Shown piece by piece: positions 1 through 64,000 of a DNA stretch of 64,000 nucleotides. The position numbers were made by a program, and so were the translations under genes. The notes under the pieces were generated by a model, which had not been told where the DNA came from, made no database searches, and saw only the letters and a list, made by a program, of their open reading frames with translations. The DNA is from Acidobacteriota bacterium. GTDB lineage: Bacteria > Acidobacteriota > Terriglobia > Terriglobales > SCQP01. Positions within the stretch are counted from its first letter, which is position 1, and each line of letters starts with the position of its first letter. The DNA is taken from the NCBI GenBank assembly GCA_021789895.1, contig JAJYIU010000004.1, forward strand, positions 1 through 64,000. The letters are read 5' to 3'.

Positions 1-2
1 GG

Positions 3-563
3 CGCGCGGCACAGTGGCGCGGCGGCTGGTATAACCCCGGCAGCGCCGGGTTTGCCGCCGGCGTTTCCAGCCCGCCCGGCGCCCCCGCGTCCGGCGCCGG
101 GCCGGCCGCCGCCGGCGCCCCGGACGCCGCCGCTCCGGAGACTTCAACGGCTGCCGCCGCCAATGGCGCGAATGCCGCCGGCGCGGCCGCAGGGGCGGCT
201 GTTCCCGGCGTCCCCTCCGGCGAATGGCTGAACATGGAAGCCTACTTCAGCGAAAACAAGCGCCGCGTGGTCTCGCCCGGCTTCCACGGCGGACACCTGC
301 TGGCGGTGTTTGGCGCCTGCAAGCTCGATCTACGGGCGGCGCCGCTGCCGGCCGGCGCCCGGCTTTCAATTGACGCCAACGTCGTCTTTGGCGAGATCCA
401 GATTTACGTGCCGAGCCACTGGAAGATCAGCGTTCACGGCGCGGGCATCTTTGGCAATTTCCAAGACGATACCCTGCCGCCGGTGACGCCGCTCTCGGAA
501 AATGACATCCGGCTGGATGTGTTCGGTTCTTCCGCATTTGGCCAGGTCTCGGTGCGCAACTGA
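3..563 (+). CDS. C-terminal part of a LiaF-like cell-wall stress response protein (truncated by window start)
   Basis: The frame is open from the first bases of the window to a TGA at 561-563, so the N-terminus lies upstream. The visible 186 residues begin with a short Trp/Gly stretch (QWRGGWYNPG), then an Ala/Gly/Pro-rich linker of about 60 residues, then a compact beta-rich domain from about residue 80 containing GHLLAVFGACKLDLR, DANVVFGEIQIYVP and VFGSSAFGQVSVRN. That repeated VFG pattern is typical of the LiaF C-terminal domain (DUF2154 type), which in Firmicutes modulates a cell-envelope stress kinase. A LytS-type kinase starts 60 bases downstream, consistent with a shared signalling unit, although that link is inference. 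Confidence 0.65.
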   Translation, partial: RAAQWRGGWYNPGSAGFAAGVSSPPGAPASGAGPAAAGAPDAAAPETSTAAAANGANAAGAAAGAAVPGVPSGEWLNMEAYFSENKRRVVSPGFHGGHLLAVFGACKLDLRAAPLPAGARLSIDANVVFGEIQIYVPSHWKISVHGAGIFGNFQDDTLPPVTPLSENDIRLDVFGSSAFGQVSVRN

Positions 564-623
564 TACTGCCATGCCTTCGCGGCCCGCACCCTCTGCCATC
601 GCCGCCGGCTTCTCATCGCTCGC

Positions 624-1760
624 ATGAGCACGCCTGCCCAATCCGCCGCTGCCGCCCGTCGCGCGCCGCATGGGCCGGATGCGATGAAAACCGGCTGGCG
701 GAATTGGATGACGCAATGGCTGCTGCTGCTGGCGGGAACGCAGTTGATCTGGCTGGTGTGGATGGGCATTGTGCGCTCCGCGCCGCCGCGGCATCCGGCC
801 CTGGCCTATGGCATCGGCGTGCCGCTGGCGCTGATCTATGCCCTGGTGCTGGTCAATGTGCGCTGGCTTTGCCGCGCCTTTCCGCTGCGCGCCGGGCGCA
901 TCTGGCGGGCAATCTGGATTCAGGCCCAGGCGGCGATCCTGCTGGCGCTGGCCTGGAGCTGGGGCGCGGGCCTGGCGCTCGAGCGTTGGGCGCCGCGCGC
1001 CGCCGCCGCCCGCCCCTGGCTGATCCTGGCCAGCCTGGGTTTCTACTCCCTCGCCGCCGCCATCGCCTACGCGGTCGAGGCCTGGCGCTCGGACCAGCAG
1101 GCGCAGCGCGATGCCGCCGAGGCCCGGCTGGCGGCGCGCGAAGCCGAACTGCGCGCCCTGCGCGCCCAGATCAATCCTCACTTCCTGTTCAACTGCCTGC
1201 ATTCCATTGCCGCGCTGGCCGGCTCCGACGCCGGCCGCGCGCGCGCGATGTGCCTGCACCTGTCCGAGCTCTATCGCCTGACGCTGGGCCTGGCGCTGCG
1301 CGATACCATCACGCTGGGCGAGGAGCTCTCGGTCTTGCGCGCCTACGTCGCGGTCGAGGCGGTGCGCTTCGGCCCCCGGCTGCAATATGAGGAAGACGTG
1401 CCGCCGGCGCTGCTGCAACTGGCCCTGCCGGCGCTGCTGCTGCAGCCGCTGGTGGAAAACGCGGTCAAGCACGGCATCGCCGGGCTGACCGGGCCGGGCG
1501 AGTTGCGGCTGGAAGCGCGGCAGGAGCAGGACCGGCTGCGGCTGATTCTCGCCAACGATTACGACCCCGATTCCCCGCCCCCCGCCGCCAGCGGACACGG
1601 GCTGGAAAACATACGCCGCCGGCTGGCGGCCTACTATGGCGCCGGCGAGCCGGCGCGGCTGTGGCTGGAACGCCAGGCGGGACGGTTTATCGCCCGCCTC
1701 GAGCTGCCCGCCATCGCCGCCGCGGCGCCGGCGGCGCCGGCCCGTTCCGCCAAAGGGTGA
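624..1760 (+). CDS. LytS/YehU-type membrane sensor histidine kinase
   Basis: The 378-residue protein has four hydrophobic segments (about residues 31-50, 60-80, 98-119, 131-153), a short charged coiled coil (about 155-182), then the His_kinase domain with INPHFLFNCLHSIAAL (phospho-acceptor His about 186). The ATPase domain follows, with the N box LLLQPLVENAVKHGI and the G box GHGLENIRRRLAAYYG. This is the LytS/AlgZ architecture. The next gene, a LytTR regulator, begins 4 bases after the stop, so the two form a two-component pair and probably one transcript. Neither candidate start, ATG 624 or ATG 684, has a convincing Shine-Dalgarno; 684 would remove 20 polar residues. The signal sensed is not visible. 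Confidence 0.9.
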   Translation: MSTPAQSAAAARRAPHGPDAMKTGWRNWMTQWLLLLAGTQLIWLVWMGIVRSAPPRHPALAYGIGVPLALIYALVLVNVRWLCRAFPLRAGRIWRAIWIQAQAAILLALAWSWGAGLALERWAPRAAAARPWLILASLGFYSLAAAIAYAVEAWRSDQQAQRDAAEARLAAREAELRALRAQINPHFLFNCLHSIAALAGSDAGRARAMCLHLSELYRLTLGLALRDTITLGEELSVLRAYVAVEAVRFGPRLQYEEDVPPALLQLALPALLLQPLVENAVKHGIAGLTGPGELRLEARQEQDRLRLILANDYDPDSPPPAASGHGLENIRRRLAAYYGAGEPARLWLERQAGRFIARLELPAIAAAAPAAPARSAKG

Positions 1761-1764
1761 GCTT

Positions 1765-2547
1765 ATGCCGCTGCGTGTCCTGATTGCCGATGATGAAGAG
1801 CTTGCCCGGCAACTGCTGCGCGAGTTTCTCGCTTCCCTGCCCGAAGCCGAACTCGCCGGCGAAGCCGCGGATGGCTTCAGCGCGGTGAAGGCGCTGGCGG
1901 AATTGAAGCCCGATGTGCTGTTTCTCGACGTGCAGATGCCCAAGCTCAACGGCTTTGAAGTGCTCGAATTGTTGGAACCCTCGCTCGACGCGGGCGAGCG
2001 TCCGGCGGTGATCTTCACCACCGCCTACGATCAGTACGCCCTGCGCGCCTTCGATGCCCATGCGGTGGATTACCTGCTCAAGCCCTTCAGCCGGGAGCGC
2101 TTTCTCGCCGCCTGGGAATGCGCCCGGCGCCAGCGCCTGGCCCTGCCCGCCCCCGGAGCCGAAGCCGGCGTCAGCCCCGGCGCGCTGGCCGCCCTCGCCG
2201 GCGAAGCCCAGCCGCAGCCGCTCACCCGGCTGGTGGTCAAAGACGGCGCCCGCATCCACATTCTGCCGCTCGATCAACTGCTGGCGATCGAAGCCCAGGA
2301 CGATTACGTGGCGCTGCACACCGCCGAGCATGCCTGGCTGAAGAAGCAAACCATCGCCGGGCTGGAAGCGCGGCTCGATCCGGCCCGCTTTCTGCGCGTG
2401 CACCGCGGCTGGATCGTCAACCTCGCCGCCATCGTCCGGCTCGAGCCCATGGCCAAAGACCGCTTCGTGCTGCTGCTCGCCGGCGGGCGGCGCGTTCCCG
2501 TCAGCCGGGCCGGCTATGAGCGGTTGAAAAAAATTCTGGGCAGCTAA
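1765..2547 (+). CDS. LytTR-family response regulator
   Basis: The 260-residue protein has an N-terminal receiver domain (LIADDEELARQLL, phospho-acceptor Asp55 in FLDVQMP, TTAYDQYALRAF, and the Lys of YLLKPF) followed by a LytTR DNA-binding domain (about residues 150-260: IEAQDDYVALHT, FLRVHRGWIVNL, VPVSRAGYERLK). It is the partner of the kinase ending 4 bases upstream. ATG 1765 is chosen because it gives the canonical start MPLRVLIADDEE; longer in-frame readings run back into the kinase gene. Regulators of this class bind direct repeats upstream of a few targets; the targets are not visible here. Confidence 0.92.
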   Translation: MPLRVLIADDEELARQLLREFLASLPEAELAGEAADGFSAVKALAELKPDVLFLDVQMPKLNGFEVLELLEPSLDAGERPAVIFTTAYDQYALRAFDAHAVDYLLKPFSRERFLAAWECARRQRLALPAPGAEAGVSPGALAALAGEAQPQPLTRLVVKDGARIHILPLDQLLAIEAQDDYVALHTAEHAWLKKQTIAGLEARLDPARFLRVHRGWIVNLAAIVRLEPMAKDRFVLLLAGGRRVPVSRAGYERLKKILGS

Positions 2548-2666
2548 GAGCTATCGCCACATTGCCGCCGCGCTTTCGGCATGTTTGCCCCCTAACGTTC
2601 TACTCGTGGGCCGCCACATGCCATAAGGCGAGCAGCCAGGCGACGAAGCCCGGGGGCAGTGAATGC

Positions 2667-4124
2667 TCAGGCAAGCGTGCGGCTCAGGCGCTCGACCAGC
2701 CGCAGGTTGGCGATGGCGTCTGCGGGGCGGCTGCGCGGGTTCATTACCACCATGCGCAAGACGCGCTCGCCGTCGAGTTCGGTCGAGCTGAGATAGCCTT
2801 TGCCGCTGGCGTTGACCGCCTCTTCCAGCGCGAAATGCAGGCGGCTGGAAGCGGACGCCGGAGAGAGCCGGCGGCGCAGGCGGAAGCAGAAGATATTGGC
2901 AGCGGGGCGGTGCACCGGCTCCAGCAGCGCCGAACTGCGGCAGTAGGCATACGCAGCGGCCGCGGCGGCGCAAGCGCGCTCGGCCAGGACGCCAAAAAAA
3001 CGCTCGCCGTACGCTTCCAGCGCCAGCCAGACTTTGAGCGCCTCGAAGCGCTGCGAGCAGGCGAGGGTGAAGCGGGCGAGATCGGGATAATCGCGCTCGA
3101 CGGCGCTGAACAGGTAAGGGGCGTCCTGCTCGAAGGCGCGGCGCAGGTGATCGCCGCGGCGCACCAGCACATAGCCGGCGGCGAGCGGCATGAACATCAT
3201 CTTGTGGGGATCGAAGGCGATCGAATCCGCCTGGGCGATGCCGGCCATCAGGCGGCGATAGCGGCGGCTGTACATCATGCCGCCGCCGTGGGCCGCGTCC
3301 ACGTGAAACCAGGCGCCGGCGGCGCGCGCCTGCGCCGCCAGCGCGCGCAGGCGGTCGAAGCTGGCGGTCGGGGTCGAGCCGCTGGTGGCCACCAGCACGA
3401 ATTTGCGATAGCCGGCGCGGCGGGCGTCGCGCACCGCCGCCGGCACGGCCGCCGGATCCGTGCGCCGCTCGCGGTCCAGCGGGATGGGGAAGACGGCATC
3501 GGTTCCCAGGCCGAGAATGCCGGCGGCGCGGCGGAGCGAATAGTGCGCTTGCTCGCCGCAGAGCAGCGCCACCCGGGCGCCGCCCTCGCGCCAGGCGCGG
3601 GGATCGAGCGCGCCCCGGGCCGCCAGCAGCGCGGTCAGGTTGGCGAAACTGCCGCCGGGCACGAAGCTGCCCTCGGCCCCGGCGGGGTAGCCGAACAGGC
3701 GCTGGAAGCGTCGCGTCAGGGCGCGGTCGAGCGGGGTTCCGGCGGGCGACATCCGCCACACCGCCAAGCTCTGGTTCAACGACGCCACCGCGCTTTCTAC
3801 CAGCGCCGCCGCCGGCAGCGGCGCCGCCACCTGCTGCGCCATGTAGCGCGGATGGCAGAGATGCAGGCTGGCGGCGCTCAGCTCCTTCACCACCGCGGCG
3901 ATCTCGCCGGGGCCGAACGAGCGGCGCAGCAGCCGCTCGATGCGGGCTTGAAAGCGGGGATCGCGCACCGGCCCGGAGGCGCGCGTCAGCTCGGCGACTG
4001 CGAGCGCGGCCAGTTCGCGCGCCAGGCGCGAGAGCTGGGACACATTCCAGGCGCGCTCGTACGCGGTCTCAGGTGCATTCCGCGCGCGGCGCGCGCGCGC
4101 CGGCGGAGGAGATTTGGCAGGCAT
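2667..4124 (-). CDS. Group II pyridoxal-phosphate-dependent amino acid decarboxylase
   Basis: About 485 residues, the length of the aromatic-amino-acid/glutamate decarboxylase family. Visible signatures are FVPGGSFANLTALLAARG (cofactor region), VATSGSTPTASFD, HVDAAHGGG (the Asp that pairs with the pyridine nitrogen) and FDPHKMMFMP, where the Lys (about 308) forms the Schiff base. The substrate cannot be assigned from sequence. ATG 4124 is taken as the start; a TTG 21 bases upstream (4145) is possible. The first codons and the upstream region lie inside a 96-bp segment that recurs at 5275-5370, so this gene supplied the promoter and leader of a downstream chimeric ORF. Confidence 0.88.
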   Translation of the reverse strand: MPAKSPPPARARRARNAPETAYERAWNVSQLSRLARELAALAVAELTRASGPVRDPRFQARIERLLRRSFGPGEIAAVVKELSAASLHLCHPRYMAQQVAAPLPAAALVESAVASLNQSLAVWRMSPAGTPLDRALTRRFQRLFGYPAGAEGSFVPGGSFANLTALLAARGALDPRAWREGGARVALLCGEQAHYSLRRAAGILGLGTDAVFPIPLDRERRTDPAAVPAAVRDARRAGYRKFVLVATSGSTPTASFDRLRALAAQARAAGAWFHVDAAHGGGMMYSRRYRRLMAGIAQADSIAFDPHKMMFMPLAAGYVLVRRGDHLRRAFEQDAPYLFSAVERDYPDLARFTLACSQRFEALKVWLALEAYGERFFGVLAERACAAAAAAYAYCRSSALLEPVHRPAANIFCFRLRRRLSPASASSRLHFALEEAVNASGKGYLSSTELDGERVLRMVVMNPRSRPADAIANLRLVERLSRTLA

Positions 4125-4206
4125 TCCGTCCAATCCATTACACAAAACCTGAAATTTCAGGATAGCGCCGCAGCGGGGCGGCAGTTAAATTCTTCTCATG
4201 GCAGGA
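4111..4206. repeat. Direct repeat R1, copy A (decarboxylase start and upstream region)
   Basis: This 96-bp stretch matches 5275-5370 with about two visible mismatches (offset exactly 1164). It covers the first codons of the decarboxylase and its upstream DNA, and carries a perfect 14-bp palindrome CCTGAAATTTCAGG at 4148-4161. Weaker similarity extends into the GC-rich codons before 4111, showing that the gene end itself was copied. Confidence 0.9.
4148..4161. promoter_or_regulatory. Palindrome CCTGAAATTTCAGG upstream of the decarboxylase
   Basis: Perfect 14-bp inverted repeat 24 bases upstream of the decarboxylase ATG, recurring unchanged at 5312-5325 in the duplicated copy. Its position upstream of a start codon and its symmetry suit a dimeric repressor operator, but no cognate regulator is identified. 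Confidence 0.45.
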
Positions 4207-4225
4207 ATTCGAGAGCGAAGCAGCC

Positions 4226-4259
4226 TTGACAAACTGTCCTTTATAAGAGACAATCTGCG
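4226..4259 (+). promoter_or_regulatory. Promoter and probable autoregulatory operator of the toxin-antitoxin pair
   Basis: TTGACA (4226-4231), a 17-base spacer and GACAAT (4249-4254) form a good sigma-70 promoter ending just before the toxin GTG. Within it, TGTCCTTT (4235-4242) and AAGAGACA (4245-4252) form an imperfect inverted repeat around TATA, the type of site bound by the antitoxin of these modules. Autoregulation is inferred from the family. Confidence 0.6.
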
Positions 4260-4540
4260 GTGATAGAGGACCGGCAGACTGATGTGTTTACCGATTGGTT
4301 TGCCGGACTGCGGGATCGCGAGGCGCGCGCCCGGATCACGGTTCGCATTCGCCGTCTGTCGCTCGGCAATCCGGGCGACGTGAAGCCGGTAGGCAGCGGC
4401 GTATCGGAGATGCGGATCGATTACGGTCCTGGCTATCGGTCGGGCGCGGCGACACGGTTGTCGTCCTGCTCTGTGGAGGCGACAAACGACACCAGGATCG
4501 CGACATCGCGCGTGCTCTCGAATTGGCGCAAGAGATTTAG
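4260..4540 (+). pseudogene. Frameshifted RelE/HigB-like addiction-module toxin (HI1419 type)
   Basis: Reading from GTG 4260 gives the family N-terminus: IRRLSLGNPGDVKPVG and MRIDYGPGYR. After GYR (about 4441) the frame is lost, and the conserved C-terminus RGDTVVVLLCGGDK, then QDRDIARALELAQEI, continues in the +2 frame to the TAG at 4538-4540. The residues normally linking GYR to the RGD-type segment are missing, consistent with a small out-of-frame deletion of about 10 bases. The toxin is therefore probably dead, unless the shift is a sequencing error. The intact antitoxin starts 11 bases further on. Such toxins are mRNA interferases that act at the ribosome. Confidence 0.75.
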
Positions 4541-4550
4541 AGAGGACGAC

Positions 4551-4832
4551 ATGGCTCGCAAGACGACTCGTTGGGATGCGGCCGACTCTTTGGAGACCAA
4601 AGAGGATATCGCGGCCTATCTCGATGCCGTGCTTGAGGACGGAGACCCCGATTTACTCAAAGCTGCGCTCGGCGACATCGCCCGCGCCAAGGGCATGACC
4701 GCGGTCGCGCAGGCCGCCGGCCTCGGCCGCGCCAATCTCTACAAGGCGCTATCTCCGGACGGCAACCCGGAGTTCGCGACCGTCGCCAGAGTTCTGAAGG
4801 CGCTCGGGTTTCGGCTCTCCGTTGCCGCTTGA
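4551..4832 (+). CDS. HigA-like antitoxin of a toxin-antitoxin module (HI1420 type)
   Basis: A 93-residue protein beginning MARKTTRWDAADSL, with the family core EDIAAYLDAVLEDGDPDLL, then ALGDIARAKGMTAVAQAAG and a helix-turn-helix recognition part LGRANLYKALSPDGNPEFAT. Full length and intact. The start at ATG 4551 is preceded by AGAGAGGACG, a usable ribosome site. It normally neutralises the toxin encoded just upstream and represses the shared promoter. Because the toxin is frameshifted, this is probably an orphan antitoxin. The pair sits between two copies of a 96-bp direct repeat next to an IS remnant, so it was probably acquired. Confidence 0.88.
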   Translation: MARKTTRWDAADSLETKEDIAAYLDAVLEDGDPDLLKAALGDIARAKGMTAVAQAAGLGRANLYKALSPDGNPEFATVARVLKALGFRLSVAA

Positions 4833-4849
4833 CGCTGGGTTTCGTCGTG

Positions 4850-5026
4850 TCCTGGTTTCGAGCGCGTGGCGAGGTCTCCAGCTCGATAGTGGAAGGGGTA
4901 AACAATAAAATTCGAATGGTGACCAGACGTTCGTACGGTTATCGCACCTTCAGCGCCATGGAAATCGCTCTGTATCATATGCTTGGCCGCTTGCCGGAAC
5001 CGGAATCAACCCACAGATTCTGCTGA
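4850..5026 (+). mobile_element. ISL3-family transposase, C-terminal remnant
   Basis: In one frame to TGA 5024-5026 the sequence reads FRARGEVSSSIVEGVNNKIR, then RRSYGYRTFSAMEIALYHML and GRLPEPESTHRFC. This is the characteristic end of DDE transposases of the ISL3 family (VEGLNNK, YGFR, EIALYH-LG-LPEP, HRFC). Only about 58 codons remain and the catalytic core is absent. No terminal inverted repeats were recognised. Its left edge abuts the antitoxin stop and its right edge lies 6 bases before a copied piece of the TonB gene, so it marks a rearrangement junction rather than an active element. Confidence 0.8.
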
Positions 5027-5309
5027 GGCGGCAAAACTTCTTCTTTGGAATTGCGCATGGATTGATCGGGCTCAACAATGATGCCATCGTCAAGCGCATT
5101 GCCTTTGATTTACTTCGGATCCCCGGTATGGCATTACAAACCCATCCGGCCGGTGTTATTGAAATGCGCTCAATGGAAATGCCAATCGGTATTGAACGAA
5201 CTATGTACAGATCATAAGAGTTCATCGCTGAGCCAAAATCCCGGCGGGGGTGGCGCGCGCGCGACGGCGGTGTTGATTTGGCAGGCATTCCGTCCAATCT
5301 ATTACACAA
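4950..5309 (-). pseudogene. Chimeric ORF: decarboxylase start fused to an internal TonB-gene fragment
   Basis: Reading leftward from TTG 5309 the protein starts MCNRLDGMPAKS, nearly identical to the upstream and first codons of the decarboxylase (MCNGLDGMPAKS). After about 23 residues it switches to DFGSAMNSYDLYIVRSIPIG, matching residues about 53-122 of the TonB-domain protein at 5407-6432. It then runs antisense through the IS remnant until a stop at 4950. It arose where two duplicated segments were joined. Expression from the copied decarboxylase upstream region is possible; a function is unlikely. Confidence 0.65.
5033..5242. repeat. Direct repeat R2, copy A (fragment of TonB-domain gene)
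   Basis: This 210-bp stretch matches 6066-6275 (offset 1033) with only a handful of differences, for example GGATCCCCGGTATG against GGACCTCCGGTCTG. It copies codons about 53-122 of the gene at 5407-6432 without the rest of that gene. Confidence 0.9.
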
Positions 5310-5370
5310 AACCTGAAATTTCAGGATAGCGCCGCAGCGGGGCGGCAGTTAAATTCTTCTCATAGCAGGA
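5275..5370. repeat. Direct repeat R1, copy B
   Basis: Second copy of the decarboxylase start and upstream region (see 4111-4206), including the palindrome at 5312-5325. It lies 36 bases downstream of the TonB-domain gene stop and provides the start of the chimeric ORF. Confidence 0.9.
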
Positions 5371-5406
5371 TGAGATTGCATTCAAATTGCCGCATTTCAT
5401 CGTTGA

Positions 5407-6432
5407 TTACGATGGATTCGTACAATGCAACTTGAATGAAATTTCAACTTCCACTTTATGATCGAGGGCGGATTTTCCAAATTTCCAGCCGCGTACGGCC
5501 TGTGCAACTGTGCCCTGCATCATGTGAGGCCCGCTTTCAAAAAATATTTTGCCTGTATGGCCGTCACGCTCAACGGCGATTTTGATACGAACAATACCTT
5601 CGACGCGCGCCATCACTGCAATCGGCGGATACTGTGGCTTCACGAATACGATTGGCATGGAAGGAATACTGCTGATCAGTTTCACTTGAGGCGGCGGCGG
5701 GGGCGGCTGTATGGCCTGATGATATAGGTTCGAGATCTTATCGGGTCTAAACAGCGAGTCATATTTACCGATTCCAATATCCCTCAAAATCGGAGTGTAT
5801 ATCATCGGCATGTGCCTGGGCGCATGGATACCAGGAACGGAAAATATTGGCCGATCCATCGGCCCCGGACCCAGCCCCGATTCGATTTTTCCCAGCAGCA
5901 TCATGGTCCAGGACGTATAACGCGGCGTATTGGGATGTTGATCAAACATGTCCCGGTCGAGAATATTCGAAGTGAAAATACGATTGAATGAACCACATTG
6001 CGCTTGCATGAGAATATGTGCGCCGCTAAAAATCGGCATGTTTCCAGGTCGCTTAACTTCTCTTGAAAACTTCTTCTTTGGAATTGCGCATGGATTGATC
6101 GGGCTCAACAATGATGCCATCGTCAAGCGCATTGCCTTTGATTTACTTCGGACCTCCGGTCTGGCATTACAAACCCATCCGGCCGGTGTTATTGAAATGC
6201 GCGCAATGGAAATGCCAATCGGTATTGAACGAACTATGTACAGATCATAAGAGTTCATCGCTGAGCCAAAATCCCAAAAGCTGCTCTCGGCAATGATCAA
6301 TTGTTGAGGTTCTGGGGCGGCTCGTCCACTTTGAGCTAAAACAGAAACTGAAAACATAATCAATGCACTCATGGCGACGACAATAACTGCATTTTGGTTT
6401 ATAAGAAGCCGCTTTAAATTATTGCGGGGCAT
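5407..6432 (-). CDS. Secreted protein with TonB C-terminal domain
   Basis: A 341-residue protein with an N-terminal signal sequence (hydrophobic NAVIVVAMSALIMFSVSVLA, residues about 14-33, then AQSG). A long central region of unknown type is followed by a proline run at about 247 (IQPPPPPPQVKL) and a TonB-C domain at the C-terminus (KPQYPPIAVMARVEGIVRIK, then AVRGWKFGKSALD). The TonB-C fold normally contacts outer-membrane receptors or forms periplasmic interactions; with no ExbBD next to it, its role is unclear. Base composition is visibly more AT-rich than the neighbours, suggesting a different history. Codons about 53-122 are duplicated upstream as R2. On the minus strand TTGACT (6463-6468), 17 bases, then TTGAAT could be its promoter. 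Confidence 0.75.
   Translation of the reverse strand: MPRNNLKRLLINQNAVIVVAMSALIMFSVSVLAQSGRAAPEPQQLIIAESSFWDFGSAMNSYDLYIVRSIPIGISIARISITPAGWVCNARPEVRSKSKAMRLTMASLLSPINPCAIPKKKFSREVKRPGNMPIFSGAHILMQAQCGSFNRIFTSNILDRDMFDQHPNTPRYTSWTMMLLGKIESGLGPGPMDRPIFSVPGIHAPRHMPMIYTPILRDIGIGKYDSLFRPDKISNLYHQAIQPPPPPPQVKLISSIPSMPIVFVKPQYPPIAVMARVEGIVRIKIAVERDGHTGKIFFESGPHMMQGTVAQAVRGWKFGKSALDHKVEVEISFKLHCTNPS
6066..6275. repeat. Direct repeat R2, copy B (inside the TonB-domain gene)
   Basis: Probable source copy of the 210-bp repeat, lying in frame inside the full-length gene at 5407-6432. Confidence 0.9.
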
Positions 6433-6475
6433 AACCGAAATTCAAATACCCTTGCTTATCATAGTCAATATTGGA

Positions 6476-6874
6476 TCAGCGCGGCGCGAGGCGGAGGTAG
6501 GTGACCTGGGCGACGGCGACGGGCGTGCCCCGGGCATCGCGCAGTTCGACCGCGACCGGGCACAGGGTTTTGCCGAACTTGATCACGCGGGCCGCGGCGC
6601 TGGCGTCGGTGCGGCAGGGCGCCAGAAAGCGTATGTTCATGTCGGTGGTGGTGATGACGGCATCGGGCCCGGTCAAGGTCAGTATGGCGACGCAGGCGGC
6701 AGTGTCGGCAAGCGTCATCAGCAGCCCGCCGTGGAACGATTCGAAGATGCCGTCGAAGGCCGGCTCGTAGGGCGCTACCAGGGTGGCGGCGCCGGCCGCG
6801 GCGGATTCCAGGCGCAGCTTGAGCGTGGAAAAGATCGGGATGCGGCGCAGGCGGGTTTCAAGTTCGGGCGTCAT
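6476..6874 (-). CDS. PaaI-family hotdog-fold thioesterase
   Basis: A 132-residue single hotdog domain. The active-site helix region reads FDGIFESFHGGLLMTLADTA, the usual HGG-x-[LI]-x-x-[LM]-x-D pattern of PaaI/YdiI-type acyl-CoA thioesterases. The strand MNIRFLAPCR and the ending VAQVTYLRLAPR are also typical. It probably hydrolyses aryl- or acyl-CoA thioesters in the cytoplasm; the substrate is not determinable. It starts 16 bases after the stop of the large BNR-repeat gene and is probably co-transcribed with it. Confidence 0.85.
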   Translation of the reverse strand: MTPELETRLRRIPIFSTLKLRLESAAAGAATLVAPYEPAFDGIFESFHGGLLMTLADTAACVAILTLTGPDAVITTTDMNIRFLAPCRTDASAAARVIKFGKTLCPVAVELRDARGTPVAVAQVTYLRLAPR

Positions 6875-6890
6875 GCAGGGGTCTCATGCT

Positions 6891-9800
6891 TCAAGGCTGC
6901 GCGCTCGCGGTTATCGCGGGCAGGCCGGCGCGCAGGCGAATGGCATTCAAGGCCGGCAGCCCGCGCTTGACGATCGCCTGCCAGGCGGCGGTATTGCGCG
7001 CCAGCAGGCGGCGGGCGCGCTGCCAGGCGGCCAACTGCTGCGCGGTGGGGGCGCGGTCGGCGCTGTTGATCGCAAACTCGATTTGCTGCAGCAGTCCGTT
7101 GGTGTAACTCAGGCTGGAAAAATCGGCAGCCGGTCCGCCCTCGCCGGAAAAATCGGGGCCCAGCCGCGCCGGGGCGGGCCCGAGCAGCGATGCCAGTTGC
7201 GCGCGCAGCCGCCGCGCCGCTGCCTGGCTGGGCGCGGCGGCGCCGGTCGAGGCCGGCTTCGCCGGCGATGGCGCCAGCCGCTTGGCCAGCGCGCGGGCCT
7301 GCTTTAGCATCGCGCCGGCGCGGGCCGACGCCGTCTGCACCGCCATCGCCAACTGGAATTGCCGTGCGAGCGCGGCCGGGGACACATGCACCCGGGGATC
7401 CATTTTGAGCACCAGCGGGCGGCGGTATTTTTTACCGCCCGCGGTGAGGGTGACGGTGTAGCGTCCGGGAAGGGCCCAGGGGCCGCCGCCGCCGAAGAAG
7501 GCGGCATAGAAGGCGAAACGCCCGGCAGGCGCGGGGGCGGCATAGTGCAGGTCCCAAACCCAGCGGTGCATGCCGGCGGCGGCGGAAAGCGCCGGCGCGG
7601 GGTGAATCCAGTACATCGGAATATCGAGCGCGCGCGGGTTGACGGGGTGATGGCGCTGGGCGCTGGAGTAGCGGCGCACCAGGCGGCCGGAGGCGTCGCG
7701 AATGGAGAGCGTGACCGGGCCGGCGGGCGCGCGGGCAAGGAAATAATCCAGTTGCGCGCCGTTGGGCGCGGGCGCGCCGGCGGGGGTTTCCGGCGGCAGC
7801 GGAGTGCCTTTTTCATTGCCCGGGCGAACCCGCCAGGCCGGCGCCGGGGAAAACAGGAACGCCGCCTCGGCCGCGGGGCTGGGGCGCCTGGCGCGCAGCC
7901 GGCGCGCCAGCGTGCGCAGCGGCGCGATATCGTCCATCACCCAGATCGAGCGGCCGTGCGTGGCCGCCACCAGCGCGTGGCCGCGCACCAGCAGCTCGCG
8001 CACCGAGCTGACCGGCAGGTTGCGCTGCAGCGATTGCCAATGATTGCCGGCATCGAAGGAAACATAGACGCCCAGCTCGGTGCCGGCGTAAAGCAGGCCG
8101 GGAACGCGCGGGTCTTCCGTGATGGCGTTGAGATAGGCGCCGGCGGGAATGCCGGCGGTGATTTTTTGCCAACTGCGCCCGCCATCGCGGGTGCGGTAGA
8201 GATAGGGCGCCAAGTCGTCCAGCCGGTGCCGGTCCACGGCGGCATAGGCGGTGGCGGCGGAATAGTGCGAGGCGGCGATTTCAGTGACCTTGCTCCAGGC
8301 GGCCAGCGCCGGCGGGGTGACATTGCGCCAGCTTTTGCCGCCGTCGCGGGTGAGTTGGATGTTGCCGTCGTCGGTGCCGACCCAGACCGTCGCCGCTGCC
8401 AGCGGCGAAGGAGCGATCGAGTAGATGACGCCTTTGCGGGGCCCGCCCCAGCCGTCGCGGGCCGTGGTGGAATCGAGGTTGGGCGGCACGCCGGGATGCG
8501 AACGGGTGAGATCGGGGCTGATGCGGCGCCAGGTGTTCCCGCCGTCGGCGGTCAGGAATAGATATTGGTTGGCGAAATAGAGGTCATGCGGGTTGGCGGG
8601 CGAAAATGCCAGCGGCAGGGTCCAATCGTGGCGGAAAGCGTGCGGCCGCCCGAGCAGCGGCGAGACGTTGGCCGCTTCGCCGGTGCGTTGGTTATAGCGG
8701 GTCACGCCGCCGCCGAACAGGATATTGGGATCGAGCGGATCGGGAAGCACCATATCGCTTTCGCCGCCCGCGCCGATGGGATGCCAGTCGCGGTTGCCGA
8801 TCTTGCCGTAAATGCTGCCGGCGGCGACCGCGATCGCGCCGCTATCCTGCTGCGCGCCGTAAACCCAGAAGGGGAAGCGATGGTCGGCGGCGAGGTGATA
8901 GAGCTGGGCGGTGGGCTGGTTGTACCACGAGCTCCAGGTGCGGCCGCCGTTGAGCGAAATCACCACGCCCTGGTCGCTGGAGAGGATGATGCGGCGGGGA
9001 TGATGCGGAGCGATCCAGACGCTGTGGTAATCGTCGCCGCCGGGCGCGCCTTTGATCGCGGTGAAGCTTTTGCCGCCATCGCGGGAGCGATAGGTGGAGG
9101 TGTTGGCGATATAGACGACGTTGGCGTTTTGCGGGTCCACGGTAACTCCGCCGAAGTACCAGCCGCGTCCCCAGATGCGGGCCTCCCGGTCGTCGAGTGA
9201 AAAATGATCGCCGCCGTCGTCGGAGCGGTACAGGCCGCCGCGGCGGGCGTCCACCAGCGCGTACACCCGGCGGGGGTCGCTGGGCGCAACCGCGATGCCG
9301 ATCCGCCCCAGCCCGGCGCGCGGCAGGCCGCGCGTGAGCCGCTGCCAGCTTTGCCCCCCGTCGCGCGAGCGGTAAAGCCCGCTGCCCGGCCCGTTGCTGG
9401 GCGGATACACGTTCCAGGGCGGCCGCCGGGTCTGCCACAAGGCTGCAAAGATGGTTTGCCAATGGCCCGGCTCGAAGGCCAGCGCGATGGCGCCGGTCGA
9501 GGGGCCGTGGTAGAGAATTTTTTGCCAGGTGCGGCCGCCGTCGCGCGTTTCGAAGACGCCGCGTTCAGCGTTGGCGGCGTAGGCATCGCCGAGGGCCGCC
9601 ACATAGACCCGATTGGGATCGGTCGGCCAGACCAGTATGGCGCCGATATGGCGGGTGCCGGCGAGGCCGATATGCCGCCAGCTGCGGCCGCCGTCGGTGG
9701 ATTTCCAGACGCCGTCGCCGTAGCTCATGTCCGAGCGCAGATCGGATTCCCCCGTGCCGGCGTAAATGATTTGAGGGTTCGACGGCGCCACCGCCAGCGC

Positions 9801-10106
9801 GCCGATCGAGGCGATCGGGGCGGAATCGAAGATGGGCTTCCAGGTATTGCCGGCGTCGGTGGTTTTCCAGATGCCGCCGTCAACCGCGCCGAAGTAGTAG
9901 CGCCCGGGATGTCCCGGCACTCCCACGGCGGTCACCGAGCGTCCGCCGCGAAACGGGCCGATCAGCCGCCAGCGCAAAGGGGCCAGCAACCCGGCCGGCT
10001 CTTGGGAAAGCGCCGGCAGGGCAATGAGCAGGACGGCCAGGCCGATGCGGCATAGAAAACGATTGCGATCTTTCACGCGGCCCTCTCCAAAGGACATTTT
10101 GGGCAA
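6891..10106 (-). CDS. Large secreted BNR/Vps10-type beta-propeller protein
   Basis: A 1071-residue protein with a signal sequence (FLCRIGLAVLLIALPALSQE). About eleven BNR/Asp-box motifs follow, such as KTTDAGNTW, KSTDGGRSW, ETRDGGRTW, RSRDGGQSW, RSRDGGKSF, TADGGNTW, TRDGGKSW and RTRDGGRSW, filling residues about 40-680 as two propeller-like units. The last 390 residues hold a beta-sandwich (PAGPVTLSIRDASGRLVRRY) and an Ala/Arg-rich helical tail. The family is annotated as glycosyl hydrolase/sortilin-like and is abundant in Acidobacteria, but the sialidase catalytic residues are not evident, so enzymatic activity is uncertain. Start ATG 10106 (ATG 10097 is an alternative). Confidence 0.85.
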   Translation of the reverse strand: MPKMSFGEGRVKDRNRFLCRIGLAVLLIALPALSQEPAGLLAPLRWRLIGPFRGGRSVTAVGVPGHPGRYYFGAVDGGIWKTTDAGNTWKPIFDSAPIASIGALAVAPSNPQIIYAGTGESDLRSDMSYGDGVWKSTDGGRSWRHIGLAGTRHIGAILVWPTDPNRVYVAALGDAYAANAERGVFETRDGGRTWQKILYHGPSTGAIALAFEPGHWQTIFAALWQTRRPPWNVYPPSNGPGSGLYRSRDGGQSWQRLTRGLPRAGLGRIGIAVAPSDPRRVYALVDARRGGLYRSDDGGDHFSLDDREARIWGRGWYFGGVTVDPQNANVVYIANTSTYRSRDGGKSFTAIKGAPGGDDYHSVWIAPHHPRRIILSSDQGVVISLNGGRTWSSWYNQPTAQLYHLAADHRFPFWVYGAQQDSGAIAVAAGSIYGKIGNRDWHPIGAGGESDMVLPDPLDPNILFGGGVTRYNQRTGEAANVSPLLGRPHAFRHDWTLPLAFSPANPHDLYFANQYLFLTADGGNTWRRISPDLTRSHPGVPPNLDSTTARDGWGGPRKGVIYSIAPSPLAAATVWVGTDDGNIQLTRDGGKSWRNVTPPALAAWSKVTEIAASHYSAATAYAAVDRHRLDDLAPYLYRTRDGGRSWQKITAGIPAGAYLNAITEDPRVPGLLYAGTELGVYVSFDAGNHWQSLQRNLPVSSVRELLVRGHALVAATHGRSIWVMDDIAPLRTLARRLRARRPSPAAEAAFLFSPAPAWRVRPGNEKGTPLPPETPAGAPAPNGAQLDYFLARAPAGPVTLSIRDASGRLVRRYSSAQRHHPVNPRALDIPMYWIHPAPALSAAAGMHRWVWDLHYAAPAPAGRFAFYAAFFGGGGPWALPGRYTVTLTAGGKKYRRPLVLKMDPRVHVSPAALARQFQLAMAVQTASARAGAMLKQARALAKRLAPSPAKPASTGAAAPSQAAARRLRAQLASLLGPAPARLGPDFSGEGGPAADFSSLSYTNGLLQQIEFAINSADRAPTAQQLAAWQRARRLLARNTAAWQAIVKRGLPALNAIRLRAGLPAITASAQP

Positions 10107-10180
10107 AAGCGTAGCATATACCGGAGCGGCGCGGATGGGCGGCGGGTAACGGCGGCGCAGGGCCGGGAGCCGCTATCGGT

Positions 10181-11929
10181 TTAGCTGCGGCCGCCGCGCA
10201 GCCCTTGCGCGCGGCGAAGGTCGAGCGGAGGGCCGGCGCGGATTTTGCGGTACAGCATCACATGGACAGCATAGAATCTGCGTTCGCCCATGAAGATATA
10301 GTCCGGCAGCGGCTGATTGTCGAAGTAGAGGAATGGTTGCGGCAGGCGCTGCGCCCAGGCGGGAGACTTGTCGTCGAGCACCATGGCGAACCAGAGCCGC
10401 GAGCCGGTTGGCAGGCGGCGCAGTTGCGCCACCGCCCGCCGCATCGCCCGCTCGCCGATACCGCGCTTCCGCAGCAGGCGGGCCGGATTCGCGCTGGCGG
10501 GGTAAAGCAGGCTGCGGGCGAGCTCTTCGCGGTGATCGCGGTAGAAATAGTAATCCAGGAACATGGCGCCGCCGGGCTGATAGGCGAGGATGCGGTCGCC
10601 CGGGCGATAGTGCGCCTGCAAATACCGGCTGGCCTGACGCCAGGGAGGAACCAGATGATGGTAATAGGAAACGTCGGCCGCCGCCTGCATGCCGAGCAAC
10701 AGGGCCAGCGCGACCGGCAGCGCCAGCCGCGGCCGCAGCGACTGCAGCCCGCAGGCCGCCAGCAGCGCCCAGGGAACCAGGCAGGGCAGCAGATAGCGGT
10801 TGATGAACATCGGCTCCCATAAATAAGAGCCGGCATAAACGAGCGCAATCGGCAGCCAGAGCCAGAGCGCGAGCAGCAGCGTAGCGCGGCGCGCATTCCA
10901 GCCGCCGGCAGCCGCTCCGGTTTCCGGCGGCGGCGCTGCGATAGCTGCCGGGGCCGCGTTCCGCCGCCGCAATCCTGCCCACAGGCCCAAAACCGCCAGC
11001 GCCAGCCACACCCATGCGAGCGGCCACAGCAGGGCCACGGTATGCGCGCCTTCGCCTGCCATGGCCTGGAGCAGGCCCGTGATCTGCCCGAAATTGGGCG
11101 CCGGCACCCAGGCGATCTGCCCGCGGTTGCGCAGCAGCACAAAGGCCAGCAGCGGCGAGACCAGCAGCAGAATTGCGCCCAGGCTGAGCCAAAATCCTTT
11201 GCCGGCGGGCCGGCGCCCGCGTTCGAGCAGCCGCCAGAGCCACTGCATCAGCAAAAATATGCCGGCAAAAAACTGGGCGTACACCGCTGCCGCCGCCAGC
11301 ACCGTATAGAAGGCCCAGCCCCGGGCCTGTCGCTCCGGCGGGGCCTCGCCGGCGCGCAGGAATTGCAATGCGGCGGCGGTAACCAGCAGCAGGTACAGGC
11401 TATAGGAACGGGCATCCTGCGAATAGCGCAAGGCCAGAATGTTCGGAGCCAGCAGCAACGCCGCCATCAAGCCGGCGCGGGCGTTATAGAGCCGCCGCCC
11501 GAGCGCAAACAACACTGGAAACTCAGCCAGGCCCAACCCCACCGAGAGCAGCCGCACGGCCGGCTCGGTGCGCGCCCAAGCCGGAAACCATGCCGCCAGC
11601 GCCGCCATCCAGCCGCGCAGCAGCAGGTAGTAGAGCGACATGTTGGCCTCGCGATGCGAGAGGACGGCGAAGAAGTCGCGCCAATGCATCCGCGCAATCA
11701 GCACGCTGGCGCATTCGTCATAGATCAAATTCTGACGGCTGAGGCCGAAAAGCCGGGGTGCGGCGGCGAGCGCGATAATGCCGGCCAGCGCCAGCACGGC
11801 GCGATGCGCCTCGCCTCGCTTGCGCACGACCGGCGGCGGGCCTGGCGCAGCCTCCAGAAAACGGTGGCTACCGCCGTTGCCGGCCTGAGTGCGCGGCTCG
11901 GCGGCCGCGGATTCGCCAAGCAGTTCCAT
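10181..11929 (-). CDS. GT39/ArnT-like membrane glycosyltransferase
   Basis: A 582-residue multi-pass protein. After a polar N-terminus of about 40 residues there are about ten hydrophobic segments. The first extracytoplasmic loop holds NLIYDECASVLIARM, with the acidic pair typical of GT-C enzymes, and later RYSQDARSYSLYLLLVTAAA, a common motif of the PMT_2/GT39 family. A soluble C-terminal part of about 150 residues follows (LQAHYRPGDRILAY). Such enzymes transfer a sugar from a polyprenyl-phosphate donor to lipids or proteins on the outer face of the inner membrane. Donor and acceptor are unknown. No obvious ribosome site precedes ATG 11929. Confidence 0.82.
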   Translation of the reverse strand: MELLGESAAAEPRTQAGNGGSHRFLEAAPGPPPVVRKRGEAHRAVLALAGIIALAAAPRLFGLSRQNLIYDECASVLIARMHWRDFFAVLSHREANMSLYYLLLRGWMAALAAWFPAWARTEPAVRLLSVGLGLAEFPVLFALGRRLYNARAGLMAALLLAPNILALRYSQDARSYSLYLLLVTAAALQFLRAGEAPPERQARGWAFYTVLAAAAVYAQFFAGIFLLMQWLWRLLERGRRPAGKGFWLSLGAILLLVSPLLAFVLLRNRGQIAWVPAPNFGQITGLLQAMAGEGAHTVALLWPLAWVWLALAVLGLWAGLRRRNAAPAAIAAPPPETGAAAGGWNARRATLLLALWLWLPIALVYAGSYLWEPMFINRYLLPCLVPWALLAACGLQSLRPRLALPVALALLLGMQAAADVSYYHHLVPPWRQASRYLQAHYRPGDRILAYQPGGAMFLDYYFYRDHREELARSLLYPASANPARLLRKRGIGERAMRRAVAQLRRLPTGSRLWFAMVLDDKSPAWAQRLPQPFLYFDNQPLPDYIFMGERRFYAVHVMLYRKIRAGPPLDLRRAQGLRGGRS

Positions 11930-11959
11930 CGGAAAGCCGATTTCAGGATACGGGAAAAA

Positions 11960-11989
11960 CGCAAGGAGGGCCTTGCGGCCCTCCTTGCG
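11960..11989 (-). terminator. Rho-independent terminator after the pilin gene
   Basis: A perfect 13-bp stem (CGCAAGGAGGGCC / GGCCCTCCTTGCG) with a TTGC loop. On the minus strand it is followed by GTTTTTCCCG, giving a short U run. It lies 50 bases past the pilin stop and before the GT39 gene. Confidence 0.85.
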
Positions 11990-12038
11990 TGACCTCCGCC
12001 TGAACTTCGGACAGAGTAATGGTTTAACGTGCCGCCGG

Positions 12039-12530
12039 TTAGCCGATCAGCGAATTGGTGCTGGTGGCTGGCGCACCGTCGTTGTAGCGGATTTCGCTGG
12101 TCTGATCGGTGTAGAAGTAGCGCGTGGCCACTCCGGCCACCGGGTTGGCGGTAATGTTGTAAATGGTAGTCGGGGTGCCCGCCGTCGGCGCGTAGGTGTA
12201 GTCATAACCTTGATACGGCGTGCTGGAACTGGCATTGCCCAGATCCGCGTTGATCAGGTTCGCCGACGTGCTGGTGGGCGCGGCGGTGGAACCGGCCGCC
12301 CCGGCGAGGTTGGTCAAACTGGCACTGTAGCCGACGCTCGGGAATTCGCTGGCGTAGGCGGTTTCGGCGGTGTTGATGGTGCGCAAATTCGCGACCGCCG
12401 CGGTCGCGTTGGCCAACTGTTTGACCTGCAACAGCCGCGGGATTGCGATGGCGGCAATGATCAGAATGATCGTTACCACAATCAGCAGCTCAATCAGCGA
12501 AAAGCCCCGGCTGCGTTTTCTGGTTTTCAT
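12039..12530 (-). CDS. pilA: Type IVa major prepilin (PilA-like)
   Basis: A 163-residue prepilin. The leader MKTRKRSRG is followed by the cleavage-site and helix start FSLIELLIVVTIILIIAAIA (cleavage after Gly, Phe+1, Glu+5), the class IVa signature. The rest is a Ser/Thr/Ala-rich globular domain with no obvious Cys pair (TYAPTAGTPTTIYNIT, RYFYTDQTSEIRYNDG). AGGAAGGA lies about 8 bases before ATG 12530. It is monocistronic: own sigma-54-type promoter upstream and a strong terminator downstream. The assembly genes (pilB, pilC, pilD) are not in the window. It could serve as a motility, adhesion or secretion pseudopilus subunit. Confidence 0.93.
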   Translation of the reverse strand: MKTRKRSRGFSLIELLIVVTIILIIAAIAIPRLLQVKQLANATAAVANLRTINTAETAYASEFPSVGYSASLTNLAGAAGSTAAPTSTSANLINADLGNASSSTPYQGYDYTYAPTAGTPTTIYNITANPVAGVATRYFYTDQTSEIRYNDGAPATSTNSLIG

Positions 12531-12622
12531 ATCGAAAAAATCCTTCCTGCTGCCAAAGATTGAACGGTTGCCCGTTCCCGCTGCCATCCGGGACTGAATC
12601 CGGCGAGGCGCACATGAGAAGG

Positions 12623-12637
12623 GCAATCCAGGTGCCA
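12623..12637 (-). promoter_or_regulatory. Sigma-54 (-24/-12) promoter of the pilin gene
   Basis: On the minus strand TGGCAC (12637-12632), five bases, TTGC (12626-12623) matches the RpoN consensus, with exactly ten bases between the GG and GC doublets. It predicts a transcript start near 12611 and a leader of about 80 bases to the pilin ATG. Many pilA genes are RpoN/PilR-dependent. Confidence 0.8.
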
Positions 12638-12935
12638 AGCTGCCAGGGTTGGCGAAGGGTTCCGCTCGAATCCAGCTAACCTGCTTGATTCATTATAGTT
12701 GCCATTTCGGCGCTGGTATAGCCGGCCAGGCTGGCTAGCGGCGGAAAACGTCGTTCTGACGTTTTTCGGCAGCCCCGATGGACACAAAATGTCACTTTTG
12801 CGGCTCGGCCGCTTTTGAGCCGCAGTTTACTGTTTGGTTACCACGGGGTTGAATTGAGGAGAATCCGCAAACCCCCGCATCATACACTTTAGCTTGGCTG
12901 AAACCGGGGTCATGGTAGCGAGTGGAGGCAGCAAA

Positions 12936-13787
12936 ATGCGTGATCTGTCGCGGCGCAATTCAGGACTTTGGCGGCAATTGGCGATTTTGGCCGGAATGGC
13001 CGTAGGGTCCGGCCTGCTGCTGGGGCTGTATGGGCAAAGCGTTCCGGCGCCGGCGGTCGCCGATCTTTCGCCCTCGGGCGCGGTGACGCGGGTCATTGTT
13101 CCGGCGCCTCAATCTGGCACGGCAAGCTTACCGGCGGCTCAAACCAGCGCTCCGCCCCCCCTGGCAGCGCCGCCATCGAACCCTGTGGCGGGTACGCCCA
13201 TGCGGCCGCGCCTCGAACGACGCAGGCCGGCGCAGGGCCTGGTGCTGCCGGCGGGCACTCCAATTCCCTTCCGGCTGGAAATGCCGCTTTCGACCCAGGA
13301 CGACCGTGCCGGCGGCAGTTTTGCCGGCCGTGTGACACGCGACATTTACTTGAACCGCCGCCTGGTGATACCCGAAGGCAGCATTCTTGAAGGACGCATC
13401 CTGCGCGTGCACGATCAATCGCCGCTGCACGGACGTTCGGAAATGATGCTCAATCCGGATTTTCTGCGCCTTCCGGGCGGGCAGACCTATGTGCTGAGCG
13501 CCGAGATCATGCCGGGGCAAAATCTGCATGGGGCGCAAGTTGGTGCCGAAGGCGCGATTACCGGCCGGCGCGGTCCAACCCACGCCGACAAGCATCACGC
13601 AATCGAGAGCGGCGGCGCGGGATTGGTGACGGGAGCGCTGCTGGCGGGCGGCGAAGGCGCGCTGATCGGCACCGGAGTCGGCGCCGCGGCAGTCGGCGGC
13701 TGGTATCTGTTTCATACCCGTCATCTGAATCTGCCGGCGGGCACGCGGTTGGTCATTCGCCTGGATCGCGGCGTACAACTGAAATAA
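12936..13787 (+). CDS. Secreted/membrane-anchored protein with glycine-zipper segment, paralogue of the BON lipoprotein at 27322
   Basis: ATG 12936 is chosen because GGAGG lies 7 bases upstream, giving 283 residues. A hydrophobic N-terminal segment (LAILAGMAVGSGLLLGLYG) acts as signal or anchor. A Pro/Ala-rich linker follows, then a beta-rich domain (LPAGTPIPFRLEMPLSTQ, DRAGGSFAGRV, NRRLVIPEGSILEGRIL, HGRSEMML). Near the end is a Gly/Ala-rich helical pair (GLVTGALLAGGEGALIGTG) and a closing LPAGTRLVIRLDRGVQ. The same order of motifs occurs in the protein at 27322-28206. The role is unknown; a periplasmic or outer-membrane location is likely. Confidence 0.75.
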   Translation: MRDLSRRNSGLWRQLAILAGMAVGSGLLLGLYGQSVPAPAVADLSPSGAVTRVIVPAPQSGTASLPAAQTSAPPPLAAPPSNPVAGTPMRPRLERRRPAQGLVLPAGTPIPFRLEMPLSTQDDRAGGSFAGRVTRDIYLNRRLVIPEGSILEGRILRVHDQSPLHGRSEMMLNPDFLRLPGGQTYVLSAEIMPGQNLHGAQVGAEGAITGRRGPTHADKHHAIESGGAGLVTGALLAGGEGALIGTGVGAAAVGGWYLFHTRHLNLPAGTRLVIRLDRGVQLK

Positions 13788-13885
13788 GGTGGGGAAGGTT
13801 AAAACTGAAGCCTTGCATGCGTAGATATGGCTTTTCGAGATCGCAACTTGCGATAGCTACCATAATTTCCGCTCTGCGGTGGCAA

Positions 13886-13915
13886 TGTGGCGGCAATTTA
13901 TAATTTGCCGCCACA
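13886..13915. repeat. Inverted repeat with 11-bp arms between two co-oriented genes
   Basis: TGTGGCGGCAA (13886-13896) and TTGCCGCCACA (13905-13915) are perfect inverse complements around the AT-only spacer TTTATAAT. There is no T run on either side, so it is not a standard terminator. It lies 98 bases after one stop and 125 bases before the next start; operator or processing hairpin are both possible. Confidence 0.6.
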
Positions 13916-14040
13916 CGGAATGCATAGAGCTGAATAGACTTAAGCCGTGTGTGGCGGCAGCGCAAGCAAAACTGCCAGGGCGGCGATGCGTTGGGGAAGG
14001 AACCAAATCCGGCAAACAACGTTTACAATCTTTCTCCGGC

Positions 14041-15660
14041 ATGCCATTTGAGAGCCAACCCTTGTCGCCCGCCAGAATCCGCATTGCGCTGGCGCTGATT
14101 GCGCTCGCCGCCTGCCTGGCGGTGCAAACCGGCAATTTCGGCAGTTATGACACTATGCGGCGCTTTCAAGTGACGCATTGGCTCTGGCAGCCGGCGCCCC
14201 AGGTCGCGCCGCGGGATGCGCCGGATTTCGGCCAGATCGGCCGGGGCGGGAAGCGCTATGCCTGGTATGGCATCGGGCAGAGCCTGCTGATGCTGCCGGC
14301 GGATGTAGCCGTAACCAGCTTCACCCCCCGGAGCGTTCATCGCTCCGCGCATTTTCAGCAATGGCGCGTCCTGGCCGTCGCCCTGCTCACCTTTCCCTGG
14401 CTGGACAGCTTGAGCGTTCTGCTCGCGTTTGAGCTGCTGATGGAATTGGAATTCGAGCCCCCGCTGGCGGCGCTGGGCGCGTTGACGCTGCTGTTTTCGA
14501 CTTCGTTTCTGCATTACGCGCAGGTGCACCAGGAAAACAATCAAATCCTGCTCTGTGCCTTGGCCGCGTATTGGGGCGTGCTTCGCTGGCGCAGAACCGG
14601 CCGCCGCTTCGCCCTGATCGCCGGCGCCGCCGCGCTCGGGTTTTCCATACTCATCCGGCTGCCCGACCTGGCGATCGTCGCCGCGGTGCTGCTGTTCGGC
14701 GCCGCGGCCCTGCGCGCCGCGCGGCGCGGCCCCGGCCCCCCGCTCCGACTCCATGCTGGCTGGAATTACTGGGGTATCATGCTCGGGTTTTGCGGTTTGG
14801 GGCTGGCGGGTGACCGCCTCTATCAGTGGTATCGGTTCGGCTCGCCCTTCACGCTGTACACCCCGATGCCGGTGGCTTACATGCAACGGGTGTTGCACCT
14901 GCATCTGCCCGCGGGCTATCCCTTCAACTATCCGCTCGGGTGGGGGGTGTACGGCGCTTTATTTTCTTTCAACAAAAGCATCTTCGTCTTCGATCCGCTG
15001 CTTTTGCTGACGCTCGGGGTGGTGCTCTGGCGCTGGAAAGCGCTCGATCAATTGCCGCGGTTGTACCTGCTCTCGCTGGCGCTGATGCTGGCGGCAACGA
15101 TTCTGGGCTATGCCCGGTTTGCGGATTGGTCCGGGAACAGCGCCTGGGGCGACCGTTTTACCACCGTGCCGGTGGATCTGCTGGCGATGCTCGCCGTACC
15201 CCTGCTGTTGCGCTATCGCGGCGCCCGGGGGCCGCGCGAATTCCGCTGGCCGGCGCTGGCGCTGGTGAGCGCGGCCACGCTGATGCAGATGATCTCGCTG
15301 CCGCTGCGCGACAACGTCGAGCTGGTGCAGCTCGCAACGGGGCCCTTCGGCGTTTTTTTTATTCCGGCGCGGCGGGTGGCGAACCTGATCGCGATCGCCT
15401 GCGCTCGCGGGCCCGCCTCGGGGCCGGCCGGCGCTTTCCCGCATTCGGGCTTGCCGGCAATCAATCTGCTGCCGGCCTGGCTGCAAACTATGGGCGCGCG
15501 GGGGTTGGTGGCTCCGGCCTGGACGCTCTGGGCGCTGTGCGCGGCGTTCGCGCTAAGCCTGGCATTCGGGCTGGCTCGCCGCGCCTGCGCCGCCGCCCTG
15601 GCCGCGGCCCCGGCCGAGCTCCGTTCTTCGCTGGCGGCGCAGGCTTCGAGCCGGGCTTAG
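14041..15660 (+). CDS. Multi-pass membrane protein, possible GT-C-type transferase
   Basis: ATG 14041 gives 539 residues. A first transmembrane helix (RIRIALALIALAACLAV) is followed by an extracytoplasmic loop with GNFGSYDTMRRFQVTHWLW and RYAWYGIGQSLLMLPADV, then about nine more hydrophobic segments. The helix-loop-helix layout with an acidic residue in the first loop resembles GT-C glycosyltransferases, but no catalytic motif is certain, so the family is not assigned. Its stop is 2 bases from the stop of the convergent pgsA. The 250 bases before it are AT-richer and hold a strong inverted repeat (13886-13915). Confidence 0.6.
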   Translation: MPFESQPLSPARIRIALALIALAACLAVQTGNFGSYDTMRRFQVTHWLWQPAPQVAPRDAPDFGQIGRGGKRYAWYGIGQSLLMLPADVAVTSFTPRSVHRSAHFQQWRVLAVALLTFPWLDSLSVLLAFELLMELEFEPPLAALGALTLLFSTSFLHYAQVHQENNQILLCALAAYWGVLRWRRTGRRFALIAGAAALGFSILIRLPDLAIVAAVLLFGAAALRAARRGPGPPLRLHAGWNYWGIMLGFCGLGLAGDRLYQWYRFGSPFTLYTPMPVAYMQRVLHLHLPAGYPFNYPLGWGVYGALFSFNKSIFVFDPLLLLTLGVVLWRWKALDQLPRLYLLSLALMLAATILGYARFADWSGNSAWGDRFTTVPVDLLAMLAVPLLLRYRGARGPREFRWPALALVSAATLMQMISLPLRDNVELVQLATGPFGVFFIPARRVANLIAIACARGPASGPAGAFPHSGLPAINLLPAWLQTMGARGLVAPAWTLWALCAAFALSLAFGLARRACAAALAAAPAELRSSLAAQASSRA

Positions 15661-15662
15661 GC

Positions 15663-16286
<624 letters not shown>

Positions 16287-16368
16287 GCCGGCCTCAAGCC
16301 CCCAGCTTGCATGAATTGGGGCAGCGGAGCAAGCGTAGCCGCGCAGGCGATGGTTCGCCGCGCCTGGG

Positions 16369-17190
16369 CTAGCGGGAAGCGGAAGCCCGGCTGGCGGCGC
16401 GCGCCTGCTCGATGCTGAGCTTCTGTGCCAGGTTATACCACTTGTTGGCTTTGGCGGTATCCTGGCGGGCGGCGGCCTGGTTGCCGCACTCCATATCCGC
16501 CTTCTCGCGATAGAGCAGGTTCACGTAGGTCATCGCGTTGACGTAATTCTGGCGCAGCTCCATCGCTTTGTGCAGCATTTGCAGACCGTCATTGACGATC
16601 GGCAGGTTGGTGGCGGCCAGGTTCTTGCAGGCGCGCACGATGATGCGCGGCGCGCGGCGCGCGACAAACGGCGCCTGGGGATTGGTGATCCCATATTTGA
16701 GCCGAGTGGTGATGCGCGGGCGGTAGGATTCGTTCCAGTCAATCACGCCGATGGTGTAGTACGGCACCGGGTCATTGGGATCGCGCTGGATCTGCTCCTG
16801 GTAGTACTTCCGCGCGGTTTCGAATTTGCCCATGCCGTAGTAGATCGAGGCGATGCCGGCGATGGCGTTGGCGTTGTTGGGCTGCATTTTGAGGATGGAA
16901 TTATAGACGTCCACCGACTGCTGGCCGATGCGCAGGTTATCGGGCGAGGGATTGCCGGCGACAAACTGGTTTTGATAGGTAATGGCCAGATACAGGCGGG
17001 CGGTGATCAGCGAGGGATCGAGCCGGACGGCATCTTTGAAATGCTCGGCCGCGACGCTGAATTGCGCCGATTTATAGGCGCGCACGCCCTTGTTCAACTG
17101 ATCGCGGGCTTTGAGCCGGTTGCAGCCGGTAGCCAGCAGCATCGCAGCCGCCAGCAGGCCCAGGATTCCCCATCGGTTAGCGGAAGACAT
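16369..17190 (-). CDS. Tetratricopeptide-repeat lipoprotein
   Basis: ATG 17190 with AGGAG about 8 bases upstream gives 273 residues. The lipobox LLATGC places the lipidated Cys at 23. TPR units follow (AYKSAQFSVAAEHFKDAVRL, ITARLYLAITYQNQF, NNANAIAGIASIYYGMGKFE, ARKYYQEQIQRDPNDPVPYY). The tail includes QNYVNAMTYVNLLYREKADM. It lies 112 bases downstream of the ExbD gene in the same direction, so it may belong to the Ton-type energy-transduction operon. It is probably an inner- or outer-membrane scaffold in the periplasm. Confidence 0.82.
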   Translation of the reverse strand: MSSANRWGILGLLAAAMLLATGCNRLKARDQLNKGVRAYKSAQFSVAAEHFKDAVRLDPSLITARLYLAITYQNQFVAGNPSPDNLRIGQQSVDVYNSILKMQPNNANAIAGIASIYYGMGKFETARKYYQEQIQRDPNDPVPYYTIGVIDWNESYRPRITTRLKYGITNPQAPFVARRAPRIIVRACKNLAATNLPIVNDGLQMLHKAMELRQNYVNAMTYVNLLYREKADMECGNQAAARQDTAKANKWYNLAQKLSIEQARAASRASASR

Positions 17191-17302
17191 CAGCGAATTC
17201 TCCTGCCGCTGCGCGCCTCGCCGGCGGCAAGCGGAAAAAAGCAGCCTAGCACAAACCCCGGACCGCCCGGCCAATGACTTGCCCGCGGTCACAAGCGCCG
17301 GC

Positions 17303-17734
17303 TCATTGCCCGGCGATCATCTTGGGGGTCAAGAGCCCGACCTTGATGGTCGGGTCCACCCCCTTGGCGATATCAATCGCGCGCGCGACCTGGGCGAATG
17401 CAATATCGTTGTCGGCGCGCACGAACATCACCTTTTCGGCGCGGGTTTTGTAAATCGCATTCAACTGGCTGCCCAGCGTATCCCAGGTGACCGAGGTCTC
17501 GTTGATCTTCACCTGGTTGCCATCGAGCACCTGCACCACGATGGTCGCATTGTTGACCGGCTGGGTCTTGGTTTTGTGCTTGTTCGGCTGGGGCACCAGG
17601 GTATGCAAGCCATGCGGCTTGAGCGGGGTGATGACCATGAAAATGATGATCAGCACCAGCAGCACGTCAATCAGCGGAGTGACGTTGATATCCGAACTGG
17701 GGCCGCCCTTACTACCACCAACTGTCATTGCCAT
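17303..17734 (-). CDS. exbD: ExbD/TolR-family biopolymer transport protein (second copy)
   Basis: ATG 17734 (AAGGAG about 8 bases upstream) gives 143 residues. The short cytoplasmic start is followed by SDINVTPLIDVLLVLIIIFM, whose Asp (DV) in the single transmembrane helix is the proton-pathway residue of ExbD/TolR. The periplasmic domain includes VMFVRADNDIAFAQVARAID. It follows another exbD by 60 bases. Two different ExbD proteins with one ExbB and one TonB are seen in several Acidobacteria and deltaproteobacterial Ton systems. Confidence 0.9.
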   Translation of the reverse strand: MAMTVGGSKGGPSSDINVTPLIDVLLVLIIIFMVITPLKPHGLHTLVPQPNKHKTKTQPVNNATIVVQVLDGNQVKINETSVTWDTLGSQLNAIYKTRAEKVMFVRADNDIAFAQVARAIDIAKGVDPTIKVGLLTPKMIAGQ

Positions 17735-17794
17735 AAAAAAAACTCCTTGGGACGTCGCCGGCGGAATTCGCCGCCGGTCCATCCGCCGGCGGGT

Positions 17795-18235
17795 TTAATC
17801 GCCGGTCATCACTTCGCCCTGGGCATTCACTTTCTGGGTGATCAGGCCCAGGCGGTCCACGCCGGCGGCGCGCACGGCATCCACCACCTGCACCACGCTG
17901 CCGTAGCCGGCGCGGGCATCGGCCTTGACGTAAACCGTCTTGTTCAGCCGCTTGCCCAATTCGGCTTTGACCTTGTCGGTAAGCACGTCGGGCGAGATCA
18001 GCTTGTTGCCCAGAAAAATCCTGCCATCGCGGCCGATTGCCACCGTGATCGCATTGGTCTTGCTGGCGTTGGGCATGCGGATGGCGTTTTGCGCCGGCGC
18101 CAGGTCCACGTTGACGCCCTTGGAGAGCATCGGGGTGACGACCATGAAGATGATCAGCAGCACCAGCATCACGTCCACCAGCGGGGTGACGTTGATGTCG
18201 GAAGTAACGTGCACGCGTTCTTTCGGCAGAGCCAT
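17795..18235 (-). CDS. exbD: ExbD/TolR-family biopolymer transport protein (first copy)
   Basis: 146 residues. SDINVTPLVDVMLVLLIIFM contains the conserved membrane Asp. The periplasmic domain follows (NAIRMPNASKTNAITVAIGR, VYVKADARAGYGSVVQVVDA). CAGGAG lies 8 bases before ATG 18235. It sits downstream of exbB, separated from it by two strong inverted repeats (18257-18323) that could tune expression of ExbD relative to ExbB. It differs clearly in sequence from the second ExbD, so the two may form heteromers. Confidence 0.92.
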   Translation of the reverse strand: MALPKERVHVTSDINVTPLVDVMLVLLIIFMVVTPMLSKGVNVDLAPAQNAIRMPNASKTNAITVAIGRDGRIFLGNKLISPDVLTDKVKAELGKRLNKTVYVKADARAGYGSVVQVVDAVRAAGVDRLGLITQKVNAQGEVMTGD

Positions 18236-18256
18236 AAATTCGACTCCTGAATTGGA

Positions 18257-18276
18257 GCAAAACCCGTGGGTTTTGC
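18257..18276. repeat. Perfect inverted repeat between exbB and exbD
   Basis: GCAAAACCC / GGGTTTTGC, a 9-bp stem with a 2-base centre, lying 22 bases before the first exbD start. As RNA it could form a small hairpin near that ribosome site. Confidence 0.6.
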
Positions 18277-18287
18277 GCTTACGCCTT

Positions 18288-18323
18288 CCCTCCCGGCCCC
18301 GCCGCGAGGCGGGACCGGGAGGG
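18288..18323 (-). terminator. Strong hairpin between exbB and exbD (possible attenuator)
   Basis: A 16-bp stem with one C/T difference (CCCTCCCGGCCCCGCC / GGCGGGACCGGGAGGG) and loop GCGA, inside an otherwise continuous exbB-exbD transcription unit. There is no clear U run after it, so partial termination or mRNA 3'-end stabilisation of exbB is more likely than full termination. Confidence 0.5.
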
Positions 18324-18371
18324 GGAGGACAGGCAAACGATTGCGGCGGGCGCGAGAGCCGCCGCGAAAAA

Positions 18372-19100
18372 CTACTTGCGCACGGCGGCGCGGCCGGAGC
18401 GCTTCAGGAAGTAGTCAATCAGCTCGCTGGAGGAGTTGTCCATTTCGATGTCGAACGCCTCCACCTTGCCGGTGAAATAGTTGTAGGCCCAGACGGCGGG
18501 CACGGCGACCAGCAGGCCGAAGGCGGTGGTGACCAGCGCTTCGGAAATGCCGCCCGCGACCGCCGCGATGCCGGTGGTGTTGGTGGTGCTGATGCTGGTG
18601 AAGGCATGGATAATGCCCAGCACCGTGCCGAACAGCCCGACAAAGGGGGCGGTGGCGCCGATGGTGGCCAGCGAGCCCAAGCCGCGCTTCAGCTCGGCGT
18701 GCTCGATGGCTTCGGCGCGGTCGAGGGCGCGCCGGGAAGCGTCAATCTCGTCGCCGGGAATGTCGGTGGAGACCTCGTGCGCCTGGAATTCGGCCAGGCC
18801 GGCGGTGACCACCTTGGCGAGATGGCTCTTCTTGTTGCGTTCGGCGATCTTGATGGCCTCGTCCACGCGGCCGTTCTTCAACGCGCCGGCGACCGCAGGG
18901 GCGAACTCGCGCGACTGGCGGCGGGCGGCGGAATAAACCAGCCACCGGTCCACCATCACGCCGATGGAGATCACCGACATGATGAACAGCACGATGACCA
19001 CCGCCTTGGCGGCGATGCCCATCTGATGCCAGAGGGCGATGGGATCGCCCAGGTTCGCGCTGTTGGCCTGCGCTTGCAGAAAGAAGTAAATCGCGTACAT
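18372..19100 (-). CDS. exbB: ExbB/TolQ-family proton channel protein
   Basis: 242 residues of the MotA/TolQ/ExbB family. The three transmembrane segments are AVVIVLFIMSVISIGVMVD, GATAPFVGLFGTVLGIIHAF and ALVTTAFGLLVAVPAVWAYN, the last two holding the conserved proton-channel Thr and Gly/Pro positions. The cytoplasmic loop between helices 1 and 2 is long, as usual. With ExbD and TonB it converts the proton gradient into force for outer-membrane transport. The order tonB-exbB-exbD-exbD on the minus strand indicates one operon. Confidence 0.93.
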   Translation of the reverse strand: MYAIYFFLQAQANSANLGDPIALWHQMGIAAKAVVIVLFIMSVISIGVMVDRWLVYSAARRQSREFAPAVAGALKNGRVDEAIKIAERNKKSHLAKVVTAGLAEFQAHEVSTDIPGDEIDASRRALDRAEAIEHAELKRGLGSLATIGATAPFVGLFGTVLGIIHAFTSISTTNTTGIAAVAGGISEALVTTAFGLLVAVPAVWAYNYFTGKVEAFDIEMDNSSSELIDYFLKRSGRAAVRK

Positions 19101-19163
19101 ACCGTTTTGCCTATCCTCCTAAAAAAAGTAACGAACTCGTTGTGCGCTCCGAAATCAGGCGGG

Positions 19164-19901
19164 CTAATCGCCGGCCAGGGTAAAATTGACGTTGATGATG
19201 GTATCCACTTTGACCGGGACGCCATTGAGCAAAGTAGGGGCATAGTGCCAGGTGCGCACCGCCTGCAGCGCGGCGCCGACCAGCAGGCCGGGACCGCTGA
19301 CGACTTGCAGGCTGGTAATCCTCCCATCCTGCCCGATGATGGCGTGCAACACCACGGTGCCCTGAATGTGCGCCTCGCGCGCCAGCGGCGGATACTGCGG
19401 ATTCTGGCAATCGAGGCACTTGGCGGATTGAACATTGCCGCCGACGTGAATGATGGAGGGCGTGGGCGGCGGCGGGGGCGGCGGCGCGGCCGATGGCAGG
19501 CTGCTGAAGATGCCGCCGGCGACGCCGTTGGAGGGCCCGCCGGTCATGCTGCCGATCACGCCATTGGTGGGCGCCTGCGGCGGCGGCGCGGTTTCCTTGA
19601 TCATGGCGATCTTCTTGGGGATCTTCTTCGGCGCCAGCAGCTCGTTGTTATTCATCTCGCTGAAGATCTTGTGCACGATCTTGGGCATGGGCGGCGGCGG
19701 CGGGGGCGGGGGCGGCGGTGGCGGCGGCGGCGCCAGGAACATGGCCGAAAACTGCCCCATCGGCAGCACATCGGTGTAGATCAGCGGAATCAGCACCATG
19801 ACCAGGATCACCGCCACCTGGATGATGGCCGAGAGAGCGAAGGTCCAGGGTTTTTTGGTTTTTCCCCGCTTGCCCGATATCACTACGCTTTGTTCAAACA
19901 T
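19164..19901 (-). CDS. tonB: TonB energy-transducing protein with long polyproline linker
   Basis: 245 residues. There is a basic N-terminus, then one transmembrane helix (FALSAIIQVAVILVMVLIPL), a run of 14 prolines (residues about 58-71), a charged spacer (APKKIPKKIAMIKET), a second proline run (PPPPPPP) and a TonB-C domain (CQNPQYPPLAREAHIQGTVV, AVRTWHYAPTLLNGVPV). Lys-rich and Pro-rich spacers span the periplasm. The polyproline DNA is a GGC/GGG microsatellite at about 19690-19735 on the plus strand, prone to slippage. It lies 63 bases before exbB. Confidence 0.92.
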   Translation of the reverse strand: MFEQSVVISGKRGKTKKPWTFALSAIIQVAVILVMVLIPLIYTDVLPMGQFSAMFLAPPPPPPPPPPPPPPMPKIVHKIFSEMNNNELLAPKKIPKKIAMIKETAPPPQAPTNGVIGSMTGGPSNGVAGGIFSSLPSAAPPPPPPPTPSIIHVGGNVQSAKCLDCQNPQYPPLAREAHIQGTVVLHAIIGQDGRITSLQVVSGPGLLVGAALQAVRTWHYAPTLLNGVPVKVDTIINVNFTLAGD

Positions 19902-19922
19902 CGTGTCCCCTCCCGGCCCGCG

Positions 19923-21161
19923 TTATCGCTCCCGGGCCATTTTTTCTCCCTGCTGCCGGCTGGCCTTCGCCGCCGCTACGGCGCGCAGCGGCCGCTGGCG
20001 GCGGTTGCGCCAATCAATATATGCCACCATCATCGGCGCGGCGACTGCAATTGAGGAATATGTGCCGACCAGAATGCCAAAAGTCATGGCGAAGGAAAAG
20101 CCGCGCAGCACCTGCCCGCCCAGGGCTAATAGCGAAAGCACCGAGAGGAAGGTCAGCCCCGAGGTCAGCACCGTCCGGCTCAGGGTCTGGTTGATGCTGC
20201 GGTTGACGATGTCGGCCAGTTTATCGCGCCGCAAAATCTTCAGGTTTTCCCGCACCCGGTCGAAGACCACGATGGTGTCGTTCATCGAATAGCCGACCAG
20301 CGTGAGAAAGGCGGCGATGACGGTCAAATCCATCGAGATGCGGAAGAAAGCGAACATGCCGAGCGTGATCAGCACGTCGTGAAAAACCGCGACCACCGCG
20401 GCGACGCCATAGATCCACTCGAAGCGCAGGGCGATGTAGACCAGCATGCCCAGCAGCGCCAGCAGCGTGGCCTTGATCGCCTGGCCGCGCAACTGCGCCC
20501 CGACTTCCGGCCCGACGATATTGACGCCCTGAATATGAAACGGGCTGATGAAGAAACCGGCGCGCAGGCTGGAGATCAGTTTTGCCGTGACTTGCGGCAC
20601 CGCGCTGAAAGTGGAAAAGTGCGACACCAGCCCGCCCCAGACCTGGTCGCGGTAGTGGCCCAGCATGTCCTGCGCCAGGCGGCTATAGCGCGTCTGCGCC
20701 GTGGGATCGCCGGATGCGACCCAGCCGTTGGGGTCCTGCTGCATCAAAAACACGGTCAATTGCTGCGGGCTGACGTTGTTGATATCGTTTTTCGCGGCGG
20801 GATGGCCGAGCACGGAATAGAGCGCCTTTTCAATATCCTGGCGGCCTTTTTCCAGGTCCGAGCGCGACAGATGCTTCAAGGAAACCGAGATCAGCACCTC
20901 ATTGCCGCCGGTGCCGCCGACCGGCTGGATGGTGGAAGCCCCCAGTCCGATCCGGGACAATCCGGAGCGGATCATGCTCACAGGCGCGGGGCGGTTGAAT
21001 TTCACATCCACCATAGTGCCGCCGGTAAAATCAATGCCCAGTTTGGGGCCGTGATAATAGGCCAGTGCCGCCATGCCGATGACGAACAGCGTCATCGTAA
21101 GCGCAAGAAAGTACCACTTCTTGCCGAGGAAATCTATATTGGTTTCGCGAAAAAATTCCAT
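19923..21161 (-). CDS. secF: Protein translocase subunit SecF
   Basis: 412 residues from ATG 21161 (a TTG 6 bases upstream is possible). Hallmarks are the first helix followed by GPKLGIDFTGGTMVDVKF, the periplasmic domain, then GAQLRGQAIKATLLALLGML and IALRFEWIYGVAAVVAVFHD with helices 2-6, including SMNDTIVVFDRVREN. The C-terminus is basic. An insertion of about 60 residues in the periplasmic region (VFLMQQDPNGWVASGDPT) makes it longer than E. coli SecF. With SecD it uses the proton gradient to pull exported proteins. It lies 217 bases downstream of secD, an unusually wide gap. Confidence 0.95.
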   Translation of the reverse strand: MEFFRETNIDFLGKKWYFLALTMTLFVIGMAALAYYHGPKLGIDFTGGTMVDVKFNRPAPVSMIRSGLSRIGLGASTIQPVGGTGGNEVLISVSLKHLSRSDLEKGRQDIEKALYSVLGHPAAKNDINNVSPQQLTVFLMQQDPNGWVASGDPTAQTRYSRLAQDMLGHYRDQVWGGLVSHFSTFSAVPQVTAKLISSLRAGFFISPFHIQGVNIVGPEVGAQLRGQAIKATLLALLGMLVYIALRFEWIYGVAAVVAVFHDVLITLGMFAFFRISMDLTVIAAFLTLVGYSMNDTIVVFDRVRENLKILRRDKLADIVNRSINQTLSRTVLTSGLTFLSVLSLLALGGQVLRGFSFAMTFGILVGTYSSIAVAAPMMVAYIDWRNRRQRPLRAVAAAKASRQQGEKMARER

Positions 21162-21210
21162 GCTCAATCATTTCCATATGCATGGCCGAGCACGCCAAGG
21201 GCCGCCCTGG

Positions 21211-21228
21211 CCGGCTCCGGGGAGCCGG
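21211..21228. repeat. Inverted repeat in the secD-secF gap
   Basis: CCGGCTCC / GGAGCCGG, an 8-bp perfect stem with a 2-base centre, within the 217-base stretch between secD and secF. No ORF, promoter or U run is visible in this gap. It may be a processing or attenuation hairpin. Confidence 0.4.
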
Positions 21229-21378
21229 ACGGGAGAACCGCTCGCGGGCTATAGACACCGGGCCAGGCAAAAAAGTTCCGGGCGAGGCAACCGCCCGCGA
21301 AGGTTATTGTAGCCGGAATGCCGTAAACGTTGGTGGGGCGGCGCCTTAAGCCGCTTCCGGCGGGACTGCGGGAAAAGT

Positions 21379-23001
21379 TCATATACTCAGTTCCGCTCCA
21401 CGCGGCAGGCGCAGCAGCTCGTAATCGAAGATCACGCGCGAAACGAAGACGGCGGTAAACAGGTTGGCGATCAAGCCGGCGGTCAAAGTGATGGCGAAAC
21501 CCTTGATCTCGCTGGTGCCGAATAAATAAAGGAAGACCGCCGAAACGACCGTGGTCACGTGCGTATCCAGAATCGTGCGGAAAGCGCGGTTAAAGCCGAT
21601 GTCCACGGCGGAGGCGATGGGTTTGCCGTGGCGGCGCTCCTCGCGTATGCGCTCGAAAATGAGCACGTTAGAGTCCACTGCCATGCCGATGGTCAGAATG
21701 ATGCCGGCGATTCCGGGCAGGGTGAGCGTGGCGTTGACCCATGCCATATAGGCCATCAGAATGACCAGGTTCAGCACCAGGGCCAGCACGGCATTGATGC
21801 CGGCGCCCTTGTAATAAACCAGCATGAAGCCGGCTACGGCGATAAAGCCGACGAGCGCCGCCAACACCCCTGAGTGGATGGAGTCGGCGCCCAGGGAGGG
21901 GCCGACCACCTCTTCTTCCAGGTAAGTAATCGAAGCCGGCAGCGCGCCCGAGCGCAGCACCAGCGCCAGATCGGAAGCCGACTTGCGGCTGAAATTGCCT
22001 GTAATGCGGCCCTGGTCGGAGATGCGCGCCTGGATCGTGGCGGCTTCCTGCACTTTGCCGTCGAGAATCACCGCCAGTTGGCGTCCGATATTGGCGCCGG
22101 TGAATTGGGCGAAGCGCTGGCCGCCGTCGCGCGTCAGGGTAAATTCCACTTCCCAGCCGCCGGCGGTGGACATATTCGGTTGGGCATCGCGCAGGTCGCT
22201 GCCGGTAACCACCGGCACCGTGTTCACCAGGTACCATTGCCCCGCACCGTTGGAATTGGCGCCGATGCTGCGGCCCGGCAGCAGGCTTTCGCCTTGTGGC
22301 AGCACGCCATTGAACTGCGAGAGCGCATCGGCCTGGCTGTTATAAGGGCCGCCCTTGACCAGAGTGATCTCCAGCATGGCGGTTTCCTGCATCACCTGCC
22401 GGACCCGCGCCGGATCATCCACCCCGGGCAGCTCGACCAGAATCTGGTACGCTCCCAACCCATTCTGCCGGATAGTAGGCTCGGTGACCCCGAGCTGGTT
22501 GATGCGGTTGCCGATGGTTTCAATCGCCTGCTGCAGGGCGTGGTCTTTCAGTGACGTCACCGTCGCCGGCGACATGCGTATGAAATAGGCGCCCGGCTGG
22601 CCGGGATTCGAGTTGACGCTGTAGCTGGGGCCGAGCGAATTCTGCACCAGGCCGCGAAACTGCCCGCTCTGGGCCAGCGGAATCCCATTCGCCTCGATCA
22701 TGTCGGGCTGGGCCTTGGGCAGGGGCTGGGTCAGGGCGGTGTAAGCGATGCCGCGGCGCGCCAGCTCGGACTGCAGACGCTGGATATTCTGCGCCATCTC
22801 GGCGCGCACGGCGTCGTTGACGTGCACCTGCAAGACCAGGTGCGTACCGCCTTGCAGGTCGAGTCCCAGGTTAATGCGGCTGGCAGTGGAGCGCTTGATG
22901 GCGCTCCAGCTCAGCGCGCCGGGAATTCCGGTAATGCCCAGCAGGCAGGCCAGCACCACCACCACGATGAAGACAGATTTCCAAAGCAGCGTTCGTTTCA
23001 T
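21379..23001 (-). CDS. secD: Protein translocase subunit SecD
   Basis: 540 residues from ATG 23001 (an in-frame GTG at 23019 is possible). The first helix is followed by INLGLDLQGGTHLVLQVHV, the SecD signature, then a large periplasmic domain (YQILVELPGVDDPARVRQVM) and the C-terminal five helices (VLNLVILMAYMAWVNATLTL, GMAVDSNVLIFERIREERRH, FGTSEIKGFAITLTAGLIAN). It is part of the SecDF-YajC accessory complex and the order tgt-yajC-secD-secF is the classical one. Confidence 0.96.
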   Translation of the reverse strand: MKRTLLWKSVFIVVVVLACLLGITGIPGALSWSAIKRSTASRINLGLDLQGGTHLVLQVHVNDAVRAEMAQNIQRLQSELARRGIAYTALTQPLPKAQPDMIEANGIPLAQSGQFRGLVQNSLGPSYSVNSNPGQPGAYFIRMSPATVTSLKDHALQQAIETIGNRINQLGVTEPTIRQNGLGAYQILVELPGVDDPARVRQVMQETAMLEITLVKGGPYNSQADALSQFNGVLPQGESLLPGRSIGANSNGAGQWYLVNTVPVVTGSDLRDAQPNMSTAGGWEVEFTLTRDGGQRFAQFTGANIGRQLAVILDGKVQEAATIQARISDQGRITGNFSRKSASDLALVLRSGALPASITYLEEEVVGPSLGADSIHSGVLAALVGFIAVAGFMLVYYKGAGINAVLALVLNLVILMAYMAWVNATLTLPGIAGIILTIGMAVDSNVLIFERIREERRHGKPIASAVDIGFNRAFRTILDTHVTTVVSAVFLYLFGTSEIKGFAITLTAGLIANLFTAVFVSRVIFDYELLRLPRGAELSI

Positions 23002-23043
23002 GTGACTCAATGCGCACACCCGTCCGCGGAGGAAGCGGACAGG

Positions 23044-23364
23044 TCAGCTTTCTTTTTCTTTTTCCGGCGCCTCGACATGGGCGATGGCGTTCCGGACGAA
23101 TTCCATTTTCAGATTATCCGGAGCGACCCGCAACTGAATCGAGTCGTCGCGCAGGCTGATGATCACGCCGCGCAGTCCGCCGGTGGTGACCACCCGGTCG
23201 CCGGTCTTCAACTCGCGCAGCATGCGCTGCACGCGCTTCTGGCGCCGCTGCATGGGCATGATCAGCAAGACATAAAAAATTGCGAATAAGAACAGGAGCA
23301 TCAGCAAGCCGGGCATGCTGCCGCCGGCGGCTGGAGCTATCGCCAACCACGAAGCAGGAATCAA
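23044..23364 (-). CDS. yajC: Preprotein translocase subunit YajC
   Basis: 106 residues. One transmembrane helix (LLMLLFLFAIFYVLLIMPMQ) is followed by RRQKRVQRMLRELKTGDRVV, then TTGGLRGVIISLRDD, the typical YajC cytoplasmic motif, and an acidic/basic tail. It lies 42 bases upstream of secD in the same direction, matching its role in the SecDF-YajC complex. Confidence 0.95.
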   Translation of the reverse strand: MIPASWLAIAPAAGGSMPGLLMLLFLFAIFYVLLIMPMQRRQKRVQRMLRELKTGDRVVTTGGLRGVIISLRDDSIQLRVAPDNLKMEFVRNAIAHVEAPEKEKES

Positions 23365-23508
23365 GCGCTTCTCCCCTCTGCCGCTGGCTAGTTCAGAAAC
23401 CTTGCCCAGTGGCAGGAAATTAATCCTTCAACGGTGGACTCATGGACCGCCGCTAAATGCAATTAGTGCCGGACAACATTCCGGCCCCGGCCGCGGCTGG
23501 AGCCTGGA

Positions 23509-24675
23509 TCAGAGGGCCAAACCGGTCTGGTTGGCCGCCGCGAGCTGCCGCCGAATCCGGCTAAACTGCCCGCGAACTATAGCATGGCGAATACGGCGCA
23601 TGGTGTCAAGGTAATGAAACAGGTTATGGCGGGTCAGCAGCATCGAGGCCAGAATCTCCCGGGTCTGAAACAGGTGGCGGAGATAGGCCCGCGAATAGCG
23701 CGCGCAGACGGGGCAGACGCAGGCGGGGTCGGGCGGCTGGGCATCGCCGGCCAGGGCCGCGGCCTTGATGGAAAGCCGGCCTTGCGAGGTAAACAACAGC
23801 CCGTTGCGGGCATTGCGGGTGGGCAGCACGCAATCCATCATGTCCACGCCCAGGGCCACATATTCCGCTAGCTCGCCCGGCGCTCCCACCCCCATGGCAT
23901 AGCGCGGCTTTTCCGCCGGCAGCCGCGGCAGCGCGGCGGCGGCCGCTTGCCAGGTCAACTCGCGCGGCTCGCCAACCGAAAGCCCGCCCAGCGCGTAGCC
24001 GGGCAGCTCCAGCGCGGCCAGCCGCTCGGCCGCTTCGGCGCGCAGCGCGGGATGCATGCCCCCCTGCACGATGCCGAAAAGCGCCTGCTCGTAGCCGTCG
24101 CGACCGCCGCGGCGGTGCTGCCGCCCGCAATCGCGCTCTAGCCAGCGCCGGCGTGCGCGCTCCAGCCAGCGCACGGTCAGCTCCAGCGAAGCGCGGGCGG
24201 CGGCCTCGTCCGCCGGCCAGCCGGTGCACTCGTCCAGCGGCATCAGAATGTCCGGCCCCAAATCGAGCTGGGCTTCCACCACCCGCTCGGGAGTGAATTC
24301 GTGCAGCTCCCCATCCAGATGAGAGCGGAAGCGCACGCCCTCTTCCCCCACCTGCGCCAGCGTTTTCAGGCTGAATACCTGGAAACCGCCGCTATCAGTG
24401 AGCAGCGCATGCGGCCACGCCATGAAACCGTGCAACCCGCCCAACTCGCGGATGCGCGCCGTTCCCGGTCGCAGCGCCAGATGATAGGTGTTGGCCAGCA
24501 GCAGCCGCGCCCCCATCGCCTCCAGCTCTCCCTGCGCCATCGCCTTGACCGCGGCGCGCGTGCCCACCGGCATGAAGACGGGGGTTTCAATCACTCCATG
24601 CGGGGTGTAGAGCCGCCCGGCGCGGGCGCCGGATTCGGGGTCGGTCGCCTCGATTTCAAAGCGGAAAGCGGACAC
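23509..24675 (-). CDS. tgt: tRNA-guanine (queuine) transglycosylase
   Basis: 388 residues. FMPVGTRAAVKAMAQGELEA and LLLANTYHLALRPGTARIRE open the TIM barrel, LLTDSGGFQVFSLKTL contains the general-base Asp, VDMMDCVLPTRNARNGLLFT holds the second Asp and the region before the zinc site, and CVCPVCARYSRAYLRHLF provides the zinc ligands. A shorter Arg-rich insertion follows LERARRRWLERD. The enzyme swaps guanine 34 for preQ1 in GUN-anticodon tRNAs. queC (29346-30050) provides an earlier step. It heads the yajC-secD-secF series; the 144-base gap to yajC has no evident gene. Confidence 0.95.
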   Translation of the reverse strand: MSAFRFEIEATDPESGARAGRLYTPHGVIETPVFMPVGTRAAVKAMAQGELEAMGARLLLANTYHLALRPGTARIRELGGLHGFMAWPHALLTDSGGFQVFSLKTLAQVGEEGVRFRSHLDGELHEFTPERVVEAQLDLGPDILMPLDECTGWPADEAAARASLELTVRWLERARRRWLERDCGRQHRRGGRDGYEQALFGIVQGGMHPALRAEAAERLAALELPGYALGGLSVGEPRELTWQAAAAALPRLPAEKPRYAMGVGAPGELAEYVALGVDMMDCVLPTRNARNGLLFTSQGRLSIKAAALAGDAQPPDPACVCPVCARYSRAYLRHLFQTREILASMLLTRHNLFHYLDTMRRIRHAIVRGQFSRIRRQLAAANQTGLAL

Positions 24676-24859
24676 ATCCGCTATTGTGCGGGAAAAAACG
24701 GCGCGCCCGCTTTCATCTAACGATTTTTACTCCGGCGAGCGGCGCGGCGCGCCCCGCCCGGCGCGCGGTCGCGCCTGCGGCTTCTTTTCCTGATTGCAGT
24801 CATATATTTTTTCCTTGCGGCGATTTGCGCTATGATGAATCCGGTCAGGAAGAGCCGAT

Positions 24860-25624
24860 ATGAGTTCCCCCACCCCCGGACCTTCCATGTCGCCGGCGGC
24901 GCCCCCAGCCGGGCCGGGAAATTTACAGCAGATTCCTTCCTGGCTGCGGATTGTAAAGACGTTCAGTTCGCCCGCCGAGGCGTTTACCGACATCGCCCGC
25001 GCGCCGCATTTCATCCTTTGCCTGACGATCGAAATTCTTACCGCCGCCTTCGCCGGCTGGTATGCCGTTCACCGCATCGGCGCGATGAACATGCTCGTGA
25101 AATCATTACAGGCCGTGCACATGGCGCAGTCGGTGCCGCCCGCCCAGTTGGCGCATCAGGCGGCGATGATGTCGAAGCTGGCGCCGGTGCAAGCCGCGTT
25201 CGGAATCGCCCTGCTCTGGGTCGTCCTGGCCGCGATCATGCTGGGCGCGGAAAATTTCGGGCTGGGGCAGCAGGCCAATTACAAGCAGATGCTCGGCATC
25301 ACCGCGCATGGCATGCTGCCGTTGACCCTGCTGGGCTGGTTGAGCGCGCTGGTGTTGATGACCTCGGCTCATCCCGCCGAACTGGATCCGCAAAACCTGG
25401 TGGGCTCGAATCTGGGCTTTTACCTGAGCCAGCACGCCGCCCTGTGGTTGCGAGTCCTGGGCGGCCGCATTGACCTGTTCAGCTTCTGGGTGATCGGCCT
25501 GCTGGCCTTGGGCCTGCAAAAAGCGGGCACGCGGGTGAAATATAGCTCGGCGTTCATGATTGTGCTGTTTTTATGGGCCGTGTTTGTCCTGGCGGCCACG
25601 GGCTTGGCCGCACTCCGTTCCTGA
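24860..25624 (+). CDS. Yip1-domain membrane protein
   Basis: 254 residues with AGGAAG about 10 bases before ATG 24860. A Pro-rich cytoplasmic start precedes PSWLRIVKTFSSPAEAFTDI, the usual entry to the Yip1 domain, then about five hydrophobic helices (LLWVVLAAIMLGAENFGLG, MLPLTLLGWLSALVLM, DLFSFWVIGLLALGLQKA, AFMIVLFLWAVFVLAATG). The domain is widespread in Acidobacteria without a defined role. The divergent tgt lies on the other side of a short promoter region. Confidence 0.8.
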   Translation: MSSPTPGPSMSPAAPPAGPGNLQQIPSWLRIVKTFSSPAEAFTDIARAPHFILCLTIEILTAAFAGWYAVHRIGAMNMLVKSLQAVHMAQSVPPAQLAHQAAMMSKLAPVQAAFGIALLWVVLAAIMLGAENFGLGQQANYKQMLGITAHGMLPLTLLGWLSALVLMTSAHPAELDPQNLVGSNLGFYLSQHAALWLRVLGGRIDLFSFWVIGLLALGLQKAGTRVKYSSAFMIVLFLWAVFVLAATGLAALRS

Positions 25625-25657
25625 TCGGATCCCGCGAATCCGTCGCTCCAAGCCTGT

Positions 25658-25852
25658 ATGTCGAGCCAATCGCTTCACGCTGGTCCGTCGCGGACGAGAG
25701 GTCATGTCTGCCCGATATGCACGACCTTATCCGATCCGGTTACGGATAAATATTATTGGCGGTGGTTGCGCCGCCTCGGCTGGGGCATATATCAGTGCCC
25801 ATCCTGCTACCGGCGGTTTTTGCAGAAACGCCTGCCCCGTTATAAGCGCTGA
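25658..25852 (+). CDS. Small zinc-ribbon-like protein
   Basis: 64 residues with two CxxC knuckles, GHVCPICTT and YQCPSCYRR, separated by an aromatic/basic segment (DKYYWRWLRRLGWGI), and a basic end FLQKRLPRYKR. Four Cys in this spacing predict one structural zinc. It starts 34 bases after the Yip1 gene and is probably co-transcribed. The ribosome site is weak, so a slightly later start is possible. Function unknown. Confidence 0.55.
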   Translation: MSSQSLHAGPSRTRGHVCPICTTLSDPVTDKYYWRWLRRLGWGIYQCPSCYRRFLQKRLPRYKR

Positions 25853-25906
25853 GTCCGGTAAAAAAATGGCGCCGCGGCCGGCGGGCGCATGCGTCGCGCC
25901 GGCAGT

Positions 25907-26971
25907 TTAAAGCGCGCGCCGCAGAAATTGAACCATATAAAATCCATCCAGAAATTTGAACGGGGCCTGGCCGGTGGTGTTATGGCCGCAGGGCAGCACT
26001 CGCTGTTCGCAATCCAGGCCGCGCCGCCGGAACTCGGCCACCACCTGGCGCGAGTATTCGGGCAGGAAGGTCAGATCGTAGCGCGCCCAGATCAAGAGCC
26101 GCCGCTGGCGGCGCGCCGGGAGGCGGTCGAGATAGGAGGCCGGGCTGATGGCGCTCCAGGCGCGGCGCAGGGCGGCGGCATCGAGCGTCGGCGGCAAGCT
26201 TTGGCGGACGTGGCGGGTGGCCAGTCCGGAGCCCACGACGTCGCCGAACCAGAGCGAGATGTGATTGAACACCGCCGCCCGCAAGCGGGCATCGTGCGCC
26301 GCGGCGAGCAGCGCATAGCAGGAACCCAGGCTGGTGCCGAGAATGCCCAGTGCGCCGTAGCCTTCGCTTTCCAGCCAGTCGAGCGCGGCGCGGGTGTCGC
26401 AAACCGCCTGGCGGGCGGCGTGAATGGTCCGCCCCAGGTTGGAATCCACGGCGTATTCGGCGCGTGCCAGGCCCGCCGGCTTGCGGTCATCGTGCCAGGG
26501 CAGGCTCAGCCGCAAGGCGGAGATGCCGAAACGCTGCAGCCCGCGCGCCAGCGCGATATGCCCCTGCGCGTCGGCGTTCCACTGCGGCAGCAGAACGACC
26601 GCCCGGCGGCGTTTTGCGGACGCGGCCGGAAACCAGCGCGCTGTGACGCGGTCGTTGGCGCGATCCCCGGACGGCGCCGGCGAGGTGTAACTCAAAACCC
26701 CCTCGGCGAGGCGATAGTCGTTCACGGCGGGCGCGGAGAAAAAACCGTCGCCGGCGGTTATCGCGCGCCGGCTCCAGGCTTCCAGCAGCGGCAGCCCTTC
26801 TGCGGGCGGCAGCGGCGCGGCGCCGGCGCGGCAGGCGCCCGGCAGGCCGTCAATCGGCGTGCGCCGCAGCCACTCCCAACCCCAATCGAATTCGCGCTGG
26901 TAGCGGTGCGGGTCGCGCGCCACCAGGCGCCGCTCCCAATGCTGGATCAGTTGGCCATAGAGCGAGATCAT
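25907..26971 (-). CDS. Alpha/beta-hydrolase (dienelactone-hydrolase-like)
   Basis: 354 residues. A core hydrolase fold follows an N-terminal region of about 110 residues: strand RRAVVLLPQWNAD (oxyanion-loop region), LRLSLPWHDDRKPAG, the nucleophile elbow GILGTSLGSCYALLAAAH with Ser in GTSLGS, the acid strand RRLLIWARYDLTFLPEY and the catalytic His in LPCGHNTTGQAPFKF. This looks like a complete Ser-Asp-His triad. Substrate unknown; a predicted esterase or peptidase. It begins about 350 bases from the divergent BON gene. Confidence 0.72.
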   Translation of the reverse strand: MISLYGQLIQHWERRLVARDPHRYQREFDWGWEWLRRTPIDGLPGACRAGAAPLPPAEGLPLLEAWSRRAITAGDGFFSAPAVNDYRLAEGVLSYTSPAPSGDRANDRVTARWFPAASAKRRRAVVLLPQWNADAQGHIALARGLQRFGISALRLSLPWHDDRKPAGLARAEYAVDSNLGRTIHAARQAVCDTRAALDWLESEGYGALGILGTSLGSCYALLAAAHDARLRAAVFNHISLWFGDVVGSGLATRHVRQSLPPTLDAAALRRAWSAISPASYLDRLPARRQRRLLIWARYDLTFLPEYSRQVVAEFRRRGLDCEQRVLPCGHNTTGQAPFKFLDGFYMVQFLRRAL

Positions 26972-27014
26972 GCCAACGGCGGCAGGAACTTCTACTACCC
27001 GCTATAAATTACAC

Positions 27015-27074
27015 GGGCCGGAAAACCGACTGCGGGATGGTTGGCTTTCCGGCCCATTGGATCCGAACGGATCC
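27015..27074. repeat. Two adjacent inverted repeats in a divergent intergenic region
   Basis: The 350 bases between the hydrolase (minus) and the BON gene (plus) hold no convincing gene. They contain GGGCCGGAAA (27015-27024) paired with TTTCCGGCCC (27046-27055), directly followed by the palindrome GGATCCGAACGGATCC (27059-27074). Either could be an operator or an mRNA hairpin; no T run follows. Confidence 0.5.
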
Positions 27075-27321
27075 GGGAGCCTTTATTATCGTTCTTTTAT
27101 GCGTTAAGGTCAACTACCCTCCGCGCCGGGGTGAAATCCTGAGTTGTCTGGCAACAAAACTGCAAATAATTACCCTGGATGCGATCTCCACCCGCACCTC
27201 GGATATGCATTTATGTAATTGATTATCCTGAGGATATGGCATTTATGATGCCCTCTGGGCCACAGTGGACATGTAGTGCAAAATAGTTCACACCCTGGTA
27301 ATTCAGGGAACGAGGTGAAAC

Positions 27322-28206
27322 ATGAGGCAAGCCGATATGAGCAAACGATTGGGGACGATGATTTTGGGCCTGATTTTGACCCTGGCATGGGCGGGTTGCA
27401 AAAGCAGCCAGGATTCGCAGTTGCAGAAGACGGTGCAAAACCGCCTGGCTGCCGATCCGCAGCTACAGGGTCAGCAGATTCAAGCATCGGTGGCGAATGG
27501 CGTGGTCACGCTGACGGGAACGGCGCAGCAGGAGCAGCAGCGCCAGTCGGCCGAACAGGACGCCAATATCCCCGGAGTGAGCCGCGTGATTGACCAGATC
27601 GCGACGGTAACGGCCGGCTCCGCGCCCGCCCGGGCCAGCGGCAGTGCCGGAACGCGGCGCGTTGCGCAAGCGCCGTCCACGGTGCGTATACCTGCCGGAA
27701 CGCAGCTCGATGTGCGGCTGAACGAGCAGTTGGCTTCGAACCTCGATCGCTCCGGCCAGCCCTTCAGCGGAACCCTGGCGCGCAGCGTTCTGGTAAATGG
27801 CCACCGGGTCATTCCTACCGGCGCGCAGGTAAACGGGGTGGTGGTCTACGCCCACTCCGCCGGGCATTTTCGCGGGCGCTCCGGATTGGAATTGCGGGTC
27901 ACCCGCCTCAGCTATAACGGCCAGTCGTATTCGATCCGTTCCAGCTCCTGGTCGCGTTATACCTACGCGCGAGGCAAGCGCACCGCGATCGCGGTGGGCG
28001 GCGGCGCGGGGCTGGGCGCGCTGGTCGGCGCCATCGCCGGCGGCGGCAAAGGCGCGGCCATCGGCGGCGCGATCGGCGCCGGCACCGGCACCGCCGTGCA
28101 AGGGATCACGCATGCCCCTGAAGTCGTGCTGCCGGCCGAGACGGTGCTCGCCTTCCGCCTGGCCAGCGGAGTGCAGGTCACGCCCGCGGCCGCCATCCTG
28201 CGCTGA
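27322..28206 (+). CDS. BON-domain lipoprotein with glycine-zipper C-terminus
   Basis: 294 residues from ATG 27322 (GAGGTGA about 6 bases upstream). A hydrophobic leader ends in LAWAGC, a lipobox-like site (Cys about 30). A BON domain follows (residues about 40-95: LQGQQIQASVANGVVTLTG, IPGVSRVIDQIATV). The next part matches the protein at 12936-13787: IPAGTQLDVRLNEQLASN, NGHRVIPTGAQVNGVVVY, GRSGLELRV. It ends with a Gly-zipper (GLGALVGAIAGGGKGAAIGG) and VVLPAETVLAFRLASGVQV. BON domains bind membranes or peptidoglycan. A strong terminator follows. Confidence 0.8.
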   Translation: MRQADMSKRLGTMILGLILTLAWAGCKSSQDSQLQKTVQNRLAADPQLQGQQIQASVANGVVTLTGTAQQEQQRQSAEQDANIPGVSRVIDQIATVTAGSAPARASGSAGTRRVAQAPSTVRIPAGTQLDVRLNEQLASNLDRSGQPFSGTLARSVLVNGHRVIPTGAQVNGVVVYAHSAGHFRGRSGLELRVTRLSYNGQSYSIRSSSWSRYTYARGKRTAIAVGGGAGLGALVGAIAGGGKGAAIGGAIGAGTGTAVQGITHAPEVVLPAETVLAFRLASGVQVTPAAAILR

Positions 28207-28223
28207 TTTTTCCACTGCCCAAA

Positions 28224-28262
28224 AAAAATCTTCCGGCGGGGCATTCCCGCCGGAAGATTTTT
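28224..28262. terminator. Bidirectional rho-independent terminator
   Basis: A perfect 17-bp stem, AAAAATCTTCCGGCGGG (28224-28240) / CCCGCCGGAAGATTTTT (28246-28262), with loop GCATT and A/T tails on both sides. It lies between the convergent BON gene and the TPR gene and can serve both strands. Confidence 0.95.
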
Positions 28263-28281
28263 ACTGGCTCGCCTGCCGCCG

Positions 28282-29346
28282 TCAGTGGCTGCTGTCGTTG
28301 GTCTGCACCTTGGTGCTGAGCAATTGCAGGTTGGCTTTCGCCTGCTGTGCGAAGGCGCTGCCGGGCGCCAGTTGCATCACTTTCTTGAATGCCGTCCGGG
28401 TCCCCGGCGCGGGCACCGGCATATTGGTTTTCGGGTTCACGGTCATCTTGTTCATCAGCGCCATTCCCTTGATGTACCATGCCTTCGCATTGTTGGGGTC
28501 CACCGCGAGCGCTTTTTCGGCCGCGGTCAGGGCGGCGCCGTACTGGCCCGAATTATAGAAGACTACCGCCTCGTTGAGGTAAGCGACTTTGGTCTGCGAC
28601 GGATCCATCTGAATCCCCTTGGCAAAAGCCGCCATCGCTTGCTGGGTCTGACCCGCGTGCGCTTCCGCGTTGCCCAGATTGATGTAGTAAGCTCCCCCCG
28701 GCTGGATGGCGATCGCCTTCTGGTATGCCTGCGCCGCCAGCGCCCATTGCTTGGCGCCGGTATAGTCGTCGCCCAGGTTGGCATAGATCAAGGCGTGCTT
28801 GCCTTGGTCCATGTTGGCAGCCTGCTGCATGATCGCAATCGCCTGCGTCCACTGCCCCGCCTTGGCCAAAGTCTGGTTCTGCTTTAAGAGTTGATTCAAC
28901 TGGTTGATCTTGGCGTTTTCCGCAATCGCTTTCAGCCGCTGGGCTTGCGCTTTTTTGTAGGCCGCCAGTTGCTGCGGCGTCAAGCCCTGCATCCGCTGCT
29001 GCTGCAACTGGTGCAGATTGATATCTACGCGAATTGGCACTCCCGGCTGGGTCTGAACCTTATTCATGGTGAACAGCACCTTGCCGGTCGGGTCGAGCAC
29101 CTGGACCGAGTACATCCCCAGCGGCAAGCCATAATGCCCGTACTCGCCCTTTTTATTGGTCTTCACCTTCCAACTGCCTTCGATATCCTGGCGCTTGAAG
29201 ACCACGGTGACGCCGGCCATCGGCTTGCCGTCGGGGCCGGTCACCTTGCCGCGAATGCCGGAAAGCTGCGCCAGGGCGGGACGCGCGCAGGCCAGCGCGG
29301 CCAGCGCCACCAGCAGGGGAAGAAAACGTTGCAATGATTTCGGCAT
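28282..29346 (-). CDS. Secreted carboxypeptidase-regulatory-like/TPR protein
   Basis: ATG 29346 is preceded by AGGAGG and its A overlaps the queC stop (TAATG), giving 354 residues. There is a signal peptide (LPLLVALAALACARPALA). A beta-sandwich of the carboxypeptidase-regulatory type follows (GIRGKVTGPDGKPMAGVTVV, YGLPLGMYSVQVLDPTG), then a coiled, Gln-rich spacer, then TPR units (HALIYANLGDDYTGAKQWAL, AQAYQKAIAIQPGGAYYINL, AEKALAVDPNNAKAWYIKGM). This combination is common in Acidobacteria. A structural or binding role in the periplasm is likely. Confidence 0.8.
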   Translation of the reverse strand: MPKSLQRFLPLLVALAALACARPALAQLSGIRGKVTGPDGKPMAGVTVVFKRQDIEGSWKVKTNKKGEYGHYGLPLGMYSVQVLDPTGKVLFTMNKVQTQPGVPIRVDINLHQLQQQRMQGLTPQQLAAYKKAQAQRLKAIAENAKINQLNQLLKQNQTLAKAGQWTQAIAIMQQAANMDQGKHALIYANLGDDYTGAKQWALAAQAYQKAIAIQPGGAYYINLGNAEAHAGQTQQAMAAFAKGIQMDPSQTKVAYLNEAVVFYNSGQYGAALTAAEKALAVDPNNAKAWYIKGMALMNKMTVNPKTNMPVPAPGTRTAFKKVMQLAPGSAFAQQAKANLQLLSTKVQTNDSSH

Positions 29347-30050
29347 TACGCCTCCTGAGAGCGAACGAGAGTTGAAGTCTGGTAGGGAATCGGATCGGTG
29401 GCGCCGGCGGCGGCGAAAGCCGCCAGCCGCAGGCGGCAACTGTCGCATTCTCCGCACGCGGCGGTGGAATTTTGATAACACGACCACGATAGATGAAAGG
29501 GCGCGCCGAGATCAATCCCGAGCCGGACGATCTCGGCCTTGCGCATCGCGATCAGCGGCGTTTCGACGCGGATGCCGCCGGCGGCGGTGCCGGCGGCGAT
29601 CAACTGGTTGAAGATCCGGTAATACTCGGGGCGGCAATCCGGATAGCCGGAGCTATCCGGCTCGACTGCGCCGATCAGCACCGCCGCCGCCCCCAGCACC
29701 TCCGCCCAGGAAACCGCCGCCGCCAGGAAATGGGCGTTGCGGAAAGGGACGTAGGTGATGGGAATGCCCGGCTGCAAGCCCTCCACCGGCATCGCCAGGC
29801 GGAGATCGGTCAGCGCCGAGCCGCCAATCTGCGCCAGGGCATCGTTGCGCACCGTCAACGCCTGCTCCACGCCATAGTGGCGGGCAATCGCCTCAAAGGC
29901 GGAGCGCTCGCGCGCCTCGGTGCGCTGGCCGTAATCCACGTGCAGAAAGGCGGGCTGGTAGGCGCGCGCCGCCAGCGCGGCGCAGACGCAGCTATCCATG
30001 CCACCGCTGAGCAGCACGACGGCGCGGGGGCGGGATGGAATCGCGTCCAT
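29346..30050 (-). CDS. queC: 7-cyano-7-deazaguanine synthase
   Basis: 234 residues. The PP-loop VVLLSGGMDSCVCAALAA sits at the N-terminus and the C-terminal zinc site is SWSCYQNSTAACGECDSCRL (four Cys). ITYVPFRNAHFLAAAVSWAE and ETPLIAMRKAEIVRLGIDLG are also characteristic. It converts 7-carboxy-7-deazaguanine to preQ0 with ATP and ammonia, feeding queuosine synthesis completed by Tgt. The other genes (queD, queE, queF) are not in the window. A hairpin at 30061-30077 overlaps its probable ribosome site. Confidence 0.95.
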   Translation of the reverse strand: MDAIPSRPRAVVLLSGGMDSCVCAALAARAYQPAFLHVDYGQRTEARERSAFEAIARHYGVEQALTVRNDALAQIGGSALTDLRLAMPVEGLQPGIPITYVPFRNAHFLAAAVSWAEVLGAAAVLIGAVEPDSSGYPDCRPEYYRIFNQLIAAGTAAGGIRVETPLIAMRKAEIVRLGIDLGAPFHLSWSCYQNSTAACGECDSCRLRLAAFAAAGATDPIPYQTSTLVRSQEA

Positions 30051-30060
30051 GCGGGCGTAT

Positions 30061-30077
30061 ATCCTCTTTTATAGGAT
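30061..30077 (-). promoter_or_regulatory. Hairpin overlapping the queC ribosome site
   Basis: ATCCT (30061-30065) and AGGAT (30073-30077) can pair. The minus-strand AGAGGA, the best Shine-Dalgarno for queC (ATG 30050), lies in this hairpin. It does not show the conserved pseudoknot pattern of a preQ1 riboswitch. Confidence 0.3.
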
Positions 30078-30241
30078 TCCCGAGCCGGCGAAAAGAAGCA
30101 ACCCCGCCTCTCTGCCGGCGCAAGCACGGCCACGCCCGGCTTGCATTTTCGTGCTGTACTGAAAGGTCGCGTACCGGGCTGGGCTGGAGAGCGGACGGCT
30201 CTGCCGCTCCCTTCCAGCCTGGCGCCGGCTCATGACTGCTT

Positions 30242-31099
30242 ATGCCCGAGTTGCCCGAGGTGGAAACCGTGGTGCGCAGCCTGCGCCGGAGCCTGCCGCA
30301 CGCCGGCCGGCCGGCCGGGGTGGTGCGGGCCGAGTTGCGCCACGACGGCATGCTGAAATTCGGGCGCGAGCACTGGCCCGAGCTCGCCGGCTGCGAGCTG
30401 GCCGAAATCGGGCGCGCGGGAAAATATCTTTGGCTCACCTGCCGCCGCGGCCCCCGCGCCTGGCGGCTGATGCTGCACCTGGGCATGAGCGGGCAGTTGA
30501 CGCTCGAGCCGGCGGAAGCGCCGCCGGCGCCGCATACCCACGCCGTCTTTCACCTCCAGGACGGCCGGCAGCTCCGGTTTCGCGACCCCCGCCGCTTCGG
30601 CCGCATCGGCGTGGCCGCGCTCGGCGATGCCGCCGCCGCCGGCGGCCCGGCGCGGGAGGAGGAACGCCGGCTCGGCATCCCGCCCGGCCGCGAGCCGCTG
30701 GAGGTGAGCGAGCGCGAGTTTATCGCCATGTTTCGCGGGCGCAGCGCGCCGGTGAAAAACGCGCTGATGAACCAGCGCCTGCTGCGCGGGCTGGGCAACA
30801 TCTATGCCGACGAGAGTTTATTTCGCGCCGGCATCTCGCCCCGCGCCCGCCGCCTCGGCGCCGCCCGGTTGCGCCGGCTGCGGCTGGCTGTGCGCCAGGT
30901 GCTGCGCGAAGCCATCCGCGCCGGCGGCTCCTCCATCGCCGATTATGTGGATAGCAGCGGCCGGCGCGGCTGGTTCCAGCTCCGCCATCGGGTTTATGGC
31001 CGCGCCGGCCAGCCCTGCCCGCGCTGCGGCGCCCCGATCCGCCGCCTCGTGCTCGCCGGCCGCAGCGCGCACTTCTGCCCGCATTGCCAGAAAAACTGA
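30242..31099 (+). CDS. mutM: Formamidopyrimidine-DNA glycosylase
   Basis: 285 residues beginning MPELPEVETVVRSLRRSL, with catalytic Pro2 and Glu3. GRAGKYLWL contains the conserved Lys about 60. RDPRRFGRIG, MNQRLLRGLGNIYADESLFR and the helix-two-turn-helix are present, and the zinc finger C-x2-C-x16-C-x2-C ends the protein (CPRCGAPIRR, HFCPHC). It excises 8-oxoguanine and cuts the abasic strand. Divergent from queC. It could be Nei, but the MPELPEVE start and the finger favour MutM. Confidence 0.95.
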   Translation: MPELPEVETVVRSLRRSLPHAGRPAGVVRAELRHDGMLKFGREHWPELAGCELAEIGRAGKYLWLTCRRGPRAWRLMLHLGMSGQLTLEPAEAPPAPHTHAVFHLQDGRQLRFRDPRRFGRIGVAALGDAAAAGGPAREEERRLGIPPGREPLEVSEREFIAMFRGRSAPVKNALMNQRLLRGLGNIYADESLFRAGISPRARRLGAARLRRLRLAVRQVLREAIRAGGSSIADYVDSSGRRGWFQLRHRVYGRAGQPCPRCGAPIRRLVLAGRSAHFCPHCQKN

Positions 31100-31202
31100 A
31101 CGCGGATCGCCGGACGGGATTGAATCTTCACGTCACGTGCCTGCGTGCGGATCAACTCGCGGCCCGGCTGCAGCCGGAGTTCAAACCGGCGGCCGCCGGC
31201 GC

Positions 31203-32480
31203 TCAAGGTTTGGCGGCGTAGCGGGTTTGGACGTACTCTTCCAGAATTTCGAGAAATTCCTCGACCAGGCGCTCGCCGCGCAGGGTGCGCAGTAGCCGGC
31301 CGTCCACGTACACCGGCGCCTTGGGCTCCTCGAACGTGCCCGGCAGGGAGATGCCGATGTCGGCGTGGCGCGATTCTCCCGGGCCGTTGACCACGCAGCC
31401 CATCACCGCCACGCGCAAGCCTTCGACCCCGGCGTGGCGCGTTTTCCACTGCGGCATGCGCTGGCGCAGATAATTCTGTATGTCCTCGGCCATGGACTGG
31501 AAGAAGGTGCTGGTGGTGCGGCCGCAGCCGGGGCAGGCGGTCACCTGGGGAGCGAAGCGGCGCAGCCCCAGCGCCTGCAGCAGGTTTTGGCAGAGCCGCA
31601 CTTCTTCGGCGCGGTCGCCGCCGGGGCGCGGGGTCAGCGAGGCGCGGATGGTGTCGCCGATGCCCTGCGCCAGTAGCAGCGCCAGCGCGGCGGAAGTGGC
31701 GGCCACGCCCTTGAGCCCCAGTCCGGCTTCGGTCAGGCCGACATGCAGCGGATAATCGCAGCGCGCCGCCAGTTCCTGATAGATCGCCACCAGGTCGGGC
31801 ACGTTCGAAACCTTGGCGCTCAGAATAATGGCGTCGTGGCGCAGTCCGTAGCGCTCGGCGGCGGCGGCGGATTCCAGCGCCGAGGCGACCAGCGCCTGGC
31901 GCAGCACCTCGGCGGCGGCCAGCGGCTGCGCGCGGGCGGCGTTGGCGTCCATCAGCCGCGCCAGCAGCGCCTGGTCGAGCGAGCCCCAGTTCACCCCGAT
32001 CCGCACCGGCTTTCCTTGCGTTCCCGCCACCTCGATCATGGCGCGGAAGTTTTCGTCTTCTTTGTTGCCGATGCCGACGTTGCCCGGGTTGATGCGGTAC
32101 TTGGCCAGCCGGCGGGCGCATTCCGGATAGCGGGTCAGCAGCAGGTGGCCGTTGTAATGAAAGTCGCCCACCAGCGGGGCGGTGATTCCCAACTGCTCCA
32201 GCTCATCGGCGATGGCCGGCAGGGCGCGGGCCGCGGCTTCGGTATTGACCGTCACCCGCACCAGTTCGGAGCCGGCGCGGGCCAGCTCCGCCGCCTGGCG
32301 CGCCGTCGCCGCCGCATCGGCGGTGTCGGTGTTGGTCATGGATTGCACCACGATCGGGTGCTTGCCGCCCACCCAGACTCCGCCTACGTTCACCGCCACG
32401 CTGCGGCGGCGCGGGGACGTGGCATCCGACTGCAGGCTGGAAAGCGGGACTGCCATACCGCGGAAGTTGGCCGGGCTCAA
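31203..32480 (-). CDS. ispG: 4-hydroxy-3-methylbut-2-en-1-yl diphosphate synthase
   Basis: About 425 residues from TTG 32480, which overlaps the rseP stop as TTGA; ATG 32456 (MAVPLSS) is an alternative. [51 protein letters not shown] and [20 protein letters not shown] give the [4Fe-4S] Cys ligands and active-site Glu. It performs the penultimate step of the MEP isoprenoid pathway. It is the last gene of a tightly overlapped operon with dxr of the same pathway. Confidence 0.95.
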
Positions 32481-33814
32481 TGCAGATGGCTGCTGACCGC
32501 GCGGGCAATGTCGTTATAGACCACGAAGGTCATCAGCAGCACCAGAAAAGCGAAACCGGCCTGATAGACGCGCTCCTTCACCCGCAGGCTGAGGTCGCGG
32601 CGCATCAGGCTTTCAATCAGCAGGAACAGGATCAGCCCGCCATCCAGCACCGGCACCGGCAGCAGGTTCAGGATGCCCAGGTTCAGGCTGATCAGCGAGG
32701 TCACCTGGACCAGCGGATAGATCGTGGGCGCGCGCGCCGCCTGGCCGGTAATGCTGACGATGCCGATCGGCCCCTGCAGTGCGGTCGGCGAGGAGCGGCC
32801 GGAGAGCAGCCGCTTGAGCAAATCCAGAATCAGGCCGGCGCCCTGGCGATTGGCGATCACGGCCTGGTTGACCGCCTGCGAGAAGGAGAGATGGATGTAG
32901 CTGAGGCCGGTATCCAGGGTGGTGCCGAGCATCCAGCTCGGCTGCCTGGCGCCGCTCAGGCGCATCTGCCGCGGCGTCGCCGCCAGGGTCAGCCGCCGGC
33001 CGCCGCGCGCCACCTGCAGTTGCACCGGATGGCCGCCGGAGCGCTGTATATTTTCCACCAACTGGGCGGGCGCCAGCAGCTTGACCTTATTCACGCTCAG
33101 AATGCGGTCGCCGGGCCGCAGCCCGGCCGCCGCCGCCGGCGAGCCCGGCAGCACGCTATCCACCACGATCGGCTGCCGCGGCACCAGCCCCAGCGAGAGC
33201 TGGCCGGAGGCGCCCACCGCGCGCGGCACCATCGTCAATTGCCGCTCCGCGTCGCCGCGCTCCACCCGCAGCCCCAGCGAGCGGTCCACCGATAAGGCCG
33301 CCTGAATGTAGATTTGCTGCCATTTGGGATGGACTTGGCTGCCGATCTGCAAGATGCGGTCGCCGGGCTGCAGCCCGGCCTTCGCCGCCGGCGAATTCGG
33401 CTGCACCGCGGCGACCACGGCCGGCAGATCGAGATAGGCGTCGTGCGGAAAGCGCCGCATGTAGATCGGCACCATCAGCCCCACCGCCAGCGCGATGTTC
33501 ATCAGCGGGCCGGCAAAAACGATCAGCAGCCGCTGCCAGCGCGGTTTGGAGACGAACTCGCGCGGGTCGCCGCTGGCGCCCGCCACCGGGTTTTCCCCGG
33601 CCATGCGCACATAGCCGCCCAGCGGCAGCGCGCTGACCCGGTAATCCGTCTCCCCCCGCCGCATGCCCATCAGCCGCGGCCCGAAACCGAGCGAGAACAC
33701 TTCCACTCGCACGCCGAAAAATTTAGCCGCCAGAAAATGGCCCAGCTCGTGGATGAAGACGATGATGCACAATACCGCCGCAACGGCGATAACTTCGATA
33801 ATGACGGAATTCAT
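32477..33814 (-). CDS. rseP: Site-2 intramembrane zinc metalloprotease RseP
   Basis: 445 residues. The first helix carries [20 protein letters not shown] with the HExxH-type zinc motif (HELGH). Two PDZ domains follow (about residues 120-190 and 200-280: [40 protein letters not shown]), and the C-terminal helix contains [15 protein letters not shown], the third zinc ligand. It cleaves anti-sigma factors in envelope stress. It overlaps dxr (ATGA) and ispG, the common dxr-rseP linkage. Confidence 0.96.
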
Positions 33815-35040
33815 GATGAGGTCTGGGCGGCAATCCAGTTTTCCGCCAGGCGCCGCGCCTGGCGGTCTATCTCTAGAATATCGCCAATCGAGCGCGGCGG
33901 CGGCCCGGAGGACGCGGCCAGCACCGCCTCGATCACCTGCGGAATCGCCGAAAAGGGGATGGCGCCGCGGCGAAAGGCGGCCAGCGCCGCCTCATCCGCG
34001 GCATTCAGCGCCGCGCCCGCCCCGCCGCCGGCCCGCCCCGCCGCCCGCGCCAGCTCCAGGCAGGGAAAGCGCCGCGGATCGGGCGGATGGAATTCCAGCC
34101 GTCCCAGCTCCAGCAGCCGCGCCGAGTCGCTCACCGGCAGGCGCTCGGGCCAGGTGAGCGCGTATTGAATCGGCAGCGCCATGTCGGCGCGCCCAAGCTG
34201 CGCCACTAGCGAGCCGTCGTGAAACTCCACCAGCGAGTGCACCAGCGATTGCGGATGGATGACCACGTCCACTTCGCGCTCGCTCCTGCCGAACAGATGG
34301 CAGGCTTCGAGAATTTCGAAGCCTTTATTCATCAGCGTGGCCGAATCGAGGGTGACGCGCTCGCCCATCGTCCAGGTGGGATGCCGCAAGGCCTGCGCCG
34401 GGGTGAGGCGGGCAAATTCGCTCAATGGCAACTCGCGGAAGGGGCCGCCGGAGGCGGTCAGAATCAGCCGGCGCACCTCCGCGCGGCCTCCGGCGCGCAG
34501 GCATTGATGCAGGGCGCAATGCTCGCTATCCACCGGCAGGATGAGCGCGCCCGAGCGCCGCGCCGCCGCGGTCACCAGCTCGCCGCCGGCGACCAGGATT
34601 TCCTTGTTCGCCAGCGCCAGCCAGCAGCCCGCCGCCAGCGCATCCTGGGCGGCCTGCAGCCCGGCGATGCCGACCACCGCCGCCACCACGATCTGCGCCC
34701 CCGCCGAGGCCGCGGCCGCGCTCAGGCCGGCGGCGCCGTGCGCGATCTCCGGCCGCGGCTCGAGATCCGCCAGCCGCCGCTCCAGCTCGCGCGCGCCGTC
34801 GGCGGCCGCCACCGAGACCAGGCGCGGGCGGTAGCGCCGCACCTGGGCCTCGAGCCGGTCGAGATTGCGGCCCGCCGCCAGGGCCACCACTTCCAGCCGG
34901 CCGGCAAGGCTGTCCACCACGCGCAGCGCGCTGCCGCCAATCGAGCCGGTGGATCCGAGTATCGCCACCCGGCGCGGAAACGGCAGCGCGGCGGCCGAAT
35001 CGCAGGCGTCCGCGGCGGCGGGAATGGCATCGAGTGGCAC
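33811..35040 (-). CDS. dxr: 1-deoxy-D-xylulose-5-phosphate reductoisomerase
   Basis: 409 residues. The NADPH-binding start is RRVAILGSTGSIGGSALRVV; LALANKEILVAGGELV, LPVDSEHCALHQCL, LTASGGPFRELPLSEF and HPTWTMGERVTLDSATLMNK hold metal and substrate ligands. The usual SEH-[NS]-A-[IL] reads SEHCALHQCL here, a minor variation. It makes MEP, the first committed isoprenoid intermediate. Its stop overlaps the rseP start. Confidence 0.96.
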   Translation of the reverse strand: MPLDAIPAAADACDSAAALPFPRRVAILGSTGSIGGSALRVVDSLAGRLEVVALAAGRNLDRLEAQVRRYRPRLVSVAAADGARELERRLADLEPRPEIAHGAAGLSAAAASAGAQIVVAAVVGIAGLQAAQDALAAGCWLALANKEILVAGGELVTAAARRSGALILPVDSEHCALHQCLRAGGRAEVRRLILTASGGPFRELPLSEFARLTPAQALRHPTWTMGERVTLDSATLMNKGFEILEACHLFGRSEREVDVVIHPQSLVHSLVEFHDGSLVAQLGRADMALPIQYALTWPERLPVSDSARLLELGRLEFHPPDPRRFPCLELARAAGRAGGGAGAALNAADEAALAAFRRGAIPFSAIPQVIEAVLAASSGPPPRSIGDILEIDRQARRLAENWIAAQTSS

Positions 35041-35124
35041 GGGTAGGGAGCCGCGAAGCGCCAGCTCAGGCGAATACGTGGACTGCGCCGCCGGCCGCGC
35101 CGCTGCTCGAGGAAAGCGGAGCGC

Positions 35125-36030
35125 TCAGCTCCGCAGGTAGAGATAGTACCACAGCACCGGGATGGCCAGCAGCATGGCGTCTATGCGGTCGAGCAGCCCG
35201 CCATGGCCGGGCAGCAGGGCGCCGGAATCCTTCACCCCGGCGCCGCGCTTGAGCGCGGATTCGGCCAGGTCGCCCACCTGCGCCGCCAGGTTGACGGCCA
35301 GCGCCAGCAGCAGCATCGGCGCCAGCGGAAAGGGGCGGGCAAAAGCGAAATTCAGCAGATGCAGCCGCGCCAGCGCCAGGGTCACGGCGGGGGCAAAATG
35401 CGCCAGCAAGCCGCCCGTCGCTAGCGCGCCGGCCAGCGAGGCCAGCGCGCCTTCCCAGCTTTTGGCCGGGCTGATCCGCTCCGCCAGCCGGCGCCGTCCC
35501 CAGGCTTTGCCGGCGTACAGCGCCGCGACGTCGCCCAGCCACACCACCAGCAGCAGGAATAACACCCACCAGACGCCCGCATTCGCCCGTATCTGGCCCA
35601 GCAGCCCGAGAAACAGCGCCGGATAAAACAGCGCCAGCAGGGTGAACCCGCTGTCGGCGGCGATTTGCGGCAGGCGGCCGCCGCGCAGCAGCGCGGCCGC
35701 CAGCACCGCCGCCATCGCCAGCATCATCGCCGCAAAGGGATCGAACAGCGGCGCCAGATACAACAGCAGGCGCCCGCCCGGCCAGGCCGCGTGCAGCGCG
35801 AGCGCCCAATCGCCGGCCAGGTGCGAGAGCAGCAGCACCAGCCACAGCCCGCCGAGCAAGGCCAGCCGGCGGTGCGGCCGCAGCTCGCACGCTTCGCCCA
35901 GGTCGAGCAACTCGCGCTGGGCGATGAAATTCAAGATCAGCAGCGCGCCGGCAAACACCGGCTGCGGCGCGCGCAGCGCAACCAGCAGCGCCAGCGGCGC
36001 CAAAAGGAGGGCGGTCGCGGCCCGCTTCAT
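35125..36030 (-). CDS. cdsA: Phosphatidate cytidylyltransferase
   Basis: ATG 36030 overlaps the uppS stop (ATGA) and gives 301 residues with about eight hydrophobic helices. LGDVAALYAGKAWGRRRLAE and ISPAKSWEGALASLAGALAT precede the family signature S-x-x-K-R-x4-KD-x6-PGHGG, seen as SALKRGAGVKDSGALLPGHG, and DRIDAMLLAIPVLWYYLY. It makes CDP-diacylglycerol for phospholipids, the substrate of pgsA at 15663-16286. Confidence 0.94.
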   Translation of the reverse strand: MKRAATALLLAPLALLVALRAPQPVFAGALLILNFIAQRELLDLGEACELRPHRRLALLGGLWLVLLLSHLAGDWALALHAAWPGGRLLLYLAPLFDPFAAMMLAMAAVLAAALLRGGRLPQIAADSGFTLLALFYPALFLGLLGQIRANAGVWWVLFLLLVVWLGDVAALYAGKAWGRRRLAERISPAKSWEGALASLAGALATGGLLAHFAPAVTLALARLHLLNFAFARPFPLAPMLLLALAVNLAAQVGDLAESALKRGAGVKDSGALLPGHGGLLDRIDAMLLAIPVLWYYLYLRS

Positions 36031-36821
36031 GCCCGCTCGCTTTCCGGCGGCACTCCGCCATAGCGGCGCTCGCGCCGCTGGTATTCCAGCAAGGCTTCGA
36101 ACAGATGCAGCGGGCGAAAATCGGGCCACAGCACCGGCGTCGCCCAAAATTCCGCGTATGCCGATTGCCAGAGCAGGAAGTTGCTCAGCCGCAGCTCGCC
36201 GCTGGTGCGCAAGATCAAATCGGGGTCGGGGAGTTGGGCGGTATAGAGCTGGGCCTGGAGCGCCGCTTCGTCCACCTCCAGGCCGGGCTGCTCGCGCGCC
36301 TGGCGCAGCAGCGCCGCGCAGGCGTCCACCAGTTCGGCGCGGCCGCCGTAGTTAAGCGCCAGCACCAGGCGCAGGCCGCGGTGGCCGGCGGTCGCCTGGC
36401 AGGCGGCCTCGAGGTCGCGCCGCACCGCTGCCGGCAGTTCGTCCAACCGCCCAATCGCCTCCAGGCGGATGTGGTGGCGGCGCAGCAGAGGCAGCTCGCG
36501 GCGCAGGTACTCGCGCAGCAGGCGCATCAGGAAACTCACTTCCAGCCGCGGGCGCTTCCAGTTTTCCGCGGAAAAGGCGTACAGGGTCAGCACCGGCAGC
36601 CGCAGCCGGGCGCAGGTTTCCACCGTCTGCCGCACCGCCGCGATGCCGGCGCGGTGGCCGGCCACGCGCGGCAGATGGCGGCGCCGCGCCCAGCGCCCGT
36701 TGCCGTCCATGATGATGGCCAGGTGGCGCGGCAGCCGCGCCGGATCCAGGCGCGCGCGCAGCGCCTCGGCTTCGGCGTCGGGTGCGGGAGCGGCGGTTTT
36801 GGCGGCGGCGGCCCGGGGCAT
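36027..36821 (-). CDS. uppS: Undecaprenyl diphosphate synthase (cis-prenyltransferase)
   Basis: 264 residues. HLAIIMDGNGRWARRRHLPR contains the catalytic Asp. GHRAGIAAVRQTVETC, LTLYAFSAENWKRP and LPDPDLILRTSGELRLSNFL with WQSAYAEF are family signatures. It makes the C55 carrier for peptidoglycan. First gene of uppS-cdsA-dxr-rseP-ispG, each overlapping or close to the next, a conserved isoprenoid/phospholipid operon. The alanine-rich N-terminal extension of about 30 residues is not in E. coli UppS. Confidence 0.95.
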   Translation of the reverse strand: MPRAAAAKTAAPAPDAEAEALRARLDPARLPRHLAIIMDGNGRWARRRHLPRVAGHRAGIAAVRQTVETCARLRLPVLTLYAFSAENWKRPRLEVSFLMRLLREYLRRELPLLRRHHIRLEAIGRLDELPAAVRRDLEAACQATAGHRGLRLVLALNYGGRAELVDACAALLRQAREQPGLEVDEAALQAQLYTAQLPDPDLILRTSGELRLSNFLLWQSAYAEFWATPVLWPDFRPLHLFEALLEYQRRERRYGGVPPESERA

Positions 36822-36886
36822 GCGGAATTTACGTTAGCATGCGCGCCGCCGGCTTCGCCATCCGCGAAATTCGCCGCGGCGCGCGC

Positions 36887-38119
36887 TTAGCTCCGGCTGC
36901 GCAGCAGCGTAATCACGTCGTCGGCGGTGACCATGCCCAGCAGCCGCCGCTCGCGATCCACCACCGGCAGCGCCAGCAGGTTGTATTTATCGAAGCGCTG
37001 GACGATGGCCGAATCCTTTTCGTCGGCTTCCACCGTCACCGGCTCCATCCCCAGCGCGGCCAGCCGGGTGCCGGCCGGCGCGAGCAGAATGCGCGCCAGC
37101 GGCACCGCGGCCAGCAGCCGGTGCTGGTCGTCCACCAGAAACAGCGCGTTCAGCGCCTCCACCGGGCCCTCGAAGCGGCGTAGGGCGGCGGCTACGTCGC
37201 CCACGGTCGCTTCCGCCGGCAGCGCCACCAGGTCGGTGGTCATGCGCCCGCCGGCGGTGTCTTCCGCAAACTCCAGCAGGTCGCTGACCTCGGCCCGCTC
37301 TTCCGCCTGCATGTCGAGCAAAATCTCGCGCGAGGTTTCCTGCGGCAGTTCGGCCAGCAGGTCGGCTGCCTGGTCGGGATCCATTTCTTCGATGATATCG
37401 GCGGCCTTTTCGGTGTCGAGCGCTTCGAGAATGGAGCGTTGCAGCCGCGGCTCGATCTCGCCCAGCACATCCGCCGCCACCTCGTCGGTGAGGCTCTCCA
37501 TCACCGCCTCGCGCGCCGCCGGGGCCAGGTCTTCGACGATGTCGGCCACGTCGGCGGGATGCAGATTGGCCAGGTCCTGATAGGTGATCTGCAGCTTCAC
37601 CCGGCGCGACGGGTCGGCCTCGATCAGGTTGAAAACGTTCCAGGGGATGCGGCGCGAGGCGGTCCAGTGCGAGGCCTGCGATAGCCAGCCGCGCGGAATC
37701 GCGCCCTGCAACAGCCGCCGTACCGCGCCGGCGACGCCGACGTCCACTTCCGCGGCGCGCAGCGAGAGCCGGCTGTCGGCGCGGTAGAGCTCGAAGCCGA
37801 CGTCGTTGACGCGCACCACCTTGCGCCCGTTGACGTCGAGAATCTGCTGGTCGAGCACATCGCGCGTCAGCAGCAGATGGCCCGGGCCGGGCTCGAATTT
37901 TTCCGGCGGCGGAGCGTCGGGCAGCAGCCGCAAGCCGTGCAGGTTGAGGCTGGCAAAGCGCGCCGGTAACTGCCACCACTGCCGGTCCTGGCGAAACAGG
38001 ATGGCCTGCACCTGCCGGGGATCGCTGGCCGGCTCGATCACCGCGTCGCGCAGGCGGCCCTGGCGCGCCCCGGTGGGCCCGTAGATCGGCAGCCCCAGCA
38101 ATTCGGTTAGGTGATACAT
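36887..38119 (-). CDS. Soluble MgtE-N/CBS protein with N-terminal PRC-barrel-like part
   Basis: ATG 38119 (GGAGG about 6 bases upstream) gives 410 residues. An N-terminal part of about 170 residues has two PRC-barrel-like stretches (YHLTELLGLPIYGPTGARQG, DQQILDVNGRKVVRVNDVGF). The MgtE N-domain follows (residues about 200-300: HPADVADIVEDLAPAAREAV, DTEKAADIIEEMDPDQAADL), then a CBS pair (TTDLVALPAEATVGDVAAAL, LPVVDRERRLLGMVTADDVI). The transmembrane Mg2+-channel part of MgtE is absent, so this is a stand-alone cytosolic sensor, perhaps of Mg2+ or nucleotides. A partner is not visible. Confidence 0.82.
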   Translation of the reverse strand: MYHLTELLGLPIYGPTGARQGRLRDAVIEPASDPRQVQAILFRQDRQWWQLPARFASLNLHGLRLLPDAPPPEKFEPGPGHLLLTRDVLDQQILDVNGRKVVRVNDVGFELYRADSRLSLRAAEVDVGVAGAVRRLLQGAIPRGWLSQASHWTASRRIPWNVFNLIEADPSRRVKLQITYQDLANLHPADVADIVEDLAPAAREAVMESLTDEVAADVLGEIEPRLQRSILEALDTEKAADIIEEMDPDQAADLLAELPQETSREILLDMQAEERAEVSDLLEFAEDTAGGRMTTDLVALPAEATVGDVAAALRRFEGPVEALNALFLVDDQHRLLAAVPLARILLAPAGTRLAALGMEPVTVEADEKDSAIVQRFDKYNLLALPVVDRERRLLGMVTADDVITLLRSRS

Positions 38120-38316
38120 AACGCCTCCGCCCCGGCGCGCGCCCGCGCCGGCGCCCGGAATGGGCCGGCGCAGCATGTTAAAATCAGCTGGATACTTGCC
38201 GCCTTTGCCCTTCCCCGCCAGGGAAATCACCTGGACCACGAAGCTATGGCCGGCCGCGCTCGAGTTCCGCCCGGGGGCGAGCGCCGGACGCCGCAGGCAG
38301 GCCGGCTGATCGACTC

Positions 38317-41130
<2,814 letters not shown>

Positions 41131-41223
41131 GCGCGCCCCCGCCGCCGCGAAAACGGGCAAAACTGGACTTTGCTCGACTCATGGCAAAGCCGTATTTGAT
41201 TCAACCGCACCTGCGCCGATGAA

Positions 41224-41559
41224 ATGGGCGAATATTTAGGTCTATACCGTTCACATTGCGCTAAAAAACGGCATAGAGTCTTTGTCTTCGAAAAGAAAGC
41301 TTATCGCGCCCAGCGTTCGGCCCGCGATATGAACCGGCTCGATCCGCTGATTCACAACGGAACGGTGAAAGGTGTAATGGTCAAATCGAGAAGCCTTTTC
41401 AGCACGCCGGAAAATCCGATCACGGTCCCAACGATGCTAACGAGCTTTCGAGCGGTAAAGAAAAGATCGAATGAATTGAAACGGAATGCAGGCAGCCAAA
41501 ACCTATTCGAACCTTCCATCTTTAAAGATCTGAAAGTGACGGCATTGTCGGGGCATTAG
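41224..41559 (+). CDS. Hypothetical small basic ORF in an AT-richer gap (weak)
   Basis: The 425 bases between secA and the CYTH gene are visibly AT-richer than the flanks. The only sizeable frame codes for 111 Lys/Arg-rich residues starting MGEYLGLYRSHCAKKRHRVF, with no recognised domain, no signal sequence and no clear ribosome site. Its stop codon overlaps the CYTH stop. It could be a real orphan gene, a decayed acquisition or non-coding DNA. Confidence 0.25.
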   Translation: MGEYLGLYRSHCAKKRHRVFVFEKKAYRAQRSARDMNRLDPLIHNGTVKGVMVKSRSLFSTPENPITVPTMLTSFRAVKKRSNELKRNAGSQNLFEPSIFKDLKVTALSGH

Positions 41560-42188
41560 CGCCGGCGCGCCGCGGCGCGGCCAAAACGCATCGGGCCGCC
41601 GCCGGGATGCTGGCGGCGATACAGCTCCGCATAGCTGGCGAGAATGTAATCGGCGCGGCTGTAGCCCAGTGCTTTCGCGGTGCGGTCAATCCAGCCCGCG
41701 CGCCCTTCCAGCTCTAAAAAGTTGCCGGTCGGCGTCTCGTCCAGCGCCGCTTCCCCGCCCTGCGGCTGCCGCCAGCGGGTGCGGTATTTCTCGTAATACC
41801 AGTGCTCGCCCAGGCCCAGCAGCCGGGCTAGCCGGCGAAAACTTTCTCCCTCGGCGAGCGGCAACTCGATTTCCGGCCGCCGCTTGTGGCGGCCGGCCCG
41901 CGCCGGCCCCTTGGCCGTCAGCCGCCATTCCCTTCCGTGCTGGCGCAGCCGCAGCAGCCGTCCGGTGCGCCGCCAGCCGCCGGCGGCGTCGTCGAAAACC
42001 CAGTTGCGCTCGAGCTGCCGCGCCGCCGCCGGGCGAAAGCCCAACTGCGCCAGCCGGCGCTTGAGGGCCGTTAAATCGCCGGCCGGCAGCTTGATTTCGA
42101 TCTCGAGCGGCGGCCGGGCCGGCGCGCGGCGCGTCCCGGCGCCAGGCCGGCGGTGGGGCCGTGCGCGCGCGGCCGCTTGCGGCGGCAT
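41556..42188 (-). CDS. CYTH-domain protein (adenylate cyclase class IV / thiamine-triphosphatase type)
   Basis: 210 residues. An Arg/Pro-rich start precedes LEIEIKLP, the ExExK signature that binds divalent metal and triphosphate. WRRTGRLLRLRQHGREWRLT, KRRPEIELPLAEGESFRRLA, WYYEKYRTRW and LDETPTGNFLELEG complete the tunnel-fold pattern. Activity is on a triphosphate substrate, but cyclase or phosphatase cannot be distinguished. ATG 42188 overlaps the stop of the prenyl synthase (TGATG), so translation is coupled. Confidence 0.85.
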   Translation of the reverse strand: MPPQAAARARPHRRPGAGTRRAPARPPLEIEIKLPAGDLTALKRRLAQLGFRPAAARQLERNWVFDDAAGGWRRTGRLLRLRQHGREWRLTAKGPARAGRHKRRPEIELPLAEGESFRRLARLLGLGEHWYYEKYRTRWRQPQGGEAALDETPTGNFLELEGRAGWIDRTAKALGYSRADYILASYAELYRRQHPGGGPMRFGRAAARRR

Positions 42189-43189
42189 CAGCTCTCCCGC
42201 TCCACCGCCAGCGCCGGCAGCAGCGCCAGCGCGGCGCGATAGGGCGAATCGGGCAGGTCGGGCAGGCAGGCGGCGGCCAGTTCCGCCTCGCGCCGCGATT
42301 CCGCCCGCGCCTGCTGCAGCCCGCCGTGGCGGCGCACGGTGTTGAGAATGGCTTCGAAGCTGGCGCCGGCATAGTTGCCGTCGCGCATGACCTGCTCGAA
42401 CTGGGCGCGCTCGCCCGCGCCCGCGCCGGCATAGGCGTAGAGCGCGGGCAGCGTCATCTTGCCCTCGCGCAGGTCGCCGCCCACCGGCTTGCCCAGCACC
42501 GCCTCCGAAGCGGTGTAGTCGAGAATGTCGTCCATCATCTGAAACGCCATCCCCAGGTGGCGGCCATAATCGCCCAGCCGCCGCTGGCGCTCGGGACTGG
42601 CGTCGGCCGCCAGCGCCCCCAGCCGCGCCGCCGCCGCGAACAGGCATGCCGTCTTGCGCTCGATTAGCTCGCGATGCTCCGCCGGCGCCACCACCGTGCC
42701 CAGCATCTCGCGCTGCCGCAGCTCGCCTTCCACCATCTTCTGCGTCAGCTCGATCAGAATTTCCAGAATTTCGAAGTTGCGCTCGCGCAGCGCCGCCCGA
42801 AAGGATTGCATGTACAGCCAGTCGCCGGCCAGCACCGAGGCCTGCGCCCCCCACTTCCGGTGCGTCGCCGGACGCCCGCGGCGGGTCTCGGCGCCGTCGA
42901 GAATATCGTCGTGAATCAGCGTCGCCGAATGCACCATCTCGACGATCGCCGCCAGCCGGATCGCCAGCTCCCCGCCCGCCCGGCCGCACGCCCCCGCTGC
43001 CAGCAGCAGCAGCGCCGGCCGCAGCCGCTTGCCGCCGCCCTGCTGCAGGTAGTGGTTGATGTCGGTGATGGCGGCGATCGCCGACACCGCTTCCCGCTGC
43101 AACTGCCCCTCCACCCGCTCCAGGTCGGGGCGGATCAGCGCCAGCCAATCCAGGGCCGGCGGGGCGGGAGATTCCGGGGAAGCGTGCAT
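42188..43189 (-). CDS. Polyprenyl diphosphate synthase (long-chain, trans)
   Basis: 333 residues. GGGKRLRPALLLLAAGACGR opens the fold, HSATLIHDDILDGAETRRGR is the first Asp-rich motif, and GMAFQMMDDILDYTASEAVL, then GKPVGGDLREGKMTLPALYA, is the second motif region. The residue before the first Asp-rich motif is small, typical of medium/long-chain synthases making the quinone side chain (IspB/HepT type); chain length cannot be read with certainty. It uses isopentenyl units from the MEP genes at 31-35 kb. Confidence 0.92.
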   Translation of the reverse strand: MHASPESPAPPALDWLALIRPDLERVEGQLQREAVSAIAAITDINHYLQQGGGKRLRPALLLLAAGACGRAGGELAIRLAAIVEMVHSATLIHDDILDGAETRRGRPATHRKWGAQASVLAGDWLYMQSFRAALRERNFEILEILIELTQKMVEGELRQREMLGTVVAPAEHRELIERKTACLFAAAARLGALAADASPERQRRLGDYGRHLGMAFQMMDDILDYTASEAVLGKPVGGDLREGKMTLPALYAYAGAGAGERAQFEQVMRDGNYAGASFEAILNTVRRHGGLQQARAESRREAELAAACLPDLPDSPYRAALALLPALAVERES

Positions 43190-43200
43190 GGCGGCGCGGC

Positions 43201-43704
43201 TCAGTGGCTGCGGTAGTTGGTGAATTGCAGGTCCAGCCCGAAATCGCGCTGCTTCAACAGCGCAATCACGTCCTGCAGCACGTCGCGGTCGCGCCCGCTC
43301 ACCCGCACCGTGTCGCCCTGGATCGAAGCCTGCACTTTTTTCTTCGAGTCCTTGATCACGCGCACGATCTCTTTCGCCGTGTCGGTGGCGATGCCCTGCT
43401 TGATCACGGCTTCCTGGCGCACGCTCGCCCCCGCCGCCGGCTCGATCTTGCCGTAGTCGAAGGCGCGCAGCGAGACCCCCCGCCGCACCAGCTTCTGCTG
43501 CAGAATCTCGGTCACCGCCTTGAGCTTGAACTCATCCGGAGCGGCGAGGCTCAGCTTCAAATCTTTTTCCGCCAGCTCGATGCGGCTGCCGCTCGATTTC
43601 AGGTCGTAGCGCGTTTGCACTTCCTTCAGCGCCTGCTGCACCGCATTCGAGACTTCCTGCAAATTCACCTGGCTGACGACGTCAAACGAGTTTTCCTGGG
43701 GCAT
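43201..43704 (-). CDS. yajQ: YajQ family nucleotide-binding protein
   Basis: ATG 43704 gives 167 residues: MPQENSFDVVSQVNLQEVSN, then NAVQQALKEVQTRYDLKSSG, KQGIATDTAKEIVRVIKDSK, QASIQGDTVRVSGRDRDVLQ and the ending DFGLDLQFTNYRSH. This is the complete YajQ/DUF520 fold; characterised members bind cyclic-di-GMP or nucleotides. It lies 11 bases upstream of the prenyl synthase start in the same direction. Confidence 0.95.
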   Translation of the reverse strand: MPQENSFDVVSQVNLQEVSNAVQQALKEVQTRYDLKSSGSRIELAEKDLKLSLAAPDEFKLKAVTEILQQKLVRRGVSLRAFDYGKIEPAAGASVRQEAVIKQGIATDTAKEIVRVIKDSKKKVQASIQGDTVRVSGRDRDVLQDVIALLKQRDFGLDLQFTNYRSH

Positions 43705-43733
43705 GGCGGGTCTGGATCGCGATCCAAGGATTA

Positions 43734-44537
43734 TTAAAGCACGGCCGGCGCCGGCGCGGGTTCGGCGCGCGTGCGCGTGAACAGGGCGCGAAAATTGCCG
43801 CTCGTCTGCGCCGCGATTTCCGCGATCGTCGAGCCGCGCGCGGCCGCCAATATCCGCGCCGTTTCCGCCACCCACGCCGGCTCGTTGCGCTTGCCGCGAT
43901 GCGGCGCCGGCGCCAGGTAGGGGGCGTCGGTTTCGAGCAGCAGGCGGTTCGCCGGCAGCTCGCGCGCCAGTTCGCGCATCGCCTCCGAGCGCGCGAAGGT
44001 CAGCATCCCGCTGAACGACAGGTAGAAGCCCAGCCCCAGCGCCCGCTCCGCTTCCCGACGCCCCCCGGTAAAGCAGTGCAGCACGCCGCGCGCCTCGCCC
44101 CCCCGCTCTTCCAGGCACGCGAAACAGTCGTCCCAGGCCTCGCGGCAATGGATCGAAACCGGCAGGCCGGTTTCCGCCGCCAGCGCCAGTTGGCGGCGGA
44201 ACAGCGCCAACTGCGTTTCCCGGCTGGAGTGCAGATAGTGGTAGTCGAGCCCGATCTCGCCGATGGCCACGATTTTCGGCCGCGCCGCCAGCCGGCGCAG
44301 CTCCTCGAGCGAGGCCTCCGTCGCCGCCTGCGCCTCGTGCGGATGGATGCCGGCGCTGGCCCAGACCCCGTCGCAGCCTTCCGCCAGCCGCAGCGCCCCC
44401 GCCAGCGTCCCCGGCGCCGCCCCGCCGCCCATCGCCAGCAGCGTCGTCACCCCGGCGGCCCGCGCCCGCGCCAGCACCGCTGCGCGGTCGGCGTCGAAAG
44501 CTTCCAGATCCAGATGGCAGTGCGAATCGGTGAGCAT
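43734..44537 (-). CDS. tatD: TatD-family metal-dependent deoxyribonuclease
   Basis: ATG 44537 gives 267 residues. MLTDSHCHLDLEAFDADRAA provides the HxH metal site; SAGIHPHEA, KIVAIGEIGLDYHYLHSSRE, PVSIHCREAWDDC, GVLHCFTGGRREAERAL and RLLLETDAPYLAPAPHRGKR carry the remaining ligands. The TIM-barrel exonuclease acts on DNA. It is followed by yajQ 29 bases downstream. Confidence 0.94.
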   Translation of the reverse strand: MLTDSHCHLDLEAFDADRAAVLARARAAGVTTLLAMGGGAAPGTLAGALRLAEGCDGVWASAGIHPHEAQAATEASLEELRRLAARPKIVAIGEIGLDYHYLHSSRETQLALFRRQLALAAETGLPVSIHCREAWDDCFACLEERGGEARGVLHCFTGGRREAERALGLGFYLSFSGMLTFARSEAMRELARELPANRLLLETDAPYLAPAPHRGKRNEPAWVAETARILAAARGSTIAEIAAQTSGNFRALFTRTRAEPAPAPAVL

Positions 44538-44681
44538 GGCGAAGCCTTGGCTTGGCAGTGGACCGCTGCCAGTGTTTAGTTTATCGTCCGCTGCGCACTG
44601 CGCGCGGTCTGCCGGTGCCTTTTCGCTGTCTGGCTGCCGGCTGATAACGGTCGGCTGACGGCTTTTCCGCGGCGGCCTAGA

Positions 44682-44903
44682 ATGGATATCATGCCCCGGC
44701 GCTCGCAACCCCAGCCCAGGCCGGCGCCGCGCGTCCCGCCGCCGGCGGCCGCCGCCCCGCCGCCGCCCCTGGACCCGCTCAGCCTGAAGCTGCAGAAATT
44801 GCGCGCCCGGCAGTTGGGCCAGCCCCGCCCCACGCGCAAGTTCATCCCGAAAATTCGCCGCCCCGTCAAACATCCCAAACGTGAACTGGAACGGCAGGAG
44901 TAA
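44682..44903 (+). CDS. Small Pro/Arg-rich protein
   Basis: 73 residues: MDIMPRRSQPQPRPAPRVPP, then an Ala/Pro run and a basic tail LSLKLQKLRARQLGQPRPTR, then KHPKRELERQE. No domain. The composition may only reflect GC-rich DNA, but the Lys/Arg pattern with a defined LQKLRARQLG helix suggests a small nucleic-acid- or membrane-binding protein. ATG 44691 is an alternative start. Confidence 0.4.
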   Translation: MDIMPRRSQPQPRPAPRVPPPAAAAPPPPLDPLSLKLQKLRARQLGQPRPTRKFIPKIRRPVKHPKRELERQE

Positions 44904-44963
44904 TTCCCCCTCGGGCCCTCCACCCGGTGCAATCCCGCGGCAAACGCGCTACGATGCTTCCCC

Positions 44964-46796
44964 ATGAGCCTGGAGTTCTGGCAAAGCCCGAATTTTCCCG
45001 GGCTGGAAAGCTTAAACCAGTTGCTGCTCTGGACCCGGCAGCGCGGCGATGTGCCGCTGCTCTGTGCCAAGCGCAATGGCATTTGGGTCTCGCTCACCGC
45101 GCGCCAGTTCTACAATCGCGTGCGCGCCGTCGCCGCCGGCCTGCAGGCGCTGGGACTGCGCCCCGGCGACCGTGTGGCGATCCTGTCGGAAAACCGCCCC
45201 GAATGGATGGTCTCCGACTTCGCCTGCCTCGCGCTGGGCCTGGTGGACGTGCCGGTTTACCCGACCCTGCCCGCCGATCAGGTCGCCTTCCTGCTGCGCC
45301 ATGCCGGCGTCCGCCTGGCGCTGGTCTCCTCCGCCGGGCAGGCGGACAAGGTGGAATCGCAGTGGCCCTCGCTGCCCGATTTGAGCTACCTCTGCGTCTT
45401 CGACGATAATGCCCAGCCGGCGCCACTGCCCGGCCGGCCGCCGGCCCGGCTTGCCTGGAGCAGCCTGGAACAGCATCCGCCCATCGCTGCGGCCGGGTTC
45501 GATGCCCGCCTGAGCGCCACCCGCCCGGAAACCGTCGCGACCCTGCTCTATACCTCCGGCACCACCGGCATTCCCAAGGGCGTGCCCTTAACCCACCGCA
45601 ATCTCTGCGCCTGCCTCAACTATGCCGCCGTCGGCTTCGATTTCGGCCCCGGCGACGTGCGGCTGTCCTTCCTGCCGATTTCCCACATCACCGAGCGCCA
45701 TTTGAACTATGGCGACCAGATGTTCGGCATGCTCACCTGTTACGCCGAAAGCCTGGAAAAAGTCGCCGATAACCTGCTCGAAACCCGGCCCACGGTGATC
45801 GCCTCGGTGCCGCGGATCTATGAAAAAGTCGCCGCCGGCGTGCGCGCCCAGGCCGCCGCCGCCTCTCCGCTCAAGCGCCGCCTGTTCGCTTGGGCGCTCG
45901 AAACCGGCCGGAAGCTGGCGCCCTACCGGCTGGGCGATCGCCCCGGCCCCCCGCCCTGGGGCTTGCGCCTGCGCTCCCGGCTCGCCGGCCGGCTCGTCTA
46001 TCGCCGCCTGCGCCAGCGCCTCGGCGGGCGCCTGCGCGTCGCCATCGCCGGCGGCGCCCCGCTCGGCCGCGAACTGGCCGAATATCTCCTCCACCTCGGC
46101 CTGGTCGTGGACGAGGGCTATGGCCTGACCGAAACTTCGCCCGTGATTGCCGTCAACAAGCCCGGCGCGCGCCGCCCTGGCTCGGTCGGCAGGCCGCTGC
46201 CCAACCTGCAACTGCGCTTCCGCGAAGACGGCGAGTTGCTGGTCAAGGGCGCTACCGTCTTCGCCGGCTATTACCGGAACCCGCAGGAAACCGCCGACGT
46301 GCTCGAAGACGGCTGGTTTGCCACCGGCGATATCGGCCACCTCGATGCGGAAGGCTTCCTCTATATCACCGATCGCAAAAAAGACCTGCTCAAGACCTCC
46401 GGCGGCAAGTTCATCGCCCCGCAGCCGATTGAAAACCGGCTGAAAGCTTCCAGCTACATCGCCGAGGCGGTCGTCGTCGGCGATGGACGCCAGTACGCCA
46501 GCGTGCTGCTGACTCCCAACTTCGCCGCGCTCGAAGCCTGGGCCCGCGCCCAGGGCTGGGCCTGGAACTCGCGCGCCGAGCTCTGCGCCCGACCCGAAAC
46601 CCGGAATCTCTACGCCGCCGAAGTGGAAAAAATCAACTCCACCCTGGCGCGCTTTGAAACTTTGAAGCGCTTTACCCTGCTCAGCGGCGATTTCACCCTC
46701 GAAGACGGCGAGATCACCCCTACCATCAAAGTGCGCCGCCGCCGCGTCGCTGAAAAATACCGCGCCCAGATTGACGCCATGTATCCGGCGGAATAG
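44964..46796 (+). CDS. Long-chain acyl-CoA synthetase (AMP-forming)
   Basis: 610 residues. The P-loop-like motif LLYTSGTTGIPKGVPLTHRN is followed by LPISHITERHLNYGDQMFGM, RVAIAGGAPLGRELAEYLLH, GYGLTETSPVIAVNKPG and the hinge/ATP motif WFATGDIGHLDAEGFLYITD with RKKDLLKTSGGKFIAPQPIE. The length and insertions match the FadD15-type long-chain fatty-acid ligases of Actinobacteria and Acidobacteria. It activates fatty acids to acyl-CoA. The specificity for aromatic acids needed by the bzd cluster is not suggested by sequence alone. Confidence 0.9.
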   Translation: MSLEFWQSPNFPGLESLNQLLLWTRQRGDVPLLCAKRNGIWVSLTARQFYNRVRAVAAGLQALGLRPGDRVAILSENRPEWMVSDFACLALGLVDVPVYPTLPADQVAFLLRHAGVRLALVSSAGQADKVESQWPSLPDLSYLCVFDDNAQPAPLPGRPPARLAWSSLEQHPPIAAAGFDARLSATRPETVATLLYTSGTTGIPKGVPLTHRNLCACLNYAAVGFDFGPGDVRLSFLPISHITERHLNYGDQMFGMLTCYAESLEKVADNLLETRPTVIASVPRIYEKVAAGVRAQAAAASPLKRRLFAWALETGRKLAPYRLGDRPGPPPWGLRLRSRLAGRLVYRRLRQRLGGRLRVAIAGGAPLGRELAEYLLHLGLVVDEGYGLTETSPVIAVNKPGARRPGSVGRPLPNLQLRFREDGELLVKGATVFAGYYRNPQETADVLEDGWFATGDIGHLDAEGFLYITDRKKDLLKTSGGKFIAPQPIENRLKASSYIAEAVVVGDGRQYASVLLTPNFAALEAWARAQGWAWNSRAELCARPETRNLYAAEVEKINSTLARFETLKRFTLLSGDFTLEDGEITPTIKVRRRRVAEKYRAQIDAMYPAE

Positions 46797-46909
46797 CGCG
46801 CCGGCAGCATACCTCTAAAGAATGGCTAAGGGCCCAGTGCGTGCCTGTCCCCGGCGGACTGGCTATTGGGTTCATCATAGGTCAGTTCCGCTACTTCGCC
46901 CGGACCTGT

Positions 46910-47599
46910 ATGTCCGCGCCAATTCCATCCCCGCCGATAGCGTCCGCCGCGCCGCCCGCCCCGCGCCGCTTCTGGCTGCAAATCGCTCTAGTGTATGCCG
47001 CCCTCGAGGGCGCGCTCTGGACGCTGCACATCACCCGCGCCTTCTGGTCGGGCGCGGCCATGGGCTTGATTCTCGCTTTCACCCTGGCCGAGCGGAATTT
47101 GTGGCCTAACCTCGGCATCGCTCCGCGCCGCATCCGCCAGGGCTGGTGGATCGCCCCCGCCGGCCTCGGCTTGGCGCTCCTGATCGTCGCCCTGGGAGAC
47201 CAACTGGGCACGCTGCACCAGTTGTTCGGCCCGAAAATCGTCTATTGGCATGTTCTCGGCTATGCCGTCTGGTCGCTGGTGCAGGAATTCATCGCCCAGG
47301 GCTTCTTCTTTCTGCGGCTGGAGGCGCTCTTGCGCAGCGCCCCGAAAGCGGTCGCGGCCAATGCCGCCCTCTTCGCCCTGGCGCATTTGCCCAGCCCGGT
47401 GCTGTTCGCAGTCACCCTCGCCGGCGGCGCGATCCTGAGCGAGTTGTTCCGCCGCTATCGCACGATTTATGTGCTGGCCGTGGCGCATATCGTCGTCGCG
47501 CTCAGCATCGCCGTCACCGTCCCCGCCCCCATCCTGCGCAATATGCGCGTCGGCATCGGCTACCTGCGCTTCCATCCGGCCCCGGTTGACAAACGATGA
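46910..47599 (+). CDS. CPBP-family intramembrane protein (degenerate active-site motif)
   Basis: 229 residues from ATG 46910; a GTG at 46841 would add 23 residues. About six hydrophobic helices. The CPBP motif 1 region reads VWSLVQEFIAQGFFFLRLEA, with QE in place of the usual EE and no Arg directly after. Motif 2 (NAALFALAHLPSPVLFAV) and the last His (VLAVAHIVVALSIAV) are present. CPBP proteins include prenyl-CAAX and bacteriocin-related proteases. Its stop overlaps the next CPBP gene (ATGA). Confidence 0.75.
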   Translation: MSAPIPSPPIASAAPPAPRRFWLQIALVYAALEGALWTLHITRAFWSGAAMGLILAFTLAERNLWPNLGIAPRRIRQGWWIAPAGLGLALLIVALGDQLGTLHQLFGPKIVYWHVLGYAVWSLVQEFIAQGFFFLRLEALLRSAPKAVAANAALFALAHLPSPVLFAVTLAGGAILSELFRRYRTIYVLAVAHIVVALSIAVTVPAPILRNMRVGIGYLRFHPAPVDKR

Positions 47600-48603
47600 A
47601 CCGGAATCGCCAAACCGGGCCTGGCCGGCATCGCATCGGATGGTCCGCCGCCCTCGGCCTGCTCGGCTACCTCCTGCTGCTCGTTGCTTTTTGGGAAGCG
47701 GCACATTATTTCCGCCTCGCCCGCCCGCTGCGCGGGCATTTGTTCTTGCCCTTTCTCGCGCTCGCGGCCATGCTGGCCGTGTTTTGGGGATTCGGCTGGG
47801 GTCTGGACGCCTGGCTCCGCCGCCGGCTCCGCTTGCGCCTCGCCCGCCTGCTCGTCCCCGGCGCTTTTTGCCTCGCCGTCTATGCGCTGCTCAGCCTTCC
47901 GCTGGATGAATTCCGCCTCGGTTTTGCCCTGGTCTATTGGGCGCTGCCCACCGCGCTGGCCGCGCTGCTGCTCTATCTGCCGCCCGGCGATCGCTTTAGC
48001 TGGCAGGATGCCGTCACCCTCGCCGCCCTGGGCCTGCCCATCGAATACGGCTGGCTGCGCCGCGCCCTGCCCCAGCCCGGCCTCGGCGACCTGCCCAAAT
48101 TCCTGCTCGCCGATCTCGCCCTCTATCTTTACCTGATCGTGCGCCCGCTGCCCGGCGTCGGCTTCGACCTCCGCGCCCACTGGAGCGATTTCAAAAACGG
48201 CGTGCGCGAATGGGCCTGGTACACGCCCATCGCCATCGGCCTGGGTTTCCTCCTTGGCTTCATACGCTTTCATCCCGTCTGGCCCGGCTTCGGGCGCCTG
48301 GCCGGGGCGGCGCTGGTGACCTTCCTCTTCGTCGCCCTGCCGGAAGAGCTCTTTTTCCGCGGGCTGCTGCAGAACCTCTTCGCCACCCGGCTGCCGCCGC
48401 TGCGCGCGCAGGCGCTGGCGGCGGCCATCTTCGGCCTGGCGCATTACGTCCACGGCCCGGTCTTCAACTGGCGCTATGTCATCCTGGCGGCGATCGCCGG
48501 CTGGTTCTACGGCAACGCCTGGCGGCGGCAACAGCGGCTCGCCGCCTCCGCCACCACTCACGCCCTGGTGGACGTGATCTGGGGCGCCTGGTTCCGGAAA
48601 TAG
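47596..48603 (+). CDS. CPBP-family intramembrane metalloprotease
   Basis: 335 residues with about ten hydrophobic segments. The C-terminal CPBP core is intact: FLFVALPEELFFRGLLQNLF (EExxxR-type), AAAIFGLAHYVHGPVFNWRY and SATTHALVDVIWGAWF. The N-terminal half is an additional membrane region. It is translationally coupled to the previous, more divergent CPBP gene. The substrates are unknown; family members mature prenylated or secreted peptides. Confidence 0.85.
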   Translation: MNRNRQTGPGRHRIGWSAALGLLGYLLLLVAFWEAAHYFRLARPLRGHLFLPFLALAAMLAVFWGFGWGLDAWLRRRLRLRLARLLVPGAFCLAVYALLSLPLDEFRLGFALVYWALPTALAALLLYLPPGDRFSWQDAVTLAALGLPIEYGWLRRALPQPGLGDLPKFLLADLALYLYLIVRPLPGVGFDLRAHWSDFKNGVREWAWYTPIAIGLGFLLGFIRFHPVWPGFGRLAGAALVTFLFVALPEELFFRGLLQNLFATRLPPLRAQALAAAIFGLAHYVHGPVFNWRYVILAAIAGWFYGNAWRRQQRLAASATTHALVDVIWGAWFRK

Positions 48604-48725
48604 CGGCTGCGCCCCAGGCGTCAAAACTATGCTGTTTTCAGTTCATTTCCGGGTGTATAGTGTCTGCTTATAGAGTCGCCTCCAATGAGGGATTCTGACC
48701 AGGACCCTGCGGAAAGAGGACCATT

Positions 48726-49082
48726 ATGGATACGCTGGCAATGATTTTGTGGGGGCTCTTAGGGCAGCATCCGCGCAAGCTCGCGCCAAAACATAAGCCG
48801 GTTGCGTTCAATGCGCAACATCTGCGGCATCCCCAGGGCGGCGTCGGCGCGCATCGCAGTTTGACGCAGCCTTACAAAAAAATGCAGAGCAAAGCCAATC
48901 TGAAGTTTTCATTGAAAAAGAACCTGGCTTTTTCTAAGGCCGGATACAAAGCGGCGCTTATCAAGAATGGGATATTGACCAAGAACGCTCCTAACCACAA
49001 TACGCGGATGAGTAAGGCTAGCCCTGATCTGAAACATACGATTACCCGCAAGCTAAGGTCGGGCGCGATGAAGCATCTCTAG
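48726..49082 (+). CDS. Small Lys/Arg-rich protein of unknown function
   Basis: 118 residues, starting MDTLAMILWGLLGQHPRKLA and ending with LKHTITRKLRSGAMKHL. It has no Cys and no recognised domain. The basic, Asn/Ser/Lys-rich composition and lower GC differ from the neighbours. GAGGACC lies 5 bases before ATG 48726. It starts 122 bases after the CPBP gene and 42 bases before the Cys-rich gene in the same direction. It could be a precursor or partner of that protein, or an unrelated small protein; only synteny supports a link. Confidence 0.55.
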   Translation: MDTLAMILWGLLGQHPRKLAPKHKPVAFNAQHLRHPQGGVGAHRSLTQPYKKMQSKANLKFSLKKNLAFSKAGYKAALIKNGILTKNAPNHNTRMSKASPDLKHTITRKLRSGAMKHL

Positions 49083-49124
49083 CCGGCTCGGGCCGGGCAG
49101 GTCCGCCCAGGCCCCCACCCCGCC

Positions 49125-50201
49125 ATGTTGCCGAGCTTATACGCCGCCTGGTTGCAAGAGTTGCTGGGGGGGCCGATACCCGCCGAAACTCGCGCCACCT
49201 GCGCGGAGTGCGCCATGCTGGCCAAACCGGGGGAACAGGACCGCGAAGGCCTGTATTTCAACCCGGTGATGAAGTGCTGCTCCTACGTTCCCGATCTGCA
49301 TAACTTTCTGGCTGGCGCAATTCTAGACGATGACGATCCCCAGATGGCCGAGGGGCGGAAGACGGTGGAAGCGCGGATCCGCGCCGGGGTCGGCGTCACG
49401 CCGCTAGGCTTGGAGCCGCCGGCCGATTACACCCTCCTCTACCGGCACGGTACGGAAGCCTTCGGCCGCAGCCAAACCCTGCGCTGCCCGCACTATATCG
49501 AAGCCGGCGGCCGCTGCGGTATCTGGAAGCACCGCGAATCCACCTGCGCCACTTGGTTTTGCAAATACGAACGCGGCAGCCTCGGCCATCTTTTTTGGCG
49601 CGAGCATTTGCATCCCTTGCTGGCCGCGGTGGAACACCACCTGGCGATTTGGTGCGCGCTGGAATTGGGATTGGAGTTGGACGCCTTGCATTCGCTGCTG
49701 GCCGAAGCCCGCGCGGCCGACCCCGAATCGCTGCAGCCGGAACAGATCGATCGCCGCCCCGAACCGGAAAAGCAGCGCCGGATCTGGGGCAATTGGCGGG
49801 GACGGGAAATGGAGTGGTACCGGGCCTGCGCCGGCCGGGTCCGAAACCTGAGCTGGCGCGACACGGCCGCAATCTGCGGCTGCGAGGTCGCGGTGCTGGC
49901 GCGCCTGGCGCAAAAAGCTTACCGCGAATTACTCGATCCGCAATTGCCCGAACGGCTGGAGCCGGCGCCGTTTGAGCTGGTGCAGATCGAGACCGGACGG
50001 CTGCGGGTCGTGGGCTACAGCCGGCTCGATCCACTCGACCTGCCGGCGCAAGTGTTCCAGGTGCTGCATTATTTCCGCGGCCGCAATACGCGCGCGGCGG
50101 TGCAAGCGATTCAACAGGAAGAAAATATCGCGCTCAGCGACGATCTGATTCTGAAATTGAAAGATTTTGGAATATTGCAAGCGCCTGGCCCTGGCGGATG
50201 A
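49125..50201 (+). CDS. Cys-rich protein with a possible C-terminal PqqD-like domain
   Basis: 358 residues. Residues about 23-52 hold CxxC and CC (TCAECAMLAKPG, MKCCSYVPDLHNFLAGAIL), and about 120-155 hold CPHYIEAGGRCGIWKHREST and CATWFCKYERG, so nine or more Cys are arranged as metal or Fe-S ligands, reminiscent of YkgJ-type CxxC-CC domains. The last 60 residues (DLPAQVFQVLHYFRGRNTRA, DDLILKLKDFGILQ) have the pattern of a PqqD-like winged helix, a fold used to recognise peptides in RiPP systems. Function unknown; the domain assignment is by eye and tentative. Confidence 0.65.
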   Translation: MLPSLYAAWLQELLGGPIPAETRATCAECAMLAKPGEQDREGLYFNPVMKCCSYVPDLHNFLAGAILDDDDPQMAEGRKTVEARIRAGVGVTPLGLEPPADYTLLYRHGTEAFGRSQTLRCPHYIEAGGRCGIWKHRESTCATWFCKYERGSLGHLFWREHLHPLLAAVEHHLAIWCALELGLELDALHSLLAEARAADPESLQPEQIDRRPEPEKQRRIWGNWRGREMEWYRACAGRVRNLSWRDTAAICGCEVAVLARLAQKAYRELLDPQLPERLEPAPFELVQIETGRLRVVGYSRLDPLDLPAQVFQVLHYFRGRNTRAAVQAIQQEENIALSDDLILKLKDFGILQAPGPGG

Positions 50202-50294
50202 AGCCGTTCCGGCCGCCCATTTTAGCCGGGTGGACGTGCTCTGGAGAGCCGGATTTCGCCGGCGTTTGTCTTGCCGGAATCGGAGTCGCTGGAA

Positions 50295-51482
50295 TCAGCC
50301 GGCGGCCTCGAATAAGCCTGCCGCGCCCTGGCCCCCGCCCACGCACATCGTCACTACGCCATAGCGCGCCCGCCGGCGCGCCATCTCGTAGGCCAGCGTC
50401 CCGGCCAGGCGCGAGCCGGTCATGCCAAAAGGATGCCCGATCGAAATCGCGCCGCCATTCACGTTCAGCTTCTCCGGATCGATGCCCAAACGCTCGCGGC
50501 AATAGACCACCTGGACGGCAAAGGCCTCGTTCAGCTCCCAAACGTCGATGTCTTCCAATTTCACCCCGCTGCGCTGCAGCAGCTTCGGCACCGCAAACAC
50601 CGGCCCTATCCCCATTTCGTCGGGATCGCAGCCGGCCACCTGGAAGCCGCGAAACGTCAACAGCGGCCGCAGGCCCAATGCCCGCGCCCGCGGCGCCGAC
50701 ATCAGCAGCGTGGCGGACGCCCCATCCGAGAGTTGCGATGAGTTCCCCGCCGTGACCGTGCCCGCGCCGCTGTCGGCGTCGAAATAGGGCTTCAGCGCGA
50801 GCAGTCCCTCGAGCGTGGTGTCCGGGCGGTTGCACTCATCCTGGTCGCACCGCACCTCGCGCGTGCCGGTTCGCTCGCCGGTTTTCCGGTCCACAACCGC
50901 CATCGTGGCTTGCAGCGGGGCGATTTCGTTCCGGAAGAAACCTTCCTGCTGCGCGCGCGCGGTCCGCTGCTGGCTCAGCAGCGCGTATTCATCCTGGCTG
51001 CGCCGGCTGATCCGGTAGCGCTTGGCCACCACTTCCGCGGTCTCGCCCATGACCATATAGAGGCCCGGCAGCCGCCGCTGCAGTTCCGGATTCGGGCTGT
51101 TGTCCCGGTTCATCCAGGTAATGCTTTCCACGCCTCCGGCAATGATCGCGTCTACGCCTTCCTGGCTGATCTGGTGCGCGGCCAGCGCAATCGCCTGCAG
51201 CCCGGATGCACAAAACCGGTTGAGCGTCGTGCCGGCCACCGCGGTCGGCAGGCCGGCCAGCATCGCCGCCACCCGCGCAATGTTGTGCCCCTGGCTGCCA
51301 TTCGGATAGCCGCACCCCAGCACCACGTCTTCGATTTCCCGCGGCTCGATCTGCGGCGCTTTCCGCAACACGTCGCGAATGCAATGGGCGGCAAGCTCGT
51401 CCGGGCGGGTCAGATTGAAGGAGCCTCGATGGGCTTTCGCCAGCGCCGTTCGCGAGCTGGCCACGATCACCGCTTCTCTCAT
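50295..51482 (-). CDS. Thiolase (acetyl-CoA C-acyltransferase)
   Basis: 395 residues. ATG 51482 is preceded by GGGAGGG. MREAVIVASSRTALAKAHRG, LNRFCASGLQAIALAAHQIS (acyl-accepting Cys about 91), NVNGGAISIGHPFGMTGSRL (His) and VVTMCVGGGQGAAGLFEAAG (second Cys) give the complete catalytic set. It cleaves 3-ketoacyl-CoA. It is the last gene of the bzd-type block, 206 bases after bzdQ, and could release acetyl-CoA from the opened ring chain. Confidence 0.93.
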   Translation of the reverse strand: MREAVIVASSRTALAKAHRGSFNLTRPDELAAHCIRDVLRKAPQIEPREIEDVVLGCGYPNGSQGHNIARVAAMLAGLPTAVAGTTLNRFCASGLQAIALAAHQISQEGVDAIIAGGVESITWMNRDNSPNPELQRRLPGLYMVMGETAEVVAKRYRISRRSQDEYALLSQQRTARAQQEGFFRNEIAPLQATMAVVDRKTGERTGTREVRCDQDECNRPDTTLEGLLALKPYFDADSGAGTVTAGNSSQLSDGASATLLMSAPRARALGLRPLLTFRGFQVAGCDPDEMGIGPVFAVPKLLQRSGVKLEDIDVWELNEAFAVQVVYCRERLGIDPEKLNVNGGAISIGHPFGMTGSRLAGTLAYEMARRRARYGVVTMCVGGGQGAAGLFEAAG

Positions 51483-51688
51483 CCCTTCCCTCCCTGCCGG
51501 ATTTTCGACGCTCGGCTGCTCTTTTGGCGGCGGCTCTGGCTCCATCGCTCCGTCATCAGTATGCTGAAATCGCGTGCGAAGTTCGAAGCGCTTTTTAGGC
51601 TTCGGTCTCCGCCGCGAAAAAATTCCTGGGCTTGGCCCGTCGTATCTGGTGAACGTGCGCTGATCCACGCCTCGCGCGCGCGCGGCCG

Positions 51689-52585
51689 TTAGGCAGTCGC
51701 GCCCGCCGCCGCGGCCGCCCGCCTCAGTCCCAGCAGTCCGGCGCCCAGCGCGCCGGTGTATTCACAATTTTCCGGCACCTGGACGGGGATTTTCAGCCGG
51801 CGCTCCAGCGCGCGCACCGCGCCGCGCTGATGGGCCACTCCGCCCACCAGCACGACCGCCTCGGCCGCCGCCACCCGTTTCAGCAGCAGCGCGGAGCGGT
51901 CGGCAAGCGAGTCGTAAATCCCGGCGAGGATGTTGGGCACGGTCGCGCCCGCCGAAACATGGTTGATGATCTCGGATTCGGCCAGCACCGCACAGATGCT
52001 GCTGATCGGTTGCGGCTGATCGGCTTCGAGCGCGAGTTCGCCGGCGGCCTCGAGCGGAATCTGCAGGTAGCGCGCGGCGCGCACGATAAAGCTGCCGGAG
52101 CCGGCGGCGCATTTGTCGTTGGTTTTGAACTGATGCACCCGGCCGGTTTCGCTGAGCCCGATCGCCCGCGTGGACTGGCTGCCGATGTCGAGCAGGGTGC
52201 GCGCGCCGGGAAAGAGGAAGTGCGCGCCGCAGGCGTCGCTGGTGATTTCGGTGATCTGTATATTGCGGAAGCCGATGCTGTAGCGCCCCAGGCCGGTGGC
52301 GGCAATGTAATCCAGCTCCGCGTCGTCCAGCCCCGCCTGCTCGCAGGCCTGCTCCAGGGCGGCGCGGGCGGCCTTCTCCATCGCCACCCCCGTCTTCGCC
52401 GCGCCGCGGCCGAGAATTTGCGCGCGCGCGGCAAATTCGGCCGCGGCGGCGGGCTCGAGCGCGGCCGCGGCGCCCGCCGGCCCGGCCAGAATCACCGCTT
52501 TCGTGAAGGCCGATCCCACATCCACCCCGCCGGCATAGAGCCGGCGCGGCGCGGATGGGCGCGCTTCAGCCGGCGAGGATCGCAT
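51689..52585 (-). CDS. bzdQ: ATPase/activase subunit of benzoyl-CoA reductase (BzdQ-like)
   Basis: 298 residues of the BadF/BadG/HgdC ASKHA family. GGVDVGSAFTKAVILAG is the phosphate-1 loop. NDKCAAGSGSFIVRAARYLQ holds one bridging [4Fe-4S] Cys and SSICAVLAESEIINHV the other. VVLVGGVAHQRGAVRALERR is the adenosine loop. It overlaps the end of the preceding activase by 20 bases. Two such activases next to two reductase subunits is the class I benzoyl-CoA reductase arrangement; sizes near 300 residues fit the Azoarcus BzdPQ subtype rather than the longer BcrA of Thauera. Assignment of P against Q follows gene order. Confidence 0.8.
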   Translation of the reverse strand: MRSSPAEARPSAPRRLYAGGVDVGSAFTKAVILAGPAGAAAALEPAAAAEFAARAQILGRGAAKTGVAMEKAARAALEQACEQAGLDDAELDYIAATGLGRYSIGFRNIQITEITSDACGAHFLFPGARTLLDIGSQSTRAIGLSETGRVHQFKTNDKCAAGSGSFIVRAARYLQIPLEAAGELALEADQPQPISSICAVLAESEIINHVSAGATVPNILAGIYDSLADRSALLLKRVAAAEAVVLVGGVAHQRGAVRALERRLKIPVQVPENCEYTGALGAGLLGLRRAAAAAGATA

Positions 52586-53402
52586 CGGCTGGCCTCCGGT
52601 TGCCGGCTTTCATGCCGGCGTCCATTTTCTCCAGGGCGAAGAGGGCGGCGCCGAGGGCGCCGGCAAAGTGGGCGCCGGGGCTGACTTCGAGCTTGGTCTC
52701 CAGCACCTGCTCCAGCGCGCGCACCATGCCGAGGTTGCGGGCGACGCCGCCGGTCATGGTGATGGCGGCCTCGAGCGGCACGCGGCGGGCGAGGGACACG
52801 GTACGCCGGGCGATCGCCAGGTGCACCCCGCCCAAAATATCCTCCGCCTGCTTCCCCTGGGCCAGGTACGAGAGGATATCGGATTCGACGAACACGGTGC
52901 AGACGGTGGTGATTTTCACCGGATGCCGCGCCGCCAGCGAGAGCGGCCCCAGCTCATCCAGCCCGAGCCCCAGCACTTCGGCGGCGTTGGCCAGGAAACG
53001 GCCGGTGCCGGCGGCGCACTTGTCGTTCATGACGAAGTCCAGCACTTCCCCGCGCGCGCCGACGCTGATCGCTTTCGCATCCTGGCCGCCCATGTCAATC
53101 ACGGTGCGCGTCGCGGGAAACAGAAAATGCGCGCCGCGGGCGTGGCAGCTGATTTCCGTCATCTGGGCGTGGCCAAAGGTGATTTTGTAGCGCCCGTAGC
53201 CGGTGCCGACCACGTAGCCGACCTCCTCCGGCGCCACCGCGGCTTCCCGGCAGGCGGCCAGGAATCCGTTCTCCGCCGCCCGCTGCACGTTGGAGCCGGT
53301 ATCCACCAGCGCCCGGCCCAGCAGGCGGAATCCGTCCCTTTCGCCGGCGATCACGGCCTTGGTCTGGGTCGAACCGACATCCACTCCCGCGGCCAGCAGC
53401 AT
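52566..53402 (-). CDS. bzdP: ATPase/activase subunit of benzoyl-CoA reductase (BzdP-like)
   Basis: ATG 53402 (GGGG about 8 bases upstream) gives 278 residues. AAGVDVGSTQTKAVIAGERD, NDKCAAGTGRFLANAAEVLG (Cys ligand), TTVCTVFVESDILSYL (second Cys) and ITMTGGVARNLGMVRALEQV are typical of HgdC-type activators. It would hydrolyse ATP and pass low-potential electrons to the reductase pair BzdN/BzdO. The start lies 13 bases after bzdO. Confidence 0.82.
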   Translation of the reverse strand: MLLAAGVDVGSTQTKAVIAGERDGFRLLGRALVDTGSNVQRAAENGFLAACREAAVAPEEVGYVVGTGYGRYKITFGHAQMTEISCHARGAHFLFPATRTVIDMGGQDAKAISVGARGEVLDFVMNDKCAAGTGRFLANAAEVLGLGLDELGPLSLAARHPVKITTVCTVFVESDILSYLAQGKQAEDILGGVHLAIARRTVSLARRVPLEAAITMTGGVARNLGMVRALEQVLETKLEVSPGAHFAGALGAALFALEKMDAGMKAGNRRPADAILAG

Positions 53403-53415
53403 CACGGCCCCCCTT

Positions 53416-54774
53416 TCAGTCCAGAATCCGCAGCGTCGGACCCGCCGCAACCTTCGCCGGCTCATCCCCCGGCGCCGGCCCGTTTGCCCGCACCAGGGCG
53501 GCGCCGCGGCGGTGCGTACCGGTCGCGCGGGCATGCTCCAGGGCTTCGAAAAACGCGTCCATCCGGTTGCGGATCTGCGCCGTGGAAAAGTAGCGCGGGT
53601 CCTCCAGATCGGACTCGAGATAGAGGGTCGGAATGCCCAACTGGCGGGTGAAATAGTCCCGCATGTCGCCCTGCCCGGCGGAAAAAAGCCGGCAGCTTTT
53701 GACGAAATGGATCACCACCCCGTCCGCATCCCATTCCTCGACATAGCGGCGAATCTGCTGGTAGCGCTGCAGGTAGTTTCGGTTGGTCACGTTGTGCGCC
53801 AGCATGTGCAGCGCCAGCGATTCGAAGGGACGGTCGGGATCGTGGCGGAAGCCGAATTCCCATAGCCCGCCGACGGTGGAATAGGTCGAGGCCACGGGGG
53901 CGGCCTTCCAGGCCGCGAACATGTCGCGAAAAGCCCGAAAAAACGGATACGGCGGCGGGCCCTCGATCACGATGCGGAAATTTTCCTGATCGTAGAGCCC
54001 TTCGCCCCGCGCCGCTTTGGCCTCCATCTCCTCGAGCGCCAGCTCGAAAAAAGCCACGCCCTCCGGCCGGCCGCGATAGACGTACAGCGGCCCCATCAGC
54101 GTAATCGCGTCGAAATAGGCGTCGAAGGGCGAGGGCGTGCGCCGGGCCAGGTGCTTGATCCGCGACCAGGCCTCTTCGACCCGCGCCGCGCAGCGCACCG
54201 CTTCGCGAAAACGCTCGGCATCGAAGCGGCGGCCGGTGATCGCCTCGAGCTGCGCCACGATTTCCTGCAATTGCCGGACGATGTAGGCGACATCCTCGGC
54301 GCGGGGCTCGTCCGTGCGCAGGAACGGCACGTCCAGCAGCGTGAGCGGCGCCCCTTGGAACTCGGCGCAATGCTCGAACCATTTCACGTAGGTGTTGCAG
54401 CCGACGAAATTGCAGAGCACCAGCGCGGGCGTGGGCAGCCGGGTGCCGGTGGGCGTGAGGCCCTGCAGCAGCGCGCCAATATCGGCCTTCACGTAGGCGC
54501 AGTTGTCGGCGGCATAGCCGAGTTCCTCCGCCGCCAGAATCGGCGCCAGCGAGGCATGGCGGATGGCGAGCTGCAGGGCGTTGATCTCGGGATAGAGCGG
54601 CACCGCGCCGAAGCCCTCCAGCAGCTCCACGCAGTTGCCCGCGATCATCAGCGAGACTGCCGGCGGATTGCCGCTGCGCGCCGATTCCTCCAGCCGCTCG
54701 TACCAGCGCTGCATCAGCTCCCGCTGCGCCTGGTGCATCCGGCCGCGATATTCGGATGGAATGCTGGCTGGCAT
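53416..54774 (-). CDS. bzdO: Benzoyl-CoA reductase subunit, HgdA/BcrB-like (BzdO-like)
   Basis: 452 residues of the 2-hydroxyglutaryl-CoA dehydratase D-component family. VSLMIAGNCVELLEGFGAVP, LVLCNFVGCNTYVKWFEHCA and HFVKSCRLFSAGQGDMRDYF hold the Cys ligands of the [4Fe-4S] cluster. TLYLESDLEDPRYFSTAQIR ends the fold. It partners the 386-residue subunit encoded 8 bases upstream and is followed by two activases. With HgdAB-type dehydratases one activase is usual; two argue for a benzoyl-CoA reductase. It is called bzdO from its length and order; substrate activity is inferred. Confidence 0.8.
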   Translation of the reverse strand: MPASIPSEYRGRMHQAQRELMQRWYERLEESARSGNPPAVSLMIAGNCVELLEGFGAVPLYPEINALQLAIRHASLAPILAAEELGYAADNCAYVKADIGALLQGLTPTGTRLPTPALVLCNFVGCNTYVKWFEHCAEFQGAPLTLLDVPFLRTDEPRAEDVAYIVRQLQEIVAQLEAITGRRFDAERFREAVRCAARVEEAWSRIKHLARRTPSPFDAYFDAITLMGPLYVYRGRPEGVAFFELALEEMEAKAARGEGLYDQENFRIVIEGPPPYPFFRAFRDMFAAWKAAPVASTYSTVGGLWEFGFRHDPDRPFESLALHMLAHNVTNRNYLQRYQQIRRYVEEWDADGVVIHFVKSCRLFSAGQGDMRDYFTRQLGIPTLYLESDLEDPRYFSTAQIRNRMDAFFEALEHARATGTHRRGAALVRANGPAPGDEPAKVAAGPTLRILD

Positions 54775-54782
54775 GGTGCGCC

Positions 54783-55943
54783 TCAATCGAACAGCAGGGA
54801 TTCCACGAAGGTTTCGATCTCGGTGCGCAGCCGGTCGAAGGTGAAGGCCTTTTCCTCGAATTCGAGCAGCAGATGGGGAATGGCGGCCGCTTCCAGTTCG
54901 CGCTTGAACAGCACGTAATCGAAATAGGCCGGCTCGCAGAATTTGGCGATGAGAAACAGCACCGCCTGGGCGCCCAGCCGCCGTGCTTTTTCCACCAGCA
55001 ACAAGTGCCGGCGGTGGCGGAAATCGTGCCGCACCGAGGAATAGACCGAGCGGTCGAGATAGCTTTCGGCGAGCGCGCCCAGCGGATCGCCGTTCACCGG
55101 AACGTCCTCGCTGAACCAGCGGCGGCCCAGCAGGAAATCGTCGTCCAGGATGTAGCAGCCGGCGTCCTCGATCAGCCGGATCAGGTCCAGCGGCGGCTGC
55201 TCGCAAAAGGAGCCTTCGATCACGATGCGCAGGCTGTCGCGCGGCTTGGCGGCCGGCGAGGCGAGTTCCGCCAGGGCCTCGCGCAGCCAGGCGTTGTGCG
55301 TCTCGACCGGCACGAAATTGCCGGCGCGCATCACCAGGTAAAGATCCAGGGTGCGCATCTGGTGCGGCTGCGCGGCGCGCTGCGCGTAGAGCGCGCGCAG
55401 CAGGGCGCGGTTTTCGTTGTAAAGGGCGATCGCCGCCTGCAGCCCGCGGTCGTCGATTTTCCGCCCCCCCAACTGCTCCAGCCGGCCGGCGAGGCGCTGA
55501 TACTCGCCCTTCAAAAATCCGGCGCTGGCGCTTGAGGCCGGGTTCTGCGGCAGGTGCAAAAACTCGATGCTTTGCTGGGGAAAATTGCGCTCGCAAACGA
55601 AGGCCAGATTCCGCGCCGAATCGCAAATGCCGGTAAACAGCACGCCGTCGAGCGGCGCGAGCCGCCCGGTCAGGCCCATCTCCAGCGTGGTCTTGATGAT
55701 CGAACAGATGAACGATCCGAAGCGGGCGTCGGCATGCTGCAAATCGAGCCGGTCGCCGGCCCCGTTGAGCCCCACCGGCAGCATCCCGGCGGCATGGATC
55801 AACTCCGCCGGCGCATAGACGGGGAAATAGCCGATCGCCGCCGCTTGCGGATGTTCCTGTTTCCAGCGCCGCACTTCGCCCAGGCTGAGATCCTCGACGA
55901 CCTCCCGGCAGCGCTCGACGAGATGGTCCGTGGCCGTGGGCAT
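54783..55943 (-). CDS. bzdN: Benzoyl-CoA reductase subunit, HgdB/BcrC-like (BzdN-like)
   Basis: 386 residues. AAIGYFPVYAPAELIHAAGM is the usual start motif. GSFICSIIKTTLEMGLTG, VLFTGICDSARNLAFVCERN and VLFLIAKFCEPAYFDYVLFK carry the cluster Cys. SLRIVIEGSFCEQPPLDLIR and SEDVPVNGDPLGALAE are also conserved in BcrC/BzdN. Length and first position match bzdN/bcrC. It starts 5 bases after the BadH-like dehydrogenase, so it is in the same operon. Confidence 0.82.
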   Translation of the reverse strand: MPTATDHLVERCREVVEDLSLGEVRRWKQEHPQAAAIGYFPVYAPAELIHAAGMLPVGLNGAGDRLDLQHADARFGSFICSIIKTTLEMGLTGRLAPLDGVLFTGICDSARNLAFVCERNFPQQSIEFLHLPQNPASSASAGFLKGEYQRLAGRLEQLGGRKIDDRGLQAAIALYNENRALLRALYAQRAAQPHQMRTLDLYLVMRAGNFVPVETHNAWLREALAELASPAAKPRDSLRIVIEGSFCEQPPLDLIRLIEDAGCYILDDDFLLGRRWFSEDVPVNGDPLGALAESYLDRSVYSSVRHDFRHRRHLLLVEKARRLGAQAVLFLIAKFCEPAYFDYVLFKRELEAAAIPHLLLEFEEKAFTFDRLRTEIETFVESLLFD

Positions 55944-55948
55944 GGGCG

Positions 55949-56722
55949 TTAGCCGGCCATGGTCAGGCCCCCGCTGACGCTGATCACCTGGCCGGTGATA
56001 TAAGCGGCGGCGTCGGAAACCAGGTATGCCGCCAGCCCGGCGATGTCCTCCGGCCGGCCCAGGCGCTTGAGCGGTATGAATTGGGTGACCGCGTCCATCA
56101 CCTTGCGGCCGAAATCCTGGGCTTGAATTTCGGCCAGTAGCGGCGTGTCCACCAGCCCGGGACAGATCACGTTGATGCGTATGCGGTCGCGCGCGTGCTC
56201 GCGCGCCAGGGTCTTCGAAAACGCCACCACCGCCGCCTTGGCGCCGCTATACACCGCCTCGCCCAGCGAACCGACGCGGGCGGAATCGGAGCTGATGTTC
56301 ACGATCGCCCCCTGCCGGCGCTCGGCCATATGCGGCAGCAGCGCGTAGCAGGTATGAATCACGCCGGCATAGTTGACGCCGATGATGCGCTGCCAGTCCT
56401 CCGGCGTGGACTTCAGAAACGGCGTCAAACGGTCCCAGCCGGCGTTATTGACCAGCACGTCGATCTGCCCAAGTCGGGCCAGCGCGGCGTCGCGCAGCGC
56501 AAACACGTCTTCGAGGCGGGTCACGTCGGCGCGCTCGGCCATCACCGCGCGGCCCGTTTCCCGGCTCAGCTCCCCGGCGGTGCGCGCGCCTTCCTCCAGC
56601 CGGAAATCGCCGATCATCACCTCGGCCCCGGCCTGAGCCAAAGCCGCGGCGATGGCGCGCCCAATCCCGCGCGCGCCGCCCGTAACCAGGGCTTTCTTGC
56701 CGTTCAGATCCACCAGGCTCAT
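55949..56722 (-). CDS. badH: BadH-like short-chain dehydrogenase (cyclic hydroxyacyl-CoA dehydrogenase)
   Basis: 257 residues, classical SDR. KKALVTGGARGIGRAIAAAL is the NAD(H) fold, VLVNNAGWDRLTPFLKSTPE the NAG motif, IVNISSDSARVGSLGEAVYS and GAKAAVVAFSKTLAREHARD the Ser/Tyr/Lys active site. The NNAGWDR and SDSARVGS-GEAVY stretches are distinctive of BadH, which oxidises 2-hydroxycyclohexanecarboxyl-CoA in benzoyl-CoA degradation. The overlap with the amidohydrolase (ATGA) and its place directly before bzdN support the pathway. The exact ring substrate is inferred. Confidence 0.82.
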   Translation of the reverse strand: MSLVDLNGKKALVTGGARGIGRAIAAALAQAGAEVMIGDFRLEEGARTAGELSRETGRAVMAERADVTRLEDVFALRDAALARLGQIDVLVNNAGWDRLTPFLKSTPEDWQRIIGVNYAGVIHTCYALLPHMAERRQGAIVNISSDSARVGSLGEAVYSGAKAAVVAFSKTLAREHARDRIRINVICPGLVDTPLLAEIQAQDFGRKVMDAVTQFIPLKRLGRPEDIAGLAAYLVSDAAAYITGQVISVSGGLTMAG

Positions 56723-57624
56723 CGTCCGCCTCTCGCCCTGACCGCCGTTTCCGCGGCCGCCGGTGCCAGGCCAAAGGCCTCGACCGCGTTATCGTGCAGC
56801 AGCCGGCGCTTCACCTCGTCCCGCAAGCCGAGTTGCTCGATTTGCTTCAGGCTCTCTTTCCACGGCAGGCCGTTCGTCCCCCAAAGACAGCGGTCGCGCC
56901 CCAGCCGGCTGTTCAGAAATTGCAGAATTGACGGGGAGAGATACTTGGGCATCCACGCATCGATGCCGAACCAGACGTTTTCCCACTTGTAACAGACCGA
57001 CAGCAGCTCATCCACCCACGGCCAGCCGGTGTGCGCGCCGATCAGCTTGAGATGGGGAAAATCGCAAGCCACCCGGTCCAGCAGCATGGGACGCCCGCCC
57101 TCGCTCGGCATCGCCTCGAGCACGTGCCCGACCTGCAGCGAAACCGGCACCCCCAGCCCTTCCGCCAGCGCATAGAGCGGATACATTTTGCGGTCGTCCA
57201 GCGGAATATCGAAGCCGTAAATGTGTACGTAAACGCCCTTGAAACCGTGGCGGGTGACCGCAGTCTCGATCTCCGCCAGGCTTTCGCGTATGCGAAAAGG
57301 GTGATAGCCGGCCAGGCCGACGAAGCGGTCGGGATAGCGCTCGGTGTACTGCAGCACCTCCTCGAGCCGCGTGTCCATGGTCATGCACTTGCGCCAGTAA
57401 GACCACATCTTGCATTGCGTGATGAAAACCTTCTCCACCCCCGCCTCGTCCATCTGCGCGAGCATGGCTTCGATCGTGACGTATCGCGGCAGCCCGCCGA
57501 TGGAGCGTTCCATGCGGCAGACGAGTTCGCCTTGCTTGGCGGCGTCCCATCGCCGCATGAACTCTTCCGTCGCGACGTAATACATGAAATCAATGGCTGG
57601 AAAAGAACCGGCTGGCTGTTCCAT
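56719..57624 (-). CDS. Amidohydrolase-2 family protein with altered metal-binding positions
   Basis: ATG 57624 (GGAG about 9 bases upstream) gives 301 residues of the ACMSD/amidohydrolase-2 type barrel: MLAQMDEAGVEKVFITQCKM, RYPDRFVGLAGYHPFRI, GFKGVYVHIYGFDIPLDDRK, LIGAHTGWPWVDELL, LWGTNGLPWKESLKQIEQLG. The usual N-terminal DxHxH is IDFMYY here and the usual GTD-Y-P reads GTNGLPW, so at least two metal or catalytic positions are changed. It is the first gene of the aromatic operon. It could be a decarboxylase or hydrolase of unusual chemistry, or a catalytically reduced binding protein. Confidence 0.75.
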   Translation of the reverse strand: MEQPAGSFPAIDFMYYVATEEFMRRWDAAKQGELVCRMERSIGGLPRYVTIEAMLAQMDEAGVEKVFITQCKMWSYWRKCMTMDTRLEEVLQYTERYPDRFVGLAGYHPFRIRESLAEIETAVTRHGFKGVYVHIYGFDIPLDDRKMYPLYALAEGLGVPVSLQVGHVLEAMPSEGGRPMLLDRVACDFPHLKLIGAHTGWPWVDELLSVCYKWENVWFGIDAWMPKYLSPSILQFLNSRLGRDRCLWGTNGLPWKESLKQIEQLGLRDEVKRRLLHDNAVEAFGLAPAAAETAVRARGGR

Positions 57625-57804
57625 ACGCTCGACTCCACGGGCAGCACTATACTGCATCCCCGCTGGGTTGAAGTCAATTTCCGCTGCCTGCCCGGCGGGC
57701 GGAAAGGTCCGGCGATAATAATAAATATAATCTTTATATTCAGTAACTTAGCTAAAGACACCCGGCATCCGGCCCGCCCCGCTTGACGAAGGTCAACTGA
57801 AACC

Positions 57805-57821
57805 TGCATTATTATGCATCT
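57805..57821 (+). promoter_or_regulatory. BzdR-type operator and probable leaderless promoter
   Basis: TGCA (57805-57808), six bases, TGCA (57815-57818) lies directly before the regulator ATG at 57822. TATTAT (57810-57815) is a -10 whose expected start, 6-7 bases downstream, is the A of the ATG, so the mRNA would be leaderless and the TGCA pair covers the -10. TGCA repeats are part of the known BzdR/BoxR operators. The other 180 bases of the divergent gap contain a very AT-rich stretch (57716-57755) that may be the promoter of the minus-strand operon; no clear -35 is seen. Confidence 0.55.
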
Positions 57822-58721
57822 ATGCCGGGCCGGACCAAACGCCAACCCGCCGCCGCGCGCGCCCGCGCCCCGGGCGAGAGCGGATTTCTAGCGCTGTTGG
57901 GCGAGCGTGTGCGCGCGGCGCGCCGGCAGTGCGGCCTGACCCGGAAAGTGGCGGCGCGGCAAGCCGCGATCTCCGAGCGCCATCTGGCGCAGATTGAGGC
58001 CGGCGTCGGCAACGCCTCCATCCTGCTGCTGCGCCGGATCGCCGCTGCGCTCCGTGTCTCGCTCGTGGATCTGGCCGCCTCCGCCGGCGAAGAGCCCGCC
58101 GCCAAGACTCTGGTCCGGCGGCTCCTGGAGCGGCTTCCGGCAAGCCGCTGGGAGGAAGTGGCGATCCTGCTGGCGCGCGATTTCGGCGCCGAAGCCCAAA
58201 GCCGCCGCCAGCGCATTGCGCTGATCGGCTTGCGCGGAGCGGGAAAATCCACGCTCGGCTTGCGCCTCAGCCGGCATCTGGGCGTTCCCTTTATCGAACT
58301 GGATCGGGAGATCGAGCAAGAAGCCGGCATGCCCGGGGCGGAAATTTTTTCGTTGTATGGGCCTGCCGGCTATCGCTTGCTGGAAAAACGGACGCTGCAG
58401 CGGGTGCTGCGCGAACACCCGCGCGCGGTCTTCTCGGTCGGCGGCGGCGTGGTGGCGGAAAAAGAAACCTATTTCGCCTTGTTGTCGCGCTGCTTGACGG
58501 TTTGGCTGCAGGCGCAGCCGGAAGAACATATGGCGCGGGTGATGGCCCAAGGCGACCTCCGGCCGGCCGCGGGCAACGATCAGGCCATGGCGGAATTGCG
58601 GCGCATCCTCGCGGCCCGCGAGCCGCTCTATCGCAGAGCGGATTTCGCGGTGGATACCTCCGGCGAAACCGCCGATGCGAGCTTTGCCCGGCTGCTCGCC
58701 GCCGTCCAGTCCCGCCGCTAG
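57822..58721 (+). CDS. bzdR: BzdR/BoxR-family transcriptional regulator (HTH plus shikimate-kinase-like domain)
   Basis: 299 residues. An XRE helix-turn-helix (residues about 25-80: VRAARRQCGLTRKVAARQAA, ISERHLAQIEAGVGNASILL) is linked to a shikimate-kinase-like domain with the P-loop LIGLRGAGKSTLGLRLSRHL, VPFIELDREIEQEAGM, VFSVGGGVVAEKET and LRPAAGNDQAMAELRRILAA. This fusion is the hallmark of BzdR and BoxR, repressors that sense benzoyl-CoA through the kinase-like domain. It is divergent from the bzd operon and close to an operator-like TGCA pair, supporting repression of both sides. Confidence 0.92.
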   Translation: MPGRTKRQPAAARARAPGESGFLALLGERVRAARRQCGLTRKVAARQAAISERHLAQIEAGVGNASILLLRRIAAALRVSLVDLAASAGEEPAAKTLVRRLLERLPASRWEEVAILLARDFGAEAQSRRQRIALIGLRGAGKSTLGLRLSRHLGVPFIELDREIEQEAGMPGAEIFSLYGPAGYRLLEKRTLQRVLREHPRAVFSVGGGVVAEKETYFALLSRCLTVWLQAQPEEHMARVMAQGDLRPAAGNDQAMAELRRILAAREPLYRRADFAVDTSGETADASFARLLAAVQSRR

Positions 58722-58771
58722 CGGGTGAAGAAGACCGTCCGTCGCCGGCGCGCGGCAACCCCGCCGCCCTC

Positions 58772-59536
58772 CTACCGCCCCTGCCACTCCGGCGTGCGTT
58801 TTTCGAGAAACGCCTGGATGCCTTCGGCGGCGTCGTGCGTGCGCAGCAGCCGTTCGAGGTAGAACGCTTCGACTGCTTGGAGTTCCCGTTCGAAATCGAA
58901 GCCTCGGCGGCGCCCTAATTCCTGCCGCGCCAGCTTCAACACCGCCGGGCTGAGCGCGTTCAGCTCTTCGGCCAGCGTGCGCACGCCCGCTTCCAGCCCG
59001 TCATCCGGCAGCAGGCGCGTCGTCAGCCCCCGGGCATGCGCCTCGATGGCGTTCACCTTGCGCCCGGTGAGGATCATGTCCGCCGCCGTGCGCATCCCCG
59101 CCAGCCGCGGCAGCAGCACCATGGCGACCGGCGGCGCCGCGCCCAGCTTGATTTCCGGCAGCCCGAACACGGCCGATTCCGTCGCCAGCAGAAAATCGCA
59201 GAACAGCGCCAGCTCGCAGCCGCCGCCCAGGCACCAGCCGTGGACCGCGGCAACGGTGATGCACTCCGTCTTGTTCAGGCGGCGAAAGATGCCATGAAAC
59301 GCCGCCAGCATCTCCGCCGCGCGCTCCGGGCTGTGCTCGCCCACCTCCGCACCGGCCGAAAATCCCTTCTTGCCCGCGCCTTGAAAGATGAATAGATCGG
59401 CCGCCGGCGCCGCCGCCGCGATCGCCGCGTCCAGTTCCCGCATCATCGCGGTGTTGAGGATGTTCAAGGGCGGGCGATCGAGCCGGATTCGCGCCACGCG
59501 TTTCTCGATCGCCACTTGAATCGTCGCCGCATTCAT
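58772..59536 (-). CDS. dch: Enoyl-CoA hydratase family, probable cyclohexa-1,5-diene-1-carbonyl-CoA hydratase
   Basis: ATG 59536 gives 254 residues of the crotonase fold. VARIRLDRPPLNILNTAMMR and GKKGFSAGAEVGEHSPERAA form the oxyanion hole; VHGWCLGGGCELALFCDFLL, VFGLPEIKLGAAPPVAMVLL and EGIQAFLEKRTPEWQGR match the dienoyl-CoA hydratase subgroup more than general FadB-type hydratases. It would hydrate the dienoyl-CoA made by the reductase. It is convergent with bzdR, so it is transcribed apart from the bzd operon. Confidence 0.75.
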   Translation of the reverse strand: MNAATIQVAIEKRVARIRLDRPPLNILNTAMMRELDAAIAAAAPAADLFIFQGAGKKGFSAGAEVGEHSPERAAEMLAAFHGIFRRLNKTECITVAAVHGWCLGGGCELALFCDFLLATESAVFGLPEIKLGAAPPVAMVLLPRLAGMRTAADMILTGRKVNAIEAHARGLTTRLLPDDGLEAGVRTLAEELNALSPAVLKLARQELGRRRGFDFERELQAVEAFYLERLLRTHDAAEGIQAFLEKRTPEWQGR

Positions 59537-59730
59537 GTGCACCCCGCCGCCTGCATGGCGTAACAGTAACAGTAGCAAAGATGGGATGGGCGACGCGATC
59601 AGTGGCGCGCGGCTGCCGCCCACGCTCCGCGTGGGCACGCGTTCTCGCAAAGGAATGCGGCCCGGCCCCGGCCTAAAATGGGTCAATCCGCTGAAATAAA
59701 AAGAGGCGATATTTCAGGACTGATTTTTAA

Positions 59731-59817
59731 TGGTGCCGCAGAAGGGACTCGAACCCCCACTCCGTTGCCGGAACATGGACCTGAACCATGCGCGTCTGCC
59801 AATTCCGCCACTGCGGC
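59731..59817 (-). tRNA. trnL: tRNA-Leu, anticodon CAG
   Basis: On the minus strand the gene begins GCCGCAGTGGCGGAATTGGC and ends with an encoded CCA (59731-59733). Acceptor arms GCCGCAG / CTGCGGC pair fully. The anticodon stem is CATGG/CCATG around TTCAGGT, giving CAG. The variable arm is long, as in Leu tRNAs, and GGTTCGAGTCC forms the T loop. Confidence 0.95.
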
Positions 59818-59958
59818 TCAGTGACGGCCACCGCTGCAGGGCATTCCGCCGGAATGCCGGCTTACCGCGCGAACGGGGGCGCGCATTAATCTTCTCAAAC
59901 CCGGCGCATGCCGTCAATCCAGCCGCCCCTCTTCCGCCCTCGCCGCGGCCCGCGCCGC

Positions 59959-59964
59959 TATAAT
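59959..59964 (+). promoter_or_regulatory. -10 hexamer TATAAT before RNase P RNA
   Basis: Perfect TATAAT, 25 bases before the predicted 5' end of the RNase P RNA. The -35 region is GC-rich and has no good match to TTGACA. Confidence 0.6.
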
Positions 59965-59983
59965 GAATCTTGGAACCTGGCGG

Positions 59984-60398
59984 TGGCGGCGGGCAATCGC
60001 TCCCGGTTTTCCGGGGGAGGAAAGTCCGGACTCCGCAGGGCAGTGTGCTGGCTAACGGCCAGGGGGCCGGCTTCACAAAGCCGGTTCACGGAGAGTGCCA
60101 CAGAAAACATACCGCTTCGCCGGTGGCCGCTGCAAGCGCCGCCGCGCGGAGTAAGGGTGAAAAGGTGCGGTAAGAGCGCACCGCTCCGCCGGCGACGGCC
60201 GGAGGCAGGGAAAACCCCACACGGAGCAAGACCAAATAGGAGAGGAGGGGCCGGCCCGGCCCTTCCCGGGCCGCGCAAGCGGCGCCGGGATTCACTCTCG
60301 GGTAGGTTGCTAGAGCCGGACAGTAATGTCCGGCCCAGAGGAATGATTGCCCTCCCGCCTGGCGGGAGACAGAATCCGGCTTACAGCCCCGCCGCCGG
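59984..60398 (+). ncRNA. rnpB: RNase P RNA (class A)
   Basis: The universal blocks are present: GAGGAAAGTCCGGACTCC near 60017, GGCTAACGGCCAGG and GAGAGTGCCACAGAAAAC in the centre, AGAGGAATGATTGCC near 60340 and ACAGAATCCGGCTTACAG near 60370. GCGGCGGG (59986-59993) pairs with CCCGCCGC (60388-60395) as helix P1, fixing the ends to within a few bases. Bacterial A-type. It forms the catalytic core that cuts the 5' leader of tRNAs. It ends 25 bases before aroA. Confidence 0.95.
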
Positions 60399-60423
60399 TT
60401 CCTTCGCCGCTCTTGTTGATTCC

Positions 60424-61731
60424 ATGACCACCGCCCCGCTCGCGCTCCTTCCGGCTCGCAATCTTGCCGGCGCCTTGCGGCCGCCCGGTGATAAATCCAT
60501 CTCCCATCGCTATGCCCTGCTCTCCGCCCTGGCCGCGGGGCGCTCCCGGCTGTCGCACTTCTCCACCGGCGCCGATTGCCGCAGCACGCTCGCCTGCATG
60601 GCCGCGCTCGGCGCCCGCGTGCGCTGGGAAGACGAAACCACGGTTGCGATCGAAGGCAGAGGATTGCGCGGCCTCCAGGCGCCCGCCGCCGCGCTCGATG
60701 CCGGCAACTCCGGCACCACCATCCGTCTGCTTTCCGGCATCCTCGCGGCGCAGCCCTTCGCCGCCCGCATCGGCGGCGATGCTTCGCTTTCGCGCCGGCC
60801 GATGCGGCGCGTGATCGAGCCGCTCGCCTCCATGGGCGCCCAAATCGCCGCCGCCGATGGATGCCCGCCGCTGGCATTCTCCCCCGCCGCCGGCGGCCTG
60901 CGCCCGCTGCATTACCGGCTGCCGGTCGCCAGCGCCCAGGTCAAAAGCGCCCTTCTGCTCGCCGCCCTCTACGCCGCCGGCGAAACCGTGATTGAAGAGC
61001 CGCTGCCCACCCGCGATCACACCGAGCTGGCGCTCAACGAGTGCGGCGTGACGCTGGCGCGCCGCCGCCGCTCCATCGCCCTCGCCGGCCCCGCCCGCGA
61101 CTGGCCCGGCCGCGATTTCCGCATCCCCGGCGACCCCAGCTCCGCCGCTTTCTTCCTCTGCGCCGCCGCCCTCTTCCCCGAGGCCAACCTGCTGATCGAG
61201 GAAGTCTCGCTCAACCCCACCCGTACCGCCTTGCTCGATCTGCTGCGCCGCCTGGGCGCCAAGCTCAGCGTGGTCTCCGTCGAGCAGCGCGGCGGCGAGC
61301 TCTGCGGCAGCCTGCAATGCGGCGGCAGCCAGGGCGGGCTTGCCGGCGGCGACATCGCCGGTGCCGAAACCGTGGCCCTGATTGACGAAATCCCCATCCT
61401 CGCCGTGCTCGCCACCGCCTGCCGCGGCGGATTGCGCTTTCGCGATGCCGCCGAACTGCGCGTCAAGGAAAGCGACCGCATCGCCGCCATCGCCCGCAAC
61501 CTGCGCGCCCTGGGCGCCGAATGCGAGGAATTCCCCGATGGCCTCTACGTTCCCGGGCCCCAGACGCTGCGTGGCGCCCGCCTCGAAAGCTGCGGCGATC
61601 ACCGCATCGCCATGGCCTTCGCCATCGCCGCCCTGCGCGCCGATGGCCCTTCCGAGCTCGACGATCCCGGCTGCGCCGCCATCTCCTATCCCGAATTTTT
61701 CCCCCTGCTCGAAAAACTCGTCGAGCGTTGA
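60424..61731 (+). CDS. aroA: 3-phosphoshikimate 1-carboxyvinyltransferase (EPSP synthase)
   Basis: 435 residues. LRPPGDKSISHRYALLSALA starts the fold, LDAGNSGTTIRLLSG and LSRRPMRRVIEPLASMGAQI follow, VASAQVKSALLLAALYAAGE and FRIPGDPSSAAFFLCAAALF are in the first and second domains, and RFRDAAELRVKESDRIAAIA and DHRIAMAFAIAALRADG end it. The GNSGT motif, rather than GNAGTAMR, places it near the class II type. It makes EPSP for aromatic amino acids. It starts 25 bases after rnpB, so the two may be linked transcriptionally. Confidence 0.95.
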   Translation: MTTAPLALLPARNLAGALRPPGDKSISHRYALLSALAAGRSRLSHFSTGADCRSTLACMAALGARVRWEDETTVAIEGRGLRGLQAPAAALDAGNSGTTIRLLSGILAAQPFAARIGGDASLSRRPMRRVIEPLASMGAQIAAADGCPPLAFSPAAGGLRPLHYRLPVASAQVKSALLLAALYAAGETVIEEPLPTRDHTELALNECGVTLARRRRSIALAGPARDWPGRDFRIPGDPSSAAFFLCAAALFPEANLLIEEVSLNPTRTALLDLLRRLGAKLSVVSVEQRGGELCGSLQCGGSQGGLAGGDIAGAETVALIDEIPILAVLATACRGGLRFRDAAELRVKESDRIAAIARNLRALGAECEEFPDGLYVPGPQTLRGARLESCGDHRIAMAFAIAALRADGPSELDDPGCAAISYPEFFPLLEKLVER

Positions 61732-61949
61732 GCCGCCGCCGCTGCGCCGCCGCTGGTTTTTCTCGAAATCTTCTGCCGCTGCAAACCCGCGTCTTTATTG
61801 CGTTGCCCCCATATTTTCACATCCGTCTTTTTCGCTGCCGGCGCGGGCGGCGCGGCTTGTAATCCGCCTCCTGCCCCAGGAATGGTGCAGCCCGTAAATC
61901 GCGCGGCTAAACTGCAGAAAACAAACCAAATAAAGTTGCAAAAAAACTC

Positions 61950-61978
61950 TTGACGGATTTTTCGCGGAATCTTAAAAA
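61950..61978 (+). promoter_or_regulatory. Promoter candidate in front of the repeat array
   Basis: TTGACG (61950-61955), a 17-base spacer and TAAAAA (61973-61978) give a predicted start near 61985, upstream of the hairpin array and pointing into it. The 200 bases between aroA and this point are AT-rich for the window and have no gene. Confidence 0.5.
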
Positions 61979-62128
61979 CGTGAGCGAATTCCGAGAGAAC
62001 TTTCCGGAATGCAAACGGCGGCAACCCGATTCTGAGGGACGCGGCGCCGGCGGCTTCCAGCAGGAAGCCGAACCCGGATCGCCGCAACCGGAGGGAAGGT
62101 GGCGCTGGACGCGTGACGGAAGCCGCTC

Positions 62129-62920
62129 GGGGTTCAGTGAATCCCGGAAGACGGGCAAGTTCCGGTTGGCTGGAACTGCTTAGCTCAAGTTCAGGCCGCC
62201 CGTGGAAGAAATGAAGCGGGCCGAGGCGGAGCGAGGGCGTCTGAGGTGAAGGCTGGTCGAGAACGAATACGGTCAGCCGGGATTCACTGAATCCCGAGAT
62301 GGTTGCGGATTTCTTCTCTTGGCGGCAGCTCTCCACGCCAAGTTCGGTCGCGCCCGCGGCTGGCAACGGTTACGGGCGAAGGCCGGATGAGGCGACCAGG
62401 CGAACCGCTGGGGGAAAGAAAAGCTCGTATCGTTCGGGGTTCGCCGAGCCCCAGGGGCAGCCAGGAATCTTCCCGGTTCTGCCCGTCTGGAAGCTTCAAG
62501 CCGCATCACTGGCGGGTCGCCGGCAGCAGCCGGAAGGGCCGGCCGGAGGGTGAGCGAGAAGGCTTGGGAACGGACAGGGTCGAGGCAAGGCCCGGTTCAC
62601 CTGGGGCTCAGCGAACTCCGAATGGATGAGCGTCGGGCCGGTTGGCGGTGCAGCAGGCATTCCAAGCGGCAGCTCGCAACGGTCAAACCCCACCAGGGCG
62701 CGGCCGCGGCGGGCGGCGAGGAACTCAGACTCACCGCTGGTTGAGTCCGGTATCGCAATCGGGGATTCAGAAAATCCCGGGAGGCTGGAGCTTCCCGGTT
62801 GGCGGCAAATAGAAAGTCCGAGCCGCGTCGTTGATCGGAACTTCGGTTCCGGTAAGCAGGCAAGGCAAGGATCCGCGGTTAGCCGCCGGCCGAGGAAAGC
62901 TCAAGTCGCCCGGGATTTTC
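62129..62920. repeat. Array of five about 155-bp hairpin-led repeats (candidate structured RNA)
   Basis: Hairpins of the form GGGRTTC-N3-GARYCCC start at 62129, 62279, 62436, 62603 and 62762, spaced 150, 157, 167 and 159 bases. In four units CCGGTT lies 33-37 bases after the hairpin start and in all five a CAAGCCGC-like block lies 57-63 bases after it. The stems vary with pair-preserving changes (GGGATTC/GAATCCC against GGGGTTC/GAGCCCC). The spacings are not multiples of three and no frame is kept across units, so it is not coding. A plus-strand promoter candidate precedes it. A weak sixth unit may start near 61965. Identity unknown. Confidence 0.6.
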
Positions 62921-63088
62921 ATTTTTCGCCGCCGCCGCCGGCCTGGGATTGCCGCTTCTCCGCCCGCCGCCGCTCCTCCCCTTCCTCCGCCGCGCGCTTC
63001 GCCCACAATTTCCGTGCGCCCGCGTCCTTGCGGCCCCTGCCATCTCCTCTATCATGGGTGGGAAGGAACCGGACTTTTTCTATCGGGA

Positions 63089-64000
63089 ATGCGCGCCTGC
63101 TCTCACCCTGACTCCGCCGCCAGCGCCCCCGCACTCGGCGCGCCCCCTCCCGCCCTCCCGCTCCCTGCCTCCCGCCGCCGCTGGCGCGTCGCCGGGCTTT
63201 CCGCCGCGCTGCTGCTGATCGCCGCCCTGCCGGCTTCTGCCCAATCGCCGTCGCCGTCGCCGGCCCTGTCGCGCGCTCCCGCGCGCGCCCCCGCCGCGCC
63301 GGCCCCCGTTCGCGCGCCCCTCGTCGTCGCCATCTCGGTGCAGCCGGCGCCCACGCGCGCGGAAAGCGATTTTCTCCCGCTGGTAGCGCAGAGAATCGGC
63401 CGGCCGCTCGATCCGGCAGCGGTGCGCCGCAGCATCCAGCGCCTGTTCGCCACCGGCGTTTTTGCCGATATTGCCGCGGTCGAGCAGCCGGCCCCCGGCG
63501 GCATCCGGCTCCGCTTCCAAACCCGCCCCAATTTTTTCATCGGCGAGGTGCGGGTATTGAACGCCCCCGATCCGCCCAGCGATGTCGAGCTCGCCGACGT
63601 CAGCGGATTGCAGTTGGGCCAGCTCTTCACTCGCGCCCGCCTGCAGCAGGCGCTCGGCCGCATGCGCCAGCGCCTGGCGGGCTACGACTACCACCAGCCC
63701 AGCATCCGGTCGGAACTGGCCATGCGTCCCCATCGCGCCCTGGTCTTGCTCAGCTTTCTGGTGCAAGCCGGCCCGCTGGCGCGTCTGGGCAAGGTTGCAT
63801 TTCACGGCGGCGCGCCTTTTACCGCGGCGCAGTTGCTGCATGCCGCCCGCTTGCATGCCGGCCGGCCGCTGCCGCAGTCCAGCCTGCGCGACGCTCTCGA
63901 CCGCCTGCATCGCTTCTATGCCAGGCACGGGCGCCTGGCGGCGGTCATACGGCTGCGAACGCATTACCAGCCCGCTGGCAACCGGCTCGATCTGCAATTC
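63089..64000 (+). CDS. POTRA-domain outer-membrane protein, BamA/TamA type (truncated by window end)
   Basis: The frame from ATG 63089 is open to the end of the window (304 residues visible). A basic start and hydrophobic segment VAGLSAALLLIAALPASAQ are a signal peptide. A Pro/Ala linker is followed by POTRA-like repeats: DPAAVRRSIQRLFATGVFAD, IGEVRVLNAPDPPSDVELAD, LARLGKVAFHGGAPFTAAQL with the helix DALDRLHRFYARHGRLAAVI. The beta-barrel would lie beyond the window. Outer-membrane assembly or translocation is the likely role. No strong ribosome site precedes the ATG, so the exact start is uncertain. Confidence 0.7.
   Translation, partial: MRACSHPDSAASAPALGAPPPALPLPASRRRWRVAGLSAALLLIAALPASAQSPSPSPALSRAPARAPAAPAPVRAPLVVAISVQPAPTRAESDFLPLVAQRIGRPLDPAAVRRSIQRLFATGVFADIAAVEQPAPGGIRLRFQTRPNFFIGEVRVLNAPDPPSDVELADVSGLQLGQLFTRARLQQALGRMRQRLAGYDYHQPSIRSELAMRPHRALVLLSFLVQAGPLARLGKVAFHGGAPFTAAQLLHAARLHAGRPLPQSSLRDALDRLHRFYARHGRLAAVIRLRTHYQPAGNRLDLQF

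Follow-up and report, generated by a model that had tools for sequence, protein, structure and literature searches.

What is encoded by the array of palindromic repeats in the ~1.35-kb gap between aroA (EPSP synthase, stop at 61731) and an outer-membrane gene of the Omp85/POTRA type (ATG at 63089)? The window, the whole stretch of 64,000 nucleotides that was analysed, also carries a class A RNase P RNA (RF00010, 59980–60399, forward strand) and a tRNA-Leu (CAG; 59731–59817, reverse strand) just upstream of aroA. The Omp85/POTRA assignment was checked with Pfam on the orthologue from the L002 genome. A preliminary description had placed palindromes at 62129, 62279, 62436, 62603 and 62762, with CCGGTTGG-like and CAAGCCG-like blocks in the units. 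All five starts are exact, and both blocks are present. Stems of this kind (GG...CC 17-mers) occur five times in 62001–62940, whereas 40 dinucleotide shuffles of this region contain 0.6 on average and no more than 2. The longest uninterrupted helix there measures 22 bp; in the shuffles it averages 13.8 bp and reaches 20 bp at most. The array is therefore real and lies at the sites given, but it is larger than was described and runs from ~61980 to ~62926. We conclude with high confidence that 61981–62926 encodes a free-standing, structured noncoding RNA of ~940 nt, belonging to a family that is unlisted in Rfam 15 and found in one acidobacterial order.

The predicted RNA (~940–950 nt, 61981–62926, forward strand) is delimited by its folding score and by conservation. 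The region folds with −516.7 kcal/mol and a z-score of −12.8, while the opposite strand gives −4.7 and the adjacent aroA sequence −0.7; a slightly longer stretch gives −13.3. Homologous arrays, to which the preliminary description had tied the standing of the element, are indeed found in related genomes. L002, from the same genus and at the same locus, is 83% identical to the window; L003 with L009, from another genus, is 68% identical; L004 is a partial relative. The proposed promoter pointing into the array is present as a consensus match, TTGACG (61950–61955), N17 and TAAAAA (61973–61978) on the forward strand. This candidate and the AAATAAAGTTGCAAAAAAA that precedes it are kept in L002 and L003, the two relatives that reach upstream; in L003 the spacing or the −10 element is slightly altered, and AAATAAAGTTGCAAAAAAA differs by one base. 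The segment CGAATTCCGAGAG just 3′ of the promoter is strictly conserved in the window, L002 and L003. At the other end, the putative terminator strand CCCGGGATTTTC, followed by ATTTTT (62909–62926, forward strand), makes 12 of 12 pairs with 62770–62781 in the window. In the relatives this helix has 10 of 12 pairs by an ungapped count, and the fifth unit there has a one-base insertion. A terminator-like end is kept in the relatives that reach the 3′ end.

The units do repeat; however, the true repeated motif is an inner module and not the leading hairpin. A wobble-rich helix, CCGGUUGGC/GCYGGUCGAG, is common to the 17 unit copies and contains two adjacent U·G pairs that are invariant. The module is made of the P2 strands CCGGUUGGC/GCUGGUCGAG, an internal loop around CCRAGC.../...GCRAGG that is present in the 17 copies, and an apical hairpin that is variable among them. 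Closing strands GAAUCCC and GGGAUUC link the modules into longer domains.

A covariance model built from the 17 module copies of the window's lineage alone (R1) detects modules in 88 of the order's 298 genomes. Almost all of these belong to another family, and the E-values go down to 1.7e-7. At the loci inspected, many of these matches are tandem pairs spaced ~145–165 bp apart. Because R1 had seen none of these loci, its matches are out-of-sample evidence of homology. A refined model trained on both families (R2) finds the module in 130 of 397 genomes, representing 47 of 80 genera, and most carriers have two or four modules, corresponding to one or two genes per genome. In a phylum sample of 396 genomes, R2 gives no match outside the order. 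In the window, R2 places the five module cores on the forward strand at 62159–62263, 62312–62418, 62470–62586 (the most divergent), 62635–62747 and 62792–62896, with E-values of 3.4e-10, 1.2e-14, 7.1e-12, 5.8e-11 and 9.0e-15, all five being members of its training set. Within the window's family, R2 finds the RNA in genera g1 and g4 only and not in g2, g3, g5 and g6. The RNA is missing from many genera of the order and is thus dispensable there. A genome-wide scan for the exact palindrome yields two true carriers, besides seven isolated sites that resemble chance occurrences.

The common form of the RNA is ~335 nt long and contains two modules, with a separate long hairpin (a rod) for each, and the five-module array of the window's lineage is a longer form of this widespread RNA. 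From 5′ to 3′, the two-module gene has a TTGAC-type promoter ending in TAAAA, CGTTCTTTGACA, module 1, the linker GGCAAGATAG and module 2. The latter is closed by AGAGTCCCGAGG/CCTCGGGACTCT and followed by a T-rich run, so that CCTCGGGACTCT and the T-rich run give the same ending as in the window. The transcript would start near CTCGTTCTTTG. A site of the TTGA(C/T)-N-(G)TAAAA type lies at the same distance from the RNA in all 36 full-length two-module relatives. The 5′ end of two-module RNAs, GTTCTTTGACA(A/G) (for example at L114:6176), resembles the rrn boxA antitermination element. This is a resemblance only, since these bases also form pairs with CAAAGGC within the RNA. Three matches to the pattern that were inspected outside the RNA are not obvious rRNA leaders, and a 16S search in six genomes gave no match. 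An Acido-Lenti-1 RNA (RF01687) lies at L032:25–70, ~1.5 kb upstream of one two-module RNA.

Covariation was evaluated on 32 full-length two-module RNAs with an RNAalifold consensus of 97 pairs. In this consensus 97.9% of the cells are paired, and 36 of the 97 pairs are altered on both sides. Cells changed on both sides number 169, against 47.5 (s.d. 7.4) after shuffling, and none of 500 shuffles reaches 169; the consensus structure comes from the alignment on which it is evaluated, and the shuffles take no account of phylogeny, but the margin is large. When the partners are slid by 1–3 columns, such cells number at most 36. Some two-module RNAs have folds that are just modestly more stable than those of their shuffles (z of −1.5 and −1.7). 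A conserved fold with compensatory changes is observed in both the two-module and the five-module forms, and the RNA is a member of the general class of free-standing structured noncoding RNAs. The preliminary suggestion of a repeated structured RNA holds.

In the five-module RNA, palindromes are located where each unit was said to start with a hairpin, but these are mainly junctions of two long-range helices. Each palindrome (GGGAUUC-N3-GAAUCCC) joins a 3′ closing strand to the 5′ closing strand that comes next. All five junctions are on the forward strand. The junction of unit 1 (62126–62147) makes 22 bp with that of unit 2 (62277–62298), and 22 of 22 positions are paired in three species. 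The junction of unit 3 (62430–62455) pairs with that of unit 4 (62600–62625) in helices of 13 and 10 bp, fully paired in three species. In this pair the changes are compensatory, the strands being GAGCCCC/GGGGCTC, GAGCTCC/GGAGCTC and GAGTCCC/GGGACTC in the three species, and together with the two-module RNAs they bear out the pairing-preserving stem changes noticed earlier. The junction of unit 5 (62762–62781) is divided. Its 5′ arm (62762–62768) pairs with the strand GAATTCC at the RNA 5′ end (61986–61992, forward strand), and its 3′ arm (62770–62781) pairs with the terminator strand at 62909–62920. The minimum-energy fold and the three-species consensus both contain the pairings of units 1 and 2, of units 3 and 4, and of the unit 5 3′ arm with the terminator strand; the pairing of the unit 5 5′ arm with the RNA 5′ end is seen in the three-species consensus.

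As local hairpins, units 4 and 5 pair at only six of seven positions (five of seven in a relative), because their arms pair between units. Local hairpins are broken in unit 3, 4 or 5 of one or other species, while the helices between units 1 and 2 and between units 3 and 4 stay fully paired. With other arm pairings penalised, the paired topology is better than simple rods by 24–32 kcal/mol and better than local hairpins by 48–57 kcal/mol in three species, and the local-hairpin model is the least stable topology in all three. The five-module RNA could alternatively fold as simple tandem rods, since the 5′ end strand, extended to GAATTCCGAG, also pairs perfectly with the unit 1 5′ arm CTCGGGGTTC. 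In the window both 5′-end pairings are complete, and L002 and L003 have them unchanged. The fold also transfers between species. When a fold computed from the window only was imposed on the 68%-identical relative, 74% of the positions paired, with 41 double changes kept and 28 broken, against 31–47% paired and 14–22 double changes kept in slid controls.

The neighbouring genes and their strands vary among loci, and only an oligopeptide ABC ATPase, an SPFH protein and a putative Ig-domain protein are loosely shared. In the second genus the RNA adjoins an AIM24-family gene. Four genomes carry two copies whose similarity (78–84%) is confined to ~420–470 bp, that is to the promoter plus the RNA. 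The varying neighbours and this limited similarity indicate a stand-alone gene that acts, if at all, in trans. With its own predicted promoter and terminator and no linkage to a single gene, it has the makeup of a noncoding RNA gene. In a fifth within-genome pair, contigs L119 and L120 of G066 both end within near-identical copies of the RNA (98.8% over the part covered), so assemblies can break at the gene and counts of its copies may be too low. The Omp85/POTRA gene was not found downstream of aroA in the other genera checked, and hence this locus offers no clean empty site. Plasmids and phages gave no match by blastn with one query each, and viral contigs gave none in two exact motif scans, searches that distant forms could escape.

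No Rfam 15 family matches the RNA in the window or at 18 loci at the gathering cut-off, and permissive searches return eukaryotic or weak chance matches only. The earlier remark that no known RNA family was recognised is in agreement with this, there being no credible Rfam 15 match. No description of the RNA was found in the open-access literature, subscription papers lying outside this search. SRP RNA (RF00169) does not overlap the array and sits elsewhere in the genome (G000:C54). The tRNA-like ends and tag frame of a tmRNA were not found with ARAGORN. The array does not match 6S RNA (RF00013) even at an E-value of 10 and is not the 6S gene of the genome. Like 6S RNA, the new RNA is rod-like and free-standing; however, in two-module carriers 6S has a gene of its own, and the new rods have no large central bubble. 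The Rfam 6S model matches 0 of 14 genomes of the window's family and 27 of 27 sampled genomes of the sister family, and in the window's family 6S RNA is either very diverged or lost. The CsrB/RsmZ decoys share with the new RNA repeated modules resembling binding sites, an independent gene and one or two copies per genome. Their repeated element is a GGA loop, whereas the new module is large and structured. Of the order's 298 genomes, only 2 have CsrA and 296, including that of the window, lack it; the RNA is therefore not a CsrA sponge. OLE, ROOL and GOLLD are likewise free-standing RNAs of bacteria that are large and highly structured and whose function is unclear. The new RNA has no sequence homology to them in the Rfam searches and differs in giving no Rfam match at a useful score, in being tandem copies of one module, and in its restriction to one acidobacterial order in the samples, with no phage or plasmid matches. 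Acido-1 (RF01686) and Acido-Lenti-1 are also acidobacterial RNAs, discovered through comparative genomics (PMC2864571), but cmscan shows no overlap of either with the array.

As to function, we tentatively favour a multivalent RNA, a reading that we hold to be possible rather than probable. The RNA would be transcribed and then act in trans, each module may bind one copy of a protein or one face of an oligomer, and the whole would be a scaffold or decoy with a capacity set by module number. The occurrence of the same module in two or five copies and the invariant wobble helix and loop residues are consistent with such multivalency; no co-occurrence test found a partner protein. The main alternative to a protein scaffold or decoy is an RNA-only or catalytic assembly, which we consider doubtful. 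Here rods and complementary junctions would pack or pair between molecules with no need of a protein, or the RNA would be a ribozyme; this is unlikely. The long coaxial helices, the palindromic junctions with their potential for pairing inside one molecule or between two, and the GCAA apical loops of most two-module RNAs fit it, and OLE, ROOL and GOLLD set a precedent by forming RNA-only multimeric complexes (PMC12286853), but the palindromic junctions are missing from the two-module form. Unlikely, too, is the broader proposal of a new modular class of large RNA, in which palindromic junctions would switch register or join molecules and an RNA-only or catalytic machine would scale by modules.

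Long perfect helices would suit RNase III, and the RNA might be a precursor cut by this or other enzymes into small RNAs that pair with targets, of the Hfq or antisense type. Hfq occurs in 297 of the order's 298 genomes, but genomes that lack the RNA have it just as often, which makes it uninformative, and conservation is highest in helices and internal loops and not in an exposed seed; we regard this origin as distinctly unlikely. (Most g9 and g14 genomes have one Hfq match and the others usually two to four, so that the paralogue number varies by lineage.) That the RNA is a decoy of RNA polymerase like 6S, with DNA mimicked by each rod, is improbable. The rods (~150–165 nt) are near 6S in size, and the window's family has no Rfam-detectable 6S in any of its 14 genomes, yet the four genera of that family without the new RNA lack it as well, and five two-module carriers (G019, G020, G024, G034 and G040) also have a normal 6S. 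The missing bubble and the lack of a 6S match also count against this decoy. We give hardly any credence to degenerate, non-functional repeats derived from REP elements or transposons. Palindromic units repeated in an intergenic gap and a patchy distribution would fit them, but compensatory changes, a conserved promoter and terminator, strand-specific folding and 47 genera at a fixed two-module length would not. Equally remote is a cis-regulatory leader of the Omp85/POTRA gene. The array has the same orientation as this gene, but its terminator-like end lies ~160 bases upstream of the start codon, and relatives adjoin unrelated genes in either orientation, among them the AIM24-family gene.

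RNA families this large, conserved and broad, extending over 47 genera of one acidobacterial order, are uncommon, and this one adds a family that is currently missed by Rfam-based annotation. The invariant residues, the duplicate genes and a carrier with a single-contig genome (G063) make its function testable. Most carriers have two modules and one lineage has five, which amounts to a natural experiment in module number.
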